Shown here in pieces: positions 1-64,000 of a stretch of 64,000 nt of DNA. The notes beneath the pieces were generated by a model that worked only from the letters and a program-made list of their open reading frames with translations, searched no databases and was not told the DNA's origin. Made by a program: the position numbers and the translations under genes. Each line of letters starts with the position of its first letter. Positions within the stretch are counted from its first letter, which is position 1. Origin of the DNA: Thermotoga maritima MSB8. Its GTDB lineage: Bacteria > Thermotogota > Thermotogae > Thermotogales > Thermotogaceae. The stretch spans positions 200,465 through 264,464 of the forward strand of contig NC_000853.1 in the NCBI RefSeq assembly GCF_000008545.1, in the 5' to 3' direction.

Positions 1-143
1 ACCAGCGCGACATCGACGTTTTCCGAAAGCTCGACGGCTTTCTCTCCGTTTTCTGCTTCGATCACGTTGAACCCGGAGAGCTTCAGGTACTGTCCCATGG
101 CTTCCCGTGTGATGTCATCATCTTCCACGATCAGTACTGTCAT
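1..143 (-). CDS. Response regulator, receiver domain (partial, cut by window start)
   Basis: Reverse strand from an ATG at 141-143 reads MTVLIVEDDDITREAMGQYL and then a typical receiver fold (48 residues visible). The acidic cluster EDDD at residues 7-10 is the Mg-binding pocket; the phospho-acceptor Asp and any output domain lie outside the window. A strong AGGAGGG ribosome site sits 6-7 bases upstream. Its start overlaps the last 26 bases of the histidine kinase gene, so the two are co-transcribed and translationally coupled. Output type cannot be told from what is visible. Confidence 0.85.
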   Translation of the reverse strand, partial: MTVLIVEDDDITREAMGQYLKLSGFNVIEAENGEKAVELSENVDVAL

Positions 144-1545
144 TTTTATCCCTCCTGAGGGGAAGGGTTATTACGAATGTGGTCCCGTCCTTTTTTATGA
201 CTTCCATCGAACCATTCAGATAGTTCACCAGTTTCTTCACTGTGAAGAGTCCAAATCCGTTTTGTTCCTTCAAACCCGGTCCTGTGTCAGAAACACGCAA
301 GTTGATTTTATCATTTTTCTTTTCTATTTTGAGAACCACTCTTCCAGAAGGTGTGTACTTCACCGCGTTTGAAAACAGGTTCAAAACCAGTGCGAGGAAA
401 GCATCTTTGTCGATTTCGAGTTCGTCGAATTCCATTTCGATGTCTGTTTCAAGGTTTTTGAGCCGAGCCGTTTCCAGAATCGGTTCCAGGGCTTTTTCCA
501 CGTCATTCTTCCTCAGAACTTCGCTTCTTCCTATCGACGTTTTGAGGATCCTTTCTATCTCTTCTGTCATTTCGTGGCAGAGTTTTTCTATGTTTCTAAC
601 CACAGGCGAGGTCTCTGGGAACTGTTGTTTCAAAAGTTGAGCACTCACGTAGATGGCGTTCACCGGGTTTTTCAAATTGTGGGCGAGGTTCTTGGTGAGT
701 ACAACGTACATATCCTGAAATTTTTGTTTTTCTTCCAGAAAGGATATGTACTCCTCGGCAAACTTTGAAAAAGCATCTCTTAACTTTGGAAAATAAGAAG
801 ACACTTCTTGTGAAAAATATTTGCTGAGCATCTCTCTCACTCTGTTTTGATCATCTTCACGCAGGATTTCCGGTATGATTCGCAGGATTTCGATGAGAAA
901 GTTGTAAAGGTTCGTGACGGCAGAAGAAATTCGTTCGGGAGGAATCTCGAGTTCCTTTGAGAGCTTTTCTGCTTCTTCTTTGGGTGTCTCCACGTACTTT
1001 TTAACGAAGTGCCACATCAAAAAGATACTGCCCGATGCCACATGGTAGGGATATGCACTTCTGAAAAAGTAGAAAAAAATCGAGGAAATGGAATAAAGAA
1101 ACAAACTCACCGAAAGGAGTGTTGTCTGCGGTTTTCTGATGAGGAGAAGAAGAGAAAAAAGAGCGAGCGAAACGCTCTCAAGGTGGAGGGTGAAGTCAAA
1201 TCTCAAAACTGATACAGCAAAAAGAATAACAAATGTGAGAACAACGAGCCATTTGAAAGAATTCTTTTTCTTCCCGATCAGAAAGAAAAAGAAACCTTCA
1301 GCGAGGATCAGCTTGGAGCTGCTCAGAAACATCCACGCGTTTTTGGGATTCATGAGGAAAATCCGAAGGAAAAAGAGGGAAAGTAGAGAAGAGAACAAAC
1401 AGGAAAAAGCGAGGATGGTTAAATCCTCATCCTTTCTTGAGCTGGTGTAGTGTGTGAAAAACGAGAGAAAGAGCGCCGCAAAGTTCAGAGCAGAGACGAT
1501 CACTACGTTTGTCGTTTCAGGAAATAGGAAATACATAACGACCAT
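118..1545 (-). CDS. Membrane-bound sensor histidine kinase
   Basis: A 475-residue protein. Residues 1 to about 182 form about six hydrophobic segments with little extracytoplasmic sequence, so the signal is probably sensed in or near the membrane. A coiled linker (about 183-280) leads to the H-box LAHNLKNP with the phospho-acceptor His289, an N-box with Asn393, the G1 motif DTGPG (420-424) and G2 GFGLF (430-434). It pairs with the overlapping response regulator, which it presumably phosphorylates. The ATG used here has no good ribosome site. A better-placed ATG at 1577 is out of frame (see the leader ORF at 1560-1577), so the true N-terminus is uncertain. Confidence 0.85.
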   Translation of the reverse strand: MVVMYFLFPETTNVVIVSALNFAALFLSFFTHYTSSRKDEDLTILAFSCLFSSLLSLFFLRIFLMNPKNAWMFLSSSKLILAEGFFFFLIGKKKNSFKWLVVLTFVILFAVSVLRFDFTLHLESVSLALFSLLLLIRKPQTTLLSVSLFLYSISSIFFYFFRSAYPYHVASGSIFLMWHFVKKYVETPKEEAEKLSKELEIPPERISSAVTNLYNFLIEILRIIPEILREDDQNRVREMLSKYFSQEVSSYFPKLRDAFSKFAEEYISFLEEKQKFQDMYVVLTKNLAHNLKNPVNAIYVSAQLLKQQFPETSPVVRNIEKLCHEMTEEIERILKTSIGRSEVLRKNDVEKALEPILETARLKNLETDIEMEFDELEIDKDAFLALVLNLFSNAVKYTPSGRVVLKIEKKNDKINLRVSDTGPGLKEQNGFGLFTVKKLVNYLNGSMEVIKKDGTTFVITLPLRRDKNDSTDRGR

Positions 1546-1559
1546 ACCAAAAAGTGAGA

Positions 1560-1577
1560 TTATAATAAAGGGTCCAT
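1560..1577 (-). other. Five-codon leader ORF / possible frameshifted start of the histidine kinase
   Basis: Reverse strand ATG at 1577-1575 begins MDPLL-stop, ending 14 bases before the kinase ATG. It is preceded by a GGGGGG ribosome site at suitable spacing, which the kinase ATG lacks. Adding one base after the third codon would give MDPFIIISLFGM running directly into the kinase frame and making a convincing first transmembrane helix. It is either a natural one-base deletion, a sequence error, or a coupled leader peptide. Confidence 0.45.
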
Positions 1578-1599
1578 GCTATCTACCCCCCTTGATTTA

Positions 1600-1628
1600 A
1601 TCTAACACATGAGTTTGTAACATGTCAA
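1600..1628 (-). promoter_or_regulatory. Promoter of the two-component operon
   Basis: Reverse strand -35 TTGACA (1623-1628), 17-base spacer, -10 TTAGAT (1600-1605). The -35 lies in a perfect inverted repeat GTCAAT-A-ATTGAC (1624-1636), a possible operator for autoregulation. The rest of 1546-1800 is AT-rich with no ORF or RNA that I can support. Confidence 0.6.
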
Positions 1629-1798
1629 TAATTGACTGTTATTTCGTCAATTGATTCAGTTGAAAACTATCATTTGTTAAAGCAGTTTCGTTTGATACTG
1701 AATTTAATAAAATGAATCAAAACGAAAGACTGGGCAGGCGGTATGTTGAGAGTTATAAAGATCACCGAAGTCTTCAGGAATGGCTCTCAGGATAGGAC

Positions 1799-1827
1799 TT
1801 GAATAAATAGAAGAGATCGAGTATAAT
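1799..1827 (+). promoter_or_regulatory. Promoter of tRNA-Ala
   Basis: -35 TTGAAT (1799-1804), 17-base spacer, -10 TATAAT (1822-1827), 13 bases before the mature tRNA. The same TTGAAT-17-TATAAT arrangement precedes the tRNA-Ser gene. Confidence 0.75.
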
Positions 1828-1840
1828 AAATCACGGATGT

Positions 1841-1916
1841 GGGGCCGTAGCTCAGCTGGGAGAGCGCTACCTTCGCACGGTAGAGGTCGTGGGTTCAAGT
1901 CCCATCGGCTCCACCA
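1841..1916 (+). tRNA. tRNA-Ala (anticodon CGC)
   Basis: A 76-base cloverleaf: acceptor GGGGCCG/CGGCTCC (one G-U pair), D-stem GCTC/GAGC, anticodon stem CTACC/GGTAG with loop TTCGCAC, T-stem GTGGG/CCCAT with loop TTCAAGT, and an encoded CCA end. Anticodon CGC reads GCG codons. It is transcribed alone, ending at the hairpin that follows. Confidence 0.97.
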
Positions 1917-1920
1917 AAAA

Positions 1921-1950
1921 GCCCCTGCGCGTGCAGGGGGTTATTTTTTT
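1921..1950 (+). terminator. Rho-independent terminator after tRNA-Ala
   Basis: Stem CCCCTGC (1922-1928) / GCAGGGG (1933-1939), four-base loop, then a U-rich tract (TTATTTTTTT). It lies between tRNA-Ala and trmO, so trmO relies on read-through or on an initiation signal that I cannot identify. Confidence 0.85.
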
Positions 1951-1971
1951 AATTTAAAGGGGGAGTTGGAT

Positions 1972-2403
1972 GTGTTTCTGTTGAAACAGATCGGTGTGAT
2001 TAGATCTCCTTTCAAAAGTCCCTCCGAGTGTCCTTTCCAGGGGAGATTTTCTCAGGAGAGATTCACGATCGAACTCTTTCCTGAATACGAGGAAGGGCTG
2101 AAGGACATCGAAACGTGTACACATCTGATCGTTCTTTACTGGCTTGACAGAGCGAACAGAGACAGATTGATCGCTATCCCACCGTTTGACAAGCGTGAGC
2201 ACGGTGTTTTCGCGACACGCTCTCCCCACAGGCCGAATCCCATCGGTTTTTCTGTTGTGAAACTTTTAGAAGTGAGGGGAAGGGAACTGGTTGTAGAGGG
2301 ACTGGACGCTGTTGATGGAACCCCCGTTGTCGATATCAAACCCTACTCTTCGAAAATAGACTGCGTAGAGAACGCCAGAATTGGATGGTTCGAGGAGGTG
2401 TAG
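1972..2403 (+). CDS. trmO: tRNA (N6-threonylcarbamoyladenosine37-N6)-methyltransferase TrmO
   Basis: A 143-residue TsaA/TrmO-family protein; this family transfers a methyl group from S-adenosylmethionine to t6A37 of ANN-decoding tRNAs. The family signature [12 protein letters not shown] is intact near residues 86-97, as is [14 protein letters not shown] near the C-terminus. A longer open frame runs back through the tRNA and terminator, but the ribosome site AGGGGGAG at 1958-1965 points to the GTG at 1972. The length suits the minimal family without the extra C-terminal domain found in enterobacteria. The ABC importer starts 4 bases after its stop, so they are probably co-transcribed. Confidence 0.85.
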
Positions 2404-2407
2404 AGAA

Positions 2408-3484
2408 ATGAAATTCAAGGTTTTTATCTCTGTTTTTCTGATTCTCTCGGTCGCGTTGTTTTCGGAAGGAATCGTGATAAAAGATCTTCTTGGAAGAGAA
2501 GTGGAGATTCCTTCGAACGTGAATCGAATCGTGGCAGTGGGTCCCGGGGCGCTCAGGTTGATTGCGTATTTGAAAGCCACCGATATGGTTGTCGGTGTGG
2601 AAGACTTTGAGAAACTCAGACCTTACGGGAGGCCATACATACTTGCGTATCCGGAGCTCAAGAAACTTCCGAGTGTTGGTCCTGGAGGACCGGGAAAGCT
2701 TCCAGATCTGGAGTCTTTGATAACCCTGCAACCCGACGTTGTCTTCATCACGTACGTTGACAGGAAGACGGCGAAGGACATACAGGAGAAAACGGGGATT
2801 CCTGTTGTCGTTCTCAGTTATGGGAATCTGGGGACATTTGAAGACGAGGATCTCTTCAGATCGATCGAGCTGGCGGGAAAGATTCTTGGAAGAGAAGAAA
2901 GGGCCCATGAAGTGGTTGATTTCATAAGGAAAGCGCAGGAGGATCTCGTAACTCGATCTGAGGGTGTCGAAAGCCCTACCGTCTACGTTGGTGGAATCGG
3001 ATACAAAGGAGCTCATGGAATCGATAGCACGGAGGCGAAGTATCCTCCTTTCGTGGTCCTACACGCGAGGAACGTTGTGGACGAACTGGGAGAAGGACAC
3101 AAATTCATAGATCCTGAGAAGCTACTCGTTTGGAATCCAGAGTACATTTTCATCGATGAAAACGGTTTGAGCCTCGTACTGGACGATTATTCGAAACACA
3201 GAGAATTCTACGAGAGTTTGAGTGCTGTCAAAAGAGGAAAAGTTTACGGCATTCTCCCTTACAATTACTACACCACCAACATTGGAACGGCTCTGGCCGA
3301 TGCGTACTTCATCGGAAAGGTTCTCTATCCCGAACGTTTTACCGATATCGATCCAGAGGAAAAGGCGGATGAAATTTATGAATTCCTCCTCGGGAAAAGG
3401 GTTTACGGGGAGATGGCTGAGCAATTTGGAGGATTTGGAAAGATAGATCTTCCTTCAGGAAGGATCCTCCGTGGAACGTGGTGA
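2408..3484 (+). CDS. ABC transporter substrate-binding protein, iron(III)/cobalamin type
   Basis: 358 residues with an N-terminal signal peptide (positive MKFK, hydrophobic stretch to about residue 18) and no lipobox cysteine, so it is probably a soluble periplasmic protein. After the signal comes the class III binding-protein pattern: [20 protein letters not shown], then [13 protein letters not shown], and a TroA/FecB-like two-lobe layout with a long connecting helix. The partner permease (FecCD family) and ATPase follow with overlaps. The ligand is probably an iron chelate or corrinoid; sequence alone does not separate these. ATG 2408 has GGAGGTG seven bases upstream. Confidence 0.85.
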
Positions 3485-4512
3485 TTTACAAGAATTACGT
3501 TGCGAGAAGAATTCTCACGATTCTGTTTTTATCATTTTTGCTGGTGCTTGTAGGGATCTATTCTCTATCACATGGTGGATACTCTCTGTCGCTCAAAGAT
3601 ATTATCGGCGCATTTCTGGGGAAGGGTGACAGGAAGGCGCAACTTGTGATCTGGAGTGTCAGATTTCCAAGAGTAGTCACCGGTATCCTCGTTGGTGCTT
3701 CTTTGGCGGTCTCTGGAGCTGTTATGCAGGGAGTTTTGAAAAATCCTCTTGCCAGCCCCTTTACAACGGGTACATCTCATGGCGCTATGTTCGGTGCTTC
3801 CTTAGCCATCGCACTGGGAGCAGGGTATTCTGAGAGCACTGGTAGTGTCACACTGAACAATCCCTACACCATCGCTCTCTTCGCTTTTCTTGGGGCGATG
3901 AGTTCTTCTCTTGTCATTCTTTTGATTGGAAAACTAAAAGAAATCACTCCAGAAGCTATAGTGCTGATGGGTGTCGCCATGGGTTCTCTCTTCACGGCTG
4001 CCACCACGTTGATCCAGTACTTTGCCGATGATCTGGAACTCGCCACGATGGTTTACTGGAGCTTTGGAGATCTTGGAAGGACAACCTGGAGAGAAAACCT
4101 CATACTTCTGGTGATATTTTTGACGGTTTTCGCTTATTTCCTCTGGAAGGCGTGGGATATCAATGCGATGGTTGTGGGAGACGAAATCGCAAAGTCGACG
4201 GGGATTGAAGTGGAAAAAGTGAGATTGATTCTGGTAGTGCTCTCTACTTTGCTGACAGCCATCAGTGTGGCGTTCGTCGGTATAATCGGTTTCATAGGAC
4301 TGCTGGCACCCCACATGATGAGAATCCTCTTTGGAGAAGATTACAGATTTTTGATTCCTCTTTCCGCGCTGTGTGGTAGTGTTTTGCTGTTATCGGCCGA
4401 TACTGTGGCACGCGTTCTTCTATCTCCCACAGTTCTTCCTGTGGGGATTGTGACTTCTTTTCTCGGGGCACCTCTTTTCATCTATCTGCTCCTTCACGGG
4501 GAAGAAAGGTGA
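3478..4512 (+). CDS. ABC transporter permease, FecCD/BtuC family
   Basis: 344 residues, nearly all hydrophobic, with about 9-10 membrane helices as in BtuC and FecCD permeases. Family landmarks include [19 protein letters not shown] (after helix 2) and the ATPase-coupling loop region [20 protein letters not shown]. It begins GTG-GTG at 3478/3481, overlapping the stop of the binding-protein gene, so translation is coupled. It forms the channel of the importer encoded at 2408-5294. Confidence 0.9.
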
Positions 4513-4517
4513 CAGAG

Positions 4518-5294
4518 ATGCTTCGAATAAGAAATCTCTCGTTCAGTTACAGAAACAAAAAGATCCTAGATAATGTCACTTTCAGCGCGCAGAAGGGAGA
4601 ACTCATCGCTATCCTGGGGCCAAACGGTGCAGGAAAGAGCACGTTGTTGAAGTGCATAGCAGGTATCCTGAAGTGCCAGGGCGTAGAGATTTTTAGTAAA
4701 CCTCTCGAACAATACACCAGAAGAGATCTGGCCAGGATAGTAGGGTACGTTCCACAGAGAATCGATCCCGGAATGTTGAACGTTTACAATCTGATCCTTC
4801 TCGGGAGGAAACCATACGTAAGCGTAAGCCCCTCAAAAGAGGATATCGAGATTGTAAACAGGGTGGTAGAACGATTGAATCTCCAACATCTGGTGTTTCA
4901 GAGAGCGAAGAATTTGAGCGGTGGCGAACTTCAAAAGGTGAGTATTGCCAGGGCACTCGTTCAAGAGCCGGAGATACTTTTGCTGGACGAGCCAACGAAC
5001 AATCTCGACCCAAAGAATCAGATCGAGATCATGGAGATAGTTCAAGATTTTGTGAAATCAAGAAAGATGGCACTAGTCGTGATGCATGAGATAAACCTGG
5101 CTCTGCGATTTGCTGATAGGTTCATTTTCATGAAGGATGGAAAGATTGTACGCGACGGTGAAAGATCGATTTTGACACCAGATCTGTTCTGGGAAGTGTA
5201 CGGGGTGAACGGAGTTGTGAAAGAGATTCTTGATACACCTGTTTTTGTTTTGAGAGGCAAGGAATCTCCGGGATCCCGTGAAAATGCTGGCTAG
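4518..5294 (+). CDS. ABC transporter ATP-binding protein, FepC/BtuD type
   Basis: A 258-residue nucleotide-binding subunit with Walker A GPNGAGKST (about residues 34-42), signature LSGGELQKV and Walker B LLLDEPTNNLD followed by the switch His in VMHEIN. An in-frame GTG at 4509 overlaps the permease stop, but AGGTGA at 4506-4511 sits six bases before the ATG at 4518, which I prefer. It energises the importer of the two preceding genes. A bidirectional terminator follows. Confidence 0.9.
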   Translation: MLRIRNLSFSYRNKKILDNVTFSAQKGELIAILGPNGAGKSTLLKCIAGILKCQGVEIFSKPLEQYTRRDLARIVGYVPQRIDPGMLNVYNLILLGRKPYVSVSPSKEDIEIVNRVVERLNLQHLVFQRAKNLSGGELQKVSIARALVQEPEILLLDEPTNNLDPKNQIEIMEIVQDFVKSRKMALVVMHEINLALRFADRFIFMKDGKIVRDGERSILTPDLFWEVYGVNGVVKEILDTPVFVLRGKESPGSRENAG

Positions 5295-5303
5295 CAAAAA
5301 CAA

Positions 5304-5340
5304 AAATCCCCGCAAATGCGGGGATTTCGTTTGCTTTTTC
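5304..5340. terminator. Bidirectional intrinsic terminator between the ABC operon and spoVS
   Basis: A 10-bp perfect stem AAATCCCCGC (5304-5313) / GCGGGGATTT (5318-5327) with loop AAAT. A T-rich tract follows on the + strand, and A-rich sequence upstream serves the opposite direction. It separates two converging units. Confidence 0.85.
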
Positions 5341-5350
5341 TTGTGAAAAC

Positions 5351-5614
5351 TCAGTCTTTCGGGAAGACAATGAACTTGATTGCCGTTCTGGTTTCTCCGT
5401 TGATCTGAACTTCCGCGAAAGCGGGAACGCAAACGAGGTTGATTCCACTTGGAGCAAGATAACCCCTTGCGATGGCTATGGCCTTCACGGCCTGGTTAAC
5501 AGCACCCGCTCCAATTGCCTGAAGCTCGGCCTTTCCTTTTTCTCTGATAACTCCTGCGAGAGCTCCTGCGACTTTGTTGGGGTTGGAATTAGAAGCAACC
5601 TTGAGTACTTCCAT
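5351..5614 (-). CDS. spoVS: Stage V sporulation protein S homologue (SpoVS)
   Basis: 87 residues matching the small SpoVS family along its length ([20 protein letters not shown] at the start, then the [19 protein letters not shown] core), an Alba-like fold with proposed nucleic-acid binding. In Bacillus it affects septation and sporulation; Thermotoga does not sporulate, so the role here must differ. A GAGGAGGT ribosome site precedes the ATG. It lies 71 bases downstream of four tRNA genes on the same strand with no terminator or clear promoter between, so it is probably transcribed together with them. Confidence 0.92.
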
Positions 5615-5684
5615 GTGTTTCTACCTCCTCTACGGTGAGTGTTCTTCTATGCCCTTCAACGACATTGGTTTATTGGTTTTCGAG

Positions 5685-5761
5685 TGGCGCGCCCGGCAGG
5701 ACTCGAACCCGCAACCATCGGATCCGAAGTCCGACGCTCTATCCAGTTGAGCTACGGGCGC
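5685..5761 (-). tRNA. tRNA-Arg (anticodon TCG)
   Basis: Reverse strand cloverleaf of 77 bases: acceptor GCGCCCG/CGGGCGC, D-stem GCTC/GAGC, anticodon stem TCGGA/TCCGA with loop CTTCGGA, T-loop TTCGAGT, discriminator G, encoded CCA. It reads CGA/CGG codons. Last tRNA of the leftward four-gene cluster. Confidence 0.96.
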
Positions 5762-5766
5762 GTCGC

Positions 5767-5843
5767 TGGGGTGACCAGCGGGACTCGAACCCGCGACCAC
5801 CTGATCCACAGTCAGGCGCTCTACCAACTGAGCTATGGTCACC
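5767..5843 (-). tRNA. tRNA-His (anticodon GTG)
   Basis: 77 bases including the extra G at position -1 paired with C73, the hallmark of tRNA-His. Acceptor GTGACCA/TGGTCAC, anticodon loop CTGTGGA, encoded CCA. Third in the leftward cluster. Confidence 0.97.
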
Positions 5844-5853
5844 ACGAAAAAAA

Positions 5854-5930
5854 TGGCGCGCCCGGCAGGACTCGAACCTGCAACCCTCGGATTAGAAATC
5901 CGATGCTCTATCCTGTTGAGCTACGGGCGC
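5854..5930 (-). tRNA. tRNA-Arg (anticodon TCT)
   Basis: 77-base cloverleaf, acceptor GCGCCCG/CGGGCGC, anticodon stem TCGGA/TCCGA with loop TTTCTAA, encoded CCA. It reads AGA/AGG. Its acceptor stem is identical to the tRNA-Arg(TCG) 90 bases downstream. Confidence 0.96.
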
Positions 5931-5941
5931 ACCAGAAACGT

Positions 5942-6017
<76 letters not shown>

Positions 6018-6044
6018 CCTTCAAAGACCCTCCAAGCACTAAAA

Positions 6045-6073
6045 ATATTATCATAACTCTTTGGGAACGTCAA
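6045..6073 (-). promoter_or_regulatory. Promoter of the Gly-Arg-His-Arg tRNA cluster
   Basis: Reverse strand -35 TTGACG (6068-6073), 17-base spacer, -10 TAATAT (6045-6050), about 27 bases upstream of mature tRNA-Gly. It probably also serves spoVS. Confidence 0.7.
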
Positions 6074-6105
6074 GTGGGATATACAACGTGTGAGTTTTGA
6101 AGTTC

Positions 6106-6894
6106 TCAAACGATCAGCTGATTTTCTCTGTTGAAGAAAGCTTTGTATCCCAGATAGAGAAACACGCTCACACTGATCGTGACTTCACCAAGTATTCCAA
6201 GCATTATTGCGATCTGATACTTTATCGCAGTGATCGGAGAGGCTCCAGAGAGGATCTGTCCCGTCATCATCCCGGGGAGGAACACGATACCCATACCAAT
6301 CATGGAGTTGAGAGTTGGCAGTATCGCCGAATCGAACGCCCTGTCACTGAACATTCTCACAGCATCTTTTGGCCTTGCACCCAGCATCAAAGCGGCTTCC
6401 ACAATATCTTTTTGAATCGTTATTGACTCAGAGAGTGTCTTCACTCCGAGTGAAACACCGGTCATGGAGTTTCCGATGATCATACCCGCAAGAGGGATCA
6501 CGTACCTCGGATCGAACCAGGGAGAGATCCTGACTACCACGTACAGAAAGTACACGAGACTGAGAAGCGTTCCTGTGCTCACAGAGATCGCTATGAAGAG
6601 CTCCAGACGTTTTTTCACCCTTGCAGGAAGAGAGAGCCTTGCCCTTTTGTAAACGTTGTAGATGGCGAAGATCTCCATAACGAGAACTGCCAGAATTGTG
6701 TAGAGAGGTGAAGGGTGATCGAGTATGTAACTCAGTACAAATCCTGCCATCACCAGCTGGAAAGTCATCCTGATAGATGCCACCAGAACTTCCTTTTCTC
6801 GCGGTATTCTTCTTATTCTCAGTATGAGCATCAGAACCACAACGAAAATGTAGGCGCTCAAAAGCTGTATCAGACCGATATCAACTGGTCCCAT
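6106..6894 (-). CDS. fetB: ABC transporter permease, FetB/YbbM (UPF0014) family
   Basis: 262 residues with about seven membrane helices and the family landmarks PLAGMIIGNSMTGVSLG, ALMLGARPKDAVR and LPGMMTGQILSGASP. In E. coli the FetAB pair has been linked to iron export and oxidative stress resistance; the substrate here is not shown. It starts at an ATG that overlaps the fetA stop as TGATG, with GGAGGG just upstream, so the two are coupled. Confidence 0.85.
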   Translation of the reverse strand: MGPVDIGLIQLLSAYIFVVVLMLILRIRRIPREKEVLVASIRMTFQLVMAGFVLSYILDHPSPLYTILAVLVMEIFAIYNVYKRARLSLPARVKKRLELFIAISVSTGTLLSLVYFLYVVVRISPWFDPRYVIPLAGMIIGNSMTGVSLGVKTLSESITIQKDIVEAALMLGARPKDAVRMFSDRAFDSAILPTLNSMIGMGIVFLPGMMTGQILSGASPITAIKYQIAIMLGILGEVTISVSVFLYLGYKAFFNRENQLIV

Positions 6895-7514
6895 CACAAA
6901 ACCCTCCCGTTTTTGAGTTCGATCAACACGTCTGCGAATTTTCTCAATTCCGGGTTATGAGTCACCATGACAAGCGTTTTTCCCCGACTTTTTGCAAAGT
7001 TGGACACTTTTTTGATGATTTCAATGCCGGTTTTTTCGTCCAGAGAGGAAGTGGGTTCATCGAGGAGCAACACCTCAGGATCCATGAGAAGAACCCTTGC
7101 CAGAGCGAGACGCTGTTTTTCACCGCCGGAGAACTTTTCTGGATCATCGTTCAGGTCTTTTTCGAGCATGACGAACTTTAGGATTTTTCTCAACTCTTCA
7201 TCATGTGGAATCTTTTTTCCAGAAAATTTCAGGCCCATGAGGAGATTCTCCTTCACGTTGCCGGGAAACACAACGGGAAACTGAGGAAGCATCACCACTT
7301 TCCTTCTGAGTTCAACCGAGTCGATCTCCGTCAACGGTGTGCCCTTGAAGAAAATTTCTCCACTATCCGGTGAAATCAGTTTGTTCAGCATCTTTAGAAG
7401 AGTTGTTTTTCCCGTACCGCTCTTTCCTGTAATAACGGTAATTTTTCTGGCCGGTATGTGGAGTTCCTCGATGTTCAATATATCCTTGTATTTCACGTTC
7501 TTTAGAACAAACAC
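6894..7514 (-). CDS. fetA: ABC transporter ATP-binding protein, FetA/YbbL type
   Basis: 206 residues, short for an ABC ATPase but complete: Walker A GKSGTGKTT (about 31-39), Q-loop MLPQFP, signature FSGGEKQRL, Walker B VLLLDEPTSSLD, and the H-loop in VTHNPEL. It begins at GTG 7514 with GGGGAGGAAA upstream. It is the energy-coupling partner of the overlapping FetB-like permease. Confidence 0.85.
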   Translation of the reverse strand: MFVLKNVKYKDILNIEELHIPARKITVITGKSGTGKTTLLKMLNKLISPDSGEIFFKGTPLTEIDSVELRRKVVMLPQFPVVFPGNVKENLLMGLKFSGKKIPHDEELRKILKFVMLEKDLNDDPEKFSGGEKQRLALARVLLMDPEVLLLDEPTSSLDEKTGIEIIKKVSNFAKSRGKTLVMVTHNPELRKFADVLIELKNGRVL

Positions 7515-7528
7515 GATCTTTCCTCCCC

Positions 7529-7557
7529 TTGAATATTTCTGGATATGTTGCTATAAT
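7529..7557 (+). promoter_or_regulatory. Promoter of the tRNA-Ser/tRNA-Arg unit
   Basis: -35 TTGAAT (7529-7534), 17-base spacer, -10 TATAAT (7552-7557), ending 11 bases before tRNA-Ser. It lies in the divergent space before fetA and matches the tRNA-Ala promoter in both hexamers. Confidence 0.75.
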
Positions 7558-7568
7558 AAATGGCAGGT

Positions 7569-7659
<91 letters not shown>

Positions 7660-7671
7660 TTTTTTATATAT

Positions 7672-7748
7672 GTGCCCGTAGCTCAGTTGGATAGAGCGCC
7701 AGACTGCGGATCTGGAGGTTGGGGGTTCGAATCCCCCCGGGCACGCCA
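7672..7748 (+). tRNA. tRNA-Arg (anticodon GCG)
   Basis: 77-base cloverleaf: acceptor GTGCCCG/CGGGCAC, D-stem GCTC/GAGC, anticodon stem CCAGA/TCTGG with loop CTGCGGA, T-stem GGGGG/CCCCC, encoded CCA. Position 34 is G, giving GCG. Most bacteria instead use ACG, edited to ICG, for CGU/CGC codons. The 3' two-thirds overlap the antisense end of the ppx-like gene. Confidence 0.96.
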
Positions 7749-8549
7749 TCTTTTTTCAAGGATCTCCCACACTATTCCGTATCTGTAACCCCTGGTGCTC
7801 ACCGTCATCCTCGGCGAATATTTTCTCAAAAGAGCAATGGTCACGATTCCTCCTGCGAGTATTGTCTTCTCTCGTCCTTCAGGAAGCACTTTCAAGTTCT
7901 TCACGTCTTCAAAGCTCATCCTTTTGATCTTGTCCACGAGTTTTTCAACCTCTTCTAATTTTAAGACGCTTCCGTGAAGAATTTCTAGATCCCATTTCCC
8001 CTTCATCAATGCAGCGAGCGCGACAAAACTTCCCCCAACTCCAAAAAGCTCGTCCTTTTTTACCTCGGGAAGTCTCTTCATCACGTACTCAACTATTCCG
8101 TCCACCGGCTCGATGTAGGGAAGTGTTAGGGAAAAAGTGCGATTCAGAACGTGTGTTCCAAGTTCTAAACTCACGTATCCATCTTTCCAGGCGAGTTCGA
8201 GGCTACCTCCACCGAGGTCGGCCACCAGGATATCCTTTTTCCCGAAATCTTTCGCTACAGAAATATAAGAATAGTACGCTTCCTTTTCCTCCGGTAAAAT
8301 CTCTCCCCTGCCCCCTGTTATCTGTTGGAAAATGTCGGGATGCTTCCTAAAAAATGCCGTTCCAAATATGTGAAGTTCCGCCCCCATTTTTTCAGCTTTT
8401 TCCACACATTCTTTGAACACCTCTTTCGCCTTCTCGAGGTTTCCGGAGGCTATTCCGACTTCGTGGACCTCTTCAAGAATGGTCTCTCCTTTCTCCGAAA
8501 CGACAAGGAGAATGAAGGAGTTGGTTCCCATATCCAGCACTGCGATCAT
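7683..8549 (-). CDS. Ppx/GppA family phosphatase (exopolyphosphatase-like)
   Basis: 288 residues from ATG 8549 (AGGAGGTGGGG upstream). The ASKHA-fold phosphatase pattern is clear: VLDMGTNSF at the N-terminus (phosphate 1 loop) and [13 protein letters not shown] (phosphate 2 loop) near residue 115. This family hydrolyses polyphosphate or pppGpp; only the catalytic domain is present, with no C-terminal HD-like extension. The frame has no stop before the convergent tRNA-Arg gene. The last 22 codons are antisense to that tRNA and to its CCA end, so the C-terminal tail resembles no family sequence. Confidence 0.8.
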
Positions 8550-8564
8550 TTCCCCACCTCCTGG

Positions 8565-8573
8565 TGTTAGAAT
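8565..8573 (+). promoter_or_regulatory. Possible extended -10 promoter of the adenosine-specific kinase gene
   Basis: TG-T-TAGAAT at 8565-8573, twenty bases before the GTG start and overlapping the divergent ppx leader. No good -35 is seen. Confidence 0.35.
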
Positions 8574-8592
8574 ATTCCTGGGAGGTGAAAGC

Positions 8593-9084
8593 GTGAGTGT
8601 ACAGCTCGAGGTCGTGGACGTGTCCATTCCAGAAAATGCCAATATTATTCTGGGACATTCTCATTTTATCAAGACGGTTGAGGATCTGTACGAGGTGATG
8701 GTGACAACGAATCCAAACCTCAAGTTCGGTATAGCCTTCAACGAAGCGAGTGGGCCATGTCTCATCAGGTACGAAGGAAACGACGAAGAGTTAGTGAATC
8801 AGGCGATCGAGACGGCAAAAAAGATAGGTGCCGGCCACACCTTTGTGATCTACATAAGGGGTGGTTACCCCATCAACATCCTGAACCAGATCAAAAACGT
8901 TCAGGAGGTATGCAGGATATACACGGCAACAGCGAATCCTTTACAGGTGATCGTTGGTATCACTTCTCAGGGAAGAGCGGTCCTCGGAGTGGTTGACGGG
9001 TACTCACCCAAGGGTGTGGAAGGTGAGGAAGACAAAAGGAAAAGACACGCGTTTCTTAGAGAGATCACAAAGTACAAAAAATGA
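8593..9084 (+). CDS. Adenosine-specific kinase family protein (PF04008)
   Basis: 163 residues that I assign to the archaeal/bacterial adenosine-specific kinase family: [20 protein letters not shown] at the start, the [20 protein letters not shown] core and [20 protein letters not shown] at the end. The biochemical role of the family is poorly established; adenosine phosphorylation is inferred from structures of relatives. The frame is open far upstream, but GGGAGGTGA places the start at GTG 8593. A terminator hairpin begins right at its stop codon. Confidence 0.8.
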
Positions 9085-9115
9085 TCCCCCGCTTATGCGG
9101 GGGTTTTGTTTTTCC
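9085..9115. terminator. Bidirectional terminator that also encodes the end of ttuA
   Basis: Stem CCCCCGC (9086-9092) / GCGGGGG (9097-9103), loop TTAT, then TTTTGTTTTTCC. The opposing ttuA frame ends inside the loop (its TAA is at 9093-9095), so this hairpin specifies the last codons of TtuA. Confidence 0.85.
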
Positions 9116-10007
9116 TTTTCTCTACCTGCTTTCTGAGTCTGCAGAAGGAACACACCTCTGCCGTCGTTGGATAACCACATTCTTTGCATTCCCTGAGTCC
9201 TTCCACTTCGAATTTTGGCTCTTTTTTTCTTTTCAAAAATCCAAGATAAAAATTCAGAGTGATTCCGGGTTGTTCTTCTTCGAGTTCCCGCAGGATCTTT
9301 TTGTATACGAGTGAAGTTGCTCCCACGGAGAATGGACAGGCCATCTCGAGGTGTGGTATCTCGTTCAGAGTTGCGTACAGTTTTATGTCTTCTTCGTAGT
9401 TCAAAACGAGTGGTTTGGCCTTTGGAACGAGTTTTTCATGGGTTTTTGGAAGGAGCGGCCACTGTCTCTCCAGATATCCTTCCTGCCAGTGAAGGATGTT
9501 TCCCAGCAAAACGGACGCCTCATCGTTCAGGTTGTGCCCCGTGACCACCACATCGTAACCGTTTTCGTAGGCAAATTTGTTCATGAGATACCTTCTCACG
9601 ACCCCACAAATAGAACAAACAGGTCTCCTCAACATAATGGAGATTTCCTGAGTGGAAAGGCCTCCGAAGTATTCCGTTGCATCGACTATGTGAAGTTTAG
9701 TGTTGAGAAGCTCTGCGTTTTTTTCAACGATTTCCTGAGCTTTCTGAACCATTCCGCTTTTTCCGGCTCTGATGAATAGTGCGTCCACCTCGTAGCCAAG
9801 TTTTTTCAACATGTGCCACAGGGAAACACTGTCCTTTCCACCGGAAACAGCTATCAATATTTTCGAATTTCTGCCGAACATTTTGAACTTTTTTATCGCT
9901 TTCTCCACCCTTTGTTCTATGAATTCGTTGAAGTGTTCTTTGCAGAGCTTTATGTTGTAGTGTCTCAACTTAACCGAGGCGGGTTTTCCACACTTGGTAC
10001 ACTTCAT
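9093..10007 (-). CDS. ttuA: tRNA-5-methyluridine(54) 2-sulfurtransferase TtuA
   Basis: 304 residues. An N-terminal zinc motif CTKCGK with C22 and H25, a PP-loop SGGKDS (about 55-60), the cluster-binding cysteines C131, C134 (CSIC) and C224 (MACPF), and a C-terminal zinc motif CKECG...CSFC. This is the TtuA layout: it thiolates m5U54 in the T-loop of tRNA, a heat-stability modification of thermophiles, using a [4Fe-4S] cluster. The sulfur carrier TtuB is not in this window. Start ATG 10007 has a good AAGGAGGG upstream. Confidence 0.92.
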   Translation of the reverse strand: MKCTKCGKPASVKLRHYNIKLCKEHFNEFIEQRVEKAIKKFKMFGRNSKILIAVSGGKDSVSLWHMLKKLGYEVDALFIRAGKSGMVQKAQEIVEKNAELLNTKLHIVDATEYFGGLSTQEISIMLRRPVCSICGVVRRYLMNKFAYENGYDVVVTGHNLNDEASVLLGNILHWQEGYLERQWPLLPKTHEKLVPKAKPLVLNYEEDIKLYATLNEIPHLEMACPFSVGATSLVYKKILRELEEEQPGITLNFYLGFLKRKKEPKFEVEGLRECKECGYPTTAEVCSFCRLRKQVEKRKNKTPA

Positions 10008-10056
10008 TTTTTTCCCTCCTTTCGAGAAAAGTGTCGTTTAAATTCGGTTCGATTAA

Positions 10057-10065
10057 ATTGTATCA
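10057..10065 (-). promoter_or_regulatory. Extended -10 promoter of ttuA
   Basis: Reverse strand TG-A-TACAAT, about 50 bases upstream of the ttuA ATG. No consensus -35 is seen. Confidence 0.5.
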
Positions 10066-10186
10066 TGGATATTTCACCGGTTGTAGATCCGTACGAAAAA
10101 TCGAATTCGGTGAATCTAATTGTTACCTTTTGCTTTACTTCTGAGAGAACTTTGAACATTTCTGAAAGATGTTATGTCCATAAGGG

Positions 10187-10195
10187 TGATATAAT
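10187..10195 (+). promoter_or_regulatory. Extended -10 promoter of the clpC-radA-disA unit
   Basis: TG-A-TATAAT at 10187-10195, 27 bases upstream of the clpC ATG; the -35 region is weak. I find no CtsR-type direct repeat (GGTCAAA) and no CIRCE element. An inverted repeat TTCACCG (10073-10079) / CGGTGAA (10108-10114) lies further upstream. Confidence 0.6.
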
Positions 10196-10222
10196 GAAAT
10201 TGGAAGACCCGGAGGTGATACT

Positions 10223-12685
10223 ATGTTTGATAAGTTCTCGGAGAAGACAGCTCAGATATTTGTAACAGCCCAGGAGGAGGCAAAAGAACTCGGGCATTCG
10301 TACGTCGGAACGGAGCACCTTCTGCTTGCAATTCTAAAAGTAGATAGAAGCCCGGCCGTCGAACTCCTGGAAGAAATGGGAGCCTCGTACTCCAAGGTGA
10401 GATCCGAGATCATCTCCATGGTTGGCATGGGGATGAGAGGCTTTGTCCCTTCTCCTCAGATGACTCCAAGAGCCAAAAGAGTGACTGAACTCGCATACGA
10501 AGAGGCGAAGATTCTTGGAAGTGACAAGATAAACCCGGAGCATCTTCTCCTTGGTATTCTGAGAGAGGGAGAAGGGATTGCAATACACATTCTGAGGAAA
10601 CTCGGAGTAGATATCGCTACTCTGAGAAGAGAGATCATAGATATCTACTCCTACTCCTCGAACAAAAATCTGGAGTATGAGGAAGAGGAGGATTACACTT
10701 ACAGAAGCGTGAAGCAACTTGAAGGCTTCGGTGTGAATCTCACAGAACTTGCAGCTAAGAAAGAACTCGACCCAGTTATTGGAAGAGAAGAAGAAATAGA
10801 GAGAGTGATGCAGGTCCTCGTCAGAAGGAAGAAAAACAATCCTGTTCTCATAGGAGATCCTGGAGTTGGAAAGACAGCGATAGTCGAAGGTCTGGCTCAG
10901 AGGATAGTCGCTGGAGATGTGCCCGAGATCTTGAAAAACAAGGTGATCTTCTCTCTTGACGTGGCAGCGCTGGTTGCGGGAACCAAATACAGAGGTGAAT
11001 TCGAAAAGAGGATGAAGAAGCTCCTTCAGATCGTGACCAAGGATAAGAACATTATCCTCTTCATAGACGAGATACACACCATAGTTGGTGCTGGATCGGC
11101 TGAGGGAGCAATCGATGCTGCGAACATTTTGAAGCCTGCTCTCGCACGTGGAGAGATAAGCTGTATAGGTGCCACCACACCGGACGAATACAGAAGGTAC
11201 ATTGAAAAGGATGCGGCTCTGGAGAGAAGGTTTCAGAAGATATATGTGAAAGAACCAACTGAGGAAGAAACGCTCGAAATATTGAAAGGTTTGAAGAGAA
11301 AATACGAAGCGCATCATAAAGTGATTTATACCGACAAGGCTCTGGAGGCGGCCGTTTACCTTTCCAAGAGATACATAACCGATCACTATCTACCTGACAA
11401 GGCGATCGATGTGATAGACGAGGCAGGTGCCAGAGCGAGATTGAAGGTGTTCGTGCTTCCTCCAGAACTGAAGGATATGAAGCTAGAACTGGAAAGAATA
11501 AGAAGCGATAAGGAGCTCGCTGTTCTGAACCAGGATTACGAAAAGGCTGCACAACTGAAAGAAGAAGAGATGGAGCTGGAGGCGGAATACAGAAAAAGGT
11601 ACGCAGAGTGGAGAAGACGCGCAGAAACAGCTGTGGTAAAGGTGGATGTAGACGACGTGGCTGAAGTGGTGTCTTCCTGGACGGGTGTTCCTCTCAGAAA
11701 GATCGAGGAAACAGAAGTCGAAAAGCTTCTCAATCTCGAAGAGGCTCTCCACCAGAGAATCGTTGCTCAGGACGAAGCCATAAAAGCTGTAGCCAGGGCC
11801 ATAAGAAGAGCAAGAAGCGGTTTGAAGGATCCAAGAAGGCCGATAGGTGTGTTCCTGTTCCTCGGTCCAACGGGTGTTGGAAAGACAGAGCTTGCAAAGG
11901 CGCTCGCAGAGTACCTGTTCGGGGATGAAAGGGCCCTCATCAGGTTCGACATGAGCGAATACATGGAGAGGTTCTCCGTTTCGAGGCTCATAGGAGCACC
12001 TCCAGGATATGTGGGTTACGAAGAGGGAGGTACTCTCACGGAAAAAGTGAGAAGAAGACCGTTCTCGGTGATCCTGTTCGACGAAATAGAGAAAGCACAT
12101 CCGGACGTGTTCAACATACTGCTCCAGATAATGGACGATGGAAGACTCACGGATTCCCAGGGACGTGAAGTTGATTTCAGGAACACGATCATCATCATGA
12201 CCAGCAACATCGGAAGCTCTTACATCAACAAATCCAAGAGAACTCTTGGGTTTGTGGGTGACAACAACGAAGAGAAGGAATTCGAGAAAATAAAGGATCT
12301 CGTTCTGGAAGAGGTGAAAAGAACGTTCAGACCTGAGTTCCTGAACAGGATCGATGAAACGATCATATTCCATCCGTTGAAGAAGGAACACATCGAACAG
12401 ATCATCGACATACTCTTGAGAGACCTCAGAAAGAGACTCTCGGAGAAGAACATGAAGCTTGTACTGACAAAGAGTGCAAAAGAGTTCCTGGTCGAAAAAG
12501 GATTCGATCCGGTGTACGGAGCAAGACCTCTGAAGAGGGCCATACAAAGATACGTGGAAGATCCTCTCTCTGAGGAGATCCTGAGAGGCAAGTTCAACGA
12601 AGGAGATACGATCGTCTGTAGGGCTCGCAAAGATGCTCTTCGATTCACCAGAAAGGGTGAAAAGAAGGAGAAGGTGGTCCAGTGA
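10223..12685 (+). CDS. clpC: ATP-dependent Clp protease ATP-binding subunit ClpC
   Basis: 820 residues with the full ClpC layout: double Clp N-domain (about 1-145), AAA1 with Walker A GDPGVGKT (211-218), a UVR-type coiled segment ([12 protein letters not shown], about 435-446), AAA2 with Walker [10 protein letters not shown] (about 549-557), and a C-terminal D2-small domain. It unfolds proteins for ClpP, which is not in the window. Unlike Firmicutes, no ctsR, mcsA or mcsB lies beside it. GGAGGTG is five bases before the ATG. It overlaps radA by four bases (GTGA). Confidence 0.96.
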
Positions 12686-14004
12686 AGAAGTTCGTCTGTT
12701 CCAACTGCGGCTACGTTTCTCCAAAATGGTTCGGAAGGTGCCCTCAGTGCGGTGAATACGATACAGCAGAAGAGGTTCAAAGAAGAAAAAACAGGGAGGG
12801 GAGCCCCTCCCTGTTTTTAAATTTAGAAGACGCTGGAGAAATTTCCCTTGAAAGGCTATCCACTGGCTTTTCAGAACTGGACAGGGCTTTCAGGGGAGGA
12901 ATTGTCCCCGGACAGGTGATCCTGCTCTCCGGTGAACCCGGGATAGGAAAGAGCACGATAGCGCTTCAAATCGCTGAAAGGTTCGCTGAAAGAGGACTGG
13001 TTGTTTACGTTTCCGGTGAAGAATCCCCTCAGCAGTTGAAATTGAGGGCGGACAGGCTTCTGTTGAAGAGGAAAAAGGACATCCTTTTGACCTTGGAGAA
13101 CGACATCGATGAAATAATATCTTCTCTACAAAACAAAAGAGTGAGTTTTATGGTGGTTGACTCTATTCAAACGGTTTTTTCTTCGGATCTTGGAAGCAGT
13201 CCTGGAAGCATCTCTCAGGTAAAAAACGTGACGATGAAAACGATCGACTTCGCGAAGAGAAGAGGTGTGCCAGTTCTCCTGGTGGGACATGTGACGAAAG
13301 AAGGGGAAATAGCAGGACCGAAACTGGTGGAACACATGGTGGACACCGTGGCGTATTTTGAAGGGGACAGACGTACAGGATTGAGACTCTTGAAGATTAC
13401 AAAGAACAGATTCGGACCTTCCGACGAAGTGGCGGTCTTTGAGCTCAAAGAAAACGGTTTCGTCCAGGTGGAGAATCCTTCCTTTACTGAAGGAGATGCG
13501 GATCTTCCAGGAAATGTCCTCACGTGTGTTTTTGAAGGCACGAAGCCCTTTGTTGTGCAGATACAGGCACTCGTCTCCAAGAACAGAACGTTCTCTCCCA
13601 AGAGGGTGTGTAAAGGCGTAGATGTGAACAGAGTGATGCTTTTGATTGCCGTGATCAGTAAATATCTGAAGCTTCCCATAGAAACACACGATGTTTATGT
13701 CAACGTTGTAGGGGGACTCAGAGTAACGGATCCCGCAGCGGATCTTGCGATAGCGCTTTCCATTGTGTCTTCCTATCTGGAAGTTTCCCTGCACAACACG
13801 GCGGCCGTTGGCGAAATTGGTTTGGATGGAAGGGTGAGGAAGGTTTACAATATTAATAGAAGATTGAACTCTTTGAAGAGTTCTGGAAGGATAATAGTTC
13901 CTCCGATCGAAGAAGAGCAAAAAGGAGTTTTTGAGGTGCGTGACCTCAAAGAGGCCGTCTCTATAATTGGGGGTGAAATCCTTGGTACCCCAGGAGCTGA
14001 TTGA
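12682..14004 (+). CDS. radA: DNA repair protein RadA/Sms
   Basis: 440 residues: zinc finger C6-C9-C20-C23, RecA-like domain with Walker A GEPGIGKST (about 86-94), the RadA-specific KNRFG motif (about 245), and a Lon-protease-like C-terminal domain. It acts as a helicase-like factor in branch migration and processing of recombination intermediates. It starts at GTG inside the clpC stop. Residues about 36-46, in the linker after the zinc finger, are encoded by a perfect terminator-like hairpin. The end overlaps disA by 38 bases. Confidence 0.95.
   Translation: MKKFVCSNCGYVSPKWFGRCPQCGEYDTAEEVQRRKNREGSPSLFLNLEDAGEISLERLSTGFSELDRAFRGGIVPGQVILLSGEPGIGKSTIALQIAERFAERGLVVYVSGEESPQQLKLRADRLLLKRKKDILLTLENDIDEIISSLQNKRVSFMVVDSIQTVFSSDLGSSPGSISQVKNVTMKTIDFAKRRGVPVLLVGHVTKEGEIAGPKLVEHMVDTVAYFEGDRRTGLRLLKITKNRFGPSDEVAVFELKENGFVQVENPSFTEGDADLPGNVLTCVFEGTKPFVVQIQALVSKNRTFSPKRVCKGVDVNRVMLLIAVISKYLKLPIETHDVYVNVVGGLRVTDPAADLAIALSIVSSYLEVSLHNTAAVGEIGLDGRVRKVYNINRRLNSLKSSGRIIVPPIEEEQKGVFEVRDLKEAVSIIGGEILGTPGAD
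12787..12818 (+). terminator. Intrinsic-terminator-like hairpin inside the radA reading frame
   Basis: A 14-bp perfect stem, AAAAACAGGGAGGG (12787-12800) with CCCTCCCTGTTTTT (12805-12818), tetraloop GAGC, and five U at the 3' side of the stem. It lies in frame in radA, between the zinc finger and ATPase domains. The core matches the terminator after the hydrogenase gene at 16886-16916. It could cap transcription of radA-disA, but function is untested. Confidence 0.6.
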
Positions 14005-15040
14005 AAAGATAAAACTCATATCACCGGGAACGGAGTTGAGAAAAGCACTGGATGACATAATCAATGCCAACTTTGGTGCGCTTATTTTTCTTGTTGATGA
14101 TCCAAAAAAATACGAAGATGTTATCCAAGGGGGATTCTGGCTGGACACCGATTTCTCGGCGGAGAAACTGTACGAGCTTTCAAAAATGGATGGTGCGATA
14201 GTTCTTTCTGAGGATATCACAAAGATATACTACGCGAATGTTCATCTTGTGCCGGATCCTACGATACCAACGGGAGAAACCGGTACAAGACACAGAACGG
14301 CAGAAAGGCTGGCGAAACAAACGGGAAAAGTCGTGATAGCAGTTTCAAGAAGGAGGAATATCATCTCACTCTACTATAAAAATTACAAGTACGTTGTGAA
14401 CCAGGTGGATTTTCTCATATCGAAAGTGACGCAGGCGATCAGCACTCTGGAAAAATACAAGGACAATTTCAACAAACTTCTTTCGGAACTTGAAGTTCTG
14501 GAACTGGAGAACAGAGTCACTCTCGCTGACGTGGTGAGGACACTGGCAAAAGGGTTCGAGCTTTTGAGGATAGTAGAGGAGATAAGACCCTACATAGTAG
14601 AGCTCGGTGAGGAAGGAAGACTCGCAAGGATGCAGCTCAGGGAGTTGACGGAAGACGTGGACGACCTTCTGGTTCTTCTCATAATGGATTACTCTTCCGA
14701 AGAGGTGGAAGAAGAAACGGCTCAAAATATCTTGCAGGATTTCATCACAAGGAGAGAACCGTCTCCCATTTCGATTTCCAGAGTTTTGGGATACGATGTG
14801 CAGCAAGCCGCACAGTTGGACGATGTACTTGTTTCCGCAAGAGGCTACAGACTCCTTAAAACAGTGGCGAGGATTCCGCTCAGCATAGGATACAACGTGG
14901 TCAGAATGTTCAAAACACTCGATCAGATCAGCAAAGCTTCTGTTGAGGACTTGAAGAAAGTCGAGGGAATAGGAGAAAAAAGAGCGCGGGCCATTTCAGA
15001 AAGTATCAGTTCCTTGAAGCATAGAAAAACTTCCGAGTAG
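13967..15040 (+). CDS. disA: Diadenylate cyclase DisA
   Basis: 357 residues; makes cyclic di-AMP from two ATP and scans DNA for branched structures. Visible: DAC domain with the catalytic DGA (75-77) and RHR (108-110) motifs, a helical spine (about 150-290), and a C-terminal helix-hairpin-helix VEGIGEKRARAI that binds branched DNA. I recognise this as the T. maritima DisA used for structural work. Start TTG 13967 follows that protein's known N-terminus MGVKSL; a GTG two codons on is an alternative. It overlaps radA, whose product is known to modulate DisA in Bacillus. Confidence 0.96.
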   Translation: MGVKSLVPQELIEKIKLISPGTELRKALDDIINANFGALIFLVDDPKKYEDVIQGGFWLDTDFSAEKLYELSKMDGAIVLSEDITKIYYANVHLVPDPTIPTGETGTRHRTAERLAKQTGKVVIAVSRRRNIISLYYKNYKYVVNQVDFLISKVTQAISTLEKYKDNFNKLLSELEVLELENRVTLADVVRTLAKGFELLRIVEEIRPYIVELGEEGRLARMQLRELTEDVDDLLVLLIMDYSSEEVEEETAQNILQDFITRREPSPISISRVLGYDVQQAAQLDDVLVSARGYRLLKTVARIPLSIGYNVVRMFKTLDQISKASVEDLKKVEGIGEKRARAISESISSLKHRKTSE

Positions 15041-15043
15041 TTG

Positions 15044-15052
15044 TGGTAATAT
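15044..15052 (+). promoter_or_regulatory. Extended -10 promoter of the hydrogenase gene
   Basis: TG-G-TAATAT directly after the disA stop. No consensus -35. It gives a leader of about 80 bases before the chosen TTG start. Confidence 0.45.
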
Positions 15053-15136
15053 ATCCCAATGAGGAGGTTTTTTAAAAATAATTTGAGAAATTTATCACAA
15101 AATGGTGAAACCAATTCTGTGAGGAGGTGCTTTGCC

Positions 15137-16885
15137 TTGGCGGACGTGACGGTTGTTATAAATGGTAGAACGCTCACGGTACCTGACAACTTGACGGTCA
15201 TTGAAGCCTGTGAAAAGGCGGGAATAGAAATTCCTGCTTTGTGTCACCATCCAAGACTCGGGGAATCAATAGGTGCGTGTAGAGTCTGTGTCGTTGAGGT
15301 GGAAGGAGCGAGGAATCTTCAACCTGCGTGTGTGACAAAAGTGAGAGATGGTATGGTGATAAAGACCTCCTCTGACAGGGTAAAAACAGCCAGGAAGTTC
15401 AACCTCGCGCTTCTTCTCTCTGAACATCCCAACGATTGTATGACGTGTGAAGCGAATGGAAGGTGTGAGTTCCAGGATCTGATCTACAAGTACGATGTGG
15501 AACCCATTTTCGGATACGGTACTAAAGAAGGGTTGGTCGACAGGAGCAGCCCTGCTATAGTCAGAGATCTTTCCAAATGTATCAAATGCCAGCGCTGTGT
15601 TAGAGCATGTTCCGAACTTCAGGGAATGCACATCTACTCTATGGTGGAGAGGGGCCACAGAACTTATCCCGGCACTCCTTTCGACATGCCTGTTTATGAA
15701 ACAGATTGTATAGGTTGTGGTCAGTGTGCTGCGTTCTGTCCAACGGGTGCTATAGTCGAAAATTCGGCGGTAAAGGTTGTTCTGGAGGAACTGGAGAAGA
15801 AGGAAAAGATCCTCGTTGTTCAAACTGCACCTTCAGTGAGAGTGGCGATTGGCGAAGAATTTGGATACGCTCCCGGTACCATTTCTACTGGCCAGATGGT
15901 TGCTGCCCTCAGAAGACTCGGTTTCGATTACGTCTTCGACACGAACTTTGGGGCAGACCTCACCATAATGGAAGAAGGAAGTGAATTTCTCGAAAGACTC
16001 GAAAAAGGCGACCTTGAAGACCTCCCCATGTTCACTTCTTGTTGTCCTGGTTGGGTGAACCTTGTGGAAAAGGTCTATCCCGAACTCAGAACGAGGCTTT
16101 CCTCTGCCAAGTCTCCACAGGGAATGCTCTCCGCTATGGTGAAGACCTACTTCGCGGAGAAACTCGGAGTGAAACCGGAAGACATTTTCCACGTGTCCAT
16201 CATGCCCTGTACCGCGAAGAAGGACGAGGCTCTGAGAAAACAGCTCATGGTGAACGGTGTTCCAGCGGTGGATGTTGTTCTCACCACAAGGGAACTTGGG
16301 AAGCTCATAAGGATGAAGAAGATACCGTTTGCAAACCTTCCAGAGGAAGAATACGACGCACCGCTTGGAATCTCTACGGGAGCGGCGGCACTCTTTGGCG
16401 TTACAGGCGGTGTGATGGAGGCTGCTTTGAGAACTGCGTACGAACTCAAAACGGGAAAGGCACTACCGAAGATCGTTTTTGAAGAGGTGAGAGGACTCAA
16501 AGGTGTCAGGGAAGCCGAAATAGATCTGGATGGCAAAAAGATAAGGATCGCTGTGGTTCACGGTACAGCCAACGTGAGAAATCTGGTGGAGAAGATTCTG
16601 AGAAGAGAAGTGAAGTATCATTTCGTTGAAGTGATGGCGTGTCCCGGCGGATGTATCGGTGGAGGAGGCCAGCCCTACAGCAGGGATCCAGAGATCCTCA
16701 GAAAGAGGGCGGAAGCCATCTACACCATCGACGAGAGAATGACTCTGAGGAAGTCCCACGAGAACCCTGCCATAAAGAAGCTGTACGAAGAGTACCTCGA
16801 ACATCCGCTCAGTCACAAAGCTCACGAGCTGCTTCACACCTACTACGAAGACAGATCAAGGAAGAAAAGACTTGCGGTAAAATAA
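15137..16885 (+). CDS. [FeFe]-hydrogenase catalytic subunit (HydA-like, second paralogue)
   Basis: 582 residues from TTG 15137, chosen for the GAGGAGGTG seven bases upstream; an ATG at 15059 is in frame but would add 26 unmatched residues. N-terminal [2Fe-2S] (C36, C48, C51, C65), His-ligated [4Fe-4S] (H97, C101, C104, C110), two ferredoxin clusters (C148-C158 and C191-C201), then the H-cluster motifs TSCCPGW (C302, C303), MPCTAKK (C358) and ACPGGC (C502, C506). All catalytic residues are present. It lacks the extra C-terminal [2Fe-2S] domain of the trimeric HydA. No HydB/HydC partner is adjacent; candidates lie near 41-43 kb. A terminator follows, so it is monocistronic. Confidence 0.92.
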   Translation: MADVTVVINGRTLTVPDNLTVIEACEKAGIEIPALCHHPRLGESIGACRVCVVEVEGARNLQPACVTKVRDGMVIKTSSDRVKTARKFNLALLLSEHPNDCMTCEANGRCEFQDLIYKYDVEPIFGYGTKEGLVDRSSPAIVRDLSKCIKCQRCVRACSELQGMHIYSMVERGHRTYPGTPFDMPVYETDCIGCGQCAAFCPTGAIVENSAVKVVLEELEKKEKILVVQTAPSVRVAIGEEFGYAPGTISTGQMVAALRRLGFDYVFDTNFGADLTIMEEGSEFLERLEKGDLEDLPMFTSCCPGWVNLVEKVYPELRTRLSSAKSPQGMLSAMVKTYFAEKLGVKPEDIFHVSIMPCTAKKDEALRKQLMVNGVPAVDVVLTTRELGKLIRMKKIPFANLPEEEYDAPLGISTGAAALFGVTGGVMEAALRTAYELKTGKALPKIVFEEVRGLKGVREAEIDLDGKKIRIAVVHGTANVRNLVEKILRREVKYHFVEVMACPGGCIGGGGQPYSRDPEILRKRAEAIYTIDERMTLRKSHENPAIKKLYEEYLEHPLSHKAHELLHTYYEDRSRKKRLAVK

Positions 16886-16916
16886 ACAGGGAGGGGAAAC
16901 CCTCCCTTTCTTTTTC
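16886..16916 (+). terminator. Intrinsic terminator after the hydrogenase gene
   Basis: Stem AGGGAGGG (16888-16895) / CCCTCCCT (16900-16907) with loop GAAA, then TTCTTTTTC. It begins at the stop codon and ends two bases before the ribosome site of the next gene. Confidence 0.85.
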
Positions 16917-16929
16917 AGGAGGTGATTAG

Positions 16930-17832
16930 ATGAAGAAAGTAACGATCGTGGTTTTGCTCCTGACGATATCCATTCTTTTCGGAGAAACACTTTTGAATCC
17001 CCTCGGGCCCGCGTTGATTCCTGTTGTTCCTATCATGGACGGGAAGATACCGACGGATGTGAAGATCGAAATCTGGAAAAATCCAGAGGAAGCGGTTGCG
17101 AAGATAGTTTCAAAAGAGGTTGATTTCGCTGTTCTTCCCGTGACCGTTGGTGCGAATCTATACGGAAAGGGAGTAAGGATAAAACTCGTGGGTGTACACG
17201 AGTGGAAGGTGTTCTATCTTGTTGCATCTGATGATGCTACCTTTGATGGATGGGAGAGTCTTCGAGGGCAGGAAGTTTACACACCTCACGGAAGAGGACA
17301 GACGGTGGATGTTCTGATGAGGTACTTTTTATCAAAAGCAGGACTCACTCTCGACAGAGATGTGAAGATACTCTACGCACCTCCCCAGGAAATAGTCGCA
17401 CTCTTCAAATCAGGAAAGGTGAAGTACGCGGCTCTTCCCGAACCATTCGTTTCCATGTGTCTTGACAGGGGAAAAGTGGTTCTAGATTTTCAGAAAGAGT
17501 GGGGAAAGGAACTGGGAGTACCCGGAAGGATTCCGATTGCCGGTCTGTTCGTGAGGGAAGGTGTGGACAAAGAAACCGTTGAAAAAGTAGAGAAAGCCCT
17601 CATAGATTCTATCAGGTGGATGAAAGAAAATCTCGATGAAACCGTTCAACTTTCTTCTGAAAAATTGGGTATTCCCGCAAAGATTCTGAAATCGTCACTG
17701 GAGAGAATAGAGTTCGAATATGTACCTGTTGAAAAATGCAGAGAGGAAGTCGAGACCTTTCTGAAAAAGCTGAACGAACTCTATCCCGAAGGGTTTGAAA
17801 AGATACCAGACGAAGGATTCTACTGGAAATGA
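16930..17832 (+). CDS. ABC transporter substrate-binding protein, NitT/TauT (SsuA/THI5-like) type
   Basis: 300 residues with a signal peptide (about 1-18, cleavage near FGE) and no lipobox. The class of fold is suggested by LGPALIPVVPI, KIVSKEVDFAVLPVTVGANL and YTPHGRGQTVDVLMRYFLSKAGL, typical of binding proteins for sulfonate, nitrate or pyrimidine precursors. The ligand cannot be told from sequence. AGGAGGTGATT lies before the ATG. Permease and ATPase genes follow with overlaps. Confidence 0.82.
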   Translation: MKKVTIVVLLLTISILFGETLLNPLGPALIPVVPIMDGKIPTDVKIEIWKNPEEAVAKIVSKEVDFAVLPVTVGANLYGKGVRIKLVGVHEWKVFYLVASDDATFDGWESLRGQEVYTPHGRGQTVDVLMRYFLSKAGLTLDRDVKILYAPPQEIVALFKSGKVKYAALPEPFVSMCLDRGKVVLDFQKEWGKELGVPGRIPIAGLFVREGVDKETVEKVEKALIDSIRWMKENLDETVQLSSEKLGIPAKILKSSLERIEFEYVPVEKCREEVETFLKKLNELYPEGFEKIPDEGFYWK

Positions 17833-18560
17833 GAGCGGTTTTTGGAATACTTCTTGTTCTGATAGCGTGGTACCTTTTGCACTTTCTTTTCCCATCTTCT
17901 CTCATATTGCCGGGTCCTGTGGAAACCTTCAAAGTCTTTATTAAAATGTTGAATCGTGAAACCTTCGAGGCCCTTTTGAGCACACTCTTGAAGGGCCTCG
18001 TTTCCACTTTCATCGTCATCGCTGTGGGACTTCCCGTTGGTTTCTTCATGGGTATCAGCGACAGGGTGTACGAATTTCTACGTCCTTTGGTCACGGTGGT
18101 GCAGGCGGTACCCGTTGTTTCCTGGCTCGTCGTTGTGATCTTTCTCTGGGGAATAGGCTGGCAGGGTCCTGTCGTCATCTCTTCCCTTTCCCTCATTCCA
18201 GTTGCCATTTTCACAACGGTTTCCGGGGTAAGAAGCGTGGACAGAAAGCTGTTGGAAGTGATGAAGGTCTACAGGGTGCCGCGGAGGATGATTTTGAAGG
18301 AGGTGTATCTTGGTTCGATCTGGCCCTTCGTTCTCTCGATTCTGGAGGTGTCTTCTGGAAACGTGTGGAAAGCGGTTGTTATGGGGGAGTACCTTTGCGG
18401 TGACAGTGGACTGGGAGTTCTGATATCCTGGGCACGGCAGTACGTGGACGTTCCTCGGGTGTACGCACTCACCATTTTCACAGTGGTTCTGGGGATATCT
18501 TTTGAAAGATCTGTGAAGGTTCTCGCAAGGAGAGTGTGGAAGAAGTGGAGGTTATCCTGA
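17829..18560 (+). CDS. ABC transporter permease, NitT/TauT type
   Basis: 243 residues with about six membrane helices and the EAA coupling loop in KVYRVPRRMILKEVYLGSIW. VQAVPVVSWLVVVIFLWGIG and GDSGLGVLISWARQYVDVPR match the SsuC/TauC family. The ATG overlaps the binding-protein stop by four bases. Confidence 0.88.
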   Translation: MRAVFGILLVLIAWYLLHFLFPSSLILPGPVETFKVFIKMLNRETFEALLSTLLKGLVSTFIVIAVGLPVGFFMGISDRVYEFLRPLVTVVQAVPVVSWLVVVIFLWGIGWQGPVVISSLSLIPVAIFTTVSGVRSVDRKLLEVMKVYRVPRRMILKEVYLGSIWPFVLSILEVSSGNVWKAVVMGEYLCGDSGLGVLISWARQYVDVPRVYALTIFTVVLGISFERSVKVLARRVWKKWRLS

Positions 18561-19237
18561 AGGTAGAAGGATTGAGGAAAGACTTCAACGGTGTTAAGGT
18601 GATAGAAAACTGGGGTTTTTCAGTTGGTAAGGGTGAAAGGGTGGCTCTTCTTGGGCCGTCTGGCTGTGGAAAAACAACCTTTTTGAGGATTGTATCAGGT
18701 CTTGAAGACTATCAGGGAAAGGTGAAGGTTTTCACGGATAAAATCGGATACGTGTTTCAGGAACCCAGGCTGATTCCGTGGAAAACGATAACGGAGAATT
18801 TGATGTTGATCAGAAGAGATACAGACAGAATAGCATCCCTTCTCGAGAAAGTGGAGCTGAAAGGTTTTGAAAATCACTATCCATGGCAACTCAGCGAGGG
18901 AATGAAACAGAGGGTAAACTTTGTGAGGGCACTCCTTGTGGATCCTGATCTTCTCCTTCTCGACGAACCTTTCGACGCACTGGACTTGAAGACAAAGATG
19001 AAGGTGATGGATTTGCTGGTTGATTTATGGCAGAAGAGGAGGTTCTCCATCGTTTTTGTGACACACAACGTGAAGGAGGCTGTTTTTCTGTCGGAAAGGA
19101 TCTTTCTCCTATCGGGAAGGCCTTCAAAGATACTCGACGAAGTGAAGCTGAAAGAGAAAGCCATAGATTTCACTGATGAGAAATTGTTCAGGCTGGAAAA
19201 GATGGTGATCGAAAGGCTCCTCAACCTACTTCGATGA
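18545..19237 (+). CDS. ABC transporter ATP-binding protein, NitT/TauT type
   Basis: A 230-residue ATPase: Walker A GPSGCGKTT, Q-loop FQEPRLIPW, signature LSEGMKQRV (a change from the usual LSGGMRQRV), Walker B LLLLDEPFDALD, H-loop VTHNVKEA. Two in-frame GTG codons exist; GTG 18545 has AAGGAGA at a workable distance, whereas the one at 18536 touches it. The 3' end overlaps the convergent recG gene by 17 bases with no terminator between them. Confidence 0.85.
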   Translation: MEVILKVEGLRKDFNGVKVIENWGFSVGKGERVALLGPSGCGKTTFLRIVSGLEDYQGKVKVFTDKIGYVFQEPRLIPWKTITENLMLIRRDTDRIASLLEKVELKGFENHYPWQLSEGMKQRVNFVRALLVDPDLLLLDEPFDALDLKTKMKVMDLLVDLWQKRRFSIVFVTHNVKEAVFLSERIFLLSGRPSKILDEVKLKEKAIDFTDEKLFRLEKMVIERLLNLLR

Positions 19238-21563
19238 GTTTTATCTCTTCCGGGAGTTCTATTCCTTCCACGTCGATTTCCTGAACGTCTTCTCTTGCCC
19301 ACTCCAAGAGTTTCAGATCTCTGTATAGATCGGCCACTTTGAAGCCGCTCAAACCGTGCTGTTTCACACCGAAGAACTCTCCAGGGCCCCTCGTTTTCAG
19401 GTCGTACTCGGCTATTTTGAACCCATCTGTGTTGAGTGTGAAGAATCTCAGCCTCTCCATTGCCTCCTCTCCCACGTCTCCAACAACGAGGAAGCAGTAA
19501 GCCTCCTGACCTCCCCTTCCCACTCTTCCACGAAGCTGGTGGAGCTGGGCGAGGCCAAACCTCTCTGGGTTTTCTATCACCATCACGTTCGCTCTCGGAA
19601 CGTCTATCCCGACTTCTATAACCGTTGTGGAAACGAGGATGTCGTACCTTCCTTCGGCGAACTCTAACATGACTCTGTCCTTTTCTTCCTGAGAAAGCCG
19701 TCCGTGCATGAGACCCAGTTTGAACTCCGGGAAGACTTCTTTCGAGAGGTATTCGTACATCTCCACAGCGGACTTCACGTTCAGTTTGTCCGACTCTTCG
19801 ATGAGCGGATAAACGATGAAAGCCTGTCCTCCCCTCATCACTTCTTGCCTCACGAACTCGTAGACTTCGTTCACTCTATCCATTGGAACGAGCATGGTCT
19901 GCACTTCTTTCCTTCCAGGAGGCATCTCGTCTATCACTGTGACATCGAGGTCCCCGTAGAAGGCAAGGGCCATGCTTCTGGGAATGGGAGTGGCACTCAT
20001 CACCAGTGTGTCCACCATTTTTCCCTTGTTCATGAGGGCTTCTCTTTGCTTCACACCGAAGCGGTGCTGTTCGTCGATTATGACCAGTCCCAGGTTCTTG
20101 AAATGAACGTCTTCCTGTATCAGTGCGTGTGTTCCTATCACCACATCTATCTGACCGTTCCTGAGGCCGGATTTTATTTTCTCCTTCTCTGAGGGCGTGG
20201 TTGCTCCTATGAGGAGTGCCACGTGGATGTTGAACTTCGAAAAACTCTCGACGGTTCTTCTGTAGTGCTGGATCGCGAGGATCGAGGTTGGCACCATGAA
20301 GGCCGTCTGGAAACCCGCTTCGTAGTTGTCGAGTATGGCAAGCTGTGCCACGACGGTCTTTCCAGAACCCACATCTCCTTGAAGAAGCCTGTTCATCGGT
20401 TTTTCAGAGATCATATCGTTTCTTATCTCCTGGTGGGCTCTTTTTTGAGCATTTGTCAGCTTGAAGGGAAGGGACTTTATAAACTCCTCTGCGAGTTTTC
20501 CTTCTATTTTCTTTGGAATCCCTCCGTGCTTTTCCCGCTCTTTTCTGATCTTCTGGAAAGCCAACTGAAGTACGAAGAGTTCTTCGTAAGCCAGTCTCTC
20601 TCGGGCCTTTTCGAGGTGATAGAAGGTTTTGGGAAAGTGCATGCCGTAGTACGCGTCTTTCACACCAAGCAGTTTTCTCTTCTCAAGAATCCTTTCTGGA
20701 AGGGTTTCTTTCAACGAACAGCAGAGCGATGGGATGTTTTCCTCGAAGATCTTTCTCATTTGTTTTTGTGAAATTCCCGAGGTCAAACGGTATATGGGAA
20801 GTATCCTTCTTACATATTCTCCCTCTTTCGGTGTTACCTCGGCGTTGTGGATTTCGTACTGGCCCGTGTACGCGTTCGATTTCACGGTGCCGGTCACGAA
20901 AACTTCTTTTCCAGTGAGCTGTTTCAGATAGGTCTGGAGGTAGTCCTGGTTGAACCATTTCAAGGGAACGTGCACCAAACCGTCAGACAGAACGGCAGTC
21001 AAGATGTTCATGTTCTGGAATTTTTTTGTCTCAACGCTCACGATCTTTCCCTGGGTTGTCACCTTTTCACCGGGAAGGAGATCGTTCAGTTTGAAGATCT
21101 TTCTTCTGTCTTCGTAATCCCTCGGGAAGAACTCGAGGAGGTCTCTCAGCGTTTCTATTCCGAGTTTTTTTAGTTTCTTCTTTCTGTTGGGTCCCACTCC
21201 TTTTGCGTACTGGATATCCGTTGAGAGATCGACTTCTTCTCCAGAACATTCCAAATAGTCTATGAGAAACCAGCTTCTCAGCTTTTCTATCATTTCCAGA
21301 GATTTCTGGATTCTGTACCTTTTTCTTGCTTCCGGAAGGTTGGGAATTTCTTTCACGTAGTCAAGAAAAGCTTGAAGTTTCTCCTCGAGGTCTTTGTTTT
21401 CCAGTAAAGGATCATCCAGCTCCTTCAGGAGCTGGTGAATTCTCCGTGTGTTCACCTGATTCTTGAGCATTTTCTCGACTTCGTTGAGGAATTCTTCTAA
21501 CAGTGTCGGCAACGCTTCACCCCACAAGAAAAGAGAGGATGTAAAGTATCTGGAACACAACAA
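19221..21563 (-). CDS. recG: ATP-dependent DNA helicase RecG
   Basis: 780 residues as in the T. maritima RecG of known structure: a long N-terminal helical region (about 1-145) found in thermophilic RecG, the OB-fold wedge domain (about 150-350), then SF2 helicase lobes with Walker A GDVGSGKT, DEQH box, SATPIPRS, and QLRGRVGRG. It drives fork reversal and branch migration. This start is a TTG whose first 17 codons lie over the small membrane ORF at 21517-21621. An in-frame TTG at 21512 with GGGGTGA upstream is a credible alternative, giving 763 residues. Confidence 0.94.
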   Translation of the reverse strand: MLCSRYFTSSLFLWGEALPTLLEEFLNEVEKMLKNQVNTRRIHQLLKELDDPLLENKDLEEKLQAFLDYVKEIPNLPEARKRYRIQKSLEMIEKLRSWFLIDYLECSGEEVDLSTDIQYAKGVGPNRKKKLKKLGIETLRDLLEFFPRDYEDRRKIFKLNDLLPGEKVTTQGKIVSVETKKFQNMNILTAVLSDGLVHVPLKWFNQDYLQTYLKQLTGKEVFVTGTVKSNAYTGQYEIHNAEVTPKEGEYVRRILPIYRLTSGISQKQMRKIFEENIPSLCCSLKETLPERILEKRKLLGVKDAYYGMHFPKTFYHLEKARERLAYEELFVLQLAFQKIRKEREKHGGIPKKIEGKLAEEFIKSLPFKLTNAQKRAHQEIRNDMISEKPMNRLLQGDVGSGKTVVAQLAILDNYEAGFQTAFMVPTSILAIQHYRRTVESFSKFNIHVALLIGATTPSEKEKIKSGLRNGQIDVVIGTHALIQEDVHFKNLGLVIIDEQHRFGVKQREALMNKGKMVDTLVMSATPIPRSMALAFYGDLDVTVIDEMPPGRKEVQTMLVPMDRVNEVYEFVRQEVMRGGQAFIVYPLIEESDKLNVKSAVEMYEYLSKEVFPEFKLGLMHGRLSQEEKDRVMLEFAEGRYDILVSTTVIEVGIDVPRANVMVIENPERFGLAQLHQLRGRVGRGGQEAYCFLVVGDVGEEAMERLRFFTLNTDGFKIAEYDLKTRGPGEFFGVKQHGLSGFKVADLYRDLKLLEWAREDVQEIDVEGIELPEEIKLIEVG

Positions 21564-21621
21564 AAGACACCATCATCAAAACGATGAGGGCGAAGACAAG
21601 CACGAACCCCTTATTCCACAT
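21517..21621 (-). CDS. Predicted 34-residue single-helix membrane protein
   Basis: Reverse strand ORF starting MWNKGFVLVFALIVLMM, almost wholly hydrophobic after Lys4 and so able to form one membrane helix. Its ATG overlaps the hpt stop (frames offset), and its TGA falls four bases before the alternative recG start at 21512, the spacing of a coupled gene. No Shine-Dalgarno of its own is seen. It might be chance within an over-long recG 5' end. I do not recognise the family. Confidence 0.45.
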   Translation of the reverse strand: MWNKGFVLVFALIVLMMVSFVVFQILYILSFLVG

Positions 21622-22123
21622 AGCCTATGTAGGGAAGGTTTCGGTATTTTTCATCGATGTCGAGACCGTAACCAACCAGGAATTTATCATCCACTCTGAA
21701 TCCCACGAAGTCCAGAGGAATTCCATGATCGTGGACGGTTTTTTCTATGAGACTCACTATCCTGAAATCTCTTGGATTGTATTTTTTCAGGTATCGGACT
21801 ATGTGCTGCAAGGTGAGACCGGTGTCAACGATGTCTTCCACAAGGAGCACGTATTCATCGTGTATCGATTCATCGATCCAGGATTTCACTCTAATCTTTC
21901 CCGTTGAAGAGGTACCCTGATAGCTCGAGACATGAATGAAAGAGTATTTGACGTTCAGTTTCCTTATGTTCAACATGAGGTCGCTGAAGAAGTGTATGGA
22001 TCCCTTCAAGATGCATACAGCGTGTATGGTGTCTGTTTTACCCAGGTAGTACTCTTCTATTTCCCGTGCCAGTTCCTTGATTCTCTTCTTGAGAGTCTCT
22101 TCGTCTATCAGCACCTTTATCAT
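21611..22123 (-). CDS. hpt: Hypoxanthine phosphoribosyltransferase
   Basis: 170 residues. The PRPP-binding motif VLLVEDIVDTGLTL (about 93-106) and the flexible-loop region HVSSYQGTSSTGKI are typical of HPRT, which converts hypoxanthine or guanine plus PRPP to IMP or GMP. The start ATG overlaps the upstream gene's stop as TGATG; GGAGGTG lies five bases before it, which argues against the GTG one codon upstream. Confidence 0.92.
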   Translation of the reverse strand: MIKVLIDEETLKKRIKELAREIEEYYLGKTDTIHAVCILKGSIHFFSDLMLNIRKLNVKYSFIHVSSYQGTSSTGKIRVKSWIDESIHDEYVLLVEDIVDTGLTLQHIVRYLKKYNPRDFRIVSLIEKTVHDHGIPLDFVGFRVDDKFLVGYGLDIDEKYRNLPYIGYVE

Positions 22124-22749
22124 CACTGCACCTCCATGACGACTACTTTTCTTTCTTTCGGCTTTTCAAAGAGCTCGAGGATGTTTCCCACACGTTCGTA
22201 CGAATCGAAGAGTTTCAAAAAATCATCAACGGGCAGGAGATTGAATTTCAGGTACTTCGTCTTGTAGTGCATCGGAATGATGACTTTCGCGTTCAGCAAA
22301 TCCGCTACTTCCTTTGCCTCCTTTGGCCCAATGGTGTAAGTTCCACCGACGGGTACCAGCAGGACATCGATCTCACCTATTTCTTCTACCTGAGCGGGGG
22401 TAAGCACGTGTCCAAGGTCTCCCAGGTGGCATACTTTTATGCCTTCCCCTTCGAATACGAAGACGATGTTTTTGCCCCTTTCTCTTCCATGCGATGGGTC
22501 GTGAAAGGTCTCCACACCTTTTATTTTCACACCGTTCACGGTGTAAGCACCGGGTCTGTCTATCACACGGAAGTTTCCCTTCACAAGATGGTGAGCGTTG
22601 TGATCGAAATGCTGATGACTTTCCGTTACAACATCAGCGGTTACGTTTGGTATGGGATATCCCACACTCTCATCGAAAGGATCTGTAACGATCGTTTTTC
22701 CTTCCATCTCCAGGGCGAAGCATGCGTGTCCAAACCAGGTGATCTTCAT
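22123..22749 (-). CDS. Metallo-beta-lactamase-fold metal-dependent hydrolase (UlaG-like)
   Basis: 208 residues beginning MKITWFGHACFALEM, the usual opening of the UPF0173/UlaG-like branch. The metal motif reads ESHQHFDHN (H-x-H-x-D-H), followed by GDLGH and PMHYKT, which supply the other ligands. The substrate is unknown for this branch. It lies between pyk and hpt in a tight leftward operon. Confidence 0.85.
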   Translation of the reverse strand: MKITWFGHACFALEMEGKTIVTDPFDESVGYPIPNVTADVVTESHQHFDHNAHHLVKGNFRVIDRPGAYTVNGVKIKGVETFHDPSHGRERGKNIVFVFEGEGIKVCHLGDLGHVLTPAQVEEIGEIDVLLVPVGGTYTIGPKEAKEVADLLNAKVIIPMHYKTKYLKFNLLPVDDFLKLFDSYERVGNILELFEKPKERKVVVMEVQ

Positions 22750-22761
22750 AGCGATCCCCCC

Positions 22762-24162
22762 TCAATCCACCTTCAACACCCTTATGGTGTTTGTCGTTCC
22801 CACCTTTCCTGGAACGCCGGAAGTGAGAACCACCAGATCCCCTTTTTCTGCCAAACCCATTTCTTCTACTTTCTTCAGCCCTTTTTCGATAAACTCTAAT
22901 TCCTGGGAACATTTTTCAGCGAGAACGGGTATCACCTTCCTCACGAGAGAAAGTCTGTAGTAGGTTTTCTCTTCTGGTGTCAGGGCCACAATGGGTTGAG
23001 AAACGTTGTACTTTGAAACACGAACAGCGGTACTCCCGGATATGGTAGGTGTGATGATCAGCTTCGCGTTCAGAGATTCAGAGAGCTGCCAGCAGGCGTG
23101 TGATATAGCCTCAGATATGTCGCTGGTATCGTATTCTATCGTTCTGAAAAATTCCAGTTTTTTTTCGGCTTCTTTTGCTACTTTACTCAGCACCTTTATG
23201 GCTTCCAGGGGATGTTTTCCAACCGCTGTTTCCGCTGTGAGGAGCAGGGCGTCCGCTCCATCGAAGATGGCGTTGGCTATGTCGGTGACCTCTGCCCTCG
23301 TGGGGAACGGATTTTCTATCATCGATTCGAGTATCTGAGTTGCGACTATGACTGGTTTGGAGTAGTACTTGGAGAGTTTGATGATTTCTTTCTGAACGAT
23401 GGGGACTTCTTCTATGGGTATCTCCACTCCCAGGTCACCGCGTGCGACCATGATTCCATCGCTCACCTTTATTATCTCCTCGAGACGCTCCAGAGCCTTT
23501 TTCGTTTCTATTTTGGAGATTACAGGTATTTCCTTTCCGTGTTTTCTGATCTCTTCTTTTGCCTTGAGCACGTCCTCTGGCTTTCTCACAAAAGAAAGAG
23601 CGAAAAATTCAACGTCATGCAACGTTCCGAGTTTTATGAATTCTCTGTCTCTGTCCGTTATGGATTCCACCGAAAGATCGGCCGTCGGTACGTTCACACC
23701 TCTCCTGTGTGTGATCTTTCCACCGACTTTCACCACTGTTTTCACTTCTGTATCGGTTGTTTCAATTACCTCAAGCACTATCTCTCCATCGCTCAGCAGA
23801 ATGGTGTCTCCTTTCTTCACGTCCTTTGGAAGAGAGCTGAGATTCACCGAGACTATGTGTTCGTTTCCAAGTATTTCCTTTGTGGTGAGAGTGAAGATCT
23901 GGCCTTCTTTTAATTCCACAAACTCTTTTTCGAGGTATCCGGTTCTGATCTTCGGCCCCGCAAGATCGATCAGAATGGCTACGGGTTTTTTCTTTTTCTC
24001 TCTCAGATCTTTTATTTTGAGTATTTTCTGTTCCTGCTCGTTCCAGTCACCATGTGAGGTGTTTATTCTGAAGACGTTCACTCCAAGGTCTATCATCTTT
24101 TCTATCATTTCATAGCTGTCTGTTCTTGGTCCGACCGTACATACGATCTTTGTACTTCGCAC
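22762..24162 (-). CDS. pyk: Pyruvate kinase
   Basis: 466 residues, the short form without the extra C-terminal PEP-utiliser domain of Bacillus. TKIVCTVGPRTDSYEMI at the start, the active-site signature SDGIMVARGDLGVEIP, and KPVIVATQILESM. It converts PEP and ADP to pyruvate and ATP, the last step of glycolysis. Starts at GTG with GGGGTGA upstream, 13 bases after pfkA, so both glycolytic kinases are made from one message. Confidence 0.96.
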   Translation of the reverse strand: MRSTKIVCTVGPRTDSYEMIEKMIDLGVNVFRINTSHGDWNEQEQKILKIKDLREKKKKPVAILIDLAGPKIRTGYLEKEFVELKEGQIFTLTTKEILGNEHIVSVNLSSLPKDVKKGDTILLSDGEIVLEVIETTDTEVKTVVKVGGKITHRRGVNVPTADLSVESITDRDREFIKLGTLHDVEFFALSFVRKPEDVLKAKEEIRKHGKEIPVISKIETKKALERLEEIIKVSDGIMVARGDLGVEIPIEEVPIVQKEIIKLSKYYSKPVIVATQILESMIENPFPTRAEVTDIANAIFDGADALLLTAETAVGKHPLEAIKVLSKVAKEAEKKLEFFRTIEYDTSDISEAISHACWQLSESLNAKLIITPTISGSTAVRVSKYNVSQPIVALTPEEKTYYRLSLVRKVIPVLAEKCSQELEFIEKGLKKVEEMGLAEKGDLVVLTSGVPGKVGTTNTIRVLKVD

Positions 24163-24175
24163 GATTTCACCCCGT

Positions 24176-25135
24176 TCATGAAAGCATATGTGCTATTTCG
24201 TAAAGTTTTTTGTCGATCGTTTTCTTTGTGGAGAGCGCTTCCATTATAGGAACTCTCACGAACTTGTTCCCTTGGAGCGCTATCATCACGTCTACCTCTC
24301 CGTCCAGAAGAGCATCGACCGCTTCAACTCCCATACTCAGTGCCAGTCTTCTGTCGAAAGCCGTTGGAGAACCACCTCTCTGTACGTGTCCGAGTATGGT
24401 GATCCTCGTTTCGTAGCCTATCCTGTATTCGAGGTGTCTTGCGACGGTATAGGCACTCGCTGCCCCTTCAGCGACTATGATTATGCTGTTGATCTTTCCT
24501 CTTCTCCTTTCTTCGAGAATTCTATCGGCGAGCTGTGAATAATCCACCGGAATCTCTGGTACGATGATGGCTTCTGCACCAGTCACCAGTCCCGCCATGA
24601 GAGCGATGTAGCCGGAATGCCTCCCCATGACTTCCACAATGAAAGCTCTCTCATGCGAGCTAGCGGTGTCTTTGAGCTTTTGAACAGCATCCATCACCGT
24701 GTTCAAACACGTGTCCACCCCTATGCACATGTCAGTCAACCCAATGTCGTTGTCTATGGTTGCTGGTATACCGACAACGGGTATTTTGTGTTCTTCGTAA
24801 AGAAGATGAGCGCCGGTGAGACTCCCTTCACCACCTATGACGACGAGTCCTTCTATACCATGTTTTTTTATCTGTTTCGCAGCGAGTTCCCTGCCCTCTT
24901 CTGTCTTGAACTCCTCACATCTGGAAGTTCTCAGAATTGTTCCTCCCTTTTCTGTGATTCCTGCCACATCTTTGTACTCGAGTTTTACAAAATCGCCGTC
25001 GATGAGGCCTGAGTAACCTCTTCTCACTCCGATCACTTCCAGTCCCTGCCTGACACCGTACCTGACCACGGCTCTCACAGCTGCGTTCATTCCAGGTGCG
25101 TCTCCGCCGCTTGTAAGTACTGCTATCTTCTTCAA
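24176..25135 (-). CDS. pfkA: ATP-dependent 6-phosphofructokinase
   Basis: 319 residues. [14 protein letters not shown] (ATP loop), PATIDNDIG (fructose-6-phosphate/catalytic region) and [14 protein letters not shown] are intact. The motif GGEGSLTGA keeps Gly at the residue that distinguishes ATP-using from PPi-using enzymes (Asp in the latter), so ATP is the expected donor. Starts at TTG with GGGAGGCTGATC upstream; first gene of the leftward pfkA-pyk-...-recG run. Confidence 0.95.
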
Positions 25136-25201
25136 GGCGATCAGCCTCCCTGTGAATTGTTTGTTCTCTTCAATGAGAGTTTAGCATATGCATCAAAAGT
25201 G

Positions 25202-25230
25202 ATAAAATGTACATGGGTTCCCTATGTCAA
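25202..25230 (-). promoter_or_regulatory. Promoter of pfkA-pyk operon
   Basis: Reverse strand -35 TTGACA (25225-25230), 17-base spacer, -10 TTTTAT (25202-25207), about 67 bases before the pfkA start. In the same 155-base gap I see no clear rightward promoter and no glycine riboswitch core. Confidence 0.6.
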
Positions 25231-25290
25231 TTTACCACTTCTTCGTGATGTTAACAAACCCTGAATCTTGGTGTAAGGAGGATTAAAATT

Positions 25291-25500
25291 TTGAAGTGGA
25301 AAACTTTAATTGAGGGAAGTGAACTGGAGGTAAAGATGATCGAGGATATATTGAAAGAAAACGGAGTACCTTACGTAGTTGAAACGTGTGATGATGTTAC
25401 ACCGAGAGCGATTTTTGGTTCTTCAGCCCTCATGGTGATAAAGGTACCAGAGAAATTTTTAGAAGAAGCAAAGAGAATTCTGGAGGAGATGCGGGAATGA
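25291..25500 (+). CDS. DUF2007-type small protein
   Basis: 69 residues. The pattern KTLIEGSELEVKMIEDILKENGVPYVV followed by ALMVIKVPEKFLEEAKRILEEM fits the DUF2007 ferredoxin-like fold sometimes called a putative signal-transducing protein. Its function is not known. TTG start with AAGGAGGATT upstream. The stop overlaps the gcvT ATG (ATGA), so it is the first gene of the glycine operon. Confidence 0.75.
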   Translation: MKWKTLIEGSELEVKMIEDILKENGVPYVVETCDDVTPRAIFGSSALMVIKVPEKFLEEAKRILEEMRE

Positions 25501-26591
25501 AGAGAACGCCTCTATTTGAAAAGCATGTTGAACTCGGTGCGAAAATGGTAGATTTCGCGGGGTGGGAGATGCCTCTTTATTACACATCCATATTCGAAGA
25601 AGTGATGGCAGTCAGAAAATCGGTGGGGATGTTCGATGTCTCTCACATGGGGGAATTTCTCGTTAAAGGGCCCGAGGCGGTTTCTTTTATTGACTTTCTT
25701 ATAACGAACGACTTTTCTTCACTTCCGGATGGTAAAGCGATTTACTCTGTCATGTGCAATGAAAACGGTGGAATCATCGATGATCTTGTTGTGTACAAGG
25801 TGAGTCCTGATGAAGCTCTCATGGTGGTGAACGCGGCAAACATTGAAAAGGACTTCAACTGGATAAAATCCCATTCGAAGAATTTCGATGTCGAAGTATC
25901 GAACATTTCAGATACGACAGCGCTCATAGCGTTCCAGGGGCCAAAAGCACAGGAGACCCTCCAGGAGCTTGTTGAAGACGGTCTCGAGGAAATTGCCTAT
26001 TATTCTTTCAGAAAGAGTATTGTAGCCGGTGTAGAGACTCTTGTCTCAAGAACGGGATACACGGGTGAGGACGGTTTCGAACTGATGCTTGAAGCGAAGA
26101 ATGCACCGAAGGTCTGGGATGCTTTGATGAATCTGCTCAGAAAAATCGATGGCAGACCCGCAGGTCTTGGGGCGAGAGACGTTTGCCGACTCGAGGCGAC
26201 TTATTTGCTGTACGGTCAGGACATGGATGAGAACACGAATCCTTTCGAAGTGGGACTTTCCTGGGTTGTAAAACTGAACAAAGACTTCGTGGGGAAGGAA
26301 GCGCTGCTGAAAGCGAAGGAAAAAGTGGAAAGAAAACTTGTGGCGCTTGAGCTCTCTGGAAAAAGAATAGCAAGAAAAGGCTATGAAGTTTTAAAGAATG
26401 GAGAGAGAGTGGGAGAGATCACAAGTGGTAACTTCTCTCCAACTCTTGGGAAGTCGATAGCGCTGGCTCTCGTTTCAAAATCGGTGAAGATAGGAGACCA
26501 ACTGGGAGTGGTGTTTCCTGGTGGAAAGCTTGTAGAAGCTCTGGTAGTAAAAAAACCATTTTACAGAGGCAGTGTGAGGAGGGAGGTTTGA
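25497..26591 (+). CDS. gcvT: Glycine cleavage system aminomethyltransferase (T protein)
   Basis: 364 residues; releases ammonia from the aminomethyl-lipoyl H protein and passes the one-carbon unit to tetrahydrofolate. FAGWEMPLYY near the N-terminus, MFDVSHMGEF (folate-site region), and RTGYTGEDGFELM with DARGVCRLE-like GLGARDVCRLEATYLLYGQD match the family. Coupled to both neighbours by overlaps. Confidence 0.96.
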   Translation: MKRTPLFEKHVELGAKMVDFAGWEMPLYYTSIFEEVMAVRKSVGMFDVSHMGEFLVKGPEAVSFIDFLITNDFSSLPDGKAIYSVMCNENGGIIDDLVVYKVSPDEALMVVNAANIEKDFNWIKSHSKNFDVEVSNISDTTALIAFQGPKAQETLQELVEDGLEEIAYYSFRKSIVAGVETLVSRTGYTGEDGFELMLEAKNAPKVWDALMNLLRKIDGRPAGLGARDVCRLEATYLLYGQDMDENTNPFEVGLSWVVKLNKDFVGKEALLKAKEKVERKLVALELSGKRIARKGYEVLKNGERVGEITSGNFSPTLGKSIALALVSKSVKIGDQLGVVFPGGKLVEALVVKKPFYRGSVRREV

Positions 26592-26593
26592 AG

Positions 26594-26962
26594 ATGAAAA
26601 AGTACACGAAAACTCACGAATGGGTGTCGATTGAGGACAAAGTAGCAACGGTTGGAATAACGAATCACGCTCAGGAACAGCTCGGCGATGTGGTCTACGT
26701 GGATCTTCCTGAAGTCGGCAGAGAGGTGAAGAAAGGGGAAGTTGTGGCGAGTATAGAGTCTGTGAAAGCCGCAGCGGACGTGTACGCTCCTCTCAGTGGG
26801 AAGATCGTGGAAGTGAACGAGAAACTCGATACTGAACCTGAACTCATAAACAAGGATCCAGAAGGAGAAGGCTGGCTTTTCAAAATGGAAATATCCGATG
26901 AAGGCGAACTCGAAGATCTTCTGGATGAACAGGCTTATCAGGAATTCTGTGCTCAGGAGTAG
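26594..26962 (+). CDS. gcvH: Glycine cleavage system H protein
   Basis: 122 residues carrying the lipoyl-lysine motif SIESVKAAADVYAP and the H-protein opening YTKTHEWVSIEDKVATVGIT. It shuttles the aminomethyl group between P, T and L proteins. An upstream in-frame TTG (26588) exists, but AGGAGGGAGG is spaced for the ATG at 26594. Lipoylation would need a lipoyl synthase or ligase; none of the classical genes is nearby. Confidence 0.95.
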   Translation: MKKYTKTHEWVSIEDKVATVGITNHAQEQLGDVVYVDLPEVGREVKKGEVVASIESVKAAADVYAPLSGKIVEVNEKLDTEPELINKDPEGEGWLFKMEISDEGELEDLLDEQAYQEFCAQE

Positions 26963-26990
26963 TTTCTCATAGAAATCCGGAGGTGTCCTG

Positions 26991-28304
26991 ATGAACTATC
27001 CTTACATTCCCCACACGGATGAAGACGTCCGTGCCATGTTGGACTTCATAGGGGTTTCTTCCATAGAAGAGCTGTTTTCTTCGATTCCTGTTTCTGCCAG
27101 GTCGTCTCTGAATATTCCAGAGTCCAGAGATGAGTTCAGTGTTTTCAAGCAGTTGAAAGAGATTTCTGAGATGAACAATTCTCTTGAAGACTACGCTGTC
27201 TTTCTTGGTGCCGGCGTTTATAAAAGATACGTTCCCACGGTCGTTTACGATCTTGCGATGAAGCCCGATTTTCTCACCGCTTATACACCGTATCAGGCGG
27301 AGGTATCCCAGGGAACCCTCCAGGCTCTGTTTGAATACCAGACCATGGTATGCGAACTGACAGGAATGGAAGTGGCGAACGCATCCATGTACGATGGAGC
27401 CACCGCTCTGGCGGAAGCGGCTCTAATGAGTTTTCGGCTCACCGGAAAGGAAAAAGTGGTTGTGGCAAGGTCCGTTCATCCCGAGTACAGAGCAGTCTTG
27501 AGAACCTATCTCGAAAAAAGAGGTTTCACCGTGGTGGAAGCCGGATACGACGAAACGGGAAGGGTCCTGTTAGAAGAGGTCGATGAGGAAACGGCGGCGA
27601 TAGCCGTTCAATATCCCAATTTCTTTGGAATCATAGAGGATCTCGATTATGTCAGAAGCCGATCGGGTAATGCTCTTCTGATAGTGGTTGTAGAACCAGT
27701 TTCACTCGCTCTTCTGGAACCTCCAGGAAGTTACGGGGCAGACATCGTGGTTGGTGAAGGCCAGTCGCTGGGACTTCCCATGTGGTTCGGAGGATATTCC
27801 CTTGGAATCTTTGCCACAAGAGAGGAGTACGTGAGGCAGATGCCGGGGAGATTGATTGGACAGACCGTGGATCAAGCCGGTAACACAGCCTACACCATGA
27901 TCCTTCAGACCAGAGAACAGCACATAAGGCGAGCCAGAGCCACTTCGAACATATGTTCCAACCATGCCCACGCCGCTCTGATCGCGGCTGTTTACATGAG
28001 TGTGATGGGACCTGATGGTTTGAAGGAGGTAGCCAGGCGTTCTTACAACGCCGCTCATTACCTCCAGGAAAGACTGGAAGAAATTGGATTCAAACTGTGC
28101 TTTTCGGGAGAATTTTTCAACGAGTTCGTTTTCAACGTGCCAGAAGATTATCCTGATCGGTGGAGGAAAATGATGGAGAAGAAGATCCTTGGGCCGTTGC
28201 CTTTGGAAGAATTTTATCCGGAACTTGGAGACACAGCACTCGCGTGTGCCACAGAGGTGATTTCCAAAGAGGATATAGAAAAGCTCCTGGAGGCGATGAA
28301 ATGA
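26991..28304 (+). CDS. gcvPA: Glycine dehydrogenase (decarboxylating) subunit 1
   Basis: 437 residues, the N-terminal half of the split P protein. It opens [20 protein letters not shown] and contains [20 protein letters not shown] and [22 protein letters not shown]-type sequence. It lacks the PLP lysine, which is on subunit 2. GGAGGTG before the ATG; overlaps gcvPB by four bases. Confidence 0.95.
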
Positions 28305-29725
28305 CGATATTTGAGAGATCTAAAAAGGGAAGAAAAGCATTCCGGCTTCCCGAGAGTGACATTCCAGAATATTCCCTTCCGGATCGATTTCTCAGGAGGA
28401 CACCTCCGGAGCTTCCCGAGGTGAGCGAGCCTGATTTGGTGAGGCATTACACCAATCTTGCCAGAAAGAACTACTCTGTGGATCTCGGAATCTACCCCCT
28501 CGGTTCCTGCACCATGAAGTACAATCCCAAACTGAACGAAAAAGCTGCGAATCTCGAAGGATTCAGAGAGATACACCCGTATCAGCCCGTCGAAACTGTT
28601 CAGGGCAGTCTTCGGCTCATGTACGAACTGAAAAAAATGTTGTGCGAGATAACGGGAATGGATGATATGACACTTCAACCCGCTGCCGGAGCTCACGGAG
28701 AACTCACGGGAATGCTGATAGTGAGAGAGTACTTTAAAAACAGAGGGGACACTGGAAGAAAGAAAGTTCTCGTACCGGATTCTGCCCACGGTACCAACCC
28801 AGCATCTGCTTCGATGGTTGGTTTTGAGGTGGTGGAGATAAAGAGCAAAAACGGTATGGTGGATGTGGAAGATTTGAAAAAACTACTGGATGAAGAAGTA
28901 GCCGCTGTGATGCTCACAAATCCAAACACGCTTGGGCTCTTCGAAAAGGACATACTGAAAATAGCGGAAATGACGCATGAGTGTGGTGCCCTTCTCTATT
29001 ACGATGGTGCGAACCTCAACGCGATCATGGGTAAAGTGAGACCAGGAGACATGGGGTTCGACATCGTCCATTTGAACCTGCACAAGACGTTTTCCACTCC
29101 CCACGGAATGGGAGGGCCCGGATCTGGGCCAGTTGGTGTGAAAAAGCATCTGGTGGATTTTCTGCCCTTCCCCCAGGTAAAGAAGAACGGAGAACTTTAC
29201 GAACTCTTCGTTCCTGAAAAGACCATAGGACGTGTGAGGAGTTTCTTTGGAAATTTCCCGGTTCTCGTAAAAGCGTACACGTACATTCTCACGATGGGAA
29301 GAGACGGCCTTGAAAGAGTGAGTGAAATGGCCGTTTTGAACGCGAACTACTTGAAGAAAAAAATAGAGAAGTTCCTGGAGATTCCATACAATGGGTTCTG
29401 CATGCATGAATTCGTGGCGAGCGCGGAGAAAGTGTTCAGGGAAACCGGTGTGAGAACACTGGATATTGCGAAGCGAATACTGGACTTTGGTGTGCATCCT
29501 CCCACAGTTTACTTTCCACTCATCGTTCCGGAAGCACTCATGATAGAACCAACTGAGACTGAAAACAAAGAAACGCTGGATAAGTACGCCGAAATCCTTG
29601 AAAGAGTGGTAAAAGAAGCCTATGAGAATCCTGATGCTTTGAAAAACGCTCCTCACAACACACCGGTTCGAAGGGTCAACGAAGTGCTCGCTTCGAAGAA
29701 ACCCGTGTTCAGGTGGAGGGGATAG
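28301..29725 (+). CDS. gcvPB: Glycine dehydrogenase (decarboxylating) subunit 2
   Basis: 474 residues with the PLP-lysine segment [20 protein letters not shown] and the substrate motif [13 protein letters not shown]. With GcvPA it decarboxylates glycine. The frame is open 141 bases upstream inside gcvPA, but the ATG in the ATGA overlap and the family N-terminus fix the start at 28301. No gcvL (dihydrolipoyl dehydrogenase) is in the window. Confidence 0.95.
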
Positions 29726-29726
29726 T

Positions 29727-30113
29727 ATGAAGCGCTTTGTCGAAACCGATAAGGCTCCAAAGGCCATAGGCCCGTACTCTCAGGCGGTCGTTGTCGGAAA
29801 CATGATGTTCGTTTCGGGTCAAATTCCCATAGATCCAGAAACCGGTGAACTCGTTCAGGGTACCATAGAAGAAAAGACTGAGAGAGTTCTGGAAAATCTG
29901 AAAGCAATACTGGAGGCGGGCGGTTTCTCCCTGAAAGACGTCGTGAAGGTGACGGTGTTTACGACCAGTATGGACTACTTCCAGAGAGTCAACGAGGTGT
30001 ATTCCAGATACTTTGGAGACCACAGGCCCGCTAGGTCGTTTGTGGCGGTTGCTCAGCTCCCGAGAAACGTAGAAATAGAAATAGAAGCGATCGCTGTGAA
30101 GGAAGGGGAGTGA
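29727..30113 (+). CDS. ridA: RidA family enamine/imine deaminase
   Basis: 128 residues: KAIGPYSQAVVVGNMMFVSGQ, the YjgF/RidA opening, and the catalytic Arg region ARSFVAVAQLP. It hydrolyses reactive imines formed by PLP enzymes, which suits its place between the PLP-dependent GcvP and glycyl-tRNA synthetase. One base separates it from gcvPB. Confidence 0.94.
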   Translation: MKRFVETDKAPKAIGPYSQAVVVGNMMFVSGQIPIDPETGELVQGTIEEKTERVLENLKAILEAGGFSLKDVVKVTVFTTSMDYFQRVNEVYSRYFGDHRPARSFVAVAQLPRNVEIEIEAIAVKEGE

Positions 30114-30116
30114 AAG

Positions 30117-30977
30117 ATGTATCTTCAGGATGTGATAATGAAACTGAACGATTTCTGGGCGTCTAAAGGTTGTCTGCTTGAACAACCTTACGATATGGAA
30201 GTCGGTGCCGGAACGTTTCACCCCGCTACGTTCTTTGGTAGCCTGAGAAAGGGTCCTTGGAAAGTGGCCTACGTTCAGCCAAGCAGAAGGCCGACCGATG
30301 GTAGATATGGAGAGAATCCCAACAGATTGCAGAGGTACTTCCAGTACCAGGTGATCATAAAACCCTCCCCTGAAAACTCTCAAGAACTGTATCTTGAGTC
30401 CCTGGAGTACCTCGGTATAAACCTGAAGGAACACGACATCAGATTCGTGGAGGACAATTGGGAATCTCCCACCCTCGGAGCGTGGGGTGTTGGTTGGGAA
30501 GTGTGGTTAGACGGCATGGAGATAACCCAGTTCACATATTTCCAGCAGATTGGTGGAATTTCCCTGAAGGACATTCCTCTCGAGATAACCTACGGGCTGG
30601 AAAGGATCGCCATGTATCTTCAGGGAGTCGATAACGTTTACGAGGTACAGTGGAATGAAAACGTGAAATACGGTGATGTGTTCCTTGAAAACGAAAGAGA
30701 ATTTTCGGTTTTCAACTTCGAAGAAGCCAACGTAGGACTCCTTTTCAGACATTTCGATGAGTACGAGAAGGAGTTTTACAGACTTGTGGAAAAAAATCTT
30801 TACCTTCCCGCTTACGATTACATTTTGAAATGTTCTCACACGTTCAATCTTCTCGATGCGCGCGGAGCGATAAGTGTGTCTCAGCGACAAACCTACGTGA
30901 AACGTATTCAGGCGATGGCAAGAAAGGCTGCGAGAGTTTTTCTGGAGGTGCAGGCTAATGAGAACAGCCCTGCTTGA
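30117..30977 (+). CDS. glyQ: Glycyl-tRNA synthetase alpha subunit
   Basis: 286 residues of the class II alpha chain of the bacterial alpha2beta2 enzyme: [38 protein letters not shown] (motif 2 region) and [15 protein letters not shown] (motif 3). It catalyses glycine activation. No T-box or other leader is possible, since only three bases separate it from ridA. It overlaps glyS by 20 bases. Confidence 0.97.
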
Positions 30978-32976
30978 GGTGGGACTCGAAGAACTTCCCG
31001 CGAGCGAATTCCACAGTATTCTGAAACAGCTCGAGGAAAAATCGGCTGAGCTTCTCAAAGCGTACAGAGTTTCTTCCGGATCTGTTGAAGTCTTCGTTGG
31101 AAGCAGACGTTTTGGTGTGATTCTCAAGAATCTTCCGGAGAGACAGGAGGATTTTACCGAAGAGAAGAAAGGTCCACCACTGAACGTTGCTTACGATGAA
31201 AACGGAAAACCAACCAGAGCTCTTGAGGGGTTTTTGAGGAACAACAACGCTTCCTTGGAGAACGTGGTTCACAGGGAGGGGTACGTCTATTTATCGCGAG
31301 TTGTTGAAGGAAAGCCTGTCGAAGAAGTTCTCCCAGATCTGTTCAGAGATCTCGTTTTGGGTTTGAATTTTAGAAAACCCATGAGGTGGGGTTCCGGTGA
31401 ACACGAATACATCAGACCTGTTCACTGGATTGTGGCGATGGTTGATGGAAGAGTTCTTGACTTAGAAATCTTCGGTCTTAGATCGTCCAGAATCTCTTAC
31501 GGCAAAAGGTATCACGCTGGATCAATCGAAATTCCCGATTCGGAAAGGTACTACGAATCTCTCAAAAAAGGATTCGTGATTTCTTCCCACCTGGAGAGAA
31601 AAAAATTCGTCCTCGAACAGATCGATGAATTTGAAAAAAGAAGTAGTATGAAGATCGAACGCGATGAAGAACTCATCGAAGAGATAGTGGCGATAACGGA
31701 GTATCCCAGGATCGTTGTTGGACAGTTCGATCGAAAATATCTCGAACTTCCAGAGGAGATCATAGTAACCGCCGTGAAACATCATCAACGCTCTTTTATA
31801 GCGCATAAAGGAACCCTGACGAATACCTTTGTGGCTTTTCAAGACGGTCCACAACCACCGGAGAACGTGGTTAAGGGATACGAGAGAGTCATAAACGCTC
31901 GATTGGAAGACGCGCGGTACTACTTCCAGAAGGATCTCGAGACACCGCTGGAAAAGATGAATGAAAAGCTCAAAGAAATCGTTTTTCAGGAGAAACTCGG
32001 AACACTCTACGATAAGGTAGAAAGGATAAAGAAAATATCACAGAGACTCTGTGAAGATCTGAAACTTCCAGGGTCGTTCACGCAGAAGGTCCTGGAAGCC
32101 GCCTCTATATGCAAAGCAGACATCGCTTCGAAGGTGGTGTACGAGTTCCCGGAGCTCCAGGGTGTTATGGGTAGGATCTATGCCCTGAGGGAGGGAATAA
32201 ACGAAGAAATAGCAACGGCCATAGAAGATCACTACTCTGAAGAGCCACAGACAGTGATAGGTTCCATTCTTGGAATAGCGGATAGAATCGACACCATCGT
32301 GGGAAATTTCGCCATAGGCAACGTTCCCACGAGTTCTAAAGATCCGTATGGCCTGAAAAGTAAAGCTGACACAATCTTCAGGATCATAAGGAAGAACGAG
32401 TGGGATATTTCTCTGGAAGAGCTTCTCACTTTCGCTTCTTCACTGGTGGGGTACCGTCTTTCTGAAGAACTGGAAACGTTCTTTGCAGGCAGGTTCTATC
32501 AGTTTCTGATCAACGAACTTGGAATATCCTTCGACGTGGCAAGAGCGGTGAATCACCTGTGGAAGAAGCCCCTTCGCGGGATCCTCTCTGCGGAAGCCCT
32601 CCAAGAGATATCTGAAAAACCCGAGTTTCAAGACCTGTTCGTTGGATTTGAGCGAGTCCACAACATAACGAAGAATCACGACTCCACCAAATTCGATGGA
32701 GCCCTCTTTGAGAAAGAAGAAGAGAAAAAGCTGATGAACAAGTTCTACGAAGTCAAAGAAAAAGTTTTGAAAGCTCTGGAGAGGTTGAACTACCGTGAGG
32801 CGCTTCAGTATCTGATCGAATTGAAACCTTACATAGACGAGTACTTCGACAATGTCTTTGTGATGGTGAAGAGGGACGACTTGAGAGTGAACAGGTTGAG
32901 CTTTCTGAAAAACATCGACGAACTCTTCATGATGGTAGGAGACATGACTTACTTAGTCAAGAGATCTCAGGTATAG
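30958..32976 (+). CDS. glyS: Glycyl-tRNA synthetase beta subunit
   Basis: 672 residues, the tRNA-binding chain. [13 protein letters not shown] at the N-terminus, [20 protein letters not shown], and an HD-like and anticodon-binding C-terminal region. It ends the glycine operon; its last 24 bases overlap the convergent fliI gene without a terminator. Confidence 0.96.
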
Positions 32977-34269
32977 ATCCAGAAGTTTCTGAAGGGTTTC
33001 CTCGAATGAAGCTTTTTCAAAGACACCCTGTTTCAGAAAGGAATCGATCTCGTCTTTCATTTCCACAGCTTTGTCAACGAGTGGATTGGTCCCACTCTTG
33101 TAAGCACCGATTTCAATCAGATCTTTTGCGGATTCATAAGCCGACATCAGCGATCGGAGGCGGTTCGCCGCCTCTCTGTGTTCTTCGGTGACGATATCGT
33201 TCATCAATCGGCTCACACTTGCAAGAACATCGACTGCTGGGTAGTGATTCGATTCGGCAAGTCTCCTCGAAAGAATTATGTGTCCATCTACGATGGATCT
33301 GACAGTGTCGGAAATGGGTTCGTTGAAGTCGTCCGCTTCAACGAGCACGGTGTAAATCGCTGTTATGCTGCCTTTATCTGAGTTTCCTGCCCTTTCGAGT
33401 ATTTTTGGAAGGCCGGCAAAGACACTTGGTGGATATCCCCTGGTGGTGGGAGGTTCTCCCACTGCGAGCCCCACTTCTCTCTGAGCCATGGCCCATCTGG
33501 TGAGAGAGTCCACCATCAGAAGGACATCGTATCCCAGATCTCTGAAGAATTCCGCTATACTGGTGGCGGTGAGGAGAGATTTCACTCTGGCAAGGGCAGG
33601 CTGATCGGAAGTTGAGACCACCAGTATAGATCGCTTCAGTCCCTCCTCTCCAAGGTCCCTCTCTATGAATTCCCTGACCTCTCTTCCGCGCTCCCCGATG
33701 AGGGCCAGCACGTTAATGTCCGCCGTCGTGTTTCGTGCGATCATTCCAAGAAGTGTGCTTTTTCCAACACCGCTGCCCGCGAAAATTCCAATTCTCTGGC
33801 CTTTGCCTATGGTTATGAAACCATCTATTGATCGTATACCCACCGGTAAAGGATCTTTTATTCTTCGTCTTTTTAGAGGGTTTGGAGGGTTGTTGATCAG
33901 AGGATATCTGTCTTCCGGAACGAAGGGCTTTCCGTCTATTGGACGTCCCAGACCATCGAACACCCTTCCGATCATCTTTCTGCTGACACCAACTTCGAGT
34001 ACTTTGTTAGTTCTGATGACTTCACAGCCCATCTTCAACCCGGAGACATCCTCGTAGGGCATGAGAATAACACTTTCTTCCCTGAAACCAACTACCTCCG
34101 CGAGTGCGTTTTTACCGTTTTGAAGTGAGATCTTACACATTTCTCCTAGAAAAGCGTCTGGACCTTTCGATTCCACAGTGAGTCCTACCACTCGTGTGAC
34201 TCTTCCGTTGAATTTATTGAAATCTTCTTCACTCAACTTCTTTTTCAGCTCTTTCAGGATGTCCTTCAA
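32953..34269 (-). CDS. fliI: Flagellar export ATPase FliI
   Basis: 438 residues of the F1-beta-like type III export ATPase: Walker A GIFAGSGVGKST, Walker B region VLLMVDSLTRWAMAQRE, and FAGLPKILERAGN. It energises unfolding and export of flagellar subunits at the cytoplasmic face. TTG start; the first 41 bases overlap the end of fliH. Confidence 0.95.
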   Translation of the reverse strand: MKDILKELKKKLSEEDFNKFNGRVTRVVGLTVESKGPDAFLGEMCKISLQNGKNALAEVVGFREESVILMPYEDVSGLKMGCEVIRTNKVLEVGVSRKMIGRVFDGLGRPIDGKPFVPEDRYPLINNPPNPLKRRRIKDPLPVGIRSIDGFITIGKGQRIGIFAGSGVGKSTLLGMIARNTTADINVLALIGERGREVREFIERDLGEEGLKRSILVVSTSDQPALARVKSLLTATSIAEFFRDLGYDVLLMVDSLTRWAMAQREVGLAVGEPPTTRGYPPSVFAGLPKILERAGNSDKGSITAIYTVLVEADDFNEPISDTVRSIVDGHIILSRRLAESNHYPAVDVLASVSRLMNDIVTEEHREAANRLRSLMSAYESAKDLIEIGAYKSGTNPLVDKAVEMKDEIDSFLKQGVFEKASFEETLQKLLDLYLRSLD

Positions 34270-34939
34270 AACCTACCACCTCTTCGAAGATGTCCTCCAC
34301 GAGTTCCCATTGATGAGAGAAGGTTTTGTCCAGAATTCCAAAATCTGTCTCGACGATGACGCCGCCTCTTTCTACATTGGGATCCGGTATCAAAGTTTCT
34401 TTGCTGACTTCACTGAGGTCCAGTTTTTTTGCATCTTCTGGATTTATTCTGATCTTCACATTTTTGATGCCCACTACTTTTGATAAGGCGCTCCTCAACT
34501 TTCTTTCCACTGTGGACTCGTCCATCTCCTTTTCGAGGATCTTCTTGAAGAGGATCCTGAGTATATCGAGAAGCTCTGGAAGTATCTCTTCTATTCTCTG
34601 GTTTACTTGTTTCTGGATCTTTTCCTTCAAAGCAAGAATGTATTTCTGGAAATCGTTCTTCATTGTTTTTGCTTCTTCTAAGACCTTCTTCGCTTCGAGC
34701 TTTAAAGCTTCAGCCTCGCTGGAGGCGTTGCTTAAGATTTCCTCTGCGTCTTTTCTGGCACCTTCAATGATTTTTCTGGCCTCTTCCTGAGCTTCAGAGA
34801 GGATCTTTTCTCTCATTTTTTCGATCCGCTGGATTTCCTCTGCTGCGTTTTCTTTTGTTTTTTCTTCTTTTACTTTTTCTTCTTTTTCTATTTTCCTTGG
34901 AAGATCTATGTAGAAGACCTCATCCTTTCTGAGAAGCAT
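34229..34939 (-). CDS. fliH: Flagellar assembly protein FliH
   Basis: 236 residues. A very charged coiled-coil N-terminal half (Lys/Glu-rich, about 18-125), then a more globular C-terminal domain with IRINPEDAKKL and LIPDPNVERGGVIVET, typical of FliH/SctL stators. It binds and regulates FliI. Begins two bases after fliG. Confidence 0.88.
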   Translation of the reverse strand: MLLRKDEVFYIDLPRKIEKEEKVKEEKTKENAAEEIQRIEKMREKILSEAQEEARKIIEGARKDAEEILSNASSEAEALKLEAKKVLEEAKTMKNDFQKYILALKEKIQKQVNQRIEEILPELLDILRILFKKILEKEMDESTVERKLRSALSKVVGIKNVKIRINPEDAKKLDLSEVSKETLIPDPNVERGGVIVETDFGILDKTFSHQWELVEDIFEEVVGFEGHPERAEKEVE

Positions 34940-34940
34940 A

Positions 34941-35948
34941 CTACATGATCAGCTCCTCTCCGCCACCTCTCGCGATGACGATTTCGCCAGCCTCTTCCAG
35001 CCTTCTTATGATGTTTATTATCTTCTGCTGGGCTTCCTCCACATCCTTGAGTCTCACAGGCCCCATGTATTCGAGTTCGTCTTTCAGCAACGCGGCAGCT
35101 CTCTTTGACATGTTCTTGAATATCTTCTCTTTCAGCTCGTCGGAAGCCCCCTTCAAAGCGAGAGCTAGGTCCCTCGTGTCCACTTCCCTCAGCACAAGCT
35201 GTATCGATCTGTCGTCGAGCTTCAGAATGTCTTCGAAGACGAACATCCTTCTTCTTATCTCGTCGGCCAGTTCGGGGTTCTCCTGAACCAGTTTGTCCAT
35301 GATCTTCTTCTCGGTAGTTCTGTCAAGATTGTTCATTATCTCTGCAGCTGTATCGATTCCACCTACTTTGCTGAACGTTCGACTCACAAATCCAGAGATC
35401 TTTTTCTCCAAGTTCCTTTCTATCTCTTTAACAACTTCTGGAGAGGTGCGTTCGAGCAGAGCTATTCTCTTCAGAACTTCGGTCTGAAGCTCTTCGGGAA
35501 GCGCTCCAAGAATCTGAGCCGCGACAGGAGGATCAAGATAGCTCAGAACAACCGCTATAGTTTGCGGATGTTCGCTTTGGAGGAAGTTCACAAGCTGGAC
35601 GGGATCTGTGTCTCTTACGAAGCTGAAAGGTTTGACCTGCAGAGAGGATGTTAACCTTTCTATGATTTTTCTTGCCCTTTCAGGCCCGAATGCTTTTTCC
35701 AGAACTTTTTTTGCGTACTCTATACCACCTTCTGATATCATTTCTTTTGCTTTGGCGAGACTCAGGAATTCTTCTAAAACTTGCTTTTTTTCCTCTGGAG
35801 TAACCCTTCCTATGTTTGCGATTTCTACTACCAGTTGTTCCACCGTTTCCTCGTCGAGGTGTTTCATCACCTGGGCTGCTTTTTCGGGTCCAAGGGCCAC
35901 CAGAAGAACTGCGGCCTTTCTTCTGCCATCTATCTTTTTCTCGGGCAT
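34941..35948 (-). CDS. fliG: Flagellar motor switch protein FliG
   Basis: 335 residues from MPEKKIDGRRKAA, the known T. maritima FliG start; an in-frame codon 18 bases upstream is less likely, as GGGGATGAGGAT fits ATG 35948. The middle domain keeps the EHPQ motif (SEHPQTIAVVLSYL); the C-terminal domain holds charged torque helices (DILKLDDRSIQLVLREVDTR). It couples the MS ring to the stator and the C ring. Confidence 0.96.
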   Translation of the reverse strand: MPEKKIDGRRKAAVLLVALGPEKAAQVMKHLDEETVEQLVVEIANIGRVTPEEKKQVLEEFLSLAKAKEMISEGGIEYAKKVLEKAFGPERARKIIERLTSSLQVKPFSFVRDTDPVQLVNFLQSEHPQTIAVVLSYLDPPVAAQILGALPEELQTEVLKRIALLERTSPEVVKEIERNLEKKISGFVSRTFSKVGGIDTAAEIMNNLDRTTEKKIMDKLVQENPELADEIRRRMFVFEDILKLDDRSIQLVLREVDTRDLALALKGASDELKEKIFKNMSKRAAALLKDELEYMGPVRLKDVEEAQQKIINIIRRLEEAGEIVIARGGGEELIM

Positions 35949-35952
35949 ATCC

Positions 35953-37551
35953 TCATCCCCTTTCAAAGAACCACAGTCGGACTATCTCGGCGATGTCGGA
36001 AGGTGAACGGGAAAAGATGTTCTCCAATTCTTCCAAAAGCTCGAGCAGTTCCTTTTCTTCTGGCGATACCTCTTCCTCCTTCAATTCTTCCTGGAGGATT
36101 TCTTTCACCTCTTCTTCCAGTTTTCTTCTCCGTTCTTCTGCGAGTTTCCTTGCCCTTATTCTTCTTATCTGAACGATCATAAGATAGATGAGCATGAACG
36201 TGAGAAAACCAAGCAGGGCTATTCCCACCGAGTACAGAACGAATCTTCTTCTCGTTTCAATCTGTTTCAACTCTTCCTGAAGAGCTCTTTCGATGGAGCG
36301 ATCGAATGGCAAAAAGGCAACCGCGACGCTGAGAGAAGCGGAAGACGTTATGGATCCCACTCCTTTTTCCACAAGATCGTTTATTACACTGCTCCAGTCA
36401 CTGCTGTTTTGAAGAACAGAAGAAGAAGCATCGATTATGACGGCGACGGAAAGCGAGGAGATCTCCCCTTCGCGGTTCTGTATTATCTTCTGATACACTT
36501 CGTTCAGTTCGTAGTTGGTGATGGTATGGGTTCGTTCGTAGGTACTCGTTCCTTCAGACGTGACTGATGGATAGGTGAGAGGCGGTATGTTCGAATCCGT
36601 TCCCGCTGGTCCTCCAGTTGGAGGAAGGTTTTGGCTCTTCTCTACCTGCGTCTCCTGACTTCTCACCAGACCTTCTCTTCTGGCGGGCGCTTCGTACTTT
36701 TTCATCTCCGTTTCTATCTTGGACCAGTTGATCGATATGTCGGGTATTACCTCCACTCTTCCAGGACCGAAGACGCTTTCCAGTGCTTTCTTTATTTTGC
36801 TTTCGTAGTATTTCTCAAGCTGTTGTTTCAATTCCAGTTTGCTGGAGGCAAGGAAAGTTCCTTCGTCTGTTTCTAACATATCGCTCAGCGATCTGGAGTA
36901 GTTATCCACTACCCTCACGTTCTCCGGTTTCAACCCTTCAACGGCTCCTGAGACGAGTTCAACGATTCCTCTCACCTGTTCGCGGGTGAGTTCTGCACCG
37001 GGTTCCAGGACCACGAGAACTGAAGCTCGGGGTTCTGCCATCTCACCACGAACGTAATAGGTGTACTTCGGAAGGACCAGGTGAACTCTTGCATCTTTCA
37101 CACCTTTTATCGTCATGATGCTTCTTTCAAGTTCCTCCTGTAAAGCGATCTGATATTTGACCTGCTTGTCGAAGCTCGTGGCTCCGAAAGAGTTTTCACT
37201 GAGTATAGAAAAACCTTTCCTTGAACTTCCGAGAACTCCTTCAGACGCCAGTTTCATTCTGAGTTCATAGACGTTGTAACTGTCGGGAACGTATATATCT
37301 CCCCCAGGGGATACTTTGTAAGGAACGTTCATCTCCTCGAGCTTTTGGATGATCACACCTGCCTCGTCTTCGTTGAGGCCAGACACGAGGAGTCTGTAGT
37401 GAGGAACGGACGCTACAACGGCGAACAGAACGATCGCTATTACAAGGGCAATCCCTATTCCTCCCACGAGGAATTTCCTTTCCCGAGGCATGGAGTTCCA
37501 TAAGTCTACAATCTTCTTCCAGAGATCTCTCAAACGTTCAACAATGTTCAT
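35953..37551 (-). CDS. fliF: Flagellar MS-ring protein FliF
   Basis: 532 residues. A first membrane helix (about 27-48, GGIGIALVIAIVLFAVVAS), the ring-building periplasmic motifs including LVLPKYTYYVRGEMAEPRAS, a second helix (about 442-464), and an acidic C-terminal tail ending AEIVRLWFFERG that binds FliG. ATG 37551 has AGGTGG eight bases upstream; the longer frame starts at a GTG four codons earlier. First gene of a fliF-G-H-I unit that lacks fliE, flgB/C and fliJ here. Confidence 0.95.
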   Translation of the reverse strand: MNIVERLRDLWKKIVDLWNSMPRERKFLVGGIGIALVIAIVLFAVVASVPHYRLLVSGLNEDEAGVIIQKLEEMNVPYKVSPGGDIYVPDSYNVYELRMKLASEGVLGSSRKGFSILSENSFGATSFDKQVKYQIALQEELERSIMTIKGVKDARVHLVLPKYTYYVRGEMAEPRASVLVVLEPGAELTREQVRGIVELVSGAVEGLKPENVRVVDNYSRSLSDMLETDEGTFLASSKLELKQQLEKYYESKIKKALESVFGPGRVEVIPDISINWSKIETEMKKYEAPARREGLVRSQETQVEKSQNLPPTGGPAGTDSNIPPLTYPSVTSEGTSTYERTHTITNYELNEVYQKIIQNREGEISSLSVAVIIDASSSVLQNSSDWSSVINDLVEKGVGSITSSASLSVAVAFLPFDRSIERALQEELKQIETRRRFVLYSVGIALLGFLTFMLIYLMIVQIRRIRARKLAEERRRKLEEEVKEILQEELKEEEVSPEEKELLELLEELENIFSRSPSDIAEIVRLWFFERG

Positions 37552-37584
37552 AGGATAATCCACCTCTCGTTAAATTTTACCACG

Positions 37585-37593
37585 TGATATAAT
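37585..37593 (+). promoter_or_regulatory. Extended -10 promoter placing the EcfA message start at its ATG
   Basis: TG-A-TATAAT ends at 37593, only seven bases before the ATG at 37601. No ribosome site lies between. Transcription from this element would start at or next to the ATG, giving a leaderless message. Confidence 0.55.
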
Positions 37594-37600
37594 TTTCAAC

Positions 37601-38401
37601 ATGAGAATAGAAGTAGTCAACGTTTCCCATATCTTTCACAGGGGAACACCCTTGGAAAAAAAAGCACTCGAGAATGTAAGCCTTGTGATAAACGAAGGAG
37701 AGTGTCTCCTTGTTGCTGGGAATACAGGATCTGGGAAGTCGACCCTCCTTCAAATTGTGGCAGGTTTGATCGAACCCACCTCAGGTGATGTGCTTTACGA
37801 CGGAGAAAGAAAGAAAGGTTATGAGATAAGAAGGAACATAGGAATCGCTTTTCAGTACCCCGAGGATCAGTTCTTCGCAGAGAGAGTTTTTGACGAAGTG
37901 GCTTTCGCCGTGAAAAACTTCTATCCAGATAGGGATCCTGTTCCCCTGGTGAAGAAAGCGATGGAGTTTGTGGGGCTGGATTTCGACTCTTTCAAAGACA
38001 GAGTGCCGTTTTTCCTGTCCGGCGGTGAGAAGAGGCGGGTAGCGATCGCTTCTGTGATCGTTCACGAACCGGATATTCTCATCCTCGATGAGCCTCTCGT
38101 GGGATTGGATCGGGAGGGGAAAACGGACCTTCTGAGGATTGTAGAGAAGTGGAAGACCCTTGGAAAGACGGTCATTCTCATTTCTCACGATATCGAAACA
38201 GTTATAAATCACGTGGATCGTGTGGTGGTACTCGAGAAGGGAAAGAAGGTCTTCGACGGGACCAGAATGGAATTCCTTGAAAAATACGACCCTCGCTTCT
38301 TCACGAGCAAGATGCTGGTTATGAGAAGATTAGTTTTGAAAGGAGAAGACCCCTTCTCAATGAGCGACGATGAGCTTTTGGAAAGGGTGTGCAATTCATG
38401 A
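37601..38401 (+). CDS. ecfA: Energy-coupling factor transporter ATPase (EcfA type)
   Basis: 266 residues: Walker A GNTGSGKST, Q-loop FQYPEDQFF (the YPEDQ pattern is typical of EcfA), signature LSGGEKRRV, Walker B ILILDEPLVGLD, H-loop ISHDIE, and a C-terminal extension with hydrophobic-acidic residues as in EcfA dimer regions. It powers vitamin uptake with EcfT and S-components, none of which is in the window. Adjacent birA hints at biotin but does not prove it. No Shine-Dalgarno is visible. Confidence 0.87.
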   Translation: MRIEVVNVSHIFHRGTPLEKKALENVSLVINEGECLLVAGNTGSGKSTLLQIVAGLIEPTSGDVLYDGERKKGYEIRRNIGIAFQYPEDQFFAERVFDEVAFAVKNFYPDRDPVPLVKKAMEFVGLDFDSFKDRVPFFLSGGEKRRVAIASVIVHEPDILILDEPLVGLDREGKTDLLRIVEKWKTLGKTVILISHDIETVINHVDRVVVLEKGKKVFDGTRMEFLEKYDPRFFTSKMLVMRRLVLKGEDPFSMSDDELLERVCNS

Positions 38402-38631
38402 GATTAGATTTGTTTCTCAAGATCTCGGTGGTGAAGAGAAGAACGATTGCCCAGAAACTTCTGAAAGGGCAGAGAGTTTTGGTGAACGGAAGACCCGCGA
38501 AAGCCTCGTACGAGGTAAAGGACGGAGACATCGTGGAGGTGTTCTTACCAACCAAGAAAATAATCCTAAGGGTTGTGGGAAACGGAGGCTATGAAATCCT
38601 CAGTGAGGAGAGAGTGAGTAAACCTTTTTGA
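38398..38631 (+). CDS. rqcP: S4-domain RNA-binding protein, RqcP/Hsp15 type
   Basis: 77 residues: MRLDLFLKISVVKRRTIAQK, then GQRVLVNGRPAKASYEVKDGD, the alpha-L RNA-binding motif, then a short basic tail. This is close to RqcP (YabO) of Bacillus, which binds stalled 50S subunits and promotes alanine tailing with RqcH, and to Hsp15 of E. coli. I infer rather than see that role here. ATG overlaps the ecfA stop (ATGA). The last 32 bases overlap the convergent birA gene. Confidence 0.8.
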   Translation: MRLDLFLKISVVKRRTIAQKLLKGQRVLVNGRPAKASYEVKDGDIVEVFLPTKKIILRVVGNGGYEILSEERVSKPF

Positions 38632-39295
38632 TCTCTCCGTCGAAGTCTATCAACAGACTATCGGGGTTTATCTTTACGATCTTTCCCTTCTTTCCTTCCA
38701 GAGATATGAGATCTCCTTCTTTCTGAAGAAGGTACCTCTTCCAGATCCTCGTCAAAGCTTCTTTCTTCCTTGAGTATTTTCTGAAAATCACGCGCGCGTT
38801 CTTCAACATCGACTCCATGAGTTTCACAATGCTGATTTCTTTTCCCATGATTTCCTTCAGACTGATCGCTCTTGTTTTCAACTCGGCTGGGATTTCGTTG
38901 TTCACGTTCATGCCCACTCCCACAACAACGGCGAGAGGCTTTGCACCTTCAAAAATTCCCTCTGAGAGAACTCCTGCGAGCTTTCTCCCGTTTATGTACA
39001 CGTCGTTGGGCCACTTTATGTTCGCATGTATTTTCATGTTTTCAAGAGTTTTCACAACTGCTACTGAGAACACCCTTGTGTAAAACGAAAGCTCCAGTGG
39101 CTTTCTCGGTTTGAAAAGCACCGAAAACCATAATCCACCCTTTGGAGAGTGCCAGTGTCTTCCGCTTCTTCCGTATCCGGAGGTCTGCTCCAACGCGACC
39201 ACCACCGTGCCATCGGGATAGAAACGGTAATTCTCTTTCAAGAAACGATTCGTGGAGTCTATGGATTCGAAAGAAATGATCTTTTCTCCTATCAA
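38600..39295 (-). CDS. birA: Biotin--[acetyl-CoA-carboxylase] ligase (BirA, no DNA-binding domain)
   Basis: 231 residues of ligase only: ESIDSTNRFLKE, the biotin-site motif TSGYGRSGRHWHSPKGGLW, IKWPNDVYINGRKLAGVL, and VGVGMNVNNEIP. It makes biotinyl-AMP and biotinylates carrier proteins. Without the N-terminal helix-turn-helix it cannot be the classical repressor. The frame is open 12 codons further, but GGGAGGGAGAGAG supports the TTG at 39295, which also leaves room for the divergent promoter. Confidence 0.9.
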   Translation of the reverse strand: MIGEKIISFESIDSTNRFLKENYRFYPDGTVVVALEQTSGYGRSGRHWHSPKGGLWFSVLFKPRKPLELSFYTRVFSVAVVKTLENMKIHANIKWPNDVYINGRKLAGVLSEGIFEGAKPLAVVVGVGMNVNNEIPAELKTRAISLKEIMGKEISIVKLMESMLKNARVIFRKYSRKKEALTRIWKRYLLQKEGDLISLEGKKGKIVKINPDSLLIDFDGEIKKVYSLSPH

Positions 39296-39310
39296 TCTCT
39301 CTCCCTCCCG

Positions 39311-39319
39311 TGCTACAAT
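39311..39319 (+). promoter_or_regulatory. Extended -10 promoter of the desulfhydrase gene
   Basis: TG-C-TACAAT, 30 bases before the ATG at 39349 in the divergent gap with birA. Confidence 0.5.
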
Positions 39320-39348
39320 TCTAACAAACAAAAAGAGGGGGGAGACGA

Positions 39349-40287
39349 ATGAGAATCGATCTTTCCCTTAAACCCACACCTGTTCAGTTTCTCAAAAGAC
39401 TTTCGGAAAAATACGGGTTCAACATCTACGTTAAAAGAGACGATCTCACAGAGCTTGTGGGATCGGGCAACAAAATCAGAAAGCTGGAGTATCTTCTATG
39501 GGAAGCTCTTAAAAAAGGAGCAACGACTGTCTTCACCTGTGGAGGTCTTCAGTCGAACCATGCCAGAGCAACGGCATACGTTTCGAGAAGATACGGCTTG
39601 AAACCTGTTCTCTTCCTCAGAAAAGGGGAGAAGGTACTGAACGGAAATCTTCTCCTCGACATTCTCCTCGGTGCTGAAATAGTGGAGGTATCCCCGGAAG
39701 AGTACGAACGCATCGATGAGATCTTCGATGTTCACAAAAAGATGAGAGAAAAGAAAGGTGAAAAGGTGTACGTGATACCCGAAGGGGGATCGAACTCCCT
39801 TGGAGCCTTTGGCTACTTCAATGCGGTGCTGGAGATGAAAGATCAATTGAACCTCGAATCTTTCGATGCTATTGTGTGTGCTGTTGGAAGTGGTGGAACC
39901 ATAGCGGGCTTGTCAGCTGGAATTTCCTTTCTGGAATATCACGTACCCGTAGTGGGTGTGAACGTCACCACGAAAAACTCGGATTATTTTGTGGGGAAGG
40001 TGAAAAGAATAATTAGTGGTATGGAAGAGTACGGCCTGAGAGTCAACGAAACCGTTTTCGAAGTGGTGGACGATTACAGAGGGCCGGGATATGCGATTCC
40101 GTCCAGTGAGGATGTGGAGATCTTGAAAGAAGTAGCTTCGATAGAAGGCATCATCCTCGATCCGGTCTACACGGCAAAAGCCTTCAGAGGAATGATCGAA
40201 ATGTTCAGAAACTCAGAAAAGAACGTTCTTTTCATCCACACGGGGGGAATATTCGGTCTGTTCGCGCAGAGCAGGAGGTTGGTATAA
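39349..40287 (+). CDS. PLP-dependent D-cysteine desulfhydrase / ACC deaminase homologue
   Basis: 312 residues of the tryptophan-synthase-beta PLP fold. The PLP lysine is in GNKIRKLEYLL, followed by CGGLQSNHARATA and the phosphate-binding glycine loop VGSGGTIAGLSAG. Members break down D-cysteine to pyruvate, ammonia and H2S; true 1-aminocyclopropane-carboxylate deaminases are closely related, and I cannot settle which applies. A GAGGGGGGAG ribosome site precedes the ATG. Confidence 0.87.
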   Translation: MRIDLSLKPTPVQFLKRLSEKYGFNIYVKRDDLTELVGSGNKIRKLEYLLWEALKKGATTVFTCGGLQSNHARATAYVSRRYGLKPVLFLRKGEKVLNGNLLLDILLGAEIVEVSPEEYERIDEIFDVHKKMREKKGEKVYVIPEGGSNSLGAFGYFNAVLEMKDQLNLESFDAIVCAVGSGGTIAGLSAGISFLEYHVPVVGVNVTTKNSDYFVGKVKRIISGMEEYGLRVNETVFEVVDDYRGPGYAIPSSEDVEILKEVASIEGIILDPVYTAKAFRGMIEMFRNSEKNVLFIHTGGIFGLFAQSRRLV

Positions 40288-40961
40288 TGTTTCACTACGC
40301 TGTTCTTCTGAACGCACTTGGGGTTTTGATCGGTGCGTCCGTGGGCTTCCTGTTCAAAAGAAAGATTCCTCAGAGGTTACACGACATCCTTTTCACGGTG
40401 ATAGGACTCACCACACTGGGTATAGGTATCCGGATGGTCACGCAGGGAGATGATTTTTTGATGATTCTCCTCGCACTCGTCGCAGGCGGCATCATCGGAG
40501 AGTTGTTCAGAATAGAGGACAGAATAGAAGGTATTGGGAAGAAGTTCAGTGATTCTCAGGGGTTTGCGGAGAGTTTTCTCACTTCTTCGCTTCTCTTTCT
40601 GGTTGGTCCCATGACCATAGTGGGATCCATAAACATAGGACTCACGGGAAACGCGGATTTGATACTCGTGAAAACGGTGCTCGACACAGTGTCAGCCACA
40701 GTGCTCACGGCAACCTTAGGAACAGGGGTTTTTCTCTCGGCAGTTTCTGTGTTCCTCGTTCAGGGACTTCTCGTTGTTTTCGCAAAGAGTTTGACTTTTC
40801 TCACAGGTGATGTGTTTATCTCCGATTTTGTTGGCACGGGTGGTGTCATGATTCTGGGTCTTGGAATAAGGATTCTTAAGCTGAGAGAGGTGAAGGTTGG
40901 GAACCTACTTCCGGCGCTGGTTTTGATTCCTATTTTTGACTGGTTGAAAAACCTTTTTTAA
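40287..40961 (+). CDS. DUF554 family membrane protein
   Basis: 224 residues with about six to seven membrane helices and the DUF554 pattern: NALGVLIGASVGFLFKRKIP at the start, LVGPMTIVGSINIGLTG in the middle, and LGIRILKLREVKVGNLLPAL at the end. Function unknown; a transporter role has been suggested for relatives. The ATG shares one base with the preceding stop, so they are coupled. Confidence 0.85.
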   Translation: MFHYAVLLNALGVLIGASVGFLFKRKIPQRLHDILFTVIGLTTLGIGIRMVTQGDDFLMILLALVAGGIIGELFRIEDRIEGIGKKFSDSQGFAESFLTSSLLFLVGPMTIVGSINIGLTGNADLILVKTVLDTVSATVLTATLGTGVFLSAVSVFLVQGLLVVFAKSLTFLTGDVFISDFVGTGGVMILGLGIRILKLREVKVGNLLPALVLIPIFDWLKNLF

Positions 40962-40976
40962 AAGGCATAGAAAAAG

Positions 40977-40985
40977 TGGTATAAT
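40977..40985 (+). promoter_or_regulatory. Extended -10 promoter of the NuoE/NuoF-like genes
   Basis: TG-G-TATAAT, 43 bases before the ATG at 41029, with a weak TTTAAA 17 bases upstream as -35. Confidence 0.55.
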
Positions 40986-41028
40986 TTTTCGTGAATAATT
41001 GTGAAATTTTTGACGAGGGGGAGTGAAG

Positions 41029-41253
41029 ATGAGGGAGGTAATAGCAGAGATCGTCCAGAAAGCTAAAGAGACAGCAGAAGAGAGAGATGTTTTGATAAAC
41101 ACTCTGCACGAGATACAGAAGCGCTTTGACAACTTCATACCACCGGAGGCTGCTGAGATCGTGGCTGAAGAGCTCGATGTTCCGCTCTCCAGAGTGTACG
41201 AGGTGTTGACGTTCTACACCATGTTTTCGACAAAACCGAAGGAAAATACGTGA
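41029..41253 (+). CDS. NuoE/HydC-like subunit, N-terminal (helical) part of a split gene
   Basis: 74 residues matching the helical half of the 24-kDa NADH dehydrogenase / hydrogenase gamma subunit (IPPEAAEIVAEELDVPLSRV, then VYEVLTFYTMFSTKPK), ending abruptly at KENT-stop. The Fe-S half continues in the next frame. Inserting one G, or a -1 shift after AAG at 41238-41240, would restore the family sequence PKGKYVIRVC. No cysteine is present here, so it cannot bind the cluster alone. GAGGGGGAG precedes the ATG. Confidence 0.75.
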   Translation: MREVIAEIVQKAKETAEERDVLINTLHEIQKRFDNFIPPEAAEIVAEELDVPLSRVYEVLTFYTMFSTKPKENT

Positions 41254-41501
41254 TAAGGGTTTGTGAGAGTCTGCCGTGTCATGTTGAAAACGGAAGAGAA
41301 GTGGTCAAAGCCCTCAAAGAAATTCTGAAAATCGACTTCGGACAGACCACTTCTGATGGTCTTTTCACACTCGAAATGACGAGTTGTCTGGGTCTTTGTG
41401 GTGTTGCACCGGTGATCATGGTGAACGACGAGTATTACGGTAACATGACGCCCGATCGTGTGAAGGATCTCATAGATAGACTGAGAGGTGAGTCGCTATG
41501 A
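41250..41501 (+). CDS. NuoE/HydC-like subunit, C-terminal thioredoxin-like [2Fe-2S] part
   Basis: 83 residues starting at a GTG that overlaps the upstream stop (GTGA). All four cluster ligands are here: VCESLPCHV (C-x4-C) and SCLGLCG (C-x3-C), followed by APVIMVNDEYYGNMTPDRV as in NuoE. Together with the preceding 74 residues it makes one ordinary NuoE/HydC chain. It may work as a separate polypeptide or be fused by frameshifting. Its stop overlaps the NuoF-like start. Confidence 0.78.
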   Translation: MIRVCESLPCHVENGREVVKALKEILKIDFGQTTSDGLFTLEMTSCLGLCGVAPVIMVNDEYYGNMTPDRVKDLIDRLRGESL

Positions 41502-43135
41502 AACCGATAACAGTTCTGGTTTCGGTGGATTCAAACAGTGTGTTGATGGGTGCTCGTCACTTTCTCAATTACTTCAGAGATCTTGTGAAGGAACACAATC
41601 TCGAAGATACCGTCGATGTGCTGGAAACGGGCAGCATGGGAATTTATCCAGAAGGAGTGATTGTTTCCGTTCTTCCCGACGGTGTTTTCTACGTTGTGAG
41701 GAATGAATTGGATGTGAGGAGGATCTTCGAAGAGCACATTCTCAAGGGAAGGAGAGTGCTCGATCTTGAAATTCCCGAGAGTCAAATAAAAGGAACCGTT
41801 GAGGTAGAGAAGGTGGCCGAAGAAACTCGTATCGTTCTAAAGAACGTAGGAGAGATAGATCCCACTCGTATAGAGGAATACATCGCAAGAGACGGTTACT
41901 TTGCCCTCGCCAAGGCGCTCCAGATGGAACCAGGAGAGATAATCGAAGAGATAAAGCGAAGTGGGCTGAGAGGAAGAGGTGGAGCCGGTTTTCCAACGGG
42001 TCTGAAATGGGAATTCACCTACAAAGCTTCTGCCGACCAGAAATATGTTCTGTGCAACGCCGATGAAGGAGAGCCCGGTACCTTTAAAGACAGGCTCATC
42101 ATGGAGGGTGATCCTCATTCTTTGATAGAGGGCATGATCATAGCGGGGTACGCGGTTGGTGCAACGAAGGGTTACATATACATAAGGGGAGAGTATCACA
42201 GTTCGATAGAAATCTTGAAAAAAGCTGTAGAACAGGCCTACGAGTACGGATTCCTCGGTGAGAACATCCTCGGAAGTGGATTCAACTTCGATCTGAAAAT
42301 AAGGCTCGGGGCGGGAGCTTACGTGGCGGGAGAGGAGACGGCGTTGATAGAGTCCATAGAGGGGAAACCCGCTCGACCCAGGCTGAAACCTCCTTACCCT
42401 CCCACTTTTGGCCTCTTTGGAAAACCCACCGTTGTGAACAACGTGGAAACTTTTGTGAACGTTCCAAGGATAATAATGAACGGTGCGGAGTGGTTCAAAA
42501 AGTTCGGCACCGAGTCTTCTCCTGGGACGAAAGTGTTCTCCCTCGTGGGTAATGTGGTGAGAAAGGGAATCGTGGAAGTGCCAATGGGAGTGACGGTGAG
42601 AGATCTCATTTTCAAATTTGGTGGGGGGATTGAGGGTGGCAGGAAGTTGAAAGTGGTGCAAACGGGTGGTAGTGCAGGAACGTTCATCGGACCAGACAAA
42701 CTCGACGTTCCACTCGATTTTGATTCTTACGCAAAGTACGGAGTTTCTCTCGGATCAGGAGTGATTCTCGTTGCTGACGAGACTCACTGTGTGGTGGATC
42801 TCGCACTCACCGTTATGAGGTTCTTCGAACACGAGTCGTGTGGGAAGTGTACACCGTGTCGGGAAGGTACGAGGATGATCGTCAATATTTTGGAGAGAAT
42901 AAGCAGAGGAGAAGGCAAAAAAGAGGATCTCGATACGTTGAGGGAGATTGCTCGAAACGCGGGGGAAACTTCTTTCTGCGGACTGGGTCAAAGCATTCCG
43001 GTTCCTCTGCTCTCCATCGTTGACAACTTCGAGGAAGAGTTCAAAGCCCACATAGGTGCTGATAAATGTCCAGTGGGTGTGTGTGAGTTCAAGAAGAAGA
43101 AGGAAAAGAAGAAAATTGGTGTTAGAAAACCATAA
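41498..43135 (+). CDS. NuoF/HydB-like NAD(P)H- and FMN-binding subunit
   Basis: 545 residues. An N-terminal thioredoxin-like region (about 1-95) without any cysteine, then the NuoF core: GLRGRGGAGFPTGLKW (FMN/NADH), CNADEGEPGTFKDR, LGAGAYVAGEETALIESIEG, and the [4Fe-4S] ligands C448, C451, C454 and about C494 (SFCGLGQS). The C-terminal two-cluster ferredoxin domain of the T. maritima trimeric HydB is absent; the chain ends in a basic tail. With the split NuoE it could serve as diaphorase for the lone hydrogenase at 15-17 kb. Confidence 0.9.
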   Translation: MKPITVLVSVDSNSVLMGARHFLNYFRDLVKEHNLEDTVDVLETGSMGIYPEGVIVSVLPDGVFYVVRNELDVRRIFEEHILKGRRVLDLEIPESQIKGTVEVEKVAEETRIVLKNVGEIDPTRIEEYIARDGYFALAKALQMEPGEIIEEIKRSGLRGRGGAGFPTGLKWEFTYKASADQKYVLCNADEGEPGTFKDRLIMEGDPHSLIEGMIIAGYAVGATKGYIYIRGEYHSSIEILKKAVEQAYEYGFLGENILGSGFNFDLKIRLGAGAYVAGEETALIESIEGKPARPRLKPPYPPTFGLFGKPTVVNNVETFVNVPRIIMNGAEWFKKFGTESSPGTKVFSLVGNVVRKGIVEVPMGVTVRDLIFKFGGGIEGGRKLKVVQTGGSAGTFIGPDKLDVPLDFDSYAKYGVSLGSGVILVADETHCVVDLALTVMRFFEHESCGKCTPCREGTRMIVNILERISRGEGKKEDLDTLREIARNAGETSFCGLGQSIPVPLLSIVDNFEEEFKAHIGADKCPVGVCEFKKKKEKKKIGVRKP

Positions 43136-43164
43136 AGAGGGCGTCAAAGAGACGCCCTCTTTTT
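43135..43164 (+). terminator. Intrinsic terminator after the NuoF-like gene
   Basis: Stem AAGAGGGCGTC (43135-43145) / GACGCCCTCTT (43151-43161), loop AAAGA, U-tract to 43164. It starts at the last base of the stop codon. Confidence 0.88.
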
Positions 43165-43165
43165 C

Positions 43166-43174
43166 TGGTAGAAT
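43166..43174 (+). promoter_or_regulatory. Extended -10 promoter of the AEC transporter gene
   Basis: TG-G-TAGAAT immediately after the terminator and 20 bases before the ATG; its upstream part would overlap the terminator stem. Confidence 0.4.
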
Positions 43175-43194
43175 TCCTCTCAGGGGTGCACTGA

Positions 43195-44052
43195 ATGGAA
43201 TTTTCGGTCATCATACTGATCGGTTATCTGACGAAGAAATTTTTCGAAAGAGATACTGGTAAGATCCTTTCAAAACTCGTGGTGAATTTCACACTGCCTG
43301 CGGCGATCTTCTACAGTTTTTCCACCTCACGTTTTCACTTTTCGAAGTTCGCCTTCACCGCAACGGGTATTTTGAGTAACCTTCTTCTCATCTTTCTTGC
43401 CTTTCTGTTTTTCTCGAGAATAAAGGATCCAAGAGTGAGAATCCCGATCATTCTCTCTTTCGTTGGTTTCAACACAGGTTTGTTCATGTATCCTCTGGCG
43501 GAAAGCCTCTGGGGAGAAGCATCGGTTGTTAACTTTGCCCTGTTCGACCTGGGGAATTCTTTCTTCATATTTGGTGTGGGGAAAGCAGTGGCTGAGCAGA
43601 ACAAAAAAGGAATACTGAAGGTTTTCACCTTCCCACCGTTTCTGTTTCTTCTCGTCGGAATAACAATGAACAGCCTCAAAGTGGTTCCACCTGGTATTGT
43701 TCTCGATGTGGCACGAACGATAAAGAACGCTAATGCCTTCCTCGTGTTTTTTCTTGTGGGATACTATCTCAGCTTCAGATCGGTTTACGAAAAATTCCGT
43801 CTGATTTTAATGGCGGGACTCGTAAAGTATGCTGCCGGGTTGCTTGTTGCTCTGATCGCAGTGAAGATCTTCTCTCTTTCTTCTTTCGAAGAGATGAACC
43901 TGTTTCTTTCACCGCTTCTTCCTTCTGCCATCATGACACTCGTGTACTCGGTTGAAAAGGGTTACGATGCGGAACTCGCGAGCGGGCTCATTACTTTCTT
44001 CACGATCGTTTCAACGTCCATAATCATGGCGGTAAACTATACATGGGGGTGA
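43195..44052 (+). CDS. AEC (auxin efflux carrier) family transporter
   Basis: 285 residues, about ten membrane helices in two inverted halves as in the AEC/BASS fold. FTLPAAIFYSFSTSRF (first half), VGFNTGLFMYPLAESLWG and LPSAIMTLVYSVEKGYD (second half) are typical. Bacterial members carry organic acids such as malate or malonate; the substrate here is unknown. AGGGGTG lies before the ATG. Confidence 0.85.
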   Translation: MEFSVIILIGYLTKKFFERDTGKILSKLVVNFTLPAAIFYSFSTSRFHFSKFAFTATGILSNLLLIFLAFLFFSRIKDPRVRIPIILSFVGFNTGLFMYPLAESLWGEASVVNFALFDLGNSFFIFGVGKAVAEQNKKGILKVFTFPPFLFLLVGITMNSLKVVPPGIVLDVARTIKNANAFLVFFLVGYYLSFRSVYEKFRLILMAGLVKYAAGLLVALIAVKIFSLSSFEEMNLFLSPLLPSAIMTLVYSVEKGYDAELASGLITFFTIVSTSIIMAVNYTWG

Positions 44053-44057
44053 TGTGA

Positions 44058-44534
44058 ATGTGGCTGATACTCAGTGACACTCACGATAACATGGAGGTTC
44101 TGAAAAAGGTGGAAGAACTCGTATCTGAGAAGAACATCGAAAAAATTTTCCACTGTGGTGACTTTGTTGCGCCGTTCACACTTGGAAGATTGATCAAAGA
44201 AGGGGTGGATTTCTACGGTGTTTTTGGAAACAACGACGGAGAAGTACTGCTGCTGGACAAAAGATCCGGCGGAAGAATCAAAAAACCACCCATTTCCTTG
44301 GAGGTCGATGGTTTAAGAATAGCGATGATGCACGAACCCGTTCTTCTGGATGCGATCGTTCGTTCTCAGGAGTTCGATCTGGTTCTCTACGGGCACACTC
44401 ATAAAGTGGATGTGAGAAAAGAAGGAAAAACTCTCGTGGTGAATCCCGGAGAAGCGTGCGGTTATCTTTCCGGTAGGAGCACCGTCTATTTGTTCGATCC
44501 TAGGACGCGCGAAGGAGAACTTTTGGAGCTCTGA
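44058..44534 (+). CDS. YfcE/MJ0936-type metallophosphoesterase
   Basis: 158 residues with the full metal-site set: LSDTHDN, FHCGDF, FGNNDGE, GHTHKVD and NPGEACGY. The family hydrolyses phosphodiesters, often with Mn or Ni; the physiological substrate is unknown. It begins five bases after the AEC gene. Its last 49 bases overlap the convergent murC gene. Confidence 0.88.
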   Translation: MWLILSDTHDNMEVLKKVEELVSEKNIEKIFHCGDFVAPFTLGRLIKEGVDFYGVFGNNDGEVLLLDKRSGGRIKKPPISLEVDGLRIAMMHEPVLLDAIVRSQEFDLVLYGHTHKVDVRKEGKTLVVNPGEACGYLSGRSTVYLFDPRTREGELLEL

Positions 44535-45859
44535 TAACGTTCCACGAACCTTCTGGAAGAGTAGATGATATCTCCGGCACCAACGAAAAGGAAGACGGTG
44601 TTCTCACTCACGGAGATTACCTTTTCCAGTTCTGGAAGCTTCTCAACGAAATATGCCTCTTTACCGAGCGACTTGAGAGAGTCCCAGATCATCTTCCCTG
44701 AGATGCCGTTTTTCTTCTCTTCGAACGCATCGTAGACTTCCGTGACCACAACTTCATCCGCCAGCTGAAGCGCCTTTGCGAAGTTTCCGTCTTCTCTTTC
44801 CAGTCTGGAATATCGGTGCGGCTGGAATATCACCACGATTTTTTCGTTTTCGAAGACTTCTTTTGCTGTCTGAAGAAGGTTTCTTATCTCATCTGGTGTG
44901 TGGGCGTAGTCGTCTATCACATAGATGTTCGTTTCCGGATCGTGAAACGCGATGGAAAAACGCCTGTGAACTCCCCGGAATTCTTCCAGCGCTTCGAGCA
45001 CTGGTGCCAGATCGTACCCGAGCGAGTCGAAAAGCGCTATCACTGCCAGTGCGTTCAAAACGTTGTGAAAACCGGGAACCTTGAGTTTGAGTTCGAGATA
45101 TCTCTTTCCATTTTTCTCCACCATTGCTTTTTGCTCGGCGCGAGAGGCACTTCTCATCTCGAGGGTGTATGTGCCTTTCTTCACGCCAAAAGTTACATCA
45201 CCGAGATGAGATGTGAGTTCGTCCTCTGCGAAGGTGACTACCAGATCGGTGTTCCTGCTGATCTTTTCGAAGGCCGATCTGTATCTGGTCAGGGAGTTGC
45301 CGTAGTTTTCCAGATGATCTCCTCTGGCGTTTGTGATTATGAGATAGTTTGGAGAGAACTCTGAGAAAAACTCTTCGCTCTCGTCGAGTTCGTAAACTAC
45401 AGGTCCGTTTCCTTTCTCGTAGTTTCCGTGTTCGAGAGAATCCATTATACCTCCAAGGAACACCGTTGGAGACTTTCTCAAATGTTTCAAAACGTGTGCA
45501 ACCATAGCGGTTGTCGTGGTTTTGCCATCGGTTCCGGTTACAGCGAACTCTTCCTTTTTCTCCCGTTTCAGAGTGTCTCGGAAATAATGCAGTCTGTTTT
45601 CGATCGGGACCCTTTCCATCCTGGCGCGTACTATCTCCGGGTTGTCGTCACGAACAGCGGGGGTTTTTATAACCAGATCGGGATCGTACCAGTTGTCTGC
45701 GGAGTGTGGCACAAAAATCGGAATTCCTAATTTTCTTAGATAAGCGGTTCTTTCTGTTTCCTCTATATTTGAACCGTAAACATCGTTTCCATTCGAGAAT
45801 TCGTGTAAAGCCACGGCACTCATTCCAATTCCACCAATTCCTACGAAATGAATTTTCAC
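44486..45859 (-). CDS. murC: UDP-N-acetylmuramate--L-alanine ligase MurC
   Basis: 457 residues: GIGGIGMSAVA at the N-terminus (UDP-sugar site), ATP loop VTGTDGKTTTTAM, and DDYAHTPDEIRNLL. It adds L-Ala to UDP-MurNAc, the first step of the stem peptide. GTG start inside the murG stop. Last gene of the leftward murE-F-mraY-D-ftsW-G-C run. I note TGTDGKTTT where most MurC have TGTHGKTTT. Confidence 0.95.
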   Translation of the reverse strand: MKIHFVGIGGIGMSAVALHEFSNGNDVYGSNIEETERTAYLRKLGIPIFVPHSADNWYDPDLVIKTPAVRDDNPEIVRARMERVPIENRLHYFRDTLKREKKEEFAVTGTDGKTTTTAMVAHVLKHLRKSPTVFLGGIMDSLEHGNYEKGNGPVVYELDESEEFFSEFSPNYLIITNARGDHLENYGNSLTRYRSAFEKISRNTDLVVTFAEDELTSHLGDVTFGVKKGTYTLEMRSASRAEQKAMVEKNGKRYLELKLKVPGFHNVLNALAVIALFDSLGYDLAPVLEALEEFRGVHRRFSIAFHDPETNIYVIDDYAHTPDEIRNLLQTAKEVFENEKIVVIFQPHRYSRLEREDGNFAKALQLADEVVVTEVYDAFEEKKNGISGKMIWDSLKSLGKEAYFVEKLPELEKVISVSENTVFLFVGAGDIIYSSRRFVERYQSSKSSPSRVLGSNK

Positions 45860-46875
45860 ATTATCTCCCCCAGTATTTCCTTAGATATTTTGGAAGCAGG
45901 GTTTTCTTTCATCTTCTCTATTTTACCTTTTTTCACTACTTTATCAATAGACTCGATTATTTTCCGAGGAGACGCTTCGTTTTCTCTGATAACGATAGCA
46001 TACCCCAGTCTTTCCGCTTCCAGAGCGTTTTCAAGCTGGTGTGATTCGGCGGAACTTTCCCACGGTATCAGTATTCCGGGAACACCGTAGTACATCATCT
46101 CTGCGATTGTACTCGCCCCTGCCCTTGAAATGGACGCGATCGCTTTCTTCCAGTAGGCTCCCATGGGGTCTATGTAAGTGAGTGCTGTTACATTTGGAAA
46201 AACGGAAAGCCTTTCTGTCCAATCGTCTGACCCTGTGGAATGTACGAATTGAGTTTCCTGAAGTTCTGGATACACCTTTTCCATCAACTCGTTTATCGCT
46301 TCGCTTCCCAAACTTCCACCGAGAACGAGCACGAAATCCTTCAGAGGTGCTTCTTTTTCCGTTTCTCTCACCGGACATCCAGTGACGACGATTTTATCCT
46401 GCCATTCTCTCAGATAATCTCGGGTTCTTTCGAAAGAGACGAAAACTTTCTTCGCGTACTGTGAGAGAACTTTCACTGCGAGTCCTGGAACGACGTTTTG
46501 TTCGTGAACAAAGATGGGTATCCCAAGATCCTTAGCGGCTAGCCCCACAACTCCAGATATGTATCCACCCGTGAGAACCACTAAATCCGGTTTGAAGCGC
46601 TTCAAATGTTTCTTTACTTCGATCGTAGCAATTCCTATCTTCAAGGTTCTCCACAGGTTTTTTGGATGATGGAGTGGCCTGAGCAAACCTCTGACATCGA
46701 TTGAAACTGTTTCGAACTCTGGATGATCTTTTCTCACAACTCTCTCATCGATTTTGCCTTTTACAGCGAAGAACAGGACCTTCACGTCAACTCTTTTCGC
46801 GAGCGTCTCGAGGATGGCCAGAAGTGGATAGAGATGTCCACCAGTTCCACCGCCAGCTGCAGCGACCTTTATCAC
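45856..46875 (-). CDS. murG: UDP-GlcNAc transferase to lipid I, MurG
   Basis: 339 residues of a GT-B glycosyltransferase: AAAGGGTGGHLYPLLAI at the N-terminus (the GGTGGH loop), GGYISGVVGLAAKDLGIP, VLGGSLGSEAINELM, and SRAGASTIAEMMYYGVPGIL. It converts lipid I to lipid II at the inner leaflet. Four-base overlaps with ftsW and murC. Confidence 0.96.
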   Translation of the reverse strand: MIKVAAAGGGTGGHLYPLLAILETLAKRVDVKVLFFAVKGKIDERVVRKDHPEFETVSIDVRGLLRPLHHPKNLWRTLKIGIATIEVKKHLKRFKPDLVVLTGGYISGVVGLAAKDLGIPIFVHEQNVVPGLAVKVLSQYAKKVFVSFERTRDYLREWQDKIVVTGCPVRETEKEAPLKDFVLVLGGSLGSEAINELMEKVYPELQETQFVHSTGSDDWTERLSVFPNVTALTYIDPMGAYWKKAIASISRAGASTIAEMMYYGVPGILIPWESSAESHQLENALEAERLGYAIVIRENEASPRKIIESIDKVVKKGKIEKMKENPASKISKEILGEIM

Positions 46876-47966
46876 TCTCTTTCACTCTCCAGAATCATAT
46901 TTCCGACTATTCCAAAGCCTATCATGATAGAAAGAAGTGAACTCCCTCCATAGCTTACCAGAGGAAGAGTTACTCCCGTGACTGGAAGAATTCCGGATAT
47001 GACACCAACGTTCGTCATCACCTGAAGCATTATCAAAATAGCGAAACCGGAGATGAACGTTCTGACTGATGGAACCGTATGCATTTTCGTAGCGACCTTC
47101 ACAAGGCTGTGAACCAATCCGTAAAATGAGAACAGGACAACTCCCAGTCCTATGAAGCCAAGCTCTTCTCCCACTATAGCTAACACGAAGTCGCTTGTCA
47201 CCACAGGCACGAAGAGCTTTTCTTCACCGAGAACTAATCCTTTGCCAAGCGTACCACCGTTTCTTATAGCGTTCACTGCTTCAACAACCTGTTCTGAAAC
47301 GTTCCCTCTCAGATACGATATGAGTCTTTCCATCTGGTAATTTTTCATGAAATGTTCCAGAACACCGGTTTTATACATGGAAATAAAAAGAGAAATTATC
47401 ACCAGAAAGAAACTCAGCACGTAAATCCCGCGAGTTTCAGCAGCGTAGAGTGTGAGGATAACCATGAAAACAAGAAGCACAAAAGTACTGAAATCGGGTT
47501 CTATCAGAACAAGGAAGAGTAGAGGAGAAACAAGAAGAATCGGCTTCAAAAATCCCCTGAAGAATTTTTTCATGAACAGGGAGTTTTTTTCGACGTACCA
47601 CGCGAGAAACAGAAGAATGTAGATTTTGACCAGTTCGGATGGCTGGAATGAAAAGCTACCAAGATCTATCCACCTGTGTGCACCTCTCTCACTCGAGGGG
47701 AGGAACAGCACGACCGTCAGAAGGACAAGGGAGAGGACGTATCCCCCTATGATGATTTGCTTTGAGAAGAGCAATCTGTGGTCCGTGTAGAGGAAGACAA
47801 CGAAAAAAGCGATGGCCACCGCGAGCTTCATCAAATGGTTCAGCACCACGTGTGCGGTGTCTCTGACCGGTTTCACATAATCCCGAACTATTTCAAAACT
47901 GCTGAGAGATATGAACCCCACGCACAGAAGTACGATGACAAAGAACACGAGAGATTTTTCGTTCAA
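46872..47966 (-). CDS. ftsW: Lipid II polymerase FtsW (SEDS family)
   Basis: 364 residues with about ten helices and SEDS landmarks: [36 protein letters not shown] (catalytic Asp region), and [23 protein letters not shown]. Placed in the mur block between murD and murG, so FtsW rather than RodA is the likely identity. TTG start overlapping the murD stop; GGAGGGGATG upstream. Confidence 0.9.
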
Positions 47967-49255
47967 ACTTCATCCCCTCCGTGTCGTTTGAAGATCTCTC
48001 TGAAGTGTTCACCTCTTTTTGCGTAGTTTTCGTACATGTCAAAGCTCGCTCCTCCCGGGCTGAGAAGAATCACATCACCTTTTTCAGAGACTTCCATTGC
48101 TTTTTCAAAGGCTTCTTCCATGTTTTCGACGATGCTGTGAGGAATTTTCCCCACAAACGGAGCAAGTTCCTTAGATATCTCTCCGAACATGATGAGATGT
48201 TTCAGCTTTGGACTGGCTTTTTCCACGAAGAGAGAATAGTTTTCTTTTTTGCCGATTCCACACATTATGAGAACTACCTTGTCGAAGTTGGAGAGCGCAC
48301 CCAGTACCGCGTGTGTCGACGTGGCTTTCGAGTCGTTGTAGAAATGTCTTCCATCTATTTGACCCAGATATTCCATTCTGTGCGGGAGCGGTTTGAAATC
48401 TCTGAGAAGTTCCAGAAAACTTTCCAGTTCGTTGAACATTTCCATGTAAAGAACGGAAACTGCCAGTATGTTTTCCCTCATCTGATACGGATAGTTTCCA
48501 GGAAGTGTGTATTTCTTCCCGCGAACGATCAGTTCTTTTTCTGTAGCAAAGTTTTCATCCGTCCAGAAAGGGATTTTTCTGGATCTCACACCCTCCAGAT
48601 TCCTCAAACGTTCGATGTGCTTGTTGTAGACGAACAGATCTCCTTCTGTCTGGAGAAAAGCCGGTTTCAACTTTGAATCAACGTATTCTTTGAAAGAAGA
48701 GTGCCAATCCAGATGATCTTCGGATATGTTCAGAACAAGGAAGTTTGAAAGATACGGTCTTTCGCTCCAGAAAAGCTGGAAACTGCTCATTTCCAGTACG
48801 TAATAGTCGTACTCTCCTTCCAGTGCTTCCACAGCCGGTGTACCAAAGTTCCCACCAAGGAAAGTCTTGAATCCTCTTCCGGAAAGTACATGATACATGA
48901 GGGCGGTGGCGGTGCTTTTTCCATCAGTCCCCGTGATGCCTACGACCTTTTTTGGATCTACATTGTCCAGGAAAAACTGAAGTTCTGTGGATAATTTCAC
49001 ACCTCTGGAGGAGAGGAGTTCGATCATGCTCGTGTCTGGTTTTATCCCGGGACTCACGTAAACAACATCACAATCCAGGAGTTTTTCGGTGTGGCCTCCT
49101 TCTTCGTATTCCACCGAATGTTCTTCCAGAAATTTTTTCGTTTCACCGTCCAGAGTTTTTGCTTCGCTCACGAAAAATTTCGCTTCTTGATGATTCAAAA
49201 GATATTTCAGAAGGGACCTGTTGCTCTTTCCAAAACCCAGAAAGCCTATTTTCAT
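47963..49255 (-). CDS. murD: UDP-N-acetylmuramoyl-L-alanine--D-glutamate ligase MurD
   Basis: 430 residues: [17 protein letters not shown] loop [25 protein letters not shown] and [15 protein letters not shown], the MurD substrate motifs. Known T. maritima MurD adds D-Glu and can also use D-Lys; I rely on memory for this. ATGA overlap with mraY. Confidence 0.95.
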
Positions 49256-50156
49256 CCTATCACCCCGAAGATCTCAAGAGCGACAAGAGAAGATATCAGA
49301 TTGAAAACGGTGAACACCGCTACGATTTTTTCCTCGCTCCATCCAATCAATTCGAAGTGATGGTGCAGAGGAGACATTTTGAATATTCTGCGTTTGAAGA
49401 TCTTGAAAGATCCCACCTGAAGAATAACGCTCAATGTTTCGATGACGGGAATCATAAAGAAAAGCACCAGATAAAACTCCGTTTTTGTCAGAACGGAAAC
49501 AGTTCCCAAAACCCCACCGAGTGTGATAGAACCTGTGTCTCCCATGAAGATCTTTGCGGGTTTCGAGTTGAACACGAGAAAGGCAAGAACACCGACTCCA
49601 AGGATCAACAGAATATCCTCTGAGACTCCCCTTTCTTTGAGGAAAAACCAGTAAGGGATGCTCCCACTCACGTATATCCACCCGGCTAGGCCGTCTAGTC
49701 CGTCCGTCAGGTTCATGGCGTTCGAACTTCCCACGATGACCAGGAGCGCGAAGAGGTAATACCACTTCCCCATTTCAATCGTGGAGCCAAAAAAGTCGAC
49801 GTTCGTGTCGGGACGTATCAGAAGCAACATAATGAAGGCTGCGAGGGTCTGAAGCAGAGCCTTCTGATAAGTTTTCAACCCGGTGGAATCTTTTCTTGCC
49901 ACACTGAGAAAGTCATCCAGAAAACCGATGAGGAAGAAGAGAAACATGCCGAGCAACACCATCGTATTTGTCTTCGAAATCATTCCAAACAGAAAACCGG
50001 TCAGAACGAACAGAATACCTCCCATGGTGGGGGTACCCTCTTTGTAGCCGTGAAGGTCTGGGCCTTCTTTCCTTATGTACTGCCCGATTCTTCTTCGTCT
50101 GAAGAGTTTTATGAGGATCGGATAAAGAAAAAGGTTCAGGAGAAAATTCGCTGCTA

Positions 50157-50160
<4 letters not shown>
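49252..50160 (-). CDS. mraY: Phospho-N-acetylmuramoyl-pentapeptide transferase MraY
   Basis: 302 residues, about ten helices: [14 protein letters not shown] near the start, the Asp-rich loop [20 protein letters not shown] and the catalytic [11 protein letters not shown], plus [10 protein letters not shown]. It makes lipid I from UDP-MurNAc-pentapeptide and undecaprenyl phosphate in the membrane. Confidence 0.97.
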
Positions 50161-52936
<2,776 letters not shown>

Positions 52937-52973
52937 CTTTATTTAAAGCTTTTCCAGACAGGAGGTAAGAAAA

Positions 52974-53516
52974 ATGATTTTAACTTATCATCTTGAGAAA
53001 TGGAAAGACAGGGAAATCGTGAAAGTAGAACTGATGGAAGATGAATTCAAGGGAGGATCGACCATAGTTCCCGAAAGATCGCTGGGAGAGCATTACAAGA
53101 TTTTTGTGGCCGTGCTAGAAGAATATGAAGGGATTCTCAAGGAAGCAAAATCGAGTCAGATTTTTGGTCTCTTCGAGAGACTCGAGGCGCATTTTCCAGA
53201 ACATCCGAAAGTGCTTTTCTCGTTATCGTGTGCCATGTTAGAACTCTTTTCCAGACGTTATGGAGTAAGGCTCGAAGAAATGTTCGATCTGCCAGACTTC
53301 GAACCAGAAGAACTCGATTTTCCTTCTGGTGATTTTCTGATCTTCCCCGAAATGATCGGTCACGTTCTCAGGGTGATGGGATTCATGTCTGCCATGAGAA
53401 GCTTTGGAGAGAGAGTTTATCTTGTCGTGAGGGAATATCCGGATTCTAACACCAATTTCATTGTAGATTTACTGAAAAAACTTTCGGACGGTTTTATAGA
53501 AGAAAAGTGGAGGTGA
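52974..53516 (+). CDS. Protein of unknown function
   Basis: 180 residues, soluble and acidic, with no signal peptide or membrane helix. I recognise no family. Visible: a beta-rich start (ILTYHLEKWKDREIVKVELM), a central helical part with one cysteine (SLSCAMLELFSRRYG), a hydrophobic patch (MIGHVLRVMGFMSAMRSFG), and a positively ending C-terminus. GGAGGTAAG precedes the ATG. It lies 39 bases upstream of glgD on the same strand and is divergent from murE. Confidence 0.75.
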   Translation: MILTYHLEKWKDREIVKVELMEDEFKGGSTIVPERSLGEHYKIFVAVLEEYEGILKEAKSSQIFGLFERLEAHFPEHPKVLFSLSCAMLELFSRRYGVRLEEMFDLPDFEPEELDFPSGDFLIFPEMIGHVLRVMGFMSAMRSFGERVYLVVREYPDSNTNFIVDLLKKLSDGFIEEKWR

Positions 53517-53555
53517 TAGAATTCTTTAGTGAACGAAGGAAGAGAGGTGTGAAGA

Positions 53556-54668
53556 ATGAGGGTGCTTGGATTGATTCTTGCTGGGGGAAAAAGTGATCGT
53601 TTGTGGCCTCTGACGAAGGTGAGAGCCAGTGCGGCGGTTCCTGTGTTTGGAAAGTACAGGGCTATAGACTTCACTTTGAGCAACATGGTGAATTCCGGCA
53701 TCAGGAAAGTGGGTATCCTTACTCAGTACAATCCAAGGAGTTTGATGGACCATCTGGGTTCTGGAAAGGAATGGGACCTCGATCGGAAAAGCGGAGGATT
53801 GTTCATTCTCCAGCCCTACGTTGGGCCGAACAGAGAAGTTTGGTACAGGGGAACGGCGGATGCCATCTTCCAGAATATGACCATTCTAAGAAGGGGCGAG
53901 GAAGATCACGTTTTGATAGGTTCGGGAGATCACATCTACAAGATGATCTACAGGGATCTTTTCAACTACCATCTAAAAAAGGGAGCGGACATAACTCTCG
54001 TAGTTAAAGAACTCGATGAAACGTACAACTTGAGTGAATATGGAATAGTTCAGCTCGACGATGACATGAGAGTGGTGGAGATAGAAGAAAAACCGGCACA
54101 TCCAAAAGGGAACATCGCGTTTCTTGGGGTTTACTTCATGAACAAAGAGCTGCTCAAGGAGCTTCTTTATGCAACGGTTCCCCAGGGGAAGTACGATCTT
54201 CTTCTCGACATAGTGATTCCCAACCTCGACAGGTTGAAGGTCTACGCTTACAGGTTCGATGGTTACTGGAGAAACGTAAAGAAGGGAATAAAAGAGTACT
54301 ACAGGATAAACATGGATATATTGAAAAAGGAAGTGCGCGATGAGCTCTTCTACAGAAACGGTAAGGTTTATACGAAGCTGAAGGATCTTCCTCCTCCAAA
54401 ATTCACGACCACGGCTGTTGTTGAGAATTCTTTGATTGCAGATGGGAGCATAGTTTCTGGTACGGTGAGAAATTCTGTCATTTTCAGAAACGTGCGGATA
54501 AAAGTCGGGGCAGTAGTAGAAAATTCCATCATTATGGAGAACACCGTCGTGGAGGAAGGAGCAGTTCTGAGAAACGTGATCCTGGACAAGAACTGTATCG
54601 TGAGAGAAGGTCGTGTCATCGAAGGAGACACAGAGTTACCTGTTTTCGAAAAAAGAGCAGTTTTGTGA
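53556..54668 (+). CDS. glgD: Glucose-1-phosphate adenylyltransferase regulatory-type subunit GlgD
   Basis: 370 residues: nucleotidyltransferase fold plus a left-handed beta-helix tail (repeating hexapeptides such as NSVIFRNVRIKVGAVVENSI). The pyrophosphorylase loop reads GGKSDRLWPLT where active GlgC has GGxGTRLxxLT, so it is probably the non-catalytic or weakly catalytic partner, as GlgD is in Bacillus and Geobacillus. It is 53 residues shorter than the adjacent GlgC. Begins with GAGAGGTG upstream. Confidence 0.9.
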   Translation: MRVLGLILAGGKSDRLWPLTKVRASAAVPVFGKYRAIDFTLSNMVNSGIRKVGILTQYNPRSLMDHLGSGKEWDLDRKSGGLFILQPYVGPNREVWYRGTADAIFQNMTILRRGEEDHVLIGSGDHIYKMIYRDLFNYHLKKGADITLVVKELDETYNLSEYGIVQLDDDMRVVEIEEKPAHPKGNIAFLGVYFMNKELLKELLYATVPQGKYDLLLDIVIPNLDRLKVYAYRFDGYWRNVKKGIKEYYRINMDILKKEVRDELFYRNGKVYTKLKDLPPPKFTTTAVVENSLIADGSIVSGTVRNSVIFRNVRIKVGAVVENSIIMENTVVEEGAVLRNVILDKNCIVREGRVIEGDTELPVFEKRAVL

Positions 54669-54679
54669 GGTGAAATCTT

Positions 54680-55951
54680 ATGGGAAATACCGTTGCGATG
54701 ATACTGGCGGGTGGTCAGGGGACGCGGCTCGGAGTTCTCACGGAGAGAATAGCGAAACCTGCGGTTCCTTTTGGAGGGAAATACCGTCTCATAGATTTTA
54801 CTCTGAGCAATTGTGTGAATTCTGGAATCTATAGGGTAGGAGTTTTGACCCAGTACAGACCCCATGTTCTCTCGAAACACATAGGTATTGGAAGACCCTG
54901 GGATCTGGACAGAAAGGACGGAGGGGTTGAAATTCTTCCACCTTACGTCGGGAGGCACGAGTCTGACTGGTACAAAGGGACTGCCAACGCCGTCTATCAG
55001 AATCTCGAATTTCTCGAAGAAAACGATGCGGAACTCGTCCTCATCCTCTCAGGAGATCACGTGTACGCCATGAATTACAACGATCTCATAGATTACCATC
55101 TGCTCAAAGAGGCGGATGGAACGATAGCCTGCATGGAAGTGCCCATCGAAGAAGCGAGCAGATTCGGTATCATGATAACGGACGTGGATGGGAGGATCGT
55201 CGATTTTGAAGAAAAACCGGCAAAACCCCGGTCGAACCTGGCATCTCTGGGAATCTATGTCTTCAACTATGAATTCCTGAAGAAAGTTCTCATCGAAGAC
55301 GAGAACGATCCAAACAGTTCCCACGATTTTGGAAAAGACGTGATTCCAAGAATTTTGAGGGAAAATCTCGGTTCTCTCTACGCGTTCAGATTCGACGGGT
55401 ACTGGAGAGACGTTGGTACGCTCAGATCTTACTGGGAAGCCAATCTGGAGCTTGTTCTTCCAGTGCCGCCTTTCAATCTCTACGATCCAAACTGGAGGTT
55501 TTTCACCCACACCGAAGAGATGCCGCCCGCTTACGTAGCTCCTGGTTCGAAGGTTTCCACCTCCCTCGTGAGTGAAGGAGCAGAGGTTTATGGCAACGTT
55601 TTCAACTCCGTTATTTTCCAGGGTGTGAAGATCGGTAGAGGAACAGTGGTGAAAAATTCAGTCATAATGACCAGAACTGAGATAGGAGAGAACTGTTATC
55701 TGGAAAACGTGATAATAGCGGAAAATGTAAAAATAGGAAGCAACGTCAGGATGGGAGTGGGTGAAGACGCTGAAAGCAAACTGGATCCAAAGGTGTACTC
55801 GGGTCTTCTGACAGTGGTTGGGATGAATTCTGTGATTCCCGACGACATGGTGATAGGAAAGAACTGTGTTATAGGTATTGGTGTAAGACCTGAAGACTTC
55901 AAATCGAAAACTTTAGAATCGGGAGATTATGTGATAGTCAGGGAGGAGTAG
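54680..55951 (+). CDS. glgC: Glucose-1-phosphate adenylyltransferase GlgC
   Basis: 423 residues: intact loop [39 protein letters not shown], the sugar-phosphate motifs FGIMITD and FEEKPAKP, then a beta-helix domain. It makes ADP-glucose for glycogen. It shares about half its N-terminal motifs with the preceding GlgD and presumably forms a mixed tetramer with it. AGGTGAAATC lies before the ATG. Confidence 0.95.
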
Positions 55952-55954
55952 TGA

Positions 55955-56980
55955 GTGGATCTCTATTTTGTGAAGTTCAGGGTCACATCGAAGCTCACAT
56001 CTGAAATCGTTCAGGGGTATTTCCTCGGCAAACTCAACCAGATCCCCGAGTACGATTTTTTTGTGATACCGGGTCGGTACGCCCGGAAATATTCTGTAGA
56101 TTTGAATCTTGGATTTGAAGATTTCCTTGAAGATTTTAAAGCGAAAAAGGAATCGGCTTTGAAAGAAGTACTGGAAGCTTCTGCCATAACGGATGAATTC
56201 TTCGATTTCTGGCTGATTCAAAGCAGAAAACAGAACCTCCGGTTGGTGGGGAGCGAGTTTTTCAGGCTCGTTGAAAGCGGTGATCACGAGGCGCTCAGGG
56301 TCTTCATAGCCGACCTTTTCAGGGAGTGGTCTGAAAAACTAGAGGTTGAAGTGGTAGGAGTGCCTCTGGACTATGAAGACGTTTCTCTTGAAGTGGTGAA
56401 AGAGCACTTCGAAGAACTCTCGACTGATGAAGTTTTTAAATTGTTTCAGAGAGAAGACTTGAGAAATCTGCCGGAAGTGTTTCCGGTTCTTGATCCCTTG
56501 AACGGCGTGACCATAAGAGAGATAGATGTGGAAGAGAGGATAGATTTCGTGATCCTGAACTATGGAAATGAAGAGTTTTCGGAGAAGTTCAAGAGGTTTC
56601 TGAAGGAAAAGTTCGGGACGGAAAACGTAGCGAGTCTCCCCGGAAAAGTCCTTTCAAAAGAAATCGTGAAGACCAGGGAAGGAACTCTTTATCTTTTGAA
56701 GGTAGAGTTTGAAGAAGGAATAATTGGAAAAGCCATAGTATCCCCGAATTTGAAGATAAAACGCGGTGAAAGCAGGGTGAAGATTTCCGATGAAGAATGG
56801 ATGGAAAAAATAGGAGAGATGCTCAAGGAGGGGGAAGAATCGAAGCAAGAAAAGTTGAAACTGAGAAACTCTCCTCAGCCCGTTCAAAAAACGACGAGTT
56901 CGGATTTTCTCCTCGCTCTCGTGCTGGCGCTTCTTGTCATGGGAATTCTTCTGATACTTTCTTATCTTCTTTTCAGTTAG
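55955..56980 (+). CDS. Protein of unknown function with C-terminal membrane anchor
   Basis: 341 residues. No signal peptide; a long acidic soluble part (1 to about 310), a polar Pro/Thr/Ser linker (SPQPVQKTTSSD), and one very hydrophobic helix at the extreme C-terminus (LLALVLALLVMGILLILSYL), the layout of a tail-anchored protein facing the cytoplasm. The second half contains YGNEEFSEKFKRFLKEKFG and GTLYLLKVEFEEGIIGKA. I recognise no family. GTG start, four bases after glgC; followed by the pilin-like small gene. Confidence 0.75.
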   Translation: MDLYFVKFRVTSKLTSEIVQGYFLGKLNQIPEYDFFVIPGRYARKYSVDLNLGFEDFLEDFKAKKESALKEVLEASAITDEFFDFWLIQSRKQNLRLVGSEFFRLVESGDHEALRVFIADLFREWSEKLEVEVVGVPLDYEDVSLEVVKEHFEELSTDEVFKLFQREDLRNLPEVFPVLDPLNGVTIREIDVEERIDFVILNYGNEEFSEKFKRFLKEKFGTENVASLPGKVLSKEIVKTREGTLYLLKVEFEEGIIGKAIVSPNLKIKRGESRVKISDEEWMEKIGEMLKEGEESKQEKLKLRNSPQPVQKTTSSDFLLALVLALLVMGILLILSYLLFS

Positions 56981-56991
56981 GTTCTCTTGTC

Positions 56992-57249
56992 ATGGAAGTC
57001 CTTTTTGCTCTTCTCATCGTCACAGTGATCTTTTTCACGGTTTGCAGTGTTTCCATTCATGCGAGAAGGATATTTTTACTTTACAGGGAAAGAGAAATAG
57101 CTGAAAGAACCGCAGATGGTGTGCTCATGCGATTGGAAGCAAAACAGTCGATTCCTGAGTTTTTGAACGGTTTCGAGATCAGTGTAGAAGGGAGCAGGGT
57201 TCGCCTGAGAAAACAAGAAAGAGAATACGAGTTTGAGGTGGAGAAATGA
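56992..57249 (+). CDS. Small membrane protein, possibly pseudopilin-like
   Basis: 85 residues: MEVLFALLIVTVIFFTVCSV is a single N-terminal helix, then a charged stalk (REREIAERTADGVLMRLE) and a short beta-rich end. The helix resembles the EVLIAL-type hydrophobic start of type IV pilins with Glu at residue 2. The in-frame bases just upstream would read GSLV before MEV, loosely like the GFTLIEV cleavage site, but I find no start codon there. The ribosome site is weak. A pilin role is only a guess. Confidence 0.6.
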   Translation: MEVLFALLIVTVIFFTVCSVSIHARRIFLLYREREIAERTADGVLMRLEAKQSIPEFLNGFEISVEGSRVRLRKQEREYEFEVEK

Positions 57250-58097
57250 TGCTCAGAGCATCTTACGGAACGATTCGGAAAGTAAATGGAAACTCGTCCT
57301 TAGAGATGGACACCGCTTATCTCATGCTTGGAGAAAGGTGTGTTTACAACTGTCTGTACTGCGCGCAGTCACGCTCTTCCACAAGCCCATCTCATTTTCT
57401 CTCCAGGGTCACCTGGAAAGAGGTTTCGGAAGATTTGCTTGGCAAATTGAACGATCGTTTCAAGAGGGTTTGTATCCAGGTTGTTTCTTATCCTAGCTAC
57501 GGAAAGGATCTCAGGTTGATCATTCCAAGGTTTCGTATACCGGTTTCAGTGAGTGTCAGAGCAGTCAGCATAGAAGAAGTTGTGGAGTACTTCGAACTGG
57601 GAGCAGACAGAGTGGGTATCGCTGTGGATGTCCCCAACAAAACTCTCTTTGAAAAAATCAGAGGAGGAAAGTACGAGAGACACCTTCATATCCTCGAAAA
57701 GGTATCAGAAATGTTTCCTGGAAGGATCACAACACACGTGATAGTCGGACTGGGTGAAAGCGATAAAGACATCGTTGATTTTACAGTGTGGGCAAGGGAA
57801 AGAAATATCGTGGTTTCTCTGTTTGCTTTCACCCCTATCAAGGGAACAGCCTTTGAAAACAGAGAAAGACCTTCCCTCGAGCGTTACAGAAAAATCCAGC
57901 TGGTAACTTACCTTCTCGAGAAAAACCTGATAAAGCCGGAGAACATAATTTTCGACTCAAATGGTAAAATTATTGACGTTGAATGGAACGGCGAGTTTCC
58001 AGAAGAGGCTTTAAGAACCCGCGGATGCCCTCACTGCACGCGTCCCTACTACAATGAAAGCCCAAGAGGTCCCATCTACAACGTTCACTGGAGGTGA
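57246..58097 (+). CDS. Radical SAM protein, function uncertain (lipoyl/biotin synthase-like)
   Basis: 283 residues. The radical SAM cluster is C32-x3-C36-x2-C39 (RCVYNCLYCAQS), and CIQVVSYPSYGKDL and HVIVGLGESDKDIVDF fit a BioB/LipA-like TIM barrel. A second cysteine pair, C261 and C264 (RGCPHCTRPYYNESPRG), near the C-terminus could hold an auxiliary Fe-S cluster or metal. A sulfur-insertion role, for example half of a LipS1/LipS2-type lipoyl synthase, is possible because GcvH needs lipoate, but this is inference. The stop lies five bases before rnfC. Confidence 0.8.
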   Translation: MMLRASYGTIRKVNGNSSLEMDTAYLMLGERCVYNCLYCAQSRSSTSPSHFLSRVTWKEVSEDLLGKLNDRFKRVCIQVVSYPSYGKDLRLIIPRFRIPVSVSVRAVSIEEVVEYFELGADRVGIAVDVPNKTLFEKIRGGKYERHLHILEKVSEMFPGRITTHVIVGLGESDKDIVDFTVWARERNIVVSLFAFTPIKGTAFENRERPSLERYRKIQLVTYLLEKNLIKPENIIFDSNGKIIDVEWNGEFPEEALRTRGCPHCTRPYYNESPRGPIYNVHWR

Positions 58098-58101
58098 AAC
58101 T

Positions 58102-59409
58102 GTGCTCACTTTCAAGGGAGGAGTACACCCCCCGGAATTGAAAGAATGGTCGAAGGACAAACCTATTGAAAGGGCACCTCTACCTCAGAAGGTTTTCGTC
58201 TTTCTTTCCAATCATGCGGGGAACCCGGCGAAACCAGTGGTTTCTCCCGGTGACGAAGTGAAGACCGGTCAGGTTATAGGAGAACCTGAAGGTTTCATTT
58301 CCGCTTATCTGCATTCTCCTGTGACAGGAAGAGTACTCGAGATAAAGAAGATCCTGCACCCAATCCTTGGAAAGCCCATCGAAGCGATCGTTATAGAAAG
58401 AACCTCTGACGATGAGTGGGTTCACATAGAAACTGGGGATTTTGAACGCATGTCGAAAGAAGAAATCCTGGAAATCATCAAAAAAGCGGGAATCGTTGGT
58501 CTGGGTGGAGCGATGTTTCCAACCCACGTTAAACTCTCACCTCCTCCCGAGAAAAAAGTGGATACCTTGATCGTCAACGGGGCGGAGTGTGAACCCGTTC
58601 TCACGATAGATCACAGACTCATGCTAGAAAGAGCCGAGGACATCCTCCAGGGAATCCTGATAATGATGAAGGTTCTGGGGGTTCAAAAAGCCGTAGTCGG
58701 TGTAGAGAGCAACAAGATGGATGCGTACCACAATTTGAAAAAGGTTTTCAAGGGATATCCCGTTGATGTTGCTCTCCTCAGGACCAAATATCCGCAGGGT
58801 GCAGAAAAGCAGCTCATATACGCGATAACCGGAAGGATGGTACCGAGAGGCGGTCTTCCAATGGATGTTGGAGTGGTGGTCCAGAACGTCGGTACCTGTG
58901 TTGCTGTGAAGGAAGCGGTCGTCGATGGAAAACCGCTCGTGGAAAGAGGTATGACAGTCAGCGGTGATGCCGTGAAAAATCAGAAAAATCTGATCGTCAG
59001 AATAGGGACACCCGTGAAGGATGTTATCGACTACTGTGGTGGAATAGATGAGAACACGGAGCGTGTCATCCTCGGTGGCCCGATGATGGGAATATCCATC
59101 ACAAATCTGGACATCCCTGTTATGAAAGGAACTTCTGGAATAACCGCGTTTCTTCCAAAGAAGTCTCGACCTCAGAAACCCTGTATTAGATGCAGTGAAT
59201 GTGTTCAGGTGTGTCCGATGAACCTTCAGCCTTACCTTCTCTATCTCCTCTCCACGAAGAGAAAGTACGACGAAGCTGTGGAAAACGGTTTGATGGACTG
59301 TATAGAGTGCGGCTCGTGTACCTACACCTGTCCTTCGAAGATAGAACACGTAAGGTACATAAAACTCGCAAAAACAGTGTATCGCGCCACAAGGAGGGGT
59401 AGAAGATGA
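58102..59409 (+). CDS. rnfC: RNF complex subunit RnfC
   Basis: 435 residues: TFKGGVHPPELKEWSKDKPI opening, the NADH/FMN region GLGGAMFPTHVKLSPP, NGAECEPVLTIDHR, and two [4Fe-4S] motifs CIRCSECVQVCP and CIECGSCTYTCP. It is the NAD-side entry module of the Na+- or H+-pumping ferredoxin:NAD oxidoreductase. The open frame extends upstream into the radical SAM gene, but GGAGGTGA fixes the start at GTG 58102. Confidence 0.95.
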   Translation: MLTFKGGVHPPELKEWSKDKPIERAPLPQKVFVFLSNHAGNPAKPVVSPGDEVKTGQVIGEPEGFISAYLHSPVTGRVLEIKKILHPILGKPIEAIVIERTSDDEWVHIETGDFERMSKEEILEIIKKAGIVGLGGAMFPTHVKLSPPPEKKVDTLIVNGAECEPVLTIDHRLMLERAEDILQGILIMMKVLGVQKAVVGVESNKMDAYHNLKKVFKGYPVDVALLRTKYPQGAEKQLIYAITGRMVPRGGLPMDVGVVVQNVGTCVAVKEAVVDGKPLVERGMTVSGDAVKNQKNLIVRIGTPVKDVIDYCGGIDENTERVILGGPMMGISITNLDIPVMKGTSGITAFLPKKSRPQKPCIRCSECVQVCPMNLQPYLLYLLSTKRKYDEAVENGLMDCIECGSCTYTCPSKIEHVRYIKLAKTVYRATRRGRR

Positions 59410-60362
59410 AGCTGATAAGCGCTTACGCTCCACACCTTCGAGAAGAGGATGATGTGAGAAAGATCATGCTGGATGTGCTCATAGCCCTATCACCAGCGGT
59501 TATTGGGGCGGCTTATTTCTTCGGATGGTATGCTCTATTTCTCTGTATCGCAGGAGCGGTGATAGGTGAGCTGTTCGATATATTCGTCATGAGATACCTG
59601 AGAGGAGTGAAGGATTTCGTCCCGGATGGCAGCGGGGCAGTGACAGGACTGCTTCTGGCGATGAACGTGAGCACAAGGCTTCCTTTCTGGGCTTTTTTGT
59701 TGGGACTCGTTTTCGCTCTGGGGATCGGGAAACACGTGTTCGGAGGACTCGGCCAGAACATTTTCAACCCTGCGCTCGTCGGAAGAGCGTTTCTGCTCAT
59801 TTCTTTTCCCACTTACATGACCACCTGGGTTGTACCCGGGGCAGGATTCTGGAAATCTCCAGCGGATGTGGTAACGGCAGCAACTCCTCTTGCACTTTTC
59901 AAGGAACACGGTGTTTTCACACCCTATTGGGATCTGTTCATAGGTAAGGTTGGAGGATCCTTAGGTGAAACGAGTGCACTTCTTCTCATAATTGGTTTCA
60001 TCTATCTTCTCTTGAGAAAGAGAGTGAAGATATTCATTCCTGTCTCCTATATAGGAACTGTTCTTGTGTTTTCTTCGATAGCTTATTTGATGAATCCAAG
60101 GTACGGTGATCCTCTCTTTCACCTCCTCAGTGGTGGTCTCATGCTCGGTGCACTTTTCATGGCCACCGATATGGTGACGAGTCCCATCACCGCGAAGGGA
60201 CAGGTGATCTTCGGGATTGGATGTGGCGTTCTCACGATGGCTATAAGACTCTTTGGAGCGTATCCTGAAGGCGTTTCATTTTCGATCCTTTTCATGAATG
60301 CACTGGTTCCCCTGATAGACAGGTACACCAGACCGCGCATCTTCGGTGAGGTGAAAAAATGA
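59406..60362 (+). CDS. rnfD: RNF complex subunit RnfD
   Basis: 318 residues, about nine or ten helices; DGSGAVTGLLLAMNVSTRLP and the covalent-FMN site VTAATPLALF (Thr in the S/T-x-AT-PL motif). A core membrane subunit. ATGA overlap with rnfC. Confidence 0.94.
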   Translation: MKLISAYAPHLREEDDVRKIMLDVLIALSPAVIGAAYFFGWYALFLCIAGAVIGELFDIFVMRYLRGVKDFVPDGSGAVTGLLLAMNVSTRLPFWAFLLGLVFALGIGKHVFGGLGQNIFNPALVGRAFLLISFPTYMTTWVVPGAGFWKSPADVVTAATPLALFKEHGVFTPYWDLFIGKVGGSLGETSALLLIIGFIYLLLRKRVKIFIPVSYIGTVLVFSSIAYLMNPRYGDPLFHLLSGGLMLGALFMATDMVTSPITAKGQVIFGIGCGVLTMAIRLFGAYPEGVSFSILFMNALVPLIDRYTRPRIFGEVKK

Positions 60363-61033
60363 AGGATATCCTGAAGACTGGATTGATTCTGATGGTTTTC
60401 ACGGCTATTTCTGGACTCTTTCTTGGACTCGTGTATGTGGGAGTCAAAGGAAAGATCCAGGAAGCGGATAACGCAGCTAAGTTGAGCGCCATCAAATTCG
60501 TTCTGAAAGATCCCCTCACGGGAGATTATCTGGTGGATGAAAAAGAAATCGAGGAAATCGTCAAAAAAACAGGCATAGAAACGGTTGTTCTGAAAGAGTA
60601 CAAAGAAGGGGTAGTCCTTGGTCCCTTGTATGAATTCGTGACGAAGGATGGCAGAAACGCATACGTTCTGTCGGGATACGCACCCGGTTTTGGAGGAAAC
60701 GTGACCGTTGTAGCCTGTTTTATAAAAACGGAAGATGGATTCATGCTCAATTCCGTGAGAGTAATAGATTATTCTCAGGAGACGCCTGGACTCGGCGCAA
60801 AGATAGGAGAAGAAAGTATACAGAGGCGTTTCTTTCCAGTTCCACCCGAAGGACTGAAGAACGGCCTGAGGGTCGACAAAGATGCGGGACTTCCGAAGGG
60901 TTCTCCTGAGGAGTTGAAAAAGCAGGGTATTGTGAAGGTAAGCGATGTAATGACGGGAGCAACGATCACACCAAGGGCCGTGGTGACCGCTCTGAATCTC
61001 ATGTACAGGTACCTCGAGGAGGTGTCGAAATGA
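60359..61033 (+). CDS. rnfG: RNF complex subunit RnfG
   Basis: 224 residues: one N-terminal helix (GLILMVFTAISGLFLGLVYV), then an extracytoplasmic FMN-binding domain with the flavinylation motif MTGATITPRAV (Thr bearing FMN). SQETPGLGAKI is the usual preceding motif. Flavinylation needs an ApbE-type transferase, not seen in the window. Confidence 0.94.
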   Translation: MKDILKTGLILMVFTAISGLFLGLVYVGVKGKIQEADNAAKLSAIKFVLKDPLTGDYLVDEKEIEEIVKKTGIETVVLKEYKEGVVLGPLYEFVTKDGRNAYVLSGYAPGFGGNVTVVACFIKTEDGFMLNSVRVIDYSQETPGLGAKIGEESIQRRFFPVPPEGLKNGLRVDKDAGLPKGSPEELKKQGIVKVSDVMTGATITPRAVVTALNLMYRYLEEVSK

Positions 61034-61632
61034 GCCGCTTGAGAGAATTAACTAAGGGGATCATAAAAGAGAATCCCACTTATGTTCAGGTTCTTGGAAT
61101 GTGTCCCACACTCGCCGTCACCACGAGTGCCATCAACGGTCTGGGGATGGGGCTTGCTACGACAGCCGTTCTCACCATGTCAAACGTGGTTATTTCACTG
61201 ATAAGAAAGATCGTTCCTGATAAGATCAGAATTCCTATATTCATCGTTGTTATCGCGTCTTTCGTTACCATGATAGATCTCCTCATGCACGGTTTTGCCT
61301 ACGATCTGTGGAAGACCCTGGGACTTTTCATTCCTCTCATAGTGGTGAACTGTATCATAATGGGAAGGGCGGAATCGTTCGCTTCCAAGCATGGTGTTCT
61401 GGATTCCATGCTCGATGGCCTGGGAGTGGGTCTCGGTTTCACAGGTTCGCTTGTTCTCCTTGGAAGCGTCAGAGAACTCTTCGGTAACGGTACGATCTTC
61501 GGTTACAAAGTGTGGGAGTTGAAGATATTTCTTGAAATTCTTCCACCGGGAGCCTACATAACACTCGGTCTTCTCTCTGCACTCTTCACCTACATCGGCA
61601 TCAGGAGAAAGAAAAGAGGTGAAGCGAAATGA
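61030..61632 (+). CDS. rnfE: RNF complex subunit RnfE
   Basis: 200 residues, about six helices. GMCPTLAVTTSAINGLGMG and VVNCIIMGRAE hold the conserved Cys pair that, with RnfA, binds an intramembrane [2Fe-2S] cluster. ATGA overlaps on both sides. Confidence 0.95.
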   Translation: MSRLRELTKGIIKENPTYVQVLGMCPTLAVTTSAINGLGMGLATTAVLTMSNVVISLIRKIVPDKIRIPIFIVVIASFVTMIDLLMHGFAYDLWKTLGLFIPLIVVNCIIMGRAESFASKHGVLDSMLDGLGVGLGFTGSLVLLGSVRELFGNGTIFGYKVWELKIFLEILPPGAYITLGLLSALFTYIGIRRKKRGEAK

Positions 61633-62204
61633 AGGTGTTTTTGCTCTTCTTTTCTGCCATATTCGTGAACAACTTCGTTCTGGCGAGGTTTCTCGGGATT
61701 TGTCCCTTCCTGGGGGTCTCCAAAAGGTTGGAAACGGCAACAGGAATGGGTATAGCCGTTACGTTCGTTATGACGGTTTCTGCTGCCATCAGCTGGTTTC
61801 TGGACAAGCTCCTTATCTCCACAGGACTTGAATTTCTGAGAACGATCGTCTTCATACTCGTCATCGCTTCTTTCGTCCAGTTCGTCGAACTGTTTTTGAA
61901 GAAAACCAGCCCGGATCTCTACGAAGCGCTTGGTATTTTCCTGCCTCTCATCACCACAAACTGTGCGATCCTCGGTATGGTGCTTTTGAACAGTCTCATG
62001 AAGCTCAACTTTGTTGAGGCGGTCTTCCACGCACTGGGATCTGGTCTTGGATTTGCTCTTGCTCTTGTGATATTCGCCGGAATAAGGGAAAAAATGGATC
62101 TCTACGATCTGCCGGAGCCTTTCAAAGGCACCGCCATAGCCCTCATCACCGCGGGACTTCTTTCGCTTGCTTTCATGGGATTCCAGGGAATGGTGAAGCT
62201 GTGA
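61629..62204 (+). CDS. rnfA: RNF complex subunit RnfA
   Basis: 191 residues, about six helices, a paralogue of RnfE in opposite topology. FLGICPFLGVSKRLETA and TTNCAILGMVLLN carry the matching cysteines. ATGA overlap with rnfE; followed after 13 bases by rnfB. Confidence 0.95.
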   Translation: MKVFLLFFSAIFVNNFVLARFLGICPFLGVSKRLETATGMGIAVTFVMTVSAAISWFLDKLLISTGLEFLRTIVFILVIASFVQFVELFLKKTSPDLYEALGIFLPLITTNCAILGMVLLNSLMKLNFVEAVFHALGSGLGFALALVIFAGIREKMDLYDLPEPFKGTAIALITAGLLSLAFMGFQGMVKL

Positions 62205-62217
62205 GGAGGTGAAGGAG

Positions 62218-62511
62218 TTGGAAGTCATCTACTCGACGCTCTTGCTCGCTGTTCTGGGTTTTGGGTTCGGGGCTTTTCTTGCCTATTCTGCGCAAAGATT
62301 CAAGGTGGAAGAAGATCCACGTGTGAAGATGATAACGGAGGTTCTTCCTGGAATAAACTGTGGCGCGTGCGGTTTTGCCGGGTGTGAAGCCTACGCGAAG
62401 GCGATCGTGAAGGGTCAGGCGGAAACGAACAGGTGTCTCCCCGGAAGACCTCAGGGTGTCGAAGAGAAGATAAAGAAGATTCTCGAGGAGTACAAGAATG
62501 TCTCCTCTTGA
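62218..62511 (+). CDS. rnfB: RNF complex subunit RnfB, short form without the ferredoxin domain
   Basis: 97 residues from TTG 62218 (AGGAGGTGA five bases upstream): one helix (about 5-23), then the [4Fe-4S] motif GINCGACGFAGC...C with C48, C51, C56 and C73. RnfB of most bacteria continues with one or more two-cluster ferredoxin modules (total roughly 190-330 residues); here the chain stops just after the first domain, and dprA starts inside its end, so no missing part lies downstream. The usual ferredoxin-docking route must be replaced by another protein. Confidence 0.88.
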   Translation: MEVIYSTLLLAVLGFGFGAFLAYSAQRFKVEEDPRVKMITEVLPGINCGACGFAGCEAYAKAIVKGQAETNRCLPGRPQGVEEKIKKILEEYKNVSS

Positions 62512-63511
62512 GATGGCTCTGCTCGTTCATCGTGGTGAGTTCCATCTTCGGGAACTGGAACCGGAGTTACCTCTCGAAAAATTTCTGAAGAACGCGGATC
62601 CAAAAAAGACGAGGAAGTTTCTTGAAAAGTGCGGAAAAGAAGAATTAGAAAGGCAAAAGGAACTGATAAGGAAACACAATGTGAAGCTCGTTTCGTTCTG
62701 GGAAGATGACTACCCCCAGCACTTGAGGGAGATCAGGTATCCGCCAGCTGTTCTTTTTGTGAGGGGCGATGCTGAGCTCTTGAAAGAAAAGTGTGTGGGA
62801 GTTGTGGGAACAAGAAGACCCACAAGTTATGGAGTGAACGTCACAAAGCGCTTTGTTAAACTGCTGAGCGAATACTTTGTGATCGTTTCCGGCATGGCGT
62901 TTGGAATAGATTCCGTTGCACACAAGGAAGCCCTGAGTTCTGGAGGAAAGACGGTGGCGGTTCTCGGCACAGGAGTGGATGTTGTTTATCCGCGATCGAA
63001 CGAACGACTCTTCCATGAAATTGTGAAAAACGGGTGTGTTGTCAGTGAGTATCCAATGGGAACTCGTGCTCGAAAACATCATTTTCCAGCGAGAAATCGA
63101 ATCATAGCGGGTCTTTCTGATGCGATCATCGTCACAGAGGCTCCCATCAAAAGCGGTGCACTCATAACGGTGAAGTTTGCTCTGGAAAGCGGTCGTGATG
63201 TGTTCGCCGTTCCCGGTGATATAGATAGGAAGACCAGCGAAGGTACGAACTATCTGATAAAGTCAGGTGCCTATCCCCTCACCGACGAGGAAGACCTTGA
63301 AACTCATTTTGGAATCAGAAGAATCGCTTCCCCATCGCTCGATGATGACAAAAAGAAGATCTACGATCTGTTGAGAAGTTCGCCAAAAACAGTCGATGAG
63401 CTTGTTGAAGAATTGGGGTGGAGCGTTTCGGAGGTCCTCAGGGTGATATCGGAGATGGAACTGATGGGAATGATCTGGTTCGACGGCGGTGCATACAGAT
63501 TGCTGGGGTGA
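62498..63511 (+). CDS. dprA: DNA processing protein DprA
   Basis: 337 residues: a short N-terminal helical part, the Rossmann-like core with VGTRRPTSYG, SGMAFGIDSVAHKEAL, LGTGVDVVYPRSN, FPARNRIIAGLSDAIIVTEA, and a C-terminal winged-helix (about 275-335). It loads RecA on incoming single-stranded DNA in natural transformation. The ATG overlaps rnfB by 14 bases. Confidence 0.95.
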   Translation: MSPLEMALLVHRGEFHLRELEPELPLEKFLKNADPKKTRKFLEKCGKEELERQKELIRKHNVKLVSFWEDDYPQHLREIRYPPAVLFVRGDAELLKEKCVGVVGTRRPTSYGVNVTKRFVKLLSEYFVIVSGMAFGIDSVAHKEALSSGGKTVAVLGTGVDVVYPRSNERLFHEIVKNGCVVSEYPMGTRARKHHFPARNRIIAGLSDAIIVTEAPIKSGALITVKFALESGRDVFAVPGDIDRKTSEGTNYLIKSGAYPLTDEEDLETHFGIRRIASPSLDDDKKKIYDLLRSSPKTVDELVEELGWSVSEVLRVISEMELMGMIWFDGGAYRLLG

Positions 63512-63515
63512 TAAC

Positions 63516-63767
63516 GTGCTGGTTCTCACTAGAAGAGTAGGGGAAAAGATCGTGATTGGTGAAGACATAGTGATTACTGTCCTGAAGATAGAGGGGAATT
63601 CTGTTAAAATTGGTATAGAGGCACCCAAACATGTGAAGATTCTTCGTGAGGAACTCTACGAAGAACTCAAGAGTGAGAACATAAAAGCTTCTGAAGTTTC
63701 AAAAGATGACCTGAAGGGGGTTTTAAGGAATGATAAAGGTTACAAAGGACCTAGTGCTTCATCTTGA
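63516..63767 (+). CDS. csrA: Carbon storage regulator CsrA
   Basis: 83 residues: MLVLTRRVGEKIVIGEDIVI and VKIGIEAPKHVKILREELYE are the canonical RNA-binding beta-strands with the key Arg residues at both edges (Arg6, Arg44-region). The C-terminal extension is longer than in E. coli. It binds GGA loops in mRNA leaders, commonly repressing flagellin or carbon-storage genes; fli and glg genes share this window. GTG start with GGGGTGA upstream. Confidence 0.95.
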   Translation: MLVLTRRVGEKIVIGEDIVITVLKIEGNSVKIGIEAPKHVKILREELYEELKSENIKASEVSKDDLKGVLRNDKGYKGPSASS

Positions 63768-64000
63768 AAATCTGGCAAGGTTAGAACTCTCCGAAGACCA
63801 GAGAGAAAGTCTGATGAAAGATTTTCAGGAGATACTCGATTACGTGGAGCTCCTCAACGAAGTCGACGTGGAGGGTGTGGAGCCAATGTACACACCCGTT
63901 GAGGACAGCGCCAAACTCAGAAAAGGAGATCCGAGGTTCTTTGAAATGCGGGACCTCATAAAGAAGAACTTCCCGGAAGAAAAAGACGGTCACATAAAAG
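63730..64000 (+). CDS. gatC: Asp-tRNA(Asn)/Glu-tRNA(Gln) amidotransferase subunit C (cut by window end)
   Basis: 90 residues visible: KVTKDLVLHLENLARLELSE, then ILDYVELLNEVDVEGVEPMY, the GatC pattern; only the last few residues are missing. GatC stabilises GatA-GatB for amidation of misacylated tRNA. Its ATG lies 38 bases inside csrA in another frame. Confidence 0.94.
   Translation, partial: MIKVTKDLVLHLENLARLELSEDQRESLMKDFQEILDYVELLNEVDVEGVEPMYTPVEDSAKLRKGDPRFFEMRDLIKKNFPEEKDGHIK

Follow-up and report, generated by a model that had tools for sequence, protein, structure and literature searches.

The 64,000-nt stretch of Thermotoga maritima MSB8 DNA analysed here (the window) carries on its forward strand an open reading frame with an ATG start (lipS2, positions 57246..58097; 283 aa), whose product is assigned to the radical SAM lipoyl synthase subunit LipS2 through its match to the model NF053743. 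It is followed by rnfC (58102..59409, + strand; TIGR01945, 647.6 bits), a neighbour outside the lipoyl pathway, the start of which was read from the sequence. The rnf genes specify a sodium-pumping complex that is unrelated to LipS2. The rnfC GTG at 58102 stands four bases past the lipS2 stop and its GGAGG lies inside the last lipS2 codons, an arrangement that, on inspection, makes cotranscription of the two genes likely. The open reading frames that come next on the same strand (59406..62511) represent rnfD, rnfG, rnfE, rnfA and rnfB, with the D, G, E and A names taken from the order rnfCDGEAB in PMC7414866 (available in part). The RnfB product (62209-62511) matches the rnfB and FeS models and, at a length of 100 aa, contains just one FeS motif and does not match a ferredoxin domain; a 100-aa RnfB of T. 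maritima has already been reported, and no gene before rnfC is named in the available part of the same paper (PMC7414866).

Upstream, an open reading frame of uncertain start (56797..57249, + strand), which looks pilin-like by eye, overlaps the lipS2 start in an ATGA; a family scan of its portion 56962-57249 gave no match. Ahead of it, a gene for a DUF4899 protein (55955..56980, + strand; PF16240, 411 bits) is, by synteny, a conserved upstream neighbour, and these two frames are situated between glgC and lipS2 (55955-57249). In several Thermotogota, DUF4899 stands beside lipS2 even where rnf is encoded elsewhere, and in four such genomes (G035-G037 and G049) both glgC and DUF4899 are retained upstream.

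In another part of the window, open reading frames for the glycine cleavage genes gcvT-gcvH-gcvPA-gcvPB occupy 25497..29725 (+ strand), with GcvH identified by HMM, GcvT and GcvPB by eye, and a GDC-P family match at positions 227467-228759 of the contig (G000:C1). The predicted lipoylation substrate, GcvH, had been placed within the window by an earlier note on this DNA, and it was indeed found there (26588..26962, + strand; TIGR00527, 158.7 bits). Along all 124 residues, this protein matches the PDB entries 2ka7 and 1zko, the latter of which we take to be a T. maritima protein.

Family assignment and predicted cysteine ligands of LipS2

The LipS2 equivalog model NF053743 matched the translated product over model positions 1-291 of 292 with 322.3 bits, above its curated cut-off of 270. 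The second-best NCBIfam model, BioB (TIGR00433), gave 43.3 bits against a cut-off of 225, LipA (TIGR00510) 24.8 bits against 310.25, and LipS1 19 bits, far under its cut-off, as was MoaA. The CxxxxCxxxxxC motif of LipA is absent from the lipS2 translation, and Pfam returned Radical_SAM only (PF04055, 57.4 bits).

The earlier note had also drawn attention to a CxxxCxxC core and a second cysteine pair, both of which are present in the translation. The former, CVYNCLYC (C32-C36-C39; 57339..57362, + strand), holds the radical SAM cluster ligands, in keeping with the PF04055 match; the latter, CPHC (C261, C264; 58026..58037, + strand), stands within RGCPHCTRPYYNESP near the C-terminus and would contribute ligands of an auxiliary cluster. 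An additional cysteine that the note did not mention, C76 (57471..57473, + strand), is the putative third ligand of this cluster, completing the LipS2 layout of a CxxxCxxC motif, one central cysteine and a C-terminal CxxC. An alignment of 91 Thermotogota rows (72 distinct sequences) was made up of the window and 90 loci from part of the 80 LipS2 genomes, with 19 rows repeating a gene already present. None of the six cysteines varies in any of the 91 rows, and the motif GCxxCxRP[YF]YN likewise recurs in every row. Relatives beyond the phylum were drawn from the best 80 of 573, which comprised 21 titled as Thermotogota or genera thereof, 58 others and one (L197, 'bacterium') that was left uncounted; among these 58, C32, C36, C39 and C76 are kept in every row and C261/C264 in 57, the remaining row being gapped there. 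Invariance of all six residues argues that the C-terminal motif is not a product of chance.

In order and spacing, this arrangement matches that of Thermococcus kodakarensis (Tk) LipS2 (TK2248), with which it was compared by position numbers: C39/43/46, C85, C276 and C279 of the archaeal enzyme correspond to C32/36/39, C76, C261 and C264 here, and C76 shares order and spacing with C85. In Tk LipS2, C39, C43 and C46 make up the radical SAM motif, whose triple variant is inactive, and the exchanges C85A, C276A and C279A each lower activity, C85A least (PMC9585515, available in part).

An AlphaFold model of LipS2 has a mean pLDDT of 89; residues 261-283, which hold CPHC, are of low confidence (block means 55-62), and the distance between C76 and C261/C264 is not readable from it. 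In a structural comparison, HydE came out on top (Z 16.8), next to LipA and BioB (16.0 each), with no LipS2 entry among the 50 matches listed, and HydE is also the best PDB match by sequence (E 2.5e-05). Together with the second place of BioB among the NCBIfam models, this could be read as identifying a biotin synthase or a HydE-like maturase instead of LipS2. We consider such an identity extremely improbable, as HydE, BioB and LipA fall within one Z unit of each other, which speaks to a common fold only and allows no function to be read from it, and as the BioB score stays far under its cut-off whereas that of LipS2 is passed. Besides, LipS1 and LipS2 of T. kodakarensis were themselves annotated as biotin synthases (PMC9585515, in the part available).

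Candidate partners in lipoyl-GcvH synthesis

The genome consists of one contig of 1,860,725 bases, and the second radical SAM paralogue that the earlier note had advised looking for is encoded on it: a LipS1-like gene (G000:C1:1858202-1858888; L001:1450-2229, - strand in L001) lies ~1.6 Mb from lipS2 along the contig, or ~0.26 Mb should the contig be circular. A LipS1 partner for LipS2 is thus found in the same genome, though its 211 bits against the LipS1 model remain under the curated cut-off of 230, and we call it LipS1-like on the grounds of its predicted ligands and of co-occurrence. The protein has the CxxxCxxC motif, internal cysteine, C-terminal CC and conserved histidine of LipS1, and the residues concerned (C28/C32/C35, C217, C252, C253 and H148) show no variation across the 50 rows of an alignment from which one locus (L054) was dropped. 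In order and spacing they resemble C27/31/34, C230, C276, C277 and H159 of Tk LipS1 (PMC9585515, available in part), and in neither organism is the LipS1 partner a gene neighbour of lipS2. A T. maritima control genome gave the same picture, with a LipS1 match under the cut-off and no LipA.

The window had been described in the earlier note as devoid of lipA, lipB and lplA, which held beyond its borders in the case of LipA, for which the whole genome gave no match at E<=1e-15. A genome-wide search with the LplA/LipB catalytic domain (E<=0.01) returned a single match within the window, and this is the biotin-protein ligase BirA (38600..39331, - strand; TIGR00121, 162.2 bits against a cut-off of 83.1), not a lipoate ligase. 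A LipM-type protein of 236 aa is encoded elsewhere in the genome (L067:1474-2184); it is of the LplA type (PF21948, 71 bits) and has no further domain. Its Cys128, in the sequence CFDAPS, is presumably the LipM active-site cysteine; it recurs in one other genome (G019) and in three rows of family f8 and is missing in 21 other LplA-family rows, in a comparison leaving out five of 30 loci (L150, L151, L156, L158 and L159) whose coordinates put them beside lipA. Among NCBIfam models, only lipoate-ligase models matched the LipM-type protein, far under their cut-offs, and a PDB sequence search returned nothing at E<=1e-5.

The family model, the ligand cysteines, the LipS1-like partner and the absence of LipA all support the reading of the 57246-58097 product as LipS2, which together with the LipS1-like protein would form a two-protein lipoyl synthase replacing LipA. 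Judged from sequence, we put the probability of this at about 0.95. The split lipoyl synthase that the earlier note had favoured is thereby borne out; a LipA in the genome and a clustering of the protein in another radical SAM family, which the note had named as grounds for giving up the idea, were both looked for and neither was found. Counted against LipS2 is the scatter of lipS1, lipS2, the LipM-type gene and gcvH over this genome, with no linkage among them.

If step order and chemistry are carried over from the T. kodakarensis enzymes, for which they have been described (PMC9585515, available in part), the LipM-type octanoyltransferase would load octanoate onto GcvH. LipS2 would then introduce the first sulfur at C8, using a SAM-derived radical and a sulfur of the auxiliary [4Fe-4S] cluster held by C76, C261 and C264, and LipS1 would add the second at C6 from its own auxiliary cluster, to yield lipoyl-GcvH for the glycine cleavage system. 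The end product and the logic of radical SAM sulfur insertion would be those of classical LipA, which, in contrast, performs both insertions alone. Compared with T. kodakarensis, the host here is bacterial, lipS2 stands ahead of rnfC, and the octanoyl step is predicted to proceed via a LipM-type enzyme rather than the T. kodakarensis ligase (PMC10332631, in the part available). LipS2 is a known kind of enzyme, of a pathway already described in archaea and bacteria. A 2023 survey, of which a part was available, noted members of Thermotogota with LipS1/S2 and LipM, i.e., the same enzyme pair and, in this phylum, the same type of octanoyltransferase (PMC10332631). The pair would explain how lipoyl-GcvH is made without LipA in this Thermotoga and, coming from a hyperthermophile whose LipS2 has HydE as its nearest PDB sequence, offers material for structural work.

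LipS1, LipS2 and LipA in Thermotogota and beyond

Across 103 Thermotogota genomes, LipS2 scored over its cut-off in 80 and LipS1 was matched at E<=1e-15 in 82, 37 of these over the curated cut-off and 45 without passing it; LipA (E<=1e-15) was found in 12. Both LipS1 and LipS2 occur in 79 genomes, LipA alone in 11, none of the three in nine and a single countable LipS gene in four, namely three from assemblies that are 60-82% complete (G062, G074 and G102) and one in which the lipS2 frame is split (G041). This near-exclusive split between LipS1/S2 and LipA is the pattern predicted by LipA replacement. GcvH and the GcvP family were each detected in 101 of the 103 genomes. In G019, the pathway genes are contiguous on one strand, with lipS1 (C1:509525-510301) followed by lipS2 (510310-511200) and a LipM-type gene (511320-511982).

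That the LipS1 of the genome under study and those of many relatives fall under the curated cut-off is, as far as our literature search reached, a new observation. Since the cut-off misses this LipS1 and others of its order, automatic naming may report half the enzyme.

A few genomes deviate from the general picture. G047 is the one genome with LipS1, LipS2 and LipA; its LipA lies between two LplA/B-type genes (C21:4033-7336) and possibly belongs to an acquired second pathway. The lipS2 of G041 (C17:87616-88474) is broken by a stop or frameshift, yet stands upstream of rnfC, and may be either misassembled or decaying. Two LipA frames, L064 (G004:C165) and L065 (G005:C68), contain one and two in-frame TGA codons, respectively, which may reflect errors, decay or another genetic code.

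Outside the phylum, the 58 lipS2 loci from the best 80 of 573 relatives included lipS1 in 47 cases, a LipM/Lpl relative (types pooled) in 36, gcvH in 29 and gcvT in 15, as counted on fetched stretches, some of which end early at contig ends. A published neighbourhood analysis likewise lists H protein and ligase as LipS partners (PMC9585515, available in part).

The lipS2-rnfC gene order

Of the 80 Thermotogota genomes with LipS2, 33 have lipS2 directly ahead of rnfC and in the same orientation; these are spread over five of the eight families with LipS2 (f1, 8 of 14; f2, 9 of 9; f9, 4 of 6; f10, 9 of 18; f11, 3 of 3); contig breaks in drafts, e.g. in G022, may hide a few links, and for G097 and G102 the count disregards a second rnfC copy. 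The two genes are apart in the other 47 (f3, 19; f8, 10; f10, 9; f1, 6; f9, 2; f5, 1), 46 of which have rnfC elsewhere, and G011 gave no rnfC match at threshold. The order is most likely an old one of the phylum that was lost several times. A literature search joining Thermotoga, lipS2 and Rnf found nothing, and the available part of the 2023 survey makes no mention of an rnf link (PMC10332631); the extent of the arrangement is therefore new so far as the search reached.

The adjacency, recurring in five families, is what would be expected if LipS2 modified or matured RNF, for instance through lipoylation or thiolation of RnfC, which has a lipoyl-like barrel-sandwich hybrid as its N-terminal domain; moreover, the GcvH of the window (26588-26962) gives a weak hit to RnfC_N (23 bits, with the cut-off at 25.6). 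The earlier note had raised an RNF-related modification as its alternative, but this fared poorly and we regard it as very unlikely. Not only do the genes stand apart in more than half of the LipS2 genomes, nearly all of them with rnfC at another site, but 18 of 97 rnfC genomes have no LipS2 over the cut-off. None of the 58 lipS2 loci outside the phylum (drawn from the best 80 of 573 relatives) showed rnfC, D, E or A, and the genes associated with lipS2 there are lipS1 and those of glycine cleavage. In a hand alignment of 26 RnfC sequences, taken only where the fetched stretch held a 400-aa frame, the position facing the lipoyl lysine is occupied by F, Y, T or M and never by K, which makes lipoylation of RnfC unlikely. 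On linkage, alignment and gene context outside the phylum, RNF modification was rejected.

With LipS2 taken as a lipoyl synthase subunit, its place at the head of the rnf genes might instead reflect co-regulation via the ferredoxin pool. Here, lipS2 would be the leader cistron of rnf because RNF running in reverse feeds low-potential electrons to LipS2 and LipS1, and lipoyl-GcvH would serve both glycine cleavage and the assembly of the [FeFe]-hydrogenase H-cluster; aminomethyl-lipoyl-H-protein has a described role in the maturation of this hydrogenase (PMC11736057, available in part). We consider this improbable; if true, it would tie one cofactor step to the ferredoxin and hydrogen economy of the cell, and the conserved arrangement offers a testable lead on electron supply.

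HydG was found in 70 of the 103 Thermotogota genomes. H-cluster assembly as the sole reason for the pathway was rejected, given LipS1/S2 genomes without a HydG match (e.g. G012, G065, G087 and G099). As a separate observation, the weak match between GcvH and RnfC_N is in line with a barrel-sandwich hybrid fold common to the two.

Follow-up and report, generated by a model that had tools for sequence, protein, structure and literature searches.

A minimal RnfB without a ferredoxin module in the RNF complex of Thermotoga maritima and across the Thermotogota

The best explanation of the rnf locus of Thermotoga maritima is that it encodes a complete RNF complex whose electron-input subunit is minimal, an RnfB that ends shortly after a membrane helix and a single small [4Fe-4S] domain (FdI). 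It is probable that ferredoxin docks directly on this mobile domain, which then serves RnfA/E, and that the polyferredoxin tail of other RnfB proteins is optional. An RnfB with one FdI domain, or with that domain doubled, is the rule in the whole phylum Thermotogota. The FdI-only state is stable over the phylum and recurs in at least two bacterial lineages beyond it.

The rnf locus and its RnfB

The window analysed here is a stretch of 64,000 nucleotides from the genome of T. maritima MSB8, which consists of one contig of 1,860,725 bases. The genes stand in the order rnfCDGEAB (58102-62511), with rnfC, D, G, E and A all directly upstream of rnfB and each subunit above the cut-off of its family (Table 1). 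The rnfB coding frame runs over 62218-62508 and closes with a TGA stop at 62509-62511, and an AGGAGG sequence at 62204-62209 lies eight bases 5' of its TTG start. A GTG at 62209 offers an alternative start, which is less likely because it overlaps this ribosome site. The initial annotation described a chain of 97 residues with a membrane helix and one [4Fe-4S] motif, with dprA beginning within the last rnfB codons, and both statements were confirmed: the frame has that length, a Pfam scan returned PF04060 alone, the protein has four cysteines only, and the dprA start at 62498 gives a 14-base overlap in a different frame. The further claim that the C-terminal ferredoxin module is missing also held, as the Pfam scan of RnfB gave no Fer4 match before the frame stops at 97 aa and the other frames of the T. 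maritima rnfB locus contain no ferredoxin module.

Table 1. Features of the T. maritima rnf locus, with positions in the window
Feature	Coordinates	Strand	Details
rnfC	58102..59409	+	TIGR01945 647 bits; two [4Fe-4S] motifs of its own
rnfD	59406..60362	+	TIGR01946 409 bits
rnfG	60359..61033	+	TIGR01947 208 bits
rnfE	61030..61632	+	TIGR01948 291 bits
rnfA	61629..62204	+	TIGR01943 290 bits
rnfB	62218..62511	+	97 aa; TTG start; Shine-Dalgarno 62204-62209; TIGR01944 80.5 bits, cut-off 68.7
RnfB transmembrane helix, residues 2-27	62221..62298	+	AlphaFold2 model, mean pLDDT 95
RnfB FdI/B8-type [4Fe-4S] domain, residues 34-80 (C48, C51, C56, C73)	62317..62457	+	PF04060 2.1e-15; fold match to A. woodii RnfB 9eri_B and CFeSP N-terminal domains
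RnfB C-terminal helix, residues 81-95	62458..62502	+	AlphaFold2 model; alignment to 7zc6_B, 9eri_B and 8ahx_B stops at about profile position 89
dprA	62498..63511	+	TIGR00732 255 bits; neighbour gene, outside RNF

The match to TIGR01944 spans residues 7-93 of a 100-aa frame and exceeds the curated cut-off, which makes the protein a member of the RnfB subfamily, and the layout of that subfamily, an N-terminal membrane helix followed by a PF04060 iron-sulfur domain with four cysteines, is present. A C-terminal Fer4 module is found in most TIGR01944 members, yet it is dispensable for passing the subfamily cut-off. The full-length RnfB equivalogs NF005503 and PRK05113 matched over their first 80-90 positions only, with 82.6 and 74.9 bits against cut-offs of 252 and 203, and by these scores the protein lies outside both. 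The only other RnfB-like match in the genome is an unrelated iron-sulfur protein of 230 aa with a PF04060-like stretch (L002:1351-2043, genome position 1436788); it adjoins hydrogenase-like genes, a context judged by eye.

The AlphaFold2 model, built from the window and locus sequences, places an FdI fold between the membrane helix and the end helix, and the latter marks the point where other RnfBs run on into their ferredoxin module. The best solved match in a Foldseek search with this model was chain 9eri_B, the RnfB of Acetobacterium woodii, followed by the [4Fe-4S] domains of the corrinoid iron-sulfur protein CFeSP; the probabilities were 0.99-1.00, and the weak E-values (0.002-0.16) are expected because the FdI domain is so small. 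The solved RnfBs 7zc6_B, 9eri_B and 8ahx_B align with the T. maritima protein over profile positions 4-89 and then continue into modules that are absent here. From the cysteine pattern and the fold, FdI is predicted to bind a [4Fe-4S] cluster.

Relation to known complexes

The same rnfCDGEAB complex was the subject of Kuhns et al. 2020 (PMC7414866), and the RnfB that they reported, a protein of just 10.56 kDa for which one [4Fe-4S] centre is predicted, shows no difference from the one described here. According to these authors, T. maritima membranes and the purified complex oxidise Clostridium pasteurianum ferredoxin, and the complex carries out ferredoxin-dependent NAD reduction and Na+ transport. 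The purified preparation gave more than six bands, mass spectrometry of it identified only RnfC, D and G, with RnfB not among them, and the authors describe the number of iron-sulfur clusters as still to be established. The one-cluster RnfB of T. maritima, surprise included, was already published at that time. Vitt et al. 2022 (PMC9588780) described the shortened protein as the FdI domain only and proposed a swinging movement of FdI, with the ferredoxin module at one end and the RnfA/E Fe site at the other.

RnfB of Clostridium tetanomorphum (7zc6; PMC9588780) shares the transmembrane helix and the mobile FdI over the aligned positions, but it runs on into FdII+III with five more clusters, and this additional part binds RnfC. 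The A. woodii counterpart of FdI was named B8 by Kumar et al. 2025 (PMC11889175), who mutated its cysteines to test the electron path and identified B8 as the terminal RnfB carrier to RnfA/E. B8 has the same fold as the T. maritima domain, whereas the A. woodii protein (9eri) carries another seven [4Fe-4S] clusters, the presumed docking region for ferredoxin. The Azotobacter vinelandii protein (8ahx) has the same N-terminal half (68.5 bits) and differs by a C-terminal ferredoxin domain with two additional [4Fe-4S] clusters, as tabulated in a 2025 review (PMC12174285), which gives the C-terminal domain of the structurally characterised RnfBs two to seven clusters. Outside RNF, the N-terminal [4Fe-4S] domain of the CFeSP large subunit (4djd, 2ycl) has the same small one-cluster fold, but it is part of a soluble acetyl-CoA pathway protein without a membrane helix or an RNF partner. 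NqrF of the Na+-NQR works alike, with a single membrane helix and a mobile domain whose one cluster feeds the NqrD/E cluster; it differs in its [2Fe-2S] cluster and its NADH/FAD input domain and is described as structurally unrelated to RnfB (PMC12174285).

Single and doubled FdI in the Thermotogota

A total of 103 Thermotogota genomes were searched with TIGR01944, and the DNA around the best match was examined in 99. RnfB had a single FdI domain in 83 of these 99 genomes and a tandem FdI in the other 16, all of them Kosmotogaceae, and on native RnfB a Fer4-type ferredoxin module was found in none of the 99. The initial annotation had treated the short protein as an oddity and recommended a comparison of lengths across the phylum; the comparison gave a length of 97 aa for each of the seven Thermotoga genomes and of 90-106 aa across most of the phylum, so that the short form proved to be the norm, besides being already published for T. 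maritima. Across 11 diverse short RnfBs, 22 columns are invariant and the four cysteines are all kept. The families are labelled here f9 for Kosmotogaceae (L177), f2 for Pseudothermotoga (L173), f8 for that of Athalassotoga (L176) and f10 for Petrotoga (L178). The Petrotoga-type proteins have an additional helical tail and a length of 115-119 aa, and one f3 row that had been scored as a long RnfB was an artefact, an N-terminal extension of a stop-to-stop frame.

The only canonical polyferredoxin RnfB in the survey, a protein of 268 aa with 21 cysteines, came from one genome (G102, locus L131), where it sits on the 5.5-kb contig of a second, divergent RNF. RnfE+RnfA of this second complex group with an Omnitrophota locus (support 99), a placement that marks it as a foreign copy, either by transfer or as a contaminant.

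Adjacency of rnfB and dprA is confined to f1-f3. In several families, namely f3, f11 and parts of f10, the rnfB gene stands apart from rnfCDGEA, yet is still short. At the loci L096-L115 and L133-L152, dprA is still beside rnfB, and rnfCDGEA is found at another place in the genome. The idea of an orphan short RnfB without an RNF was rejected, as the genomes in which rnfB stands apart have an intact rnfCDGEA operon at a distance from it.

A normal long RnfB had been suspected in the Kosmotogaceae from the lengths of the open reading frames and was likewise rejected. Their proteins (L049-L064) have about 230 aa, 8-9 cysteines, two PF04060 domains and no Fer4; they consist of the FdI-plus-helical-tail unit in duplicate, and the predicted structure of this tandem protein (pLDDT 86) shows one and the same helix pattern twice. 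The second FdI copies form one clade (100/100) with 26-43% identity to the first copies, in a short alignment that leaves their exact origin undecided. The best explanation is that the second FdI domain occupies the place of the polyferredoxin tail.

A separate observation concerns a second set of rnfD/E/A-like genes in about 53 Thermotogota genomes, which is absent from T. maritima. In the five loci that were read (L165, L166, L169, L171, L106), with further loci at L167, L168, L170 and L172, the set has the order nqrB-C-D-E-nqrF followed by a conserved protein of 150-160 aa, with no nqrA. The small protein has no Pfam match and was present in all eight tested genomes with the nqr-like set and not in T. 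maritima, and no NqrA above the cut-off was found in any of the 103 genomes. These bacteria are not known to make quinones. A 2014 study reported nqr as absent from the Thermotogae (PMC4014512). An NQR without NqrA in this phylum merits a separate study.

Recurrence and history of the module-free state

Relatives were sampled from a genome collection of 257 billion bases, with 80 of 585 kept, 74 of them outside the Thermotogota. Nearly all of these 74 carry ferredoxin motifs, and among the 80 of 585 there were three complete proteins from other phyla without one (L186, L225, L246), each encoded directly after rnfA. Their orders were followed further. Only a small number of proteins were compared at the level of single residues, and many of the source genomes are metagenome-assembled. 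The N-domain matches listed for one Bacilli-like order, that of G105, all have open frames of 102-136 aa (about 90 genomes), and those listed for a second, that of G104, all have frames of 71-159 aa (at least 67 genomes). The third order, that of G103, has a short RnfB in five of eight genomes and a long one in three, and the short forms stop exactly at the boundary between FdI and the ferredoxin module of the long forms. The FdI-only rnfB comes after rnfE-rnfA in both Bacilli-like orders and in the five G103-order genomes.

On an unrooted RnfE+RnfA tree (85 rows, 400 columns), three changes are needed to account for the module-free state, in the Thermotogota (support 100), in a Bacilli-like clade (92) and in a subclade of the G103 order (100). 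At least three lineages lack the tail, having lost it or, in the Thermotogota, possibly never gained it; gain and loss there cannot be separated because the tree is unrooted. Loss is the simple reading in the G103 order. A history in which the single FdI is ancestral in the Thermotogota and the long RnfBs elsewhere gained their module is compatible with direct docking and deserves tentative consideration, as the Thermotogota RNF forms one clade without a native long form and the count of changes on the unrooted tree fits gain as well as loss. It remains rather doubtful, with long RnfBs from many scattered phyla surrounding that clade and the short form nested among long ones in the G103 order.

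As far as the literature searched shows, the new elements are the lack of Fer4 on native Thermotogota RnfB, the recurrence of the FdI-only form, the unlinked short rnfB and the rarity of a ferredoxin gene alongside it. The search, made among freely available papers, found no paper on the breadth of module-free RnfB or on tandem FdI, and the passages of PMC7414866 consulted contain no treatment of the rest of the phylum, the tandem form, unlinked rnfB or recurrence elsewhere.

Two features of these orders were noted in passing. In the G103 order (L186:6350-10015, L266, L267), the rnf operon continues with genes for large membrane proteins which, judged by eye, resemble subunits of the Mrp/Mnh antiporter or of the NuoL/N type; if so, the arrangement would be an RNF-antiporter operon. 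Many G104-order genomes have at least two RnfB N-domain genes, some encoding 127 aa, which suggests several RNF copies per cell.

Ferredoxin input to a short RnfB

RnfB would act in these complexes as a membrane-anchored, mobile one-cluster shuttle, equivalent to the domain called FdI or B8 in larger RnfBs. Reduced soluble ferredoxin would dock directly on FdI, at the face to which the ferredoxin module delivers electrons in larger proteins, and FdI would then swing to RnfA/E and pass the electron on to the [2Fe-2S] cluster in the membrane. In this view the polyferredoxin tail would be an optional wire and docking aid. In Thermotogota RnfB the net charge of the FdI core lies about four units above that in long RnfBs, with values of +0.7 for the single form, +3.1 for the tandem form and -3.1 for the long proteins, and a basic stretch (PGK/PGR) follows the fourth cysteine. 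Such a region would suit the docking of an acidic ferredoxin, but it is given little weight because on average (-3.05) it is not shared by the short RnfBs from other lineages, and positive charge was rejected as a feature of short RnfBs in general. An altered RnfC tail was also rejected as a compensation: RnfC keeps its own clusters alongside the short RnfB, and its basic tail of 22-26 aa is much like those in long-RnfB complexes.

The initial annotation left the choice between another protein that supplies the module and direct docking, and suggested a search for a ferredoxin gene near RNF-like genes. The search was run on 100 Thermotogota rnfB loci, and within about 9 kb of rnfB there were almost no ferredoxin-motif open reading frames other than RnfC, the exceptions being three f8 loci with frames of 69-92 aa and a few unrelated frames scattered over other loci. 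An unlinked small 2[4Fe-4S] protein that replaces the missing module as a dissociable seventh subunit is unlikely. Several dicluster ferredoxin-like proteins are encoded in the T. maritima genome, and the extra bands in the purified preparation (PMC7414866) would fit such a partner. The candidates examined, a part of the whole and named by eye from sequence and neighbours, were PorD and a similar subunit from a different oxidoreductase operon, ATPases into which clusters are inserted, and some larger enzymes, and they sit in 2-oxoacid oxidoreductase and ATPase operons; moreover, if such a protein were needed in three unrelated lineages, linkage would be expected somewhere. We infer direct docking of ferredoxin on FdI, which is favoured because so few ferredoxin frames lie near rnfB, the examined dicluster proteins belong elsewhere and soluble ferredoxin drives the purified complex (PMC7414866).

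It is very improbable that RnfB is degenerating in an RNF that is partly or wholly inactive or has a side role only: the short chain and the unlinked rnfB of f3, f11 and parts of f10 could be read in that way, but the conserved columns and cysteines, the intact rnfCDGEA in the same genomes and the Na+ transport reported for the purified complex (PMC7414866) argue against it. A sequencing error or frameshift that hides a downstream ferredoxin domain, which the initial annotation had also discounted, can be dismissed because of the constant length in Thermotoga and the similar lengths across the phylum, together with dprA directly after rnfB and, downstream of L186, L225 and L246, frames without a ferredoxin motif, TGA read-through included.

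Implications

Since RnfB is short or doubled throughout the phylum and the short form recurs elsewhere, the ferredoxin tail is probably a dispensable add-on. On balance, it seems that FdI alone is a sufficient ferredoxin port, with the tail missing in at least three lineages, and that the Kosmotogaceae have duplicated FdI into a two-domain relay that is undescribed in the literature searched. If FdI is enough, a long RnfB truncated after about residue 95 should keep some activity. The module-free complexes are a natural set for testing the ferredoxin docking site and the role of the long iron-sulfur wire, with the T. maritima complex as the simplest system for mapping ferredoxin docking, and module-free RnfB merits treatment as a widespread type and not as the oddity of a single species.
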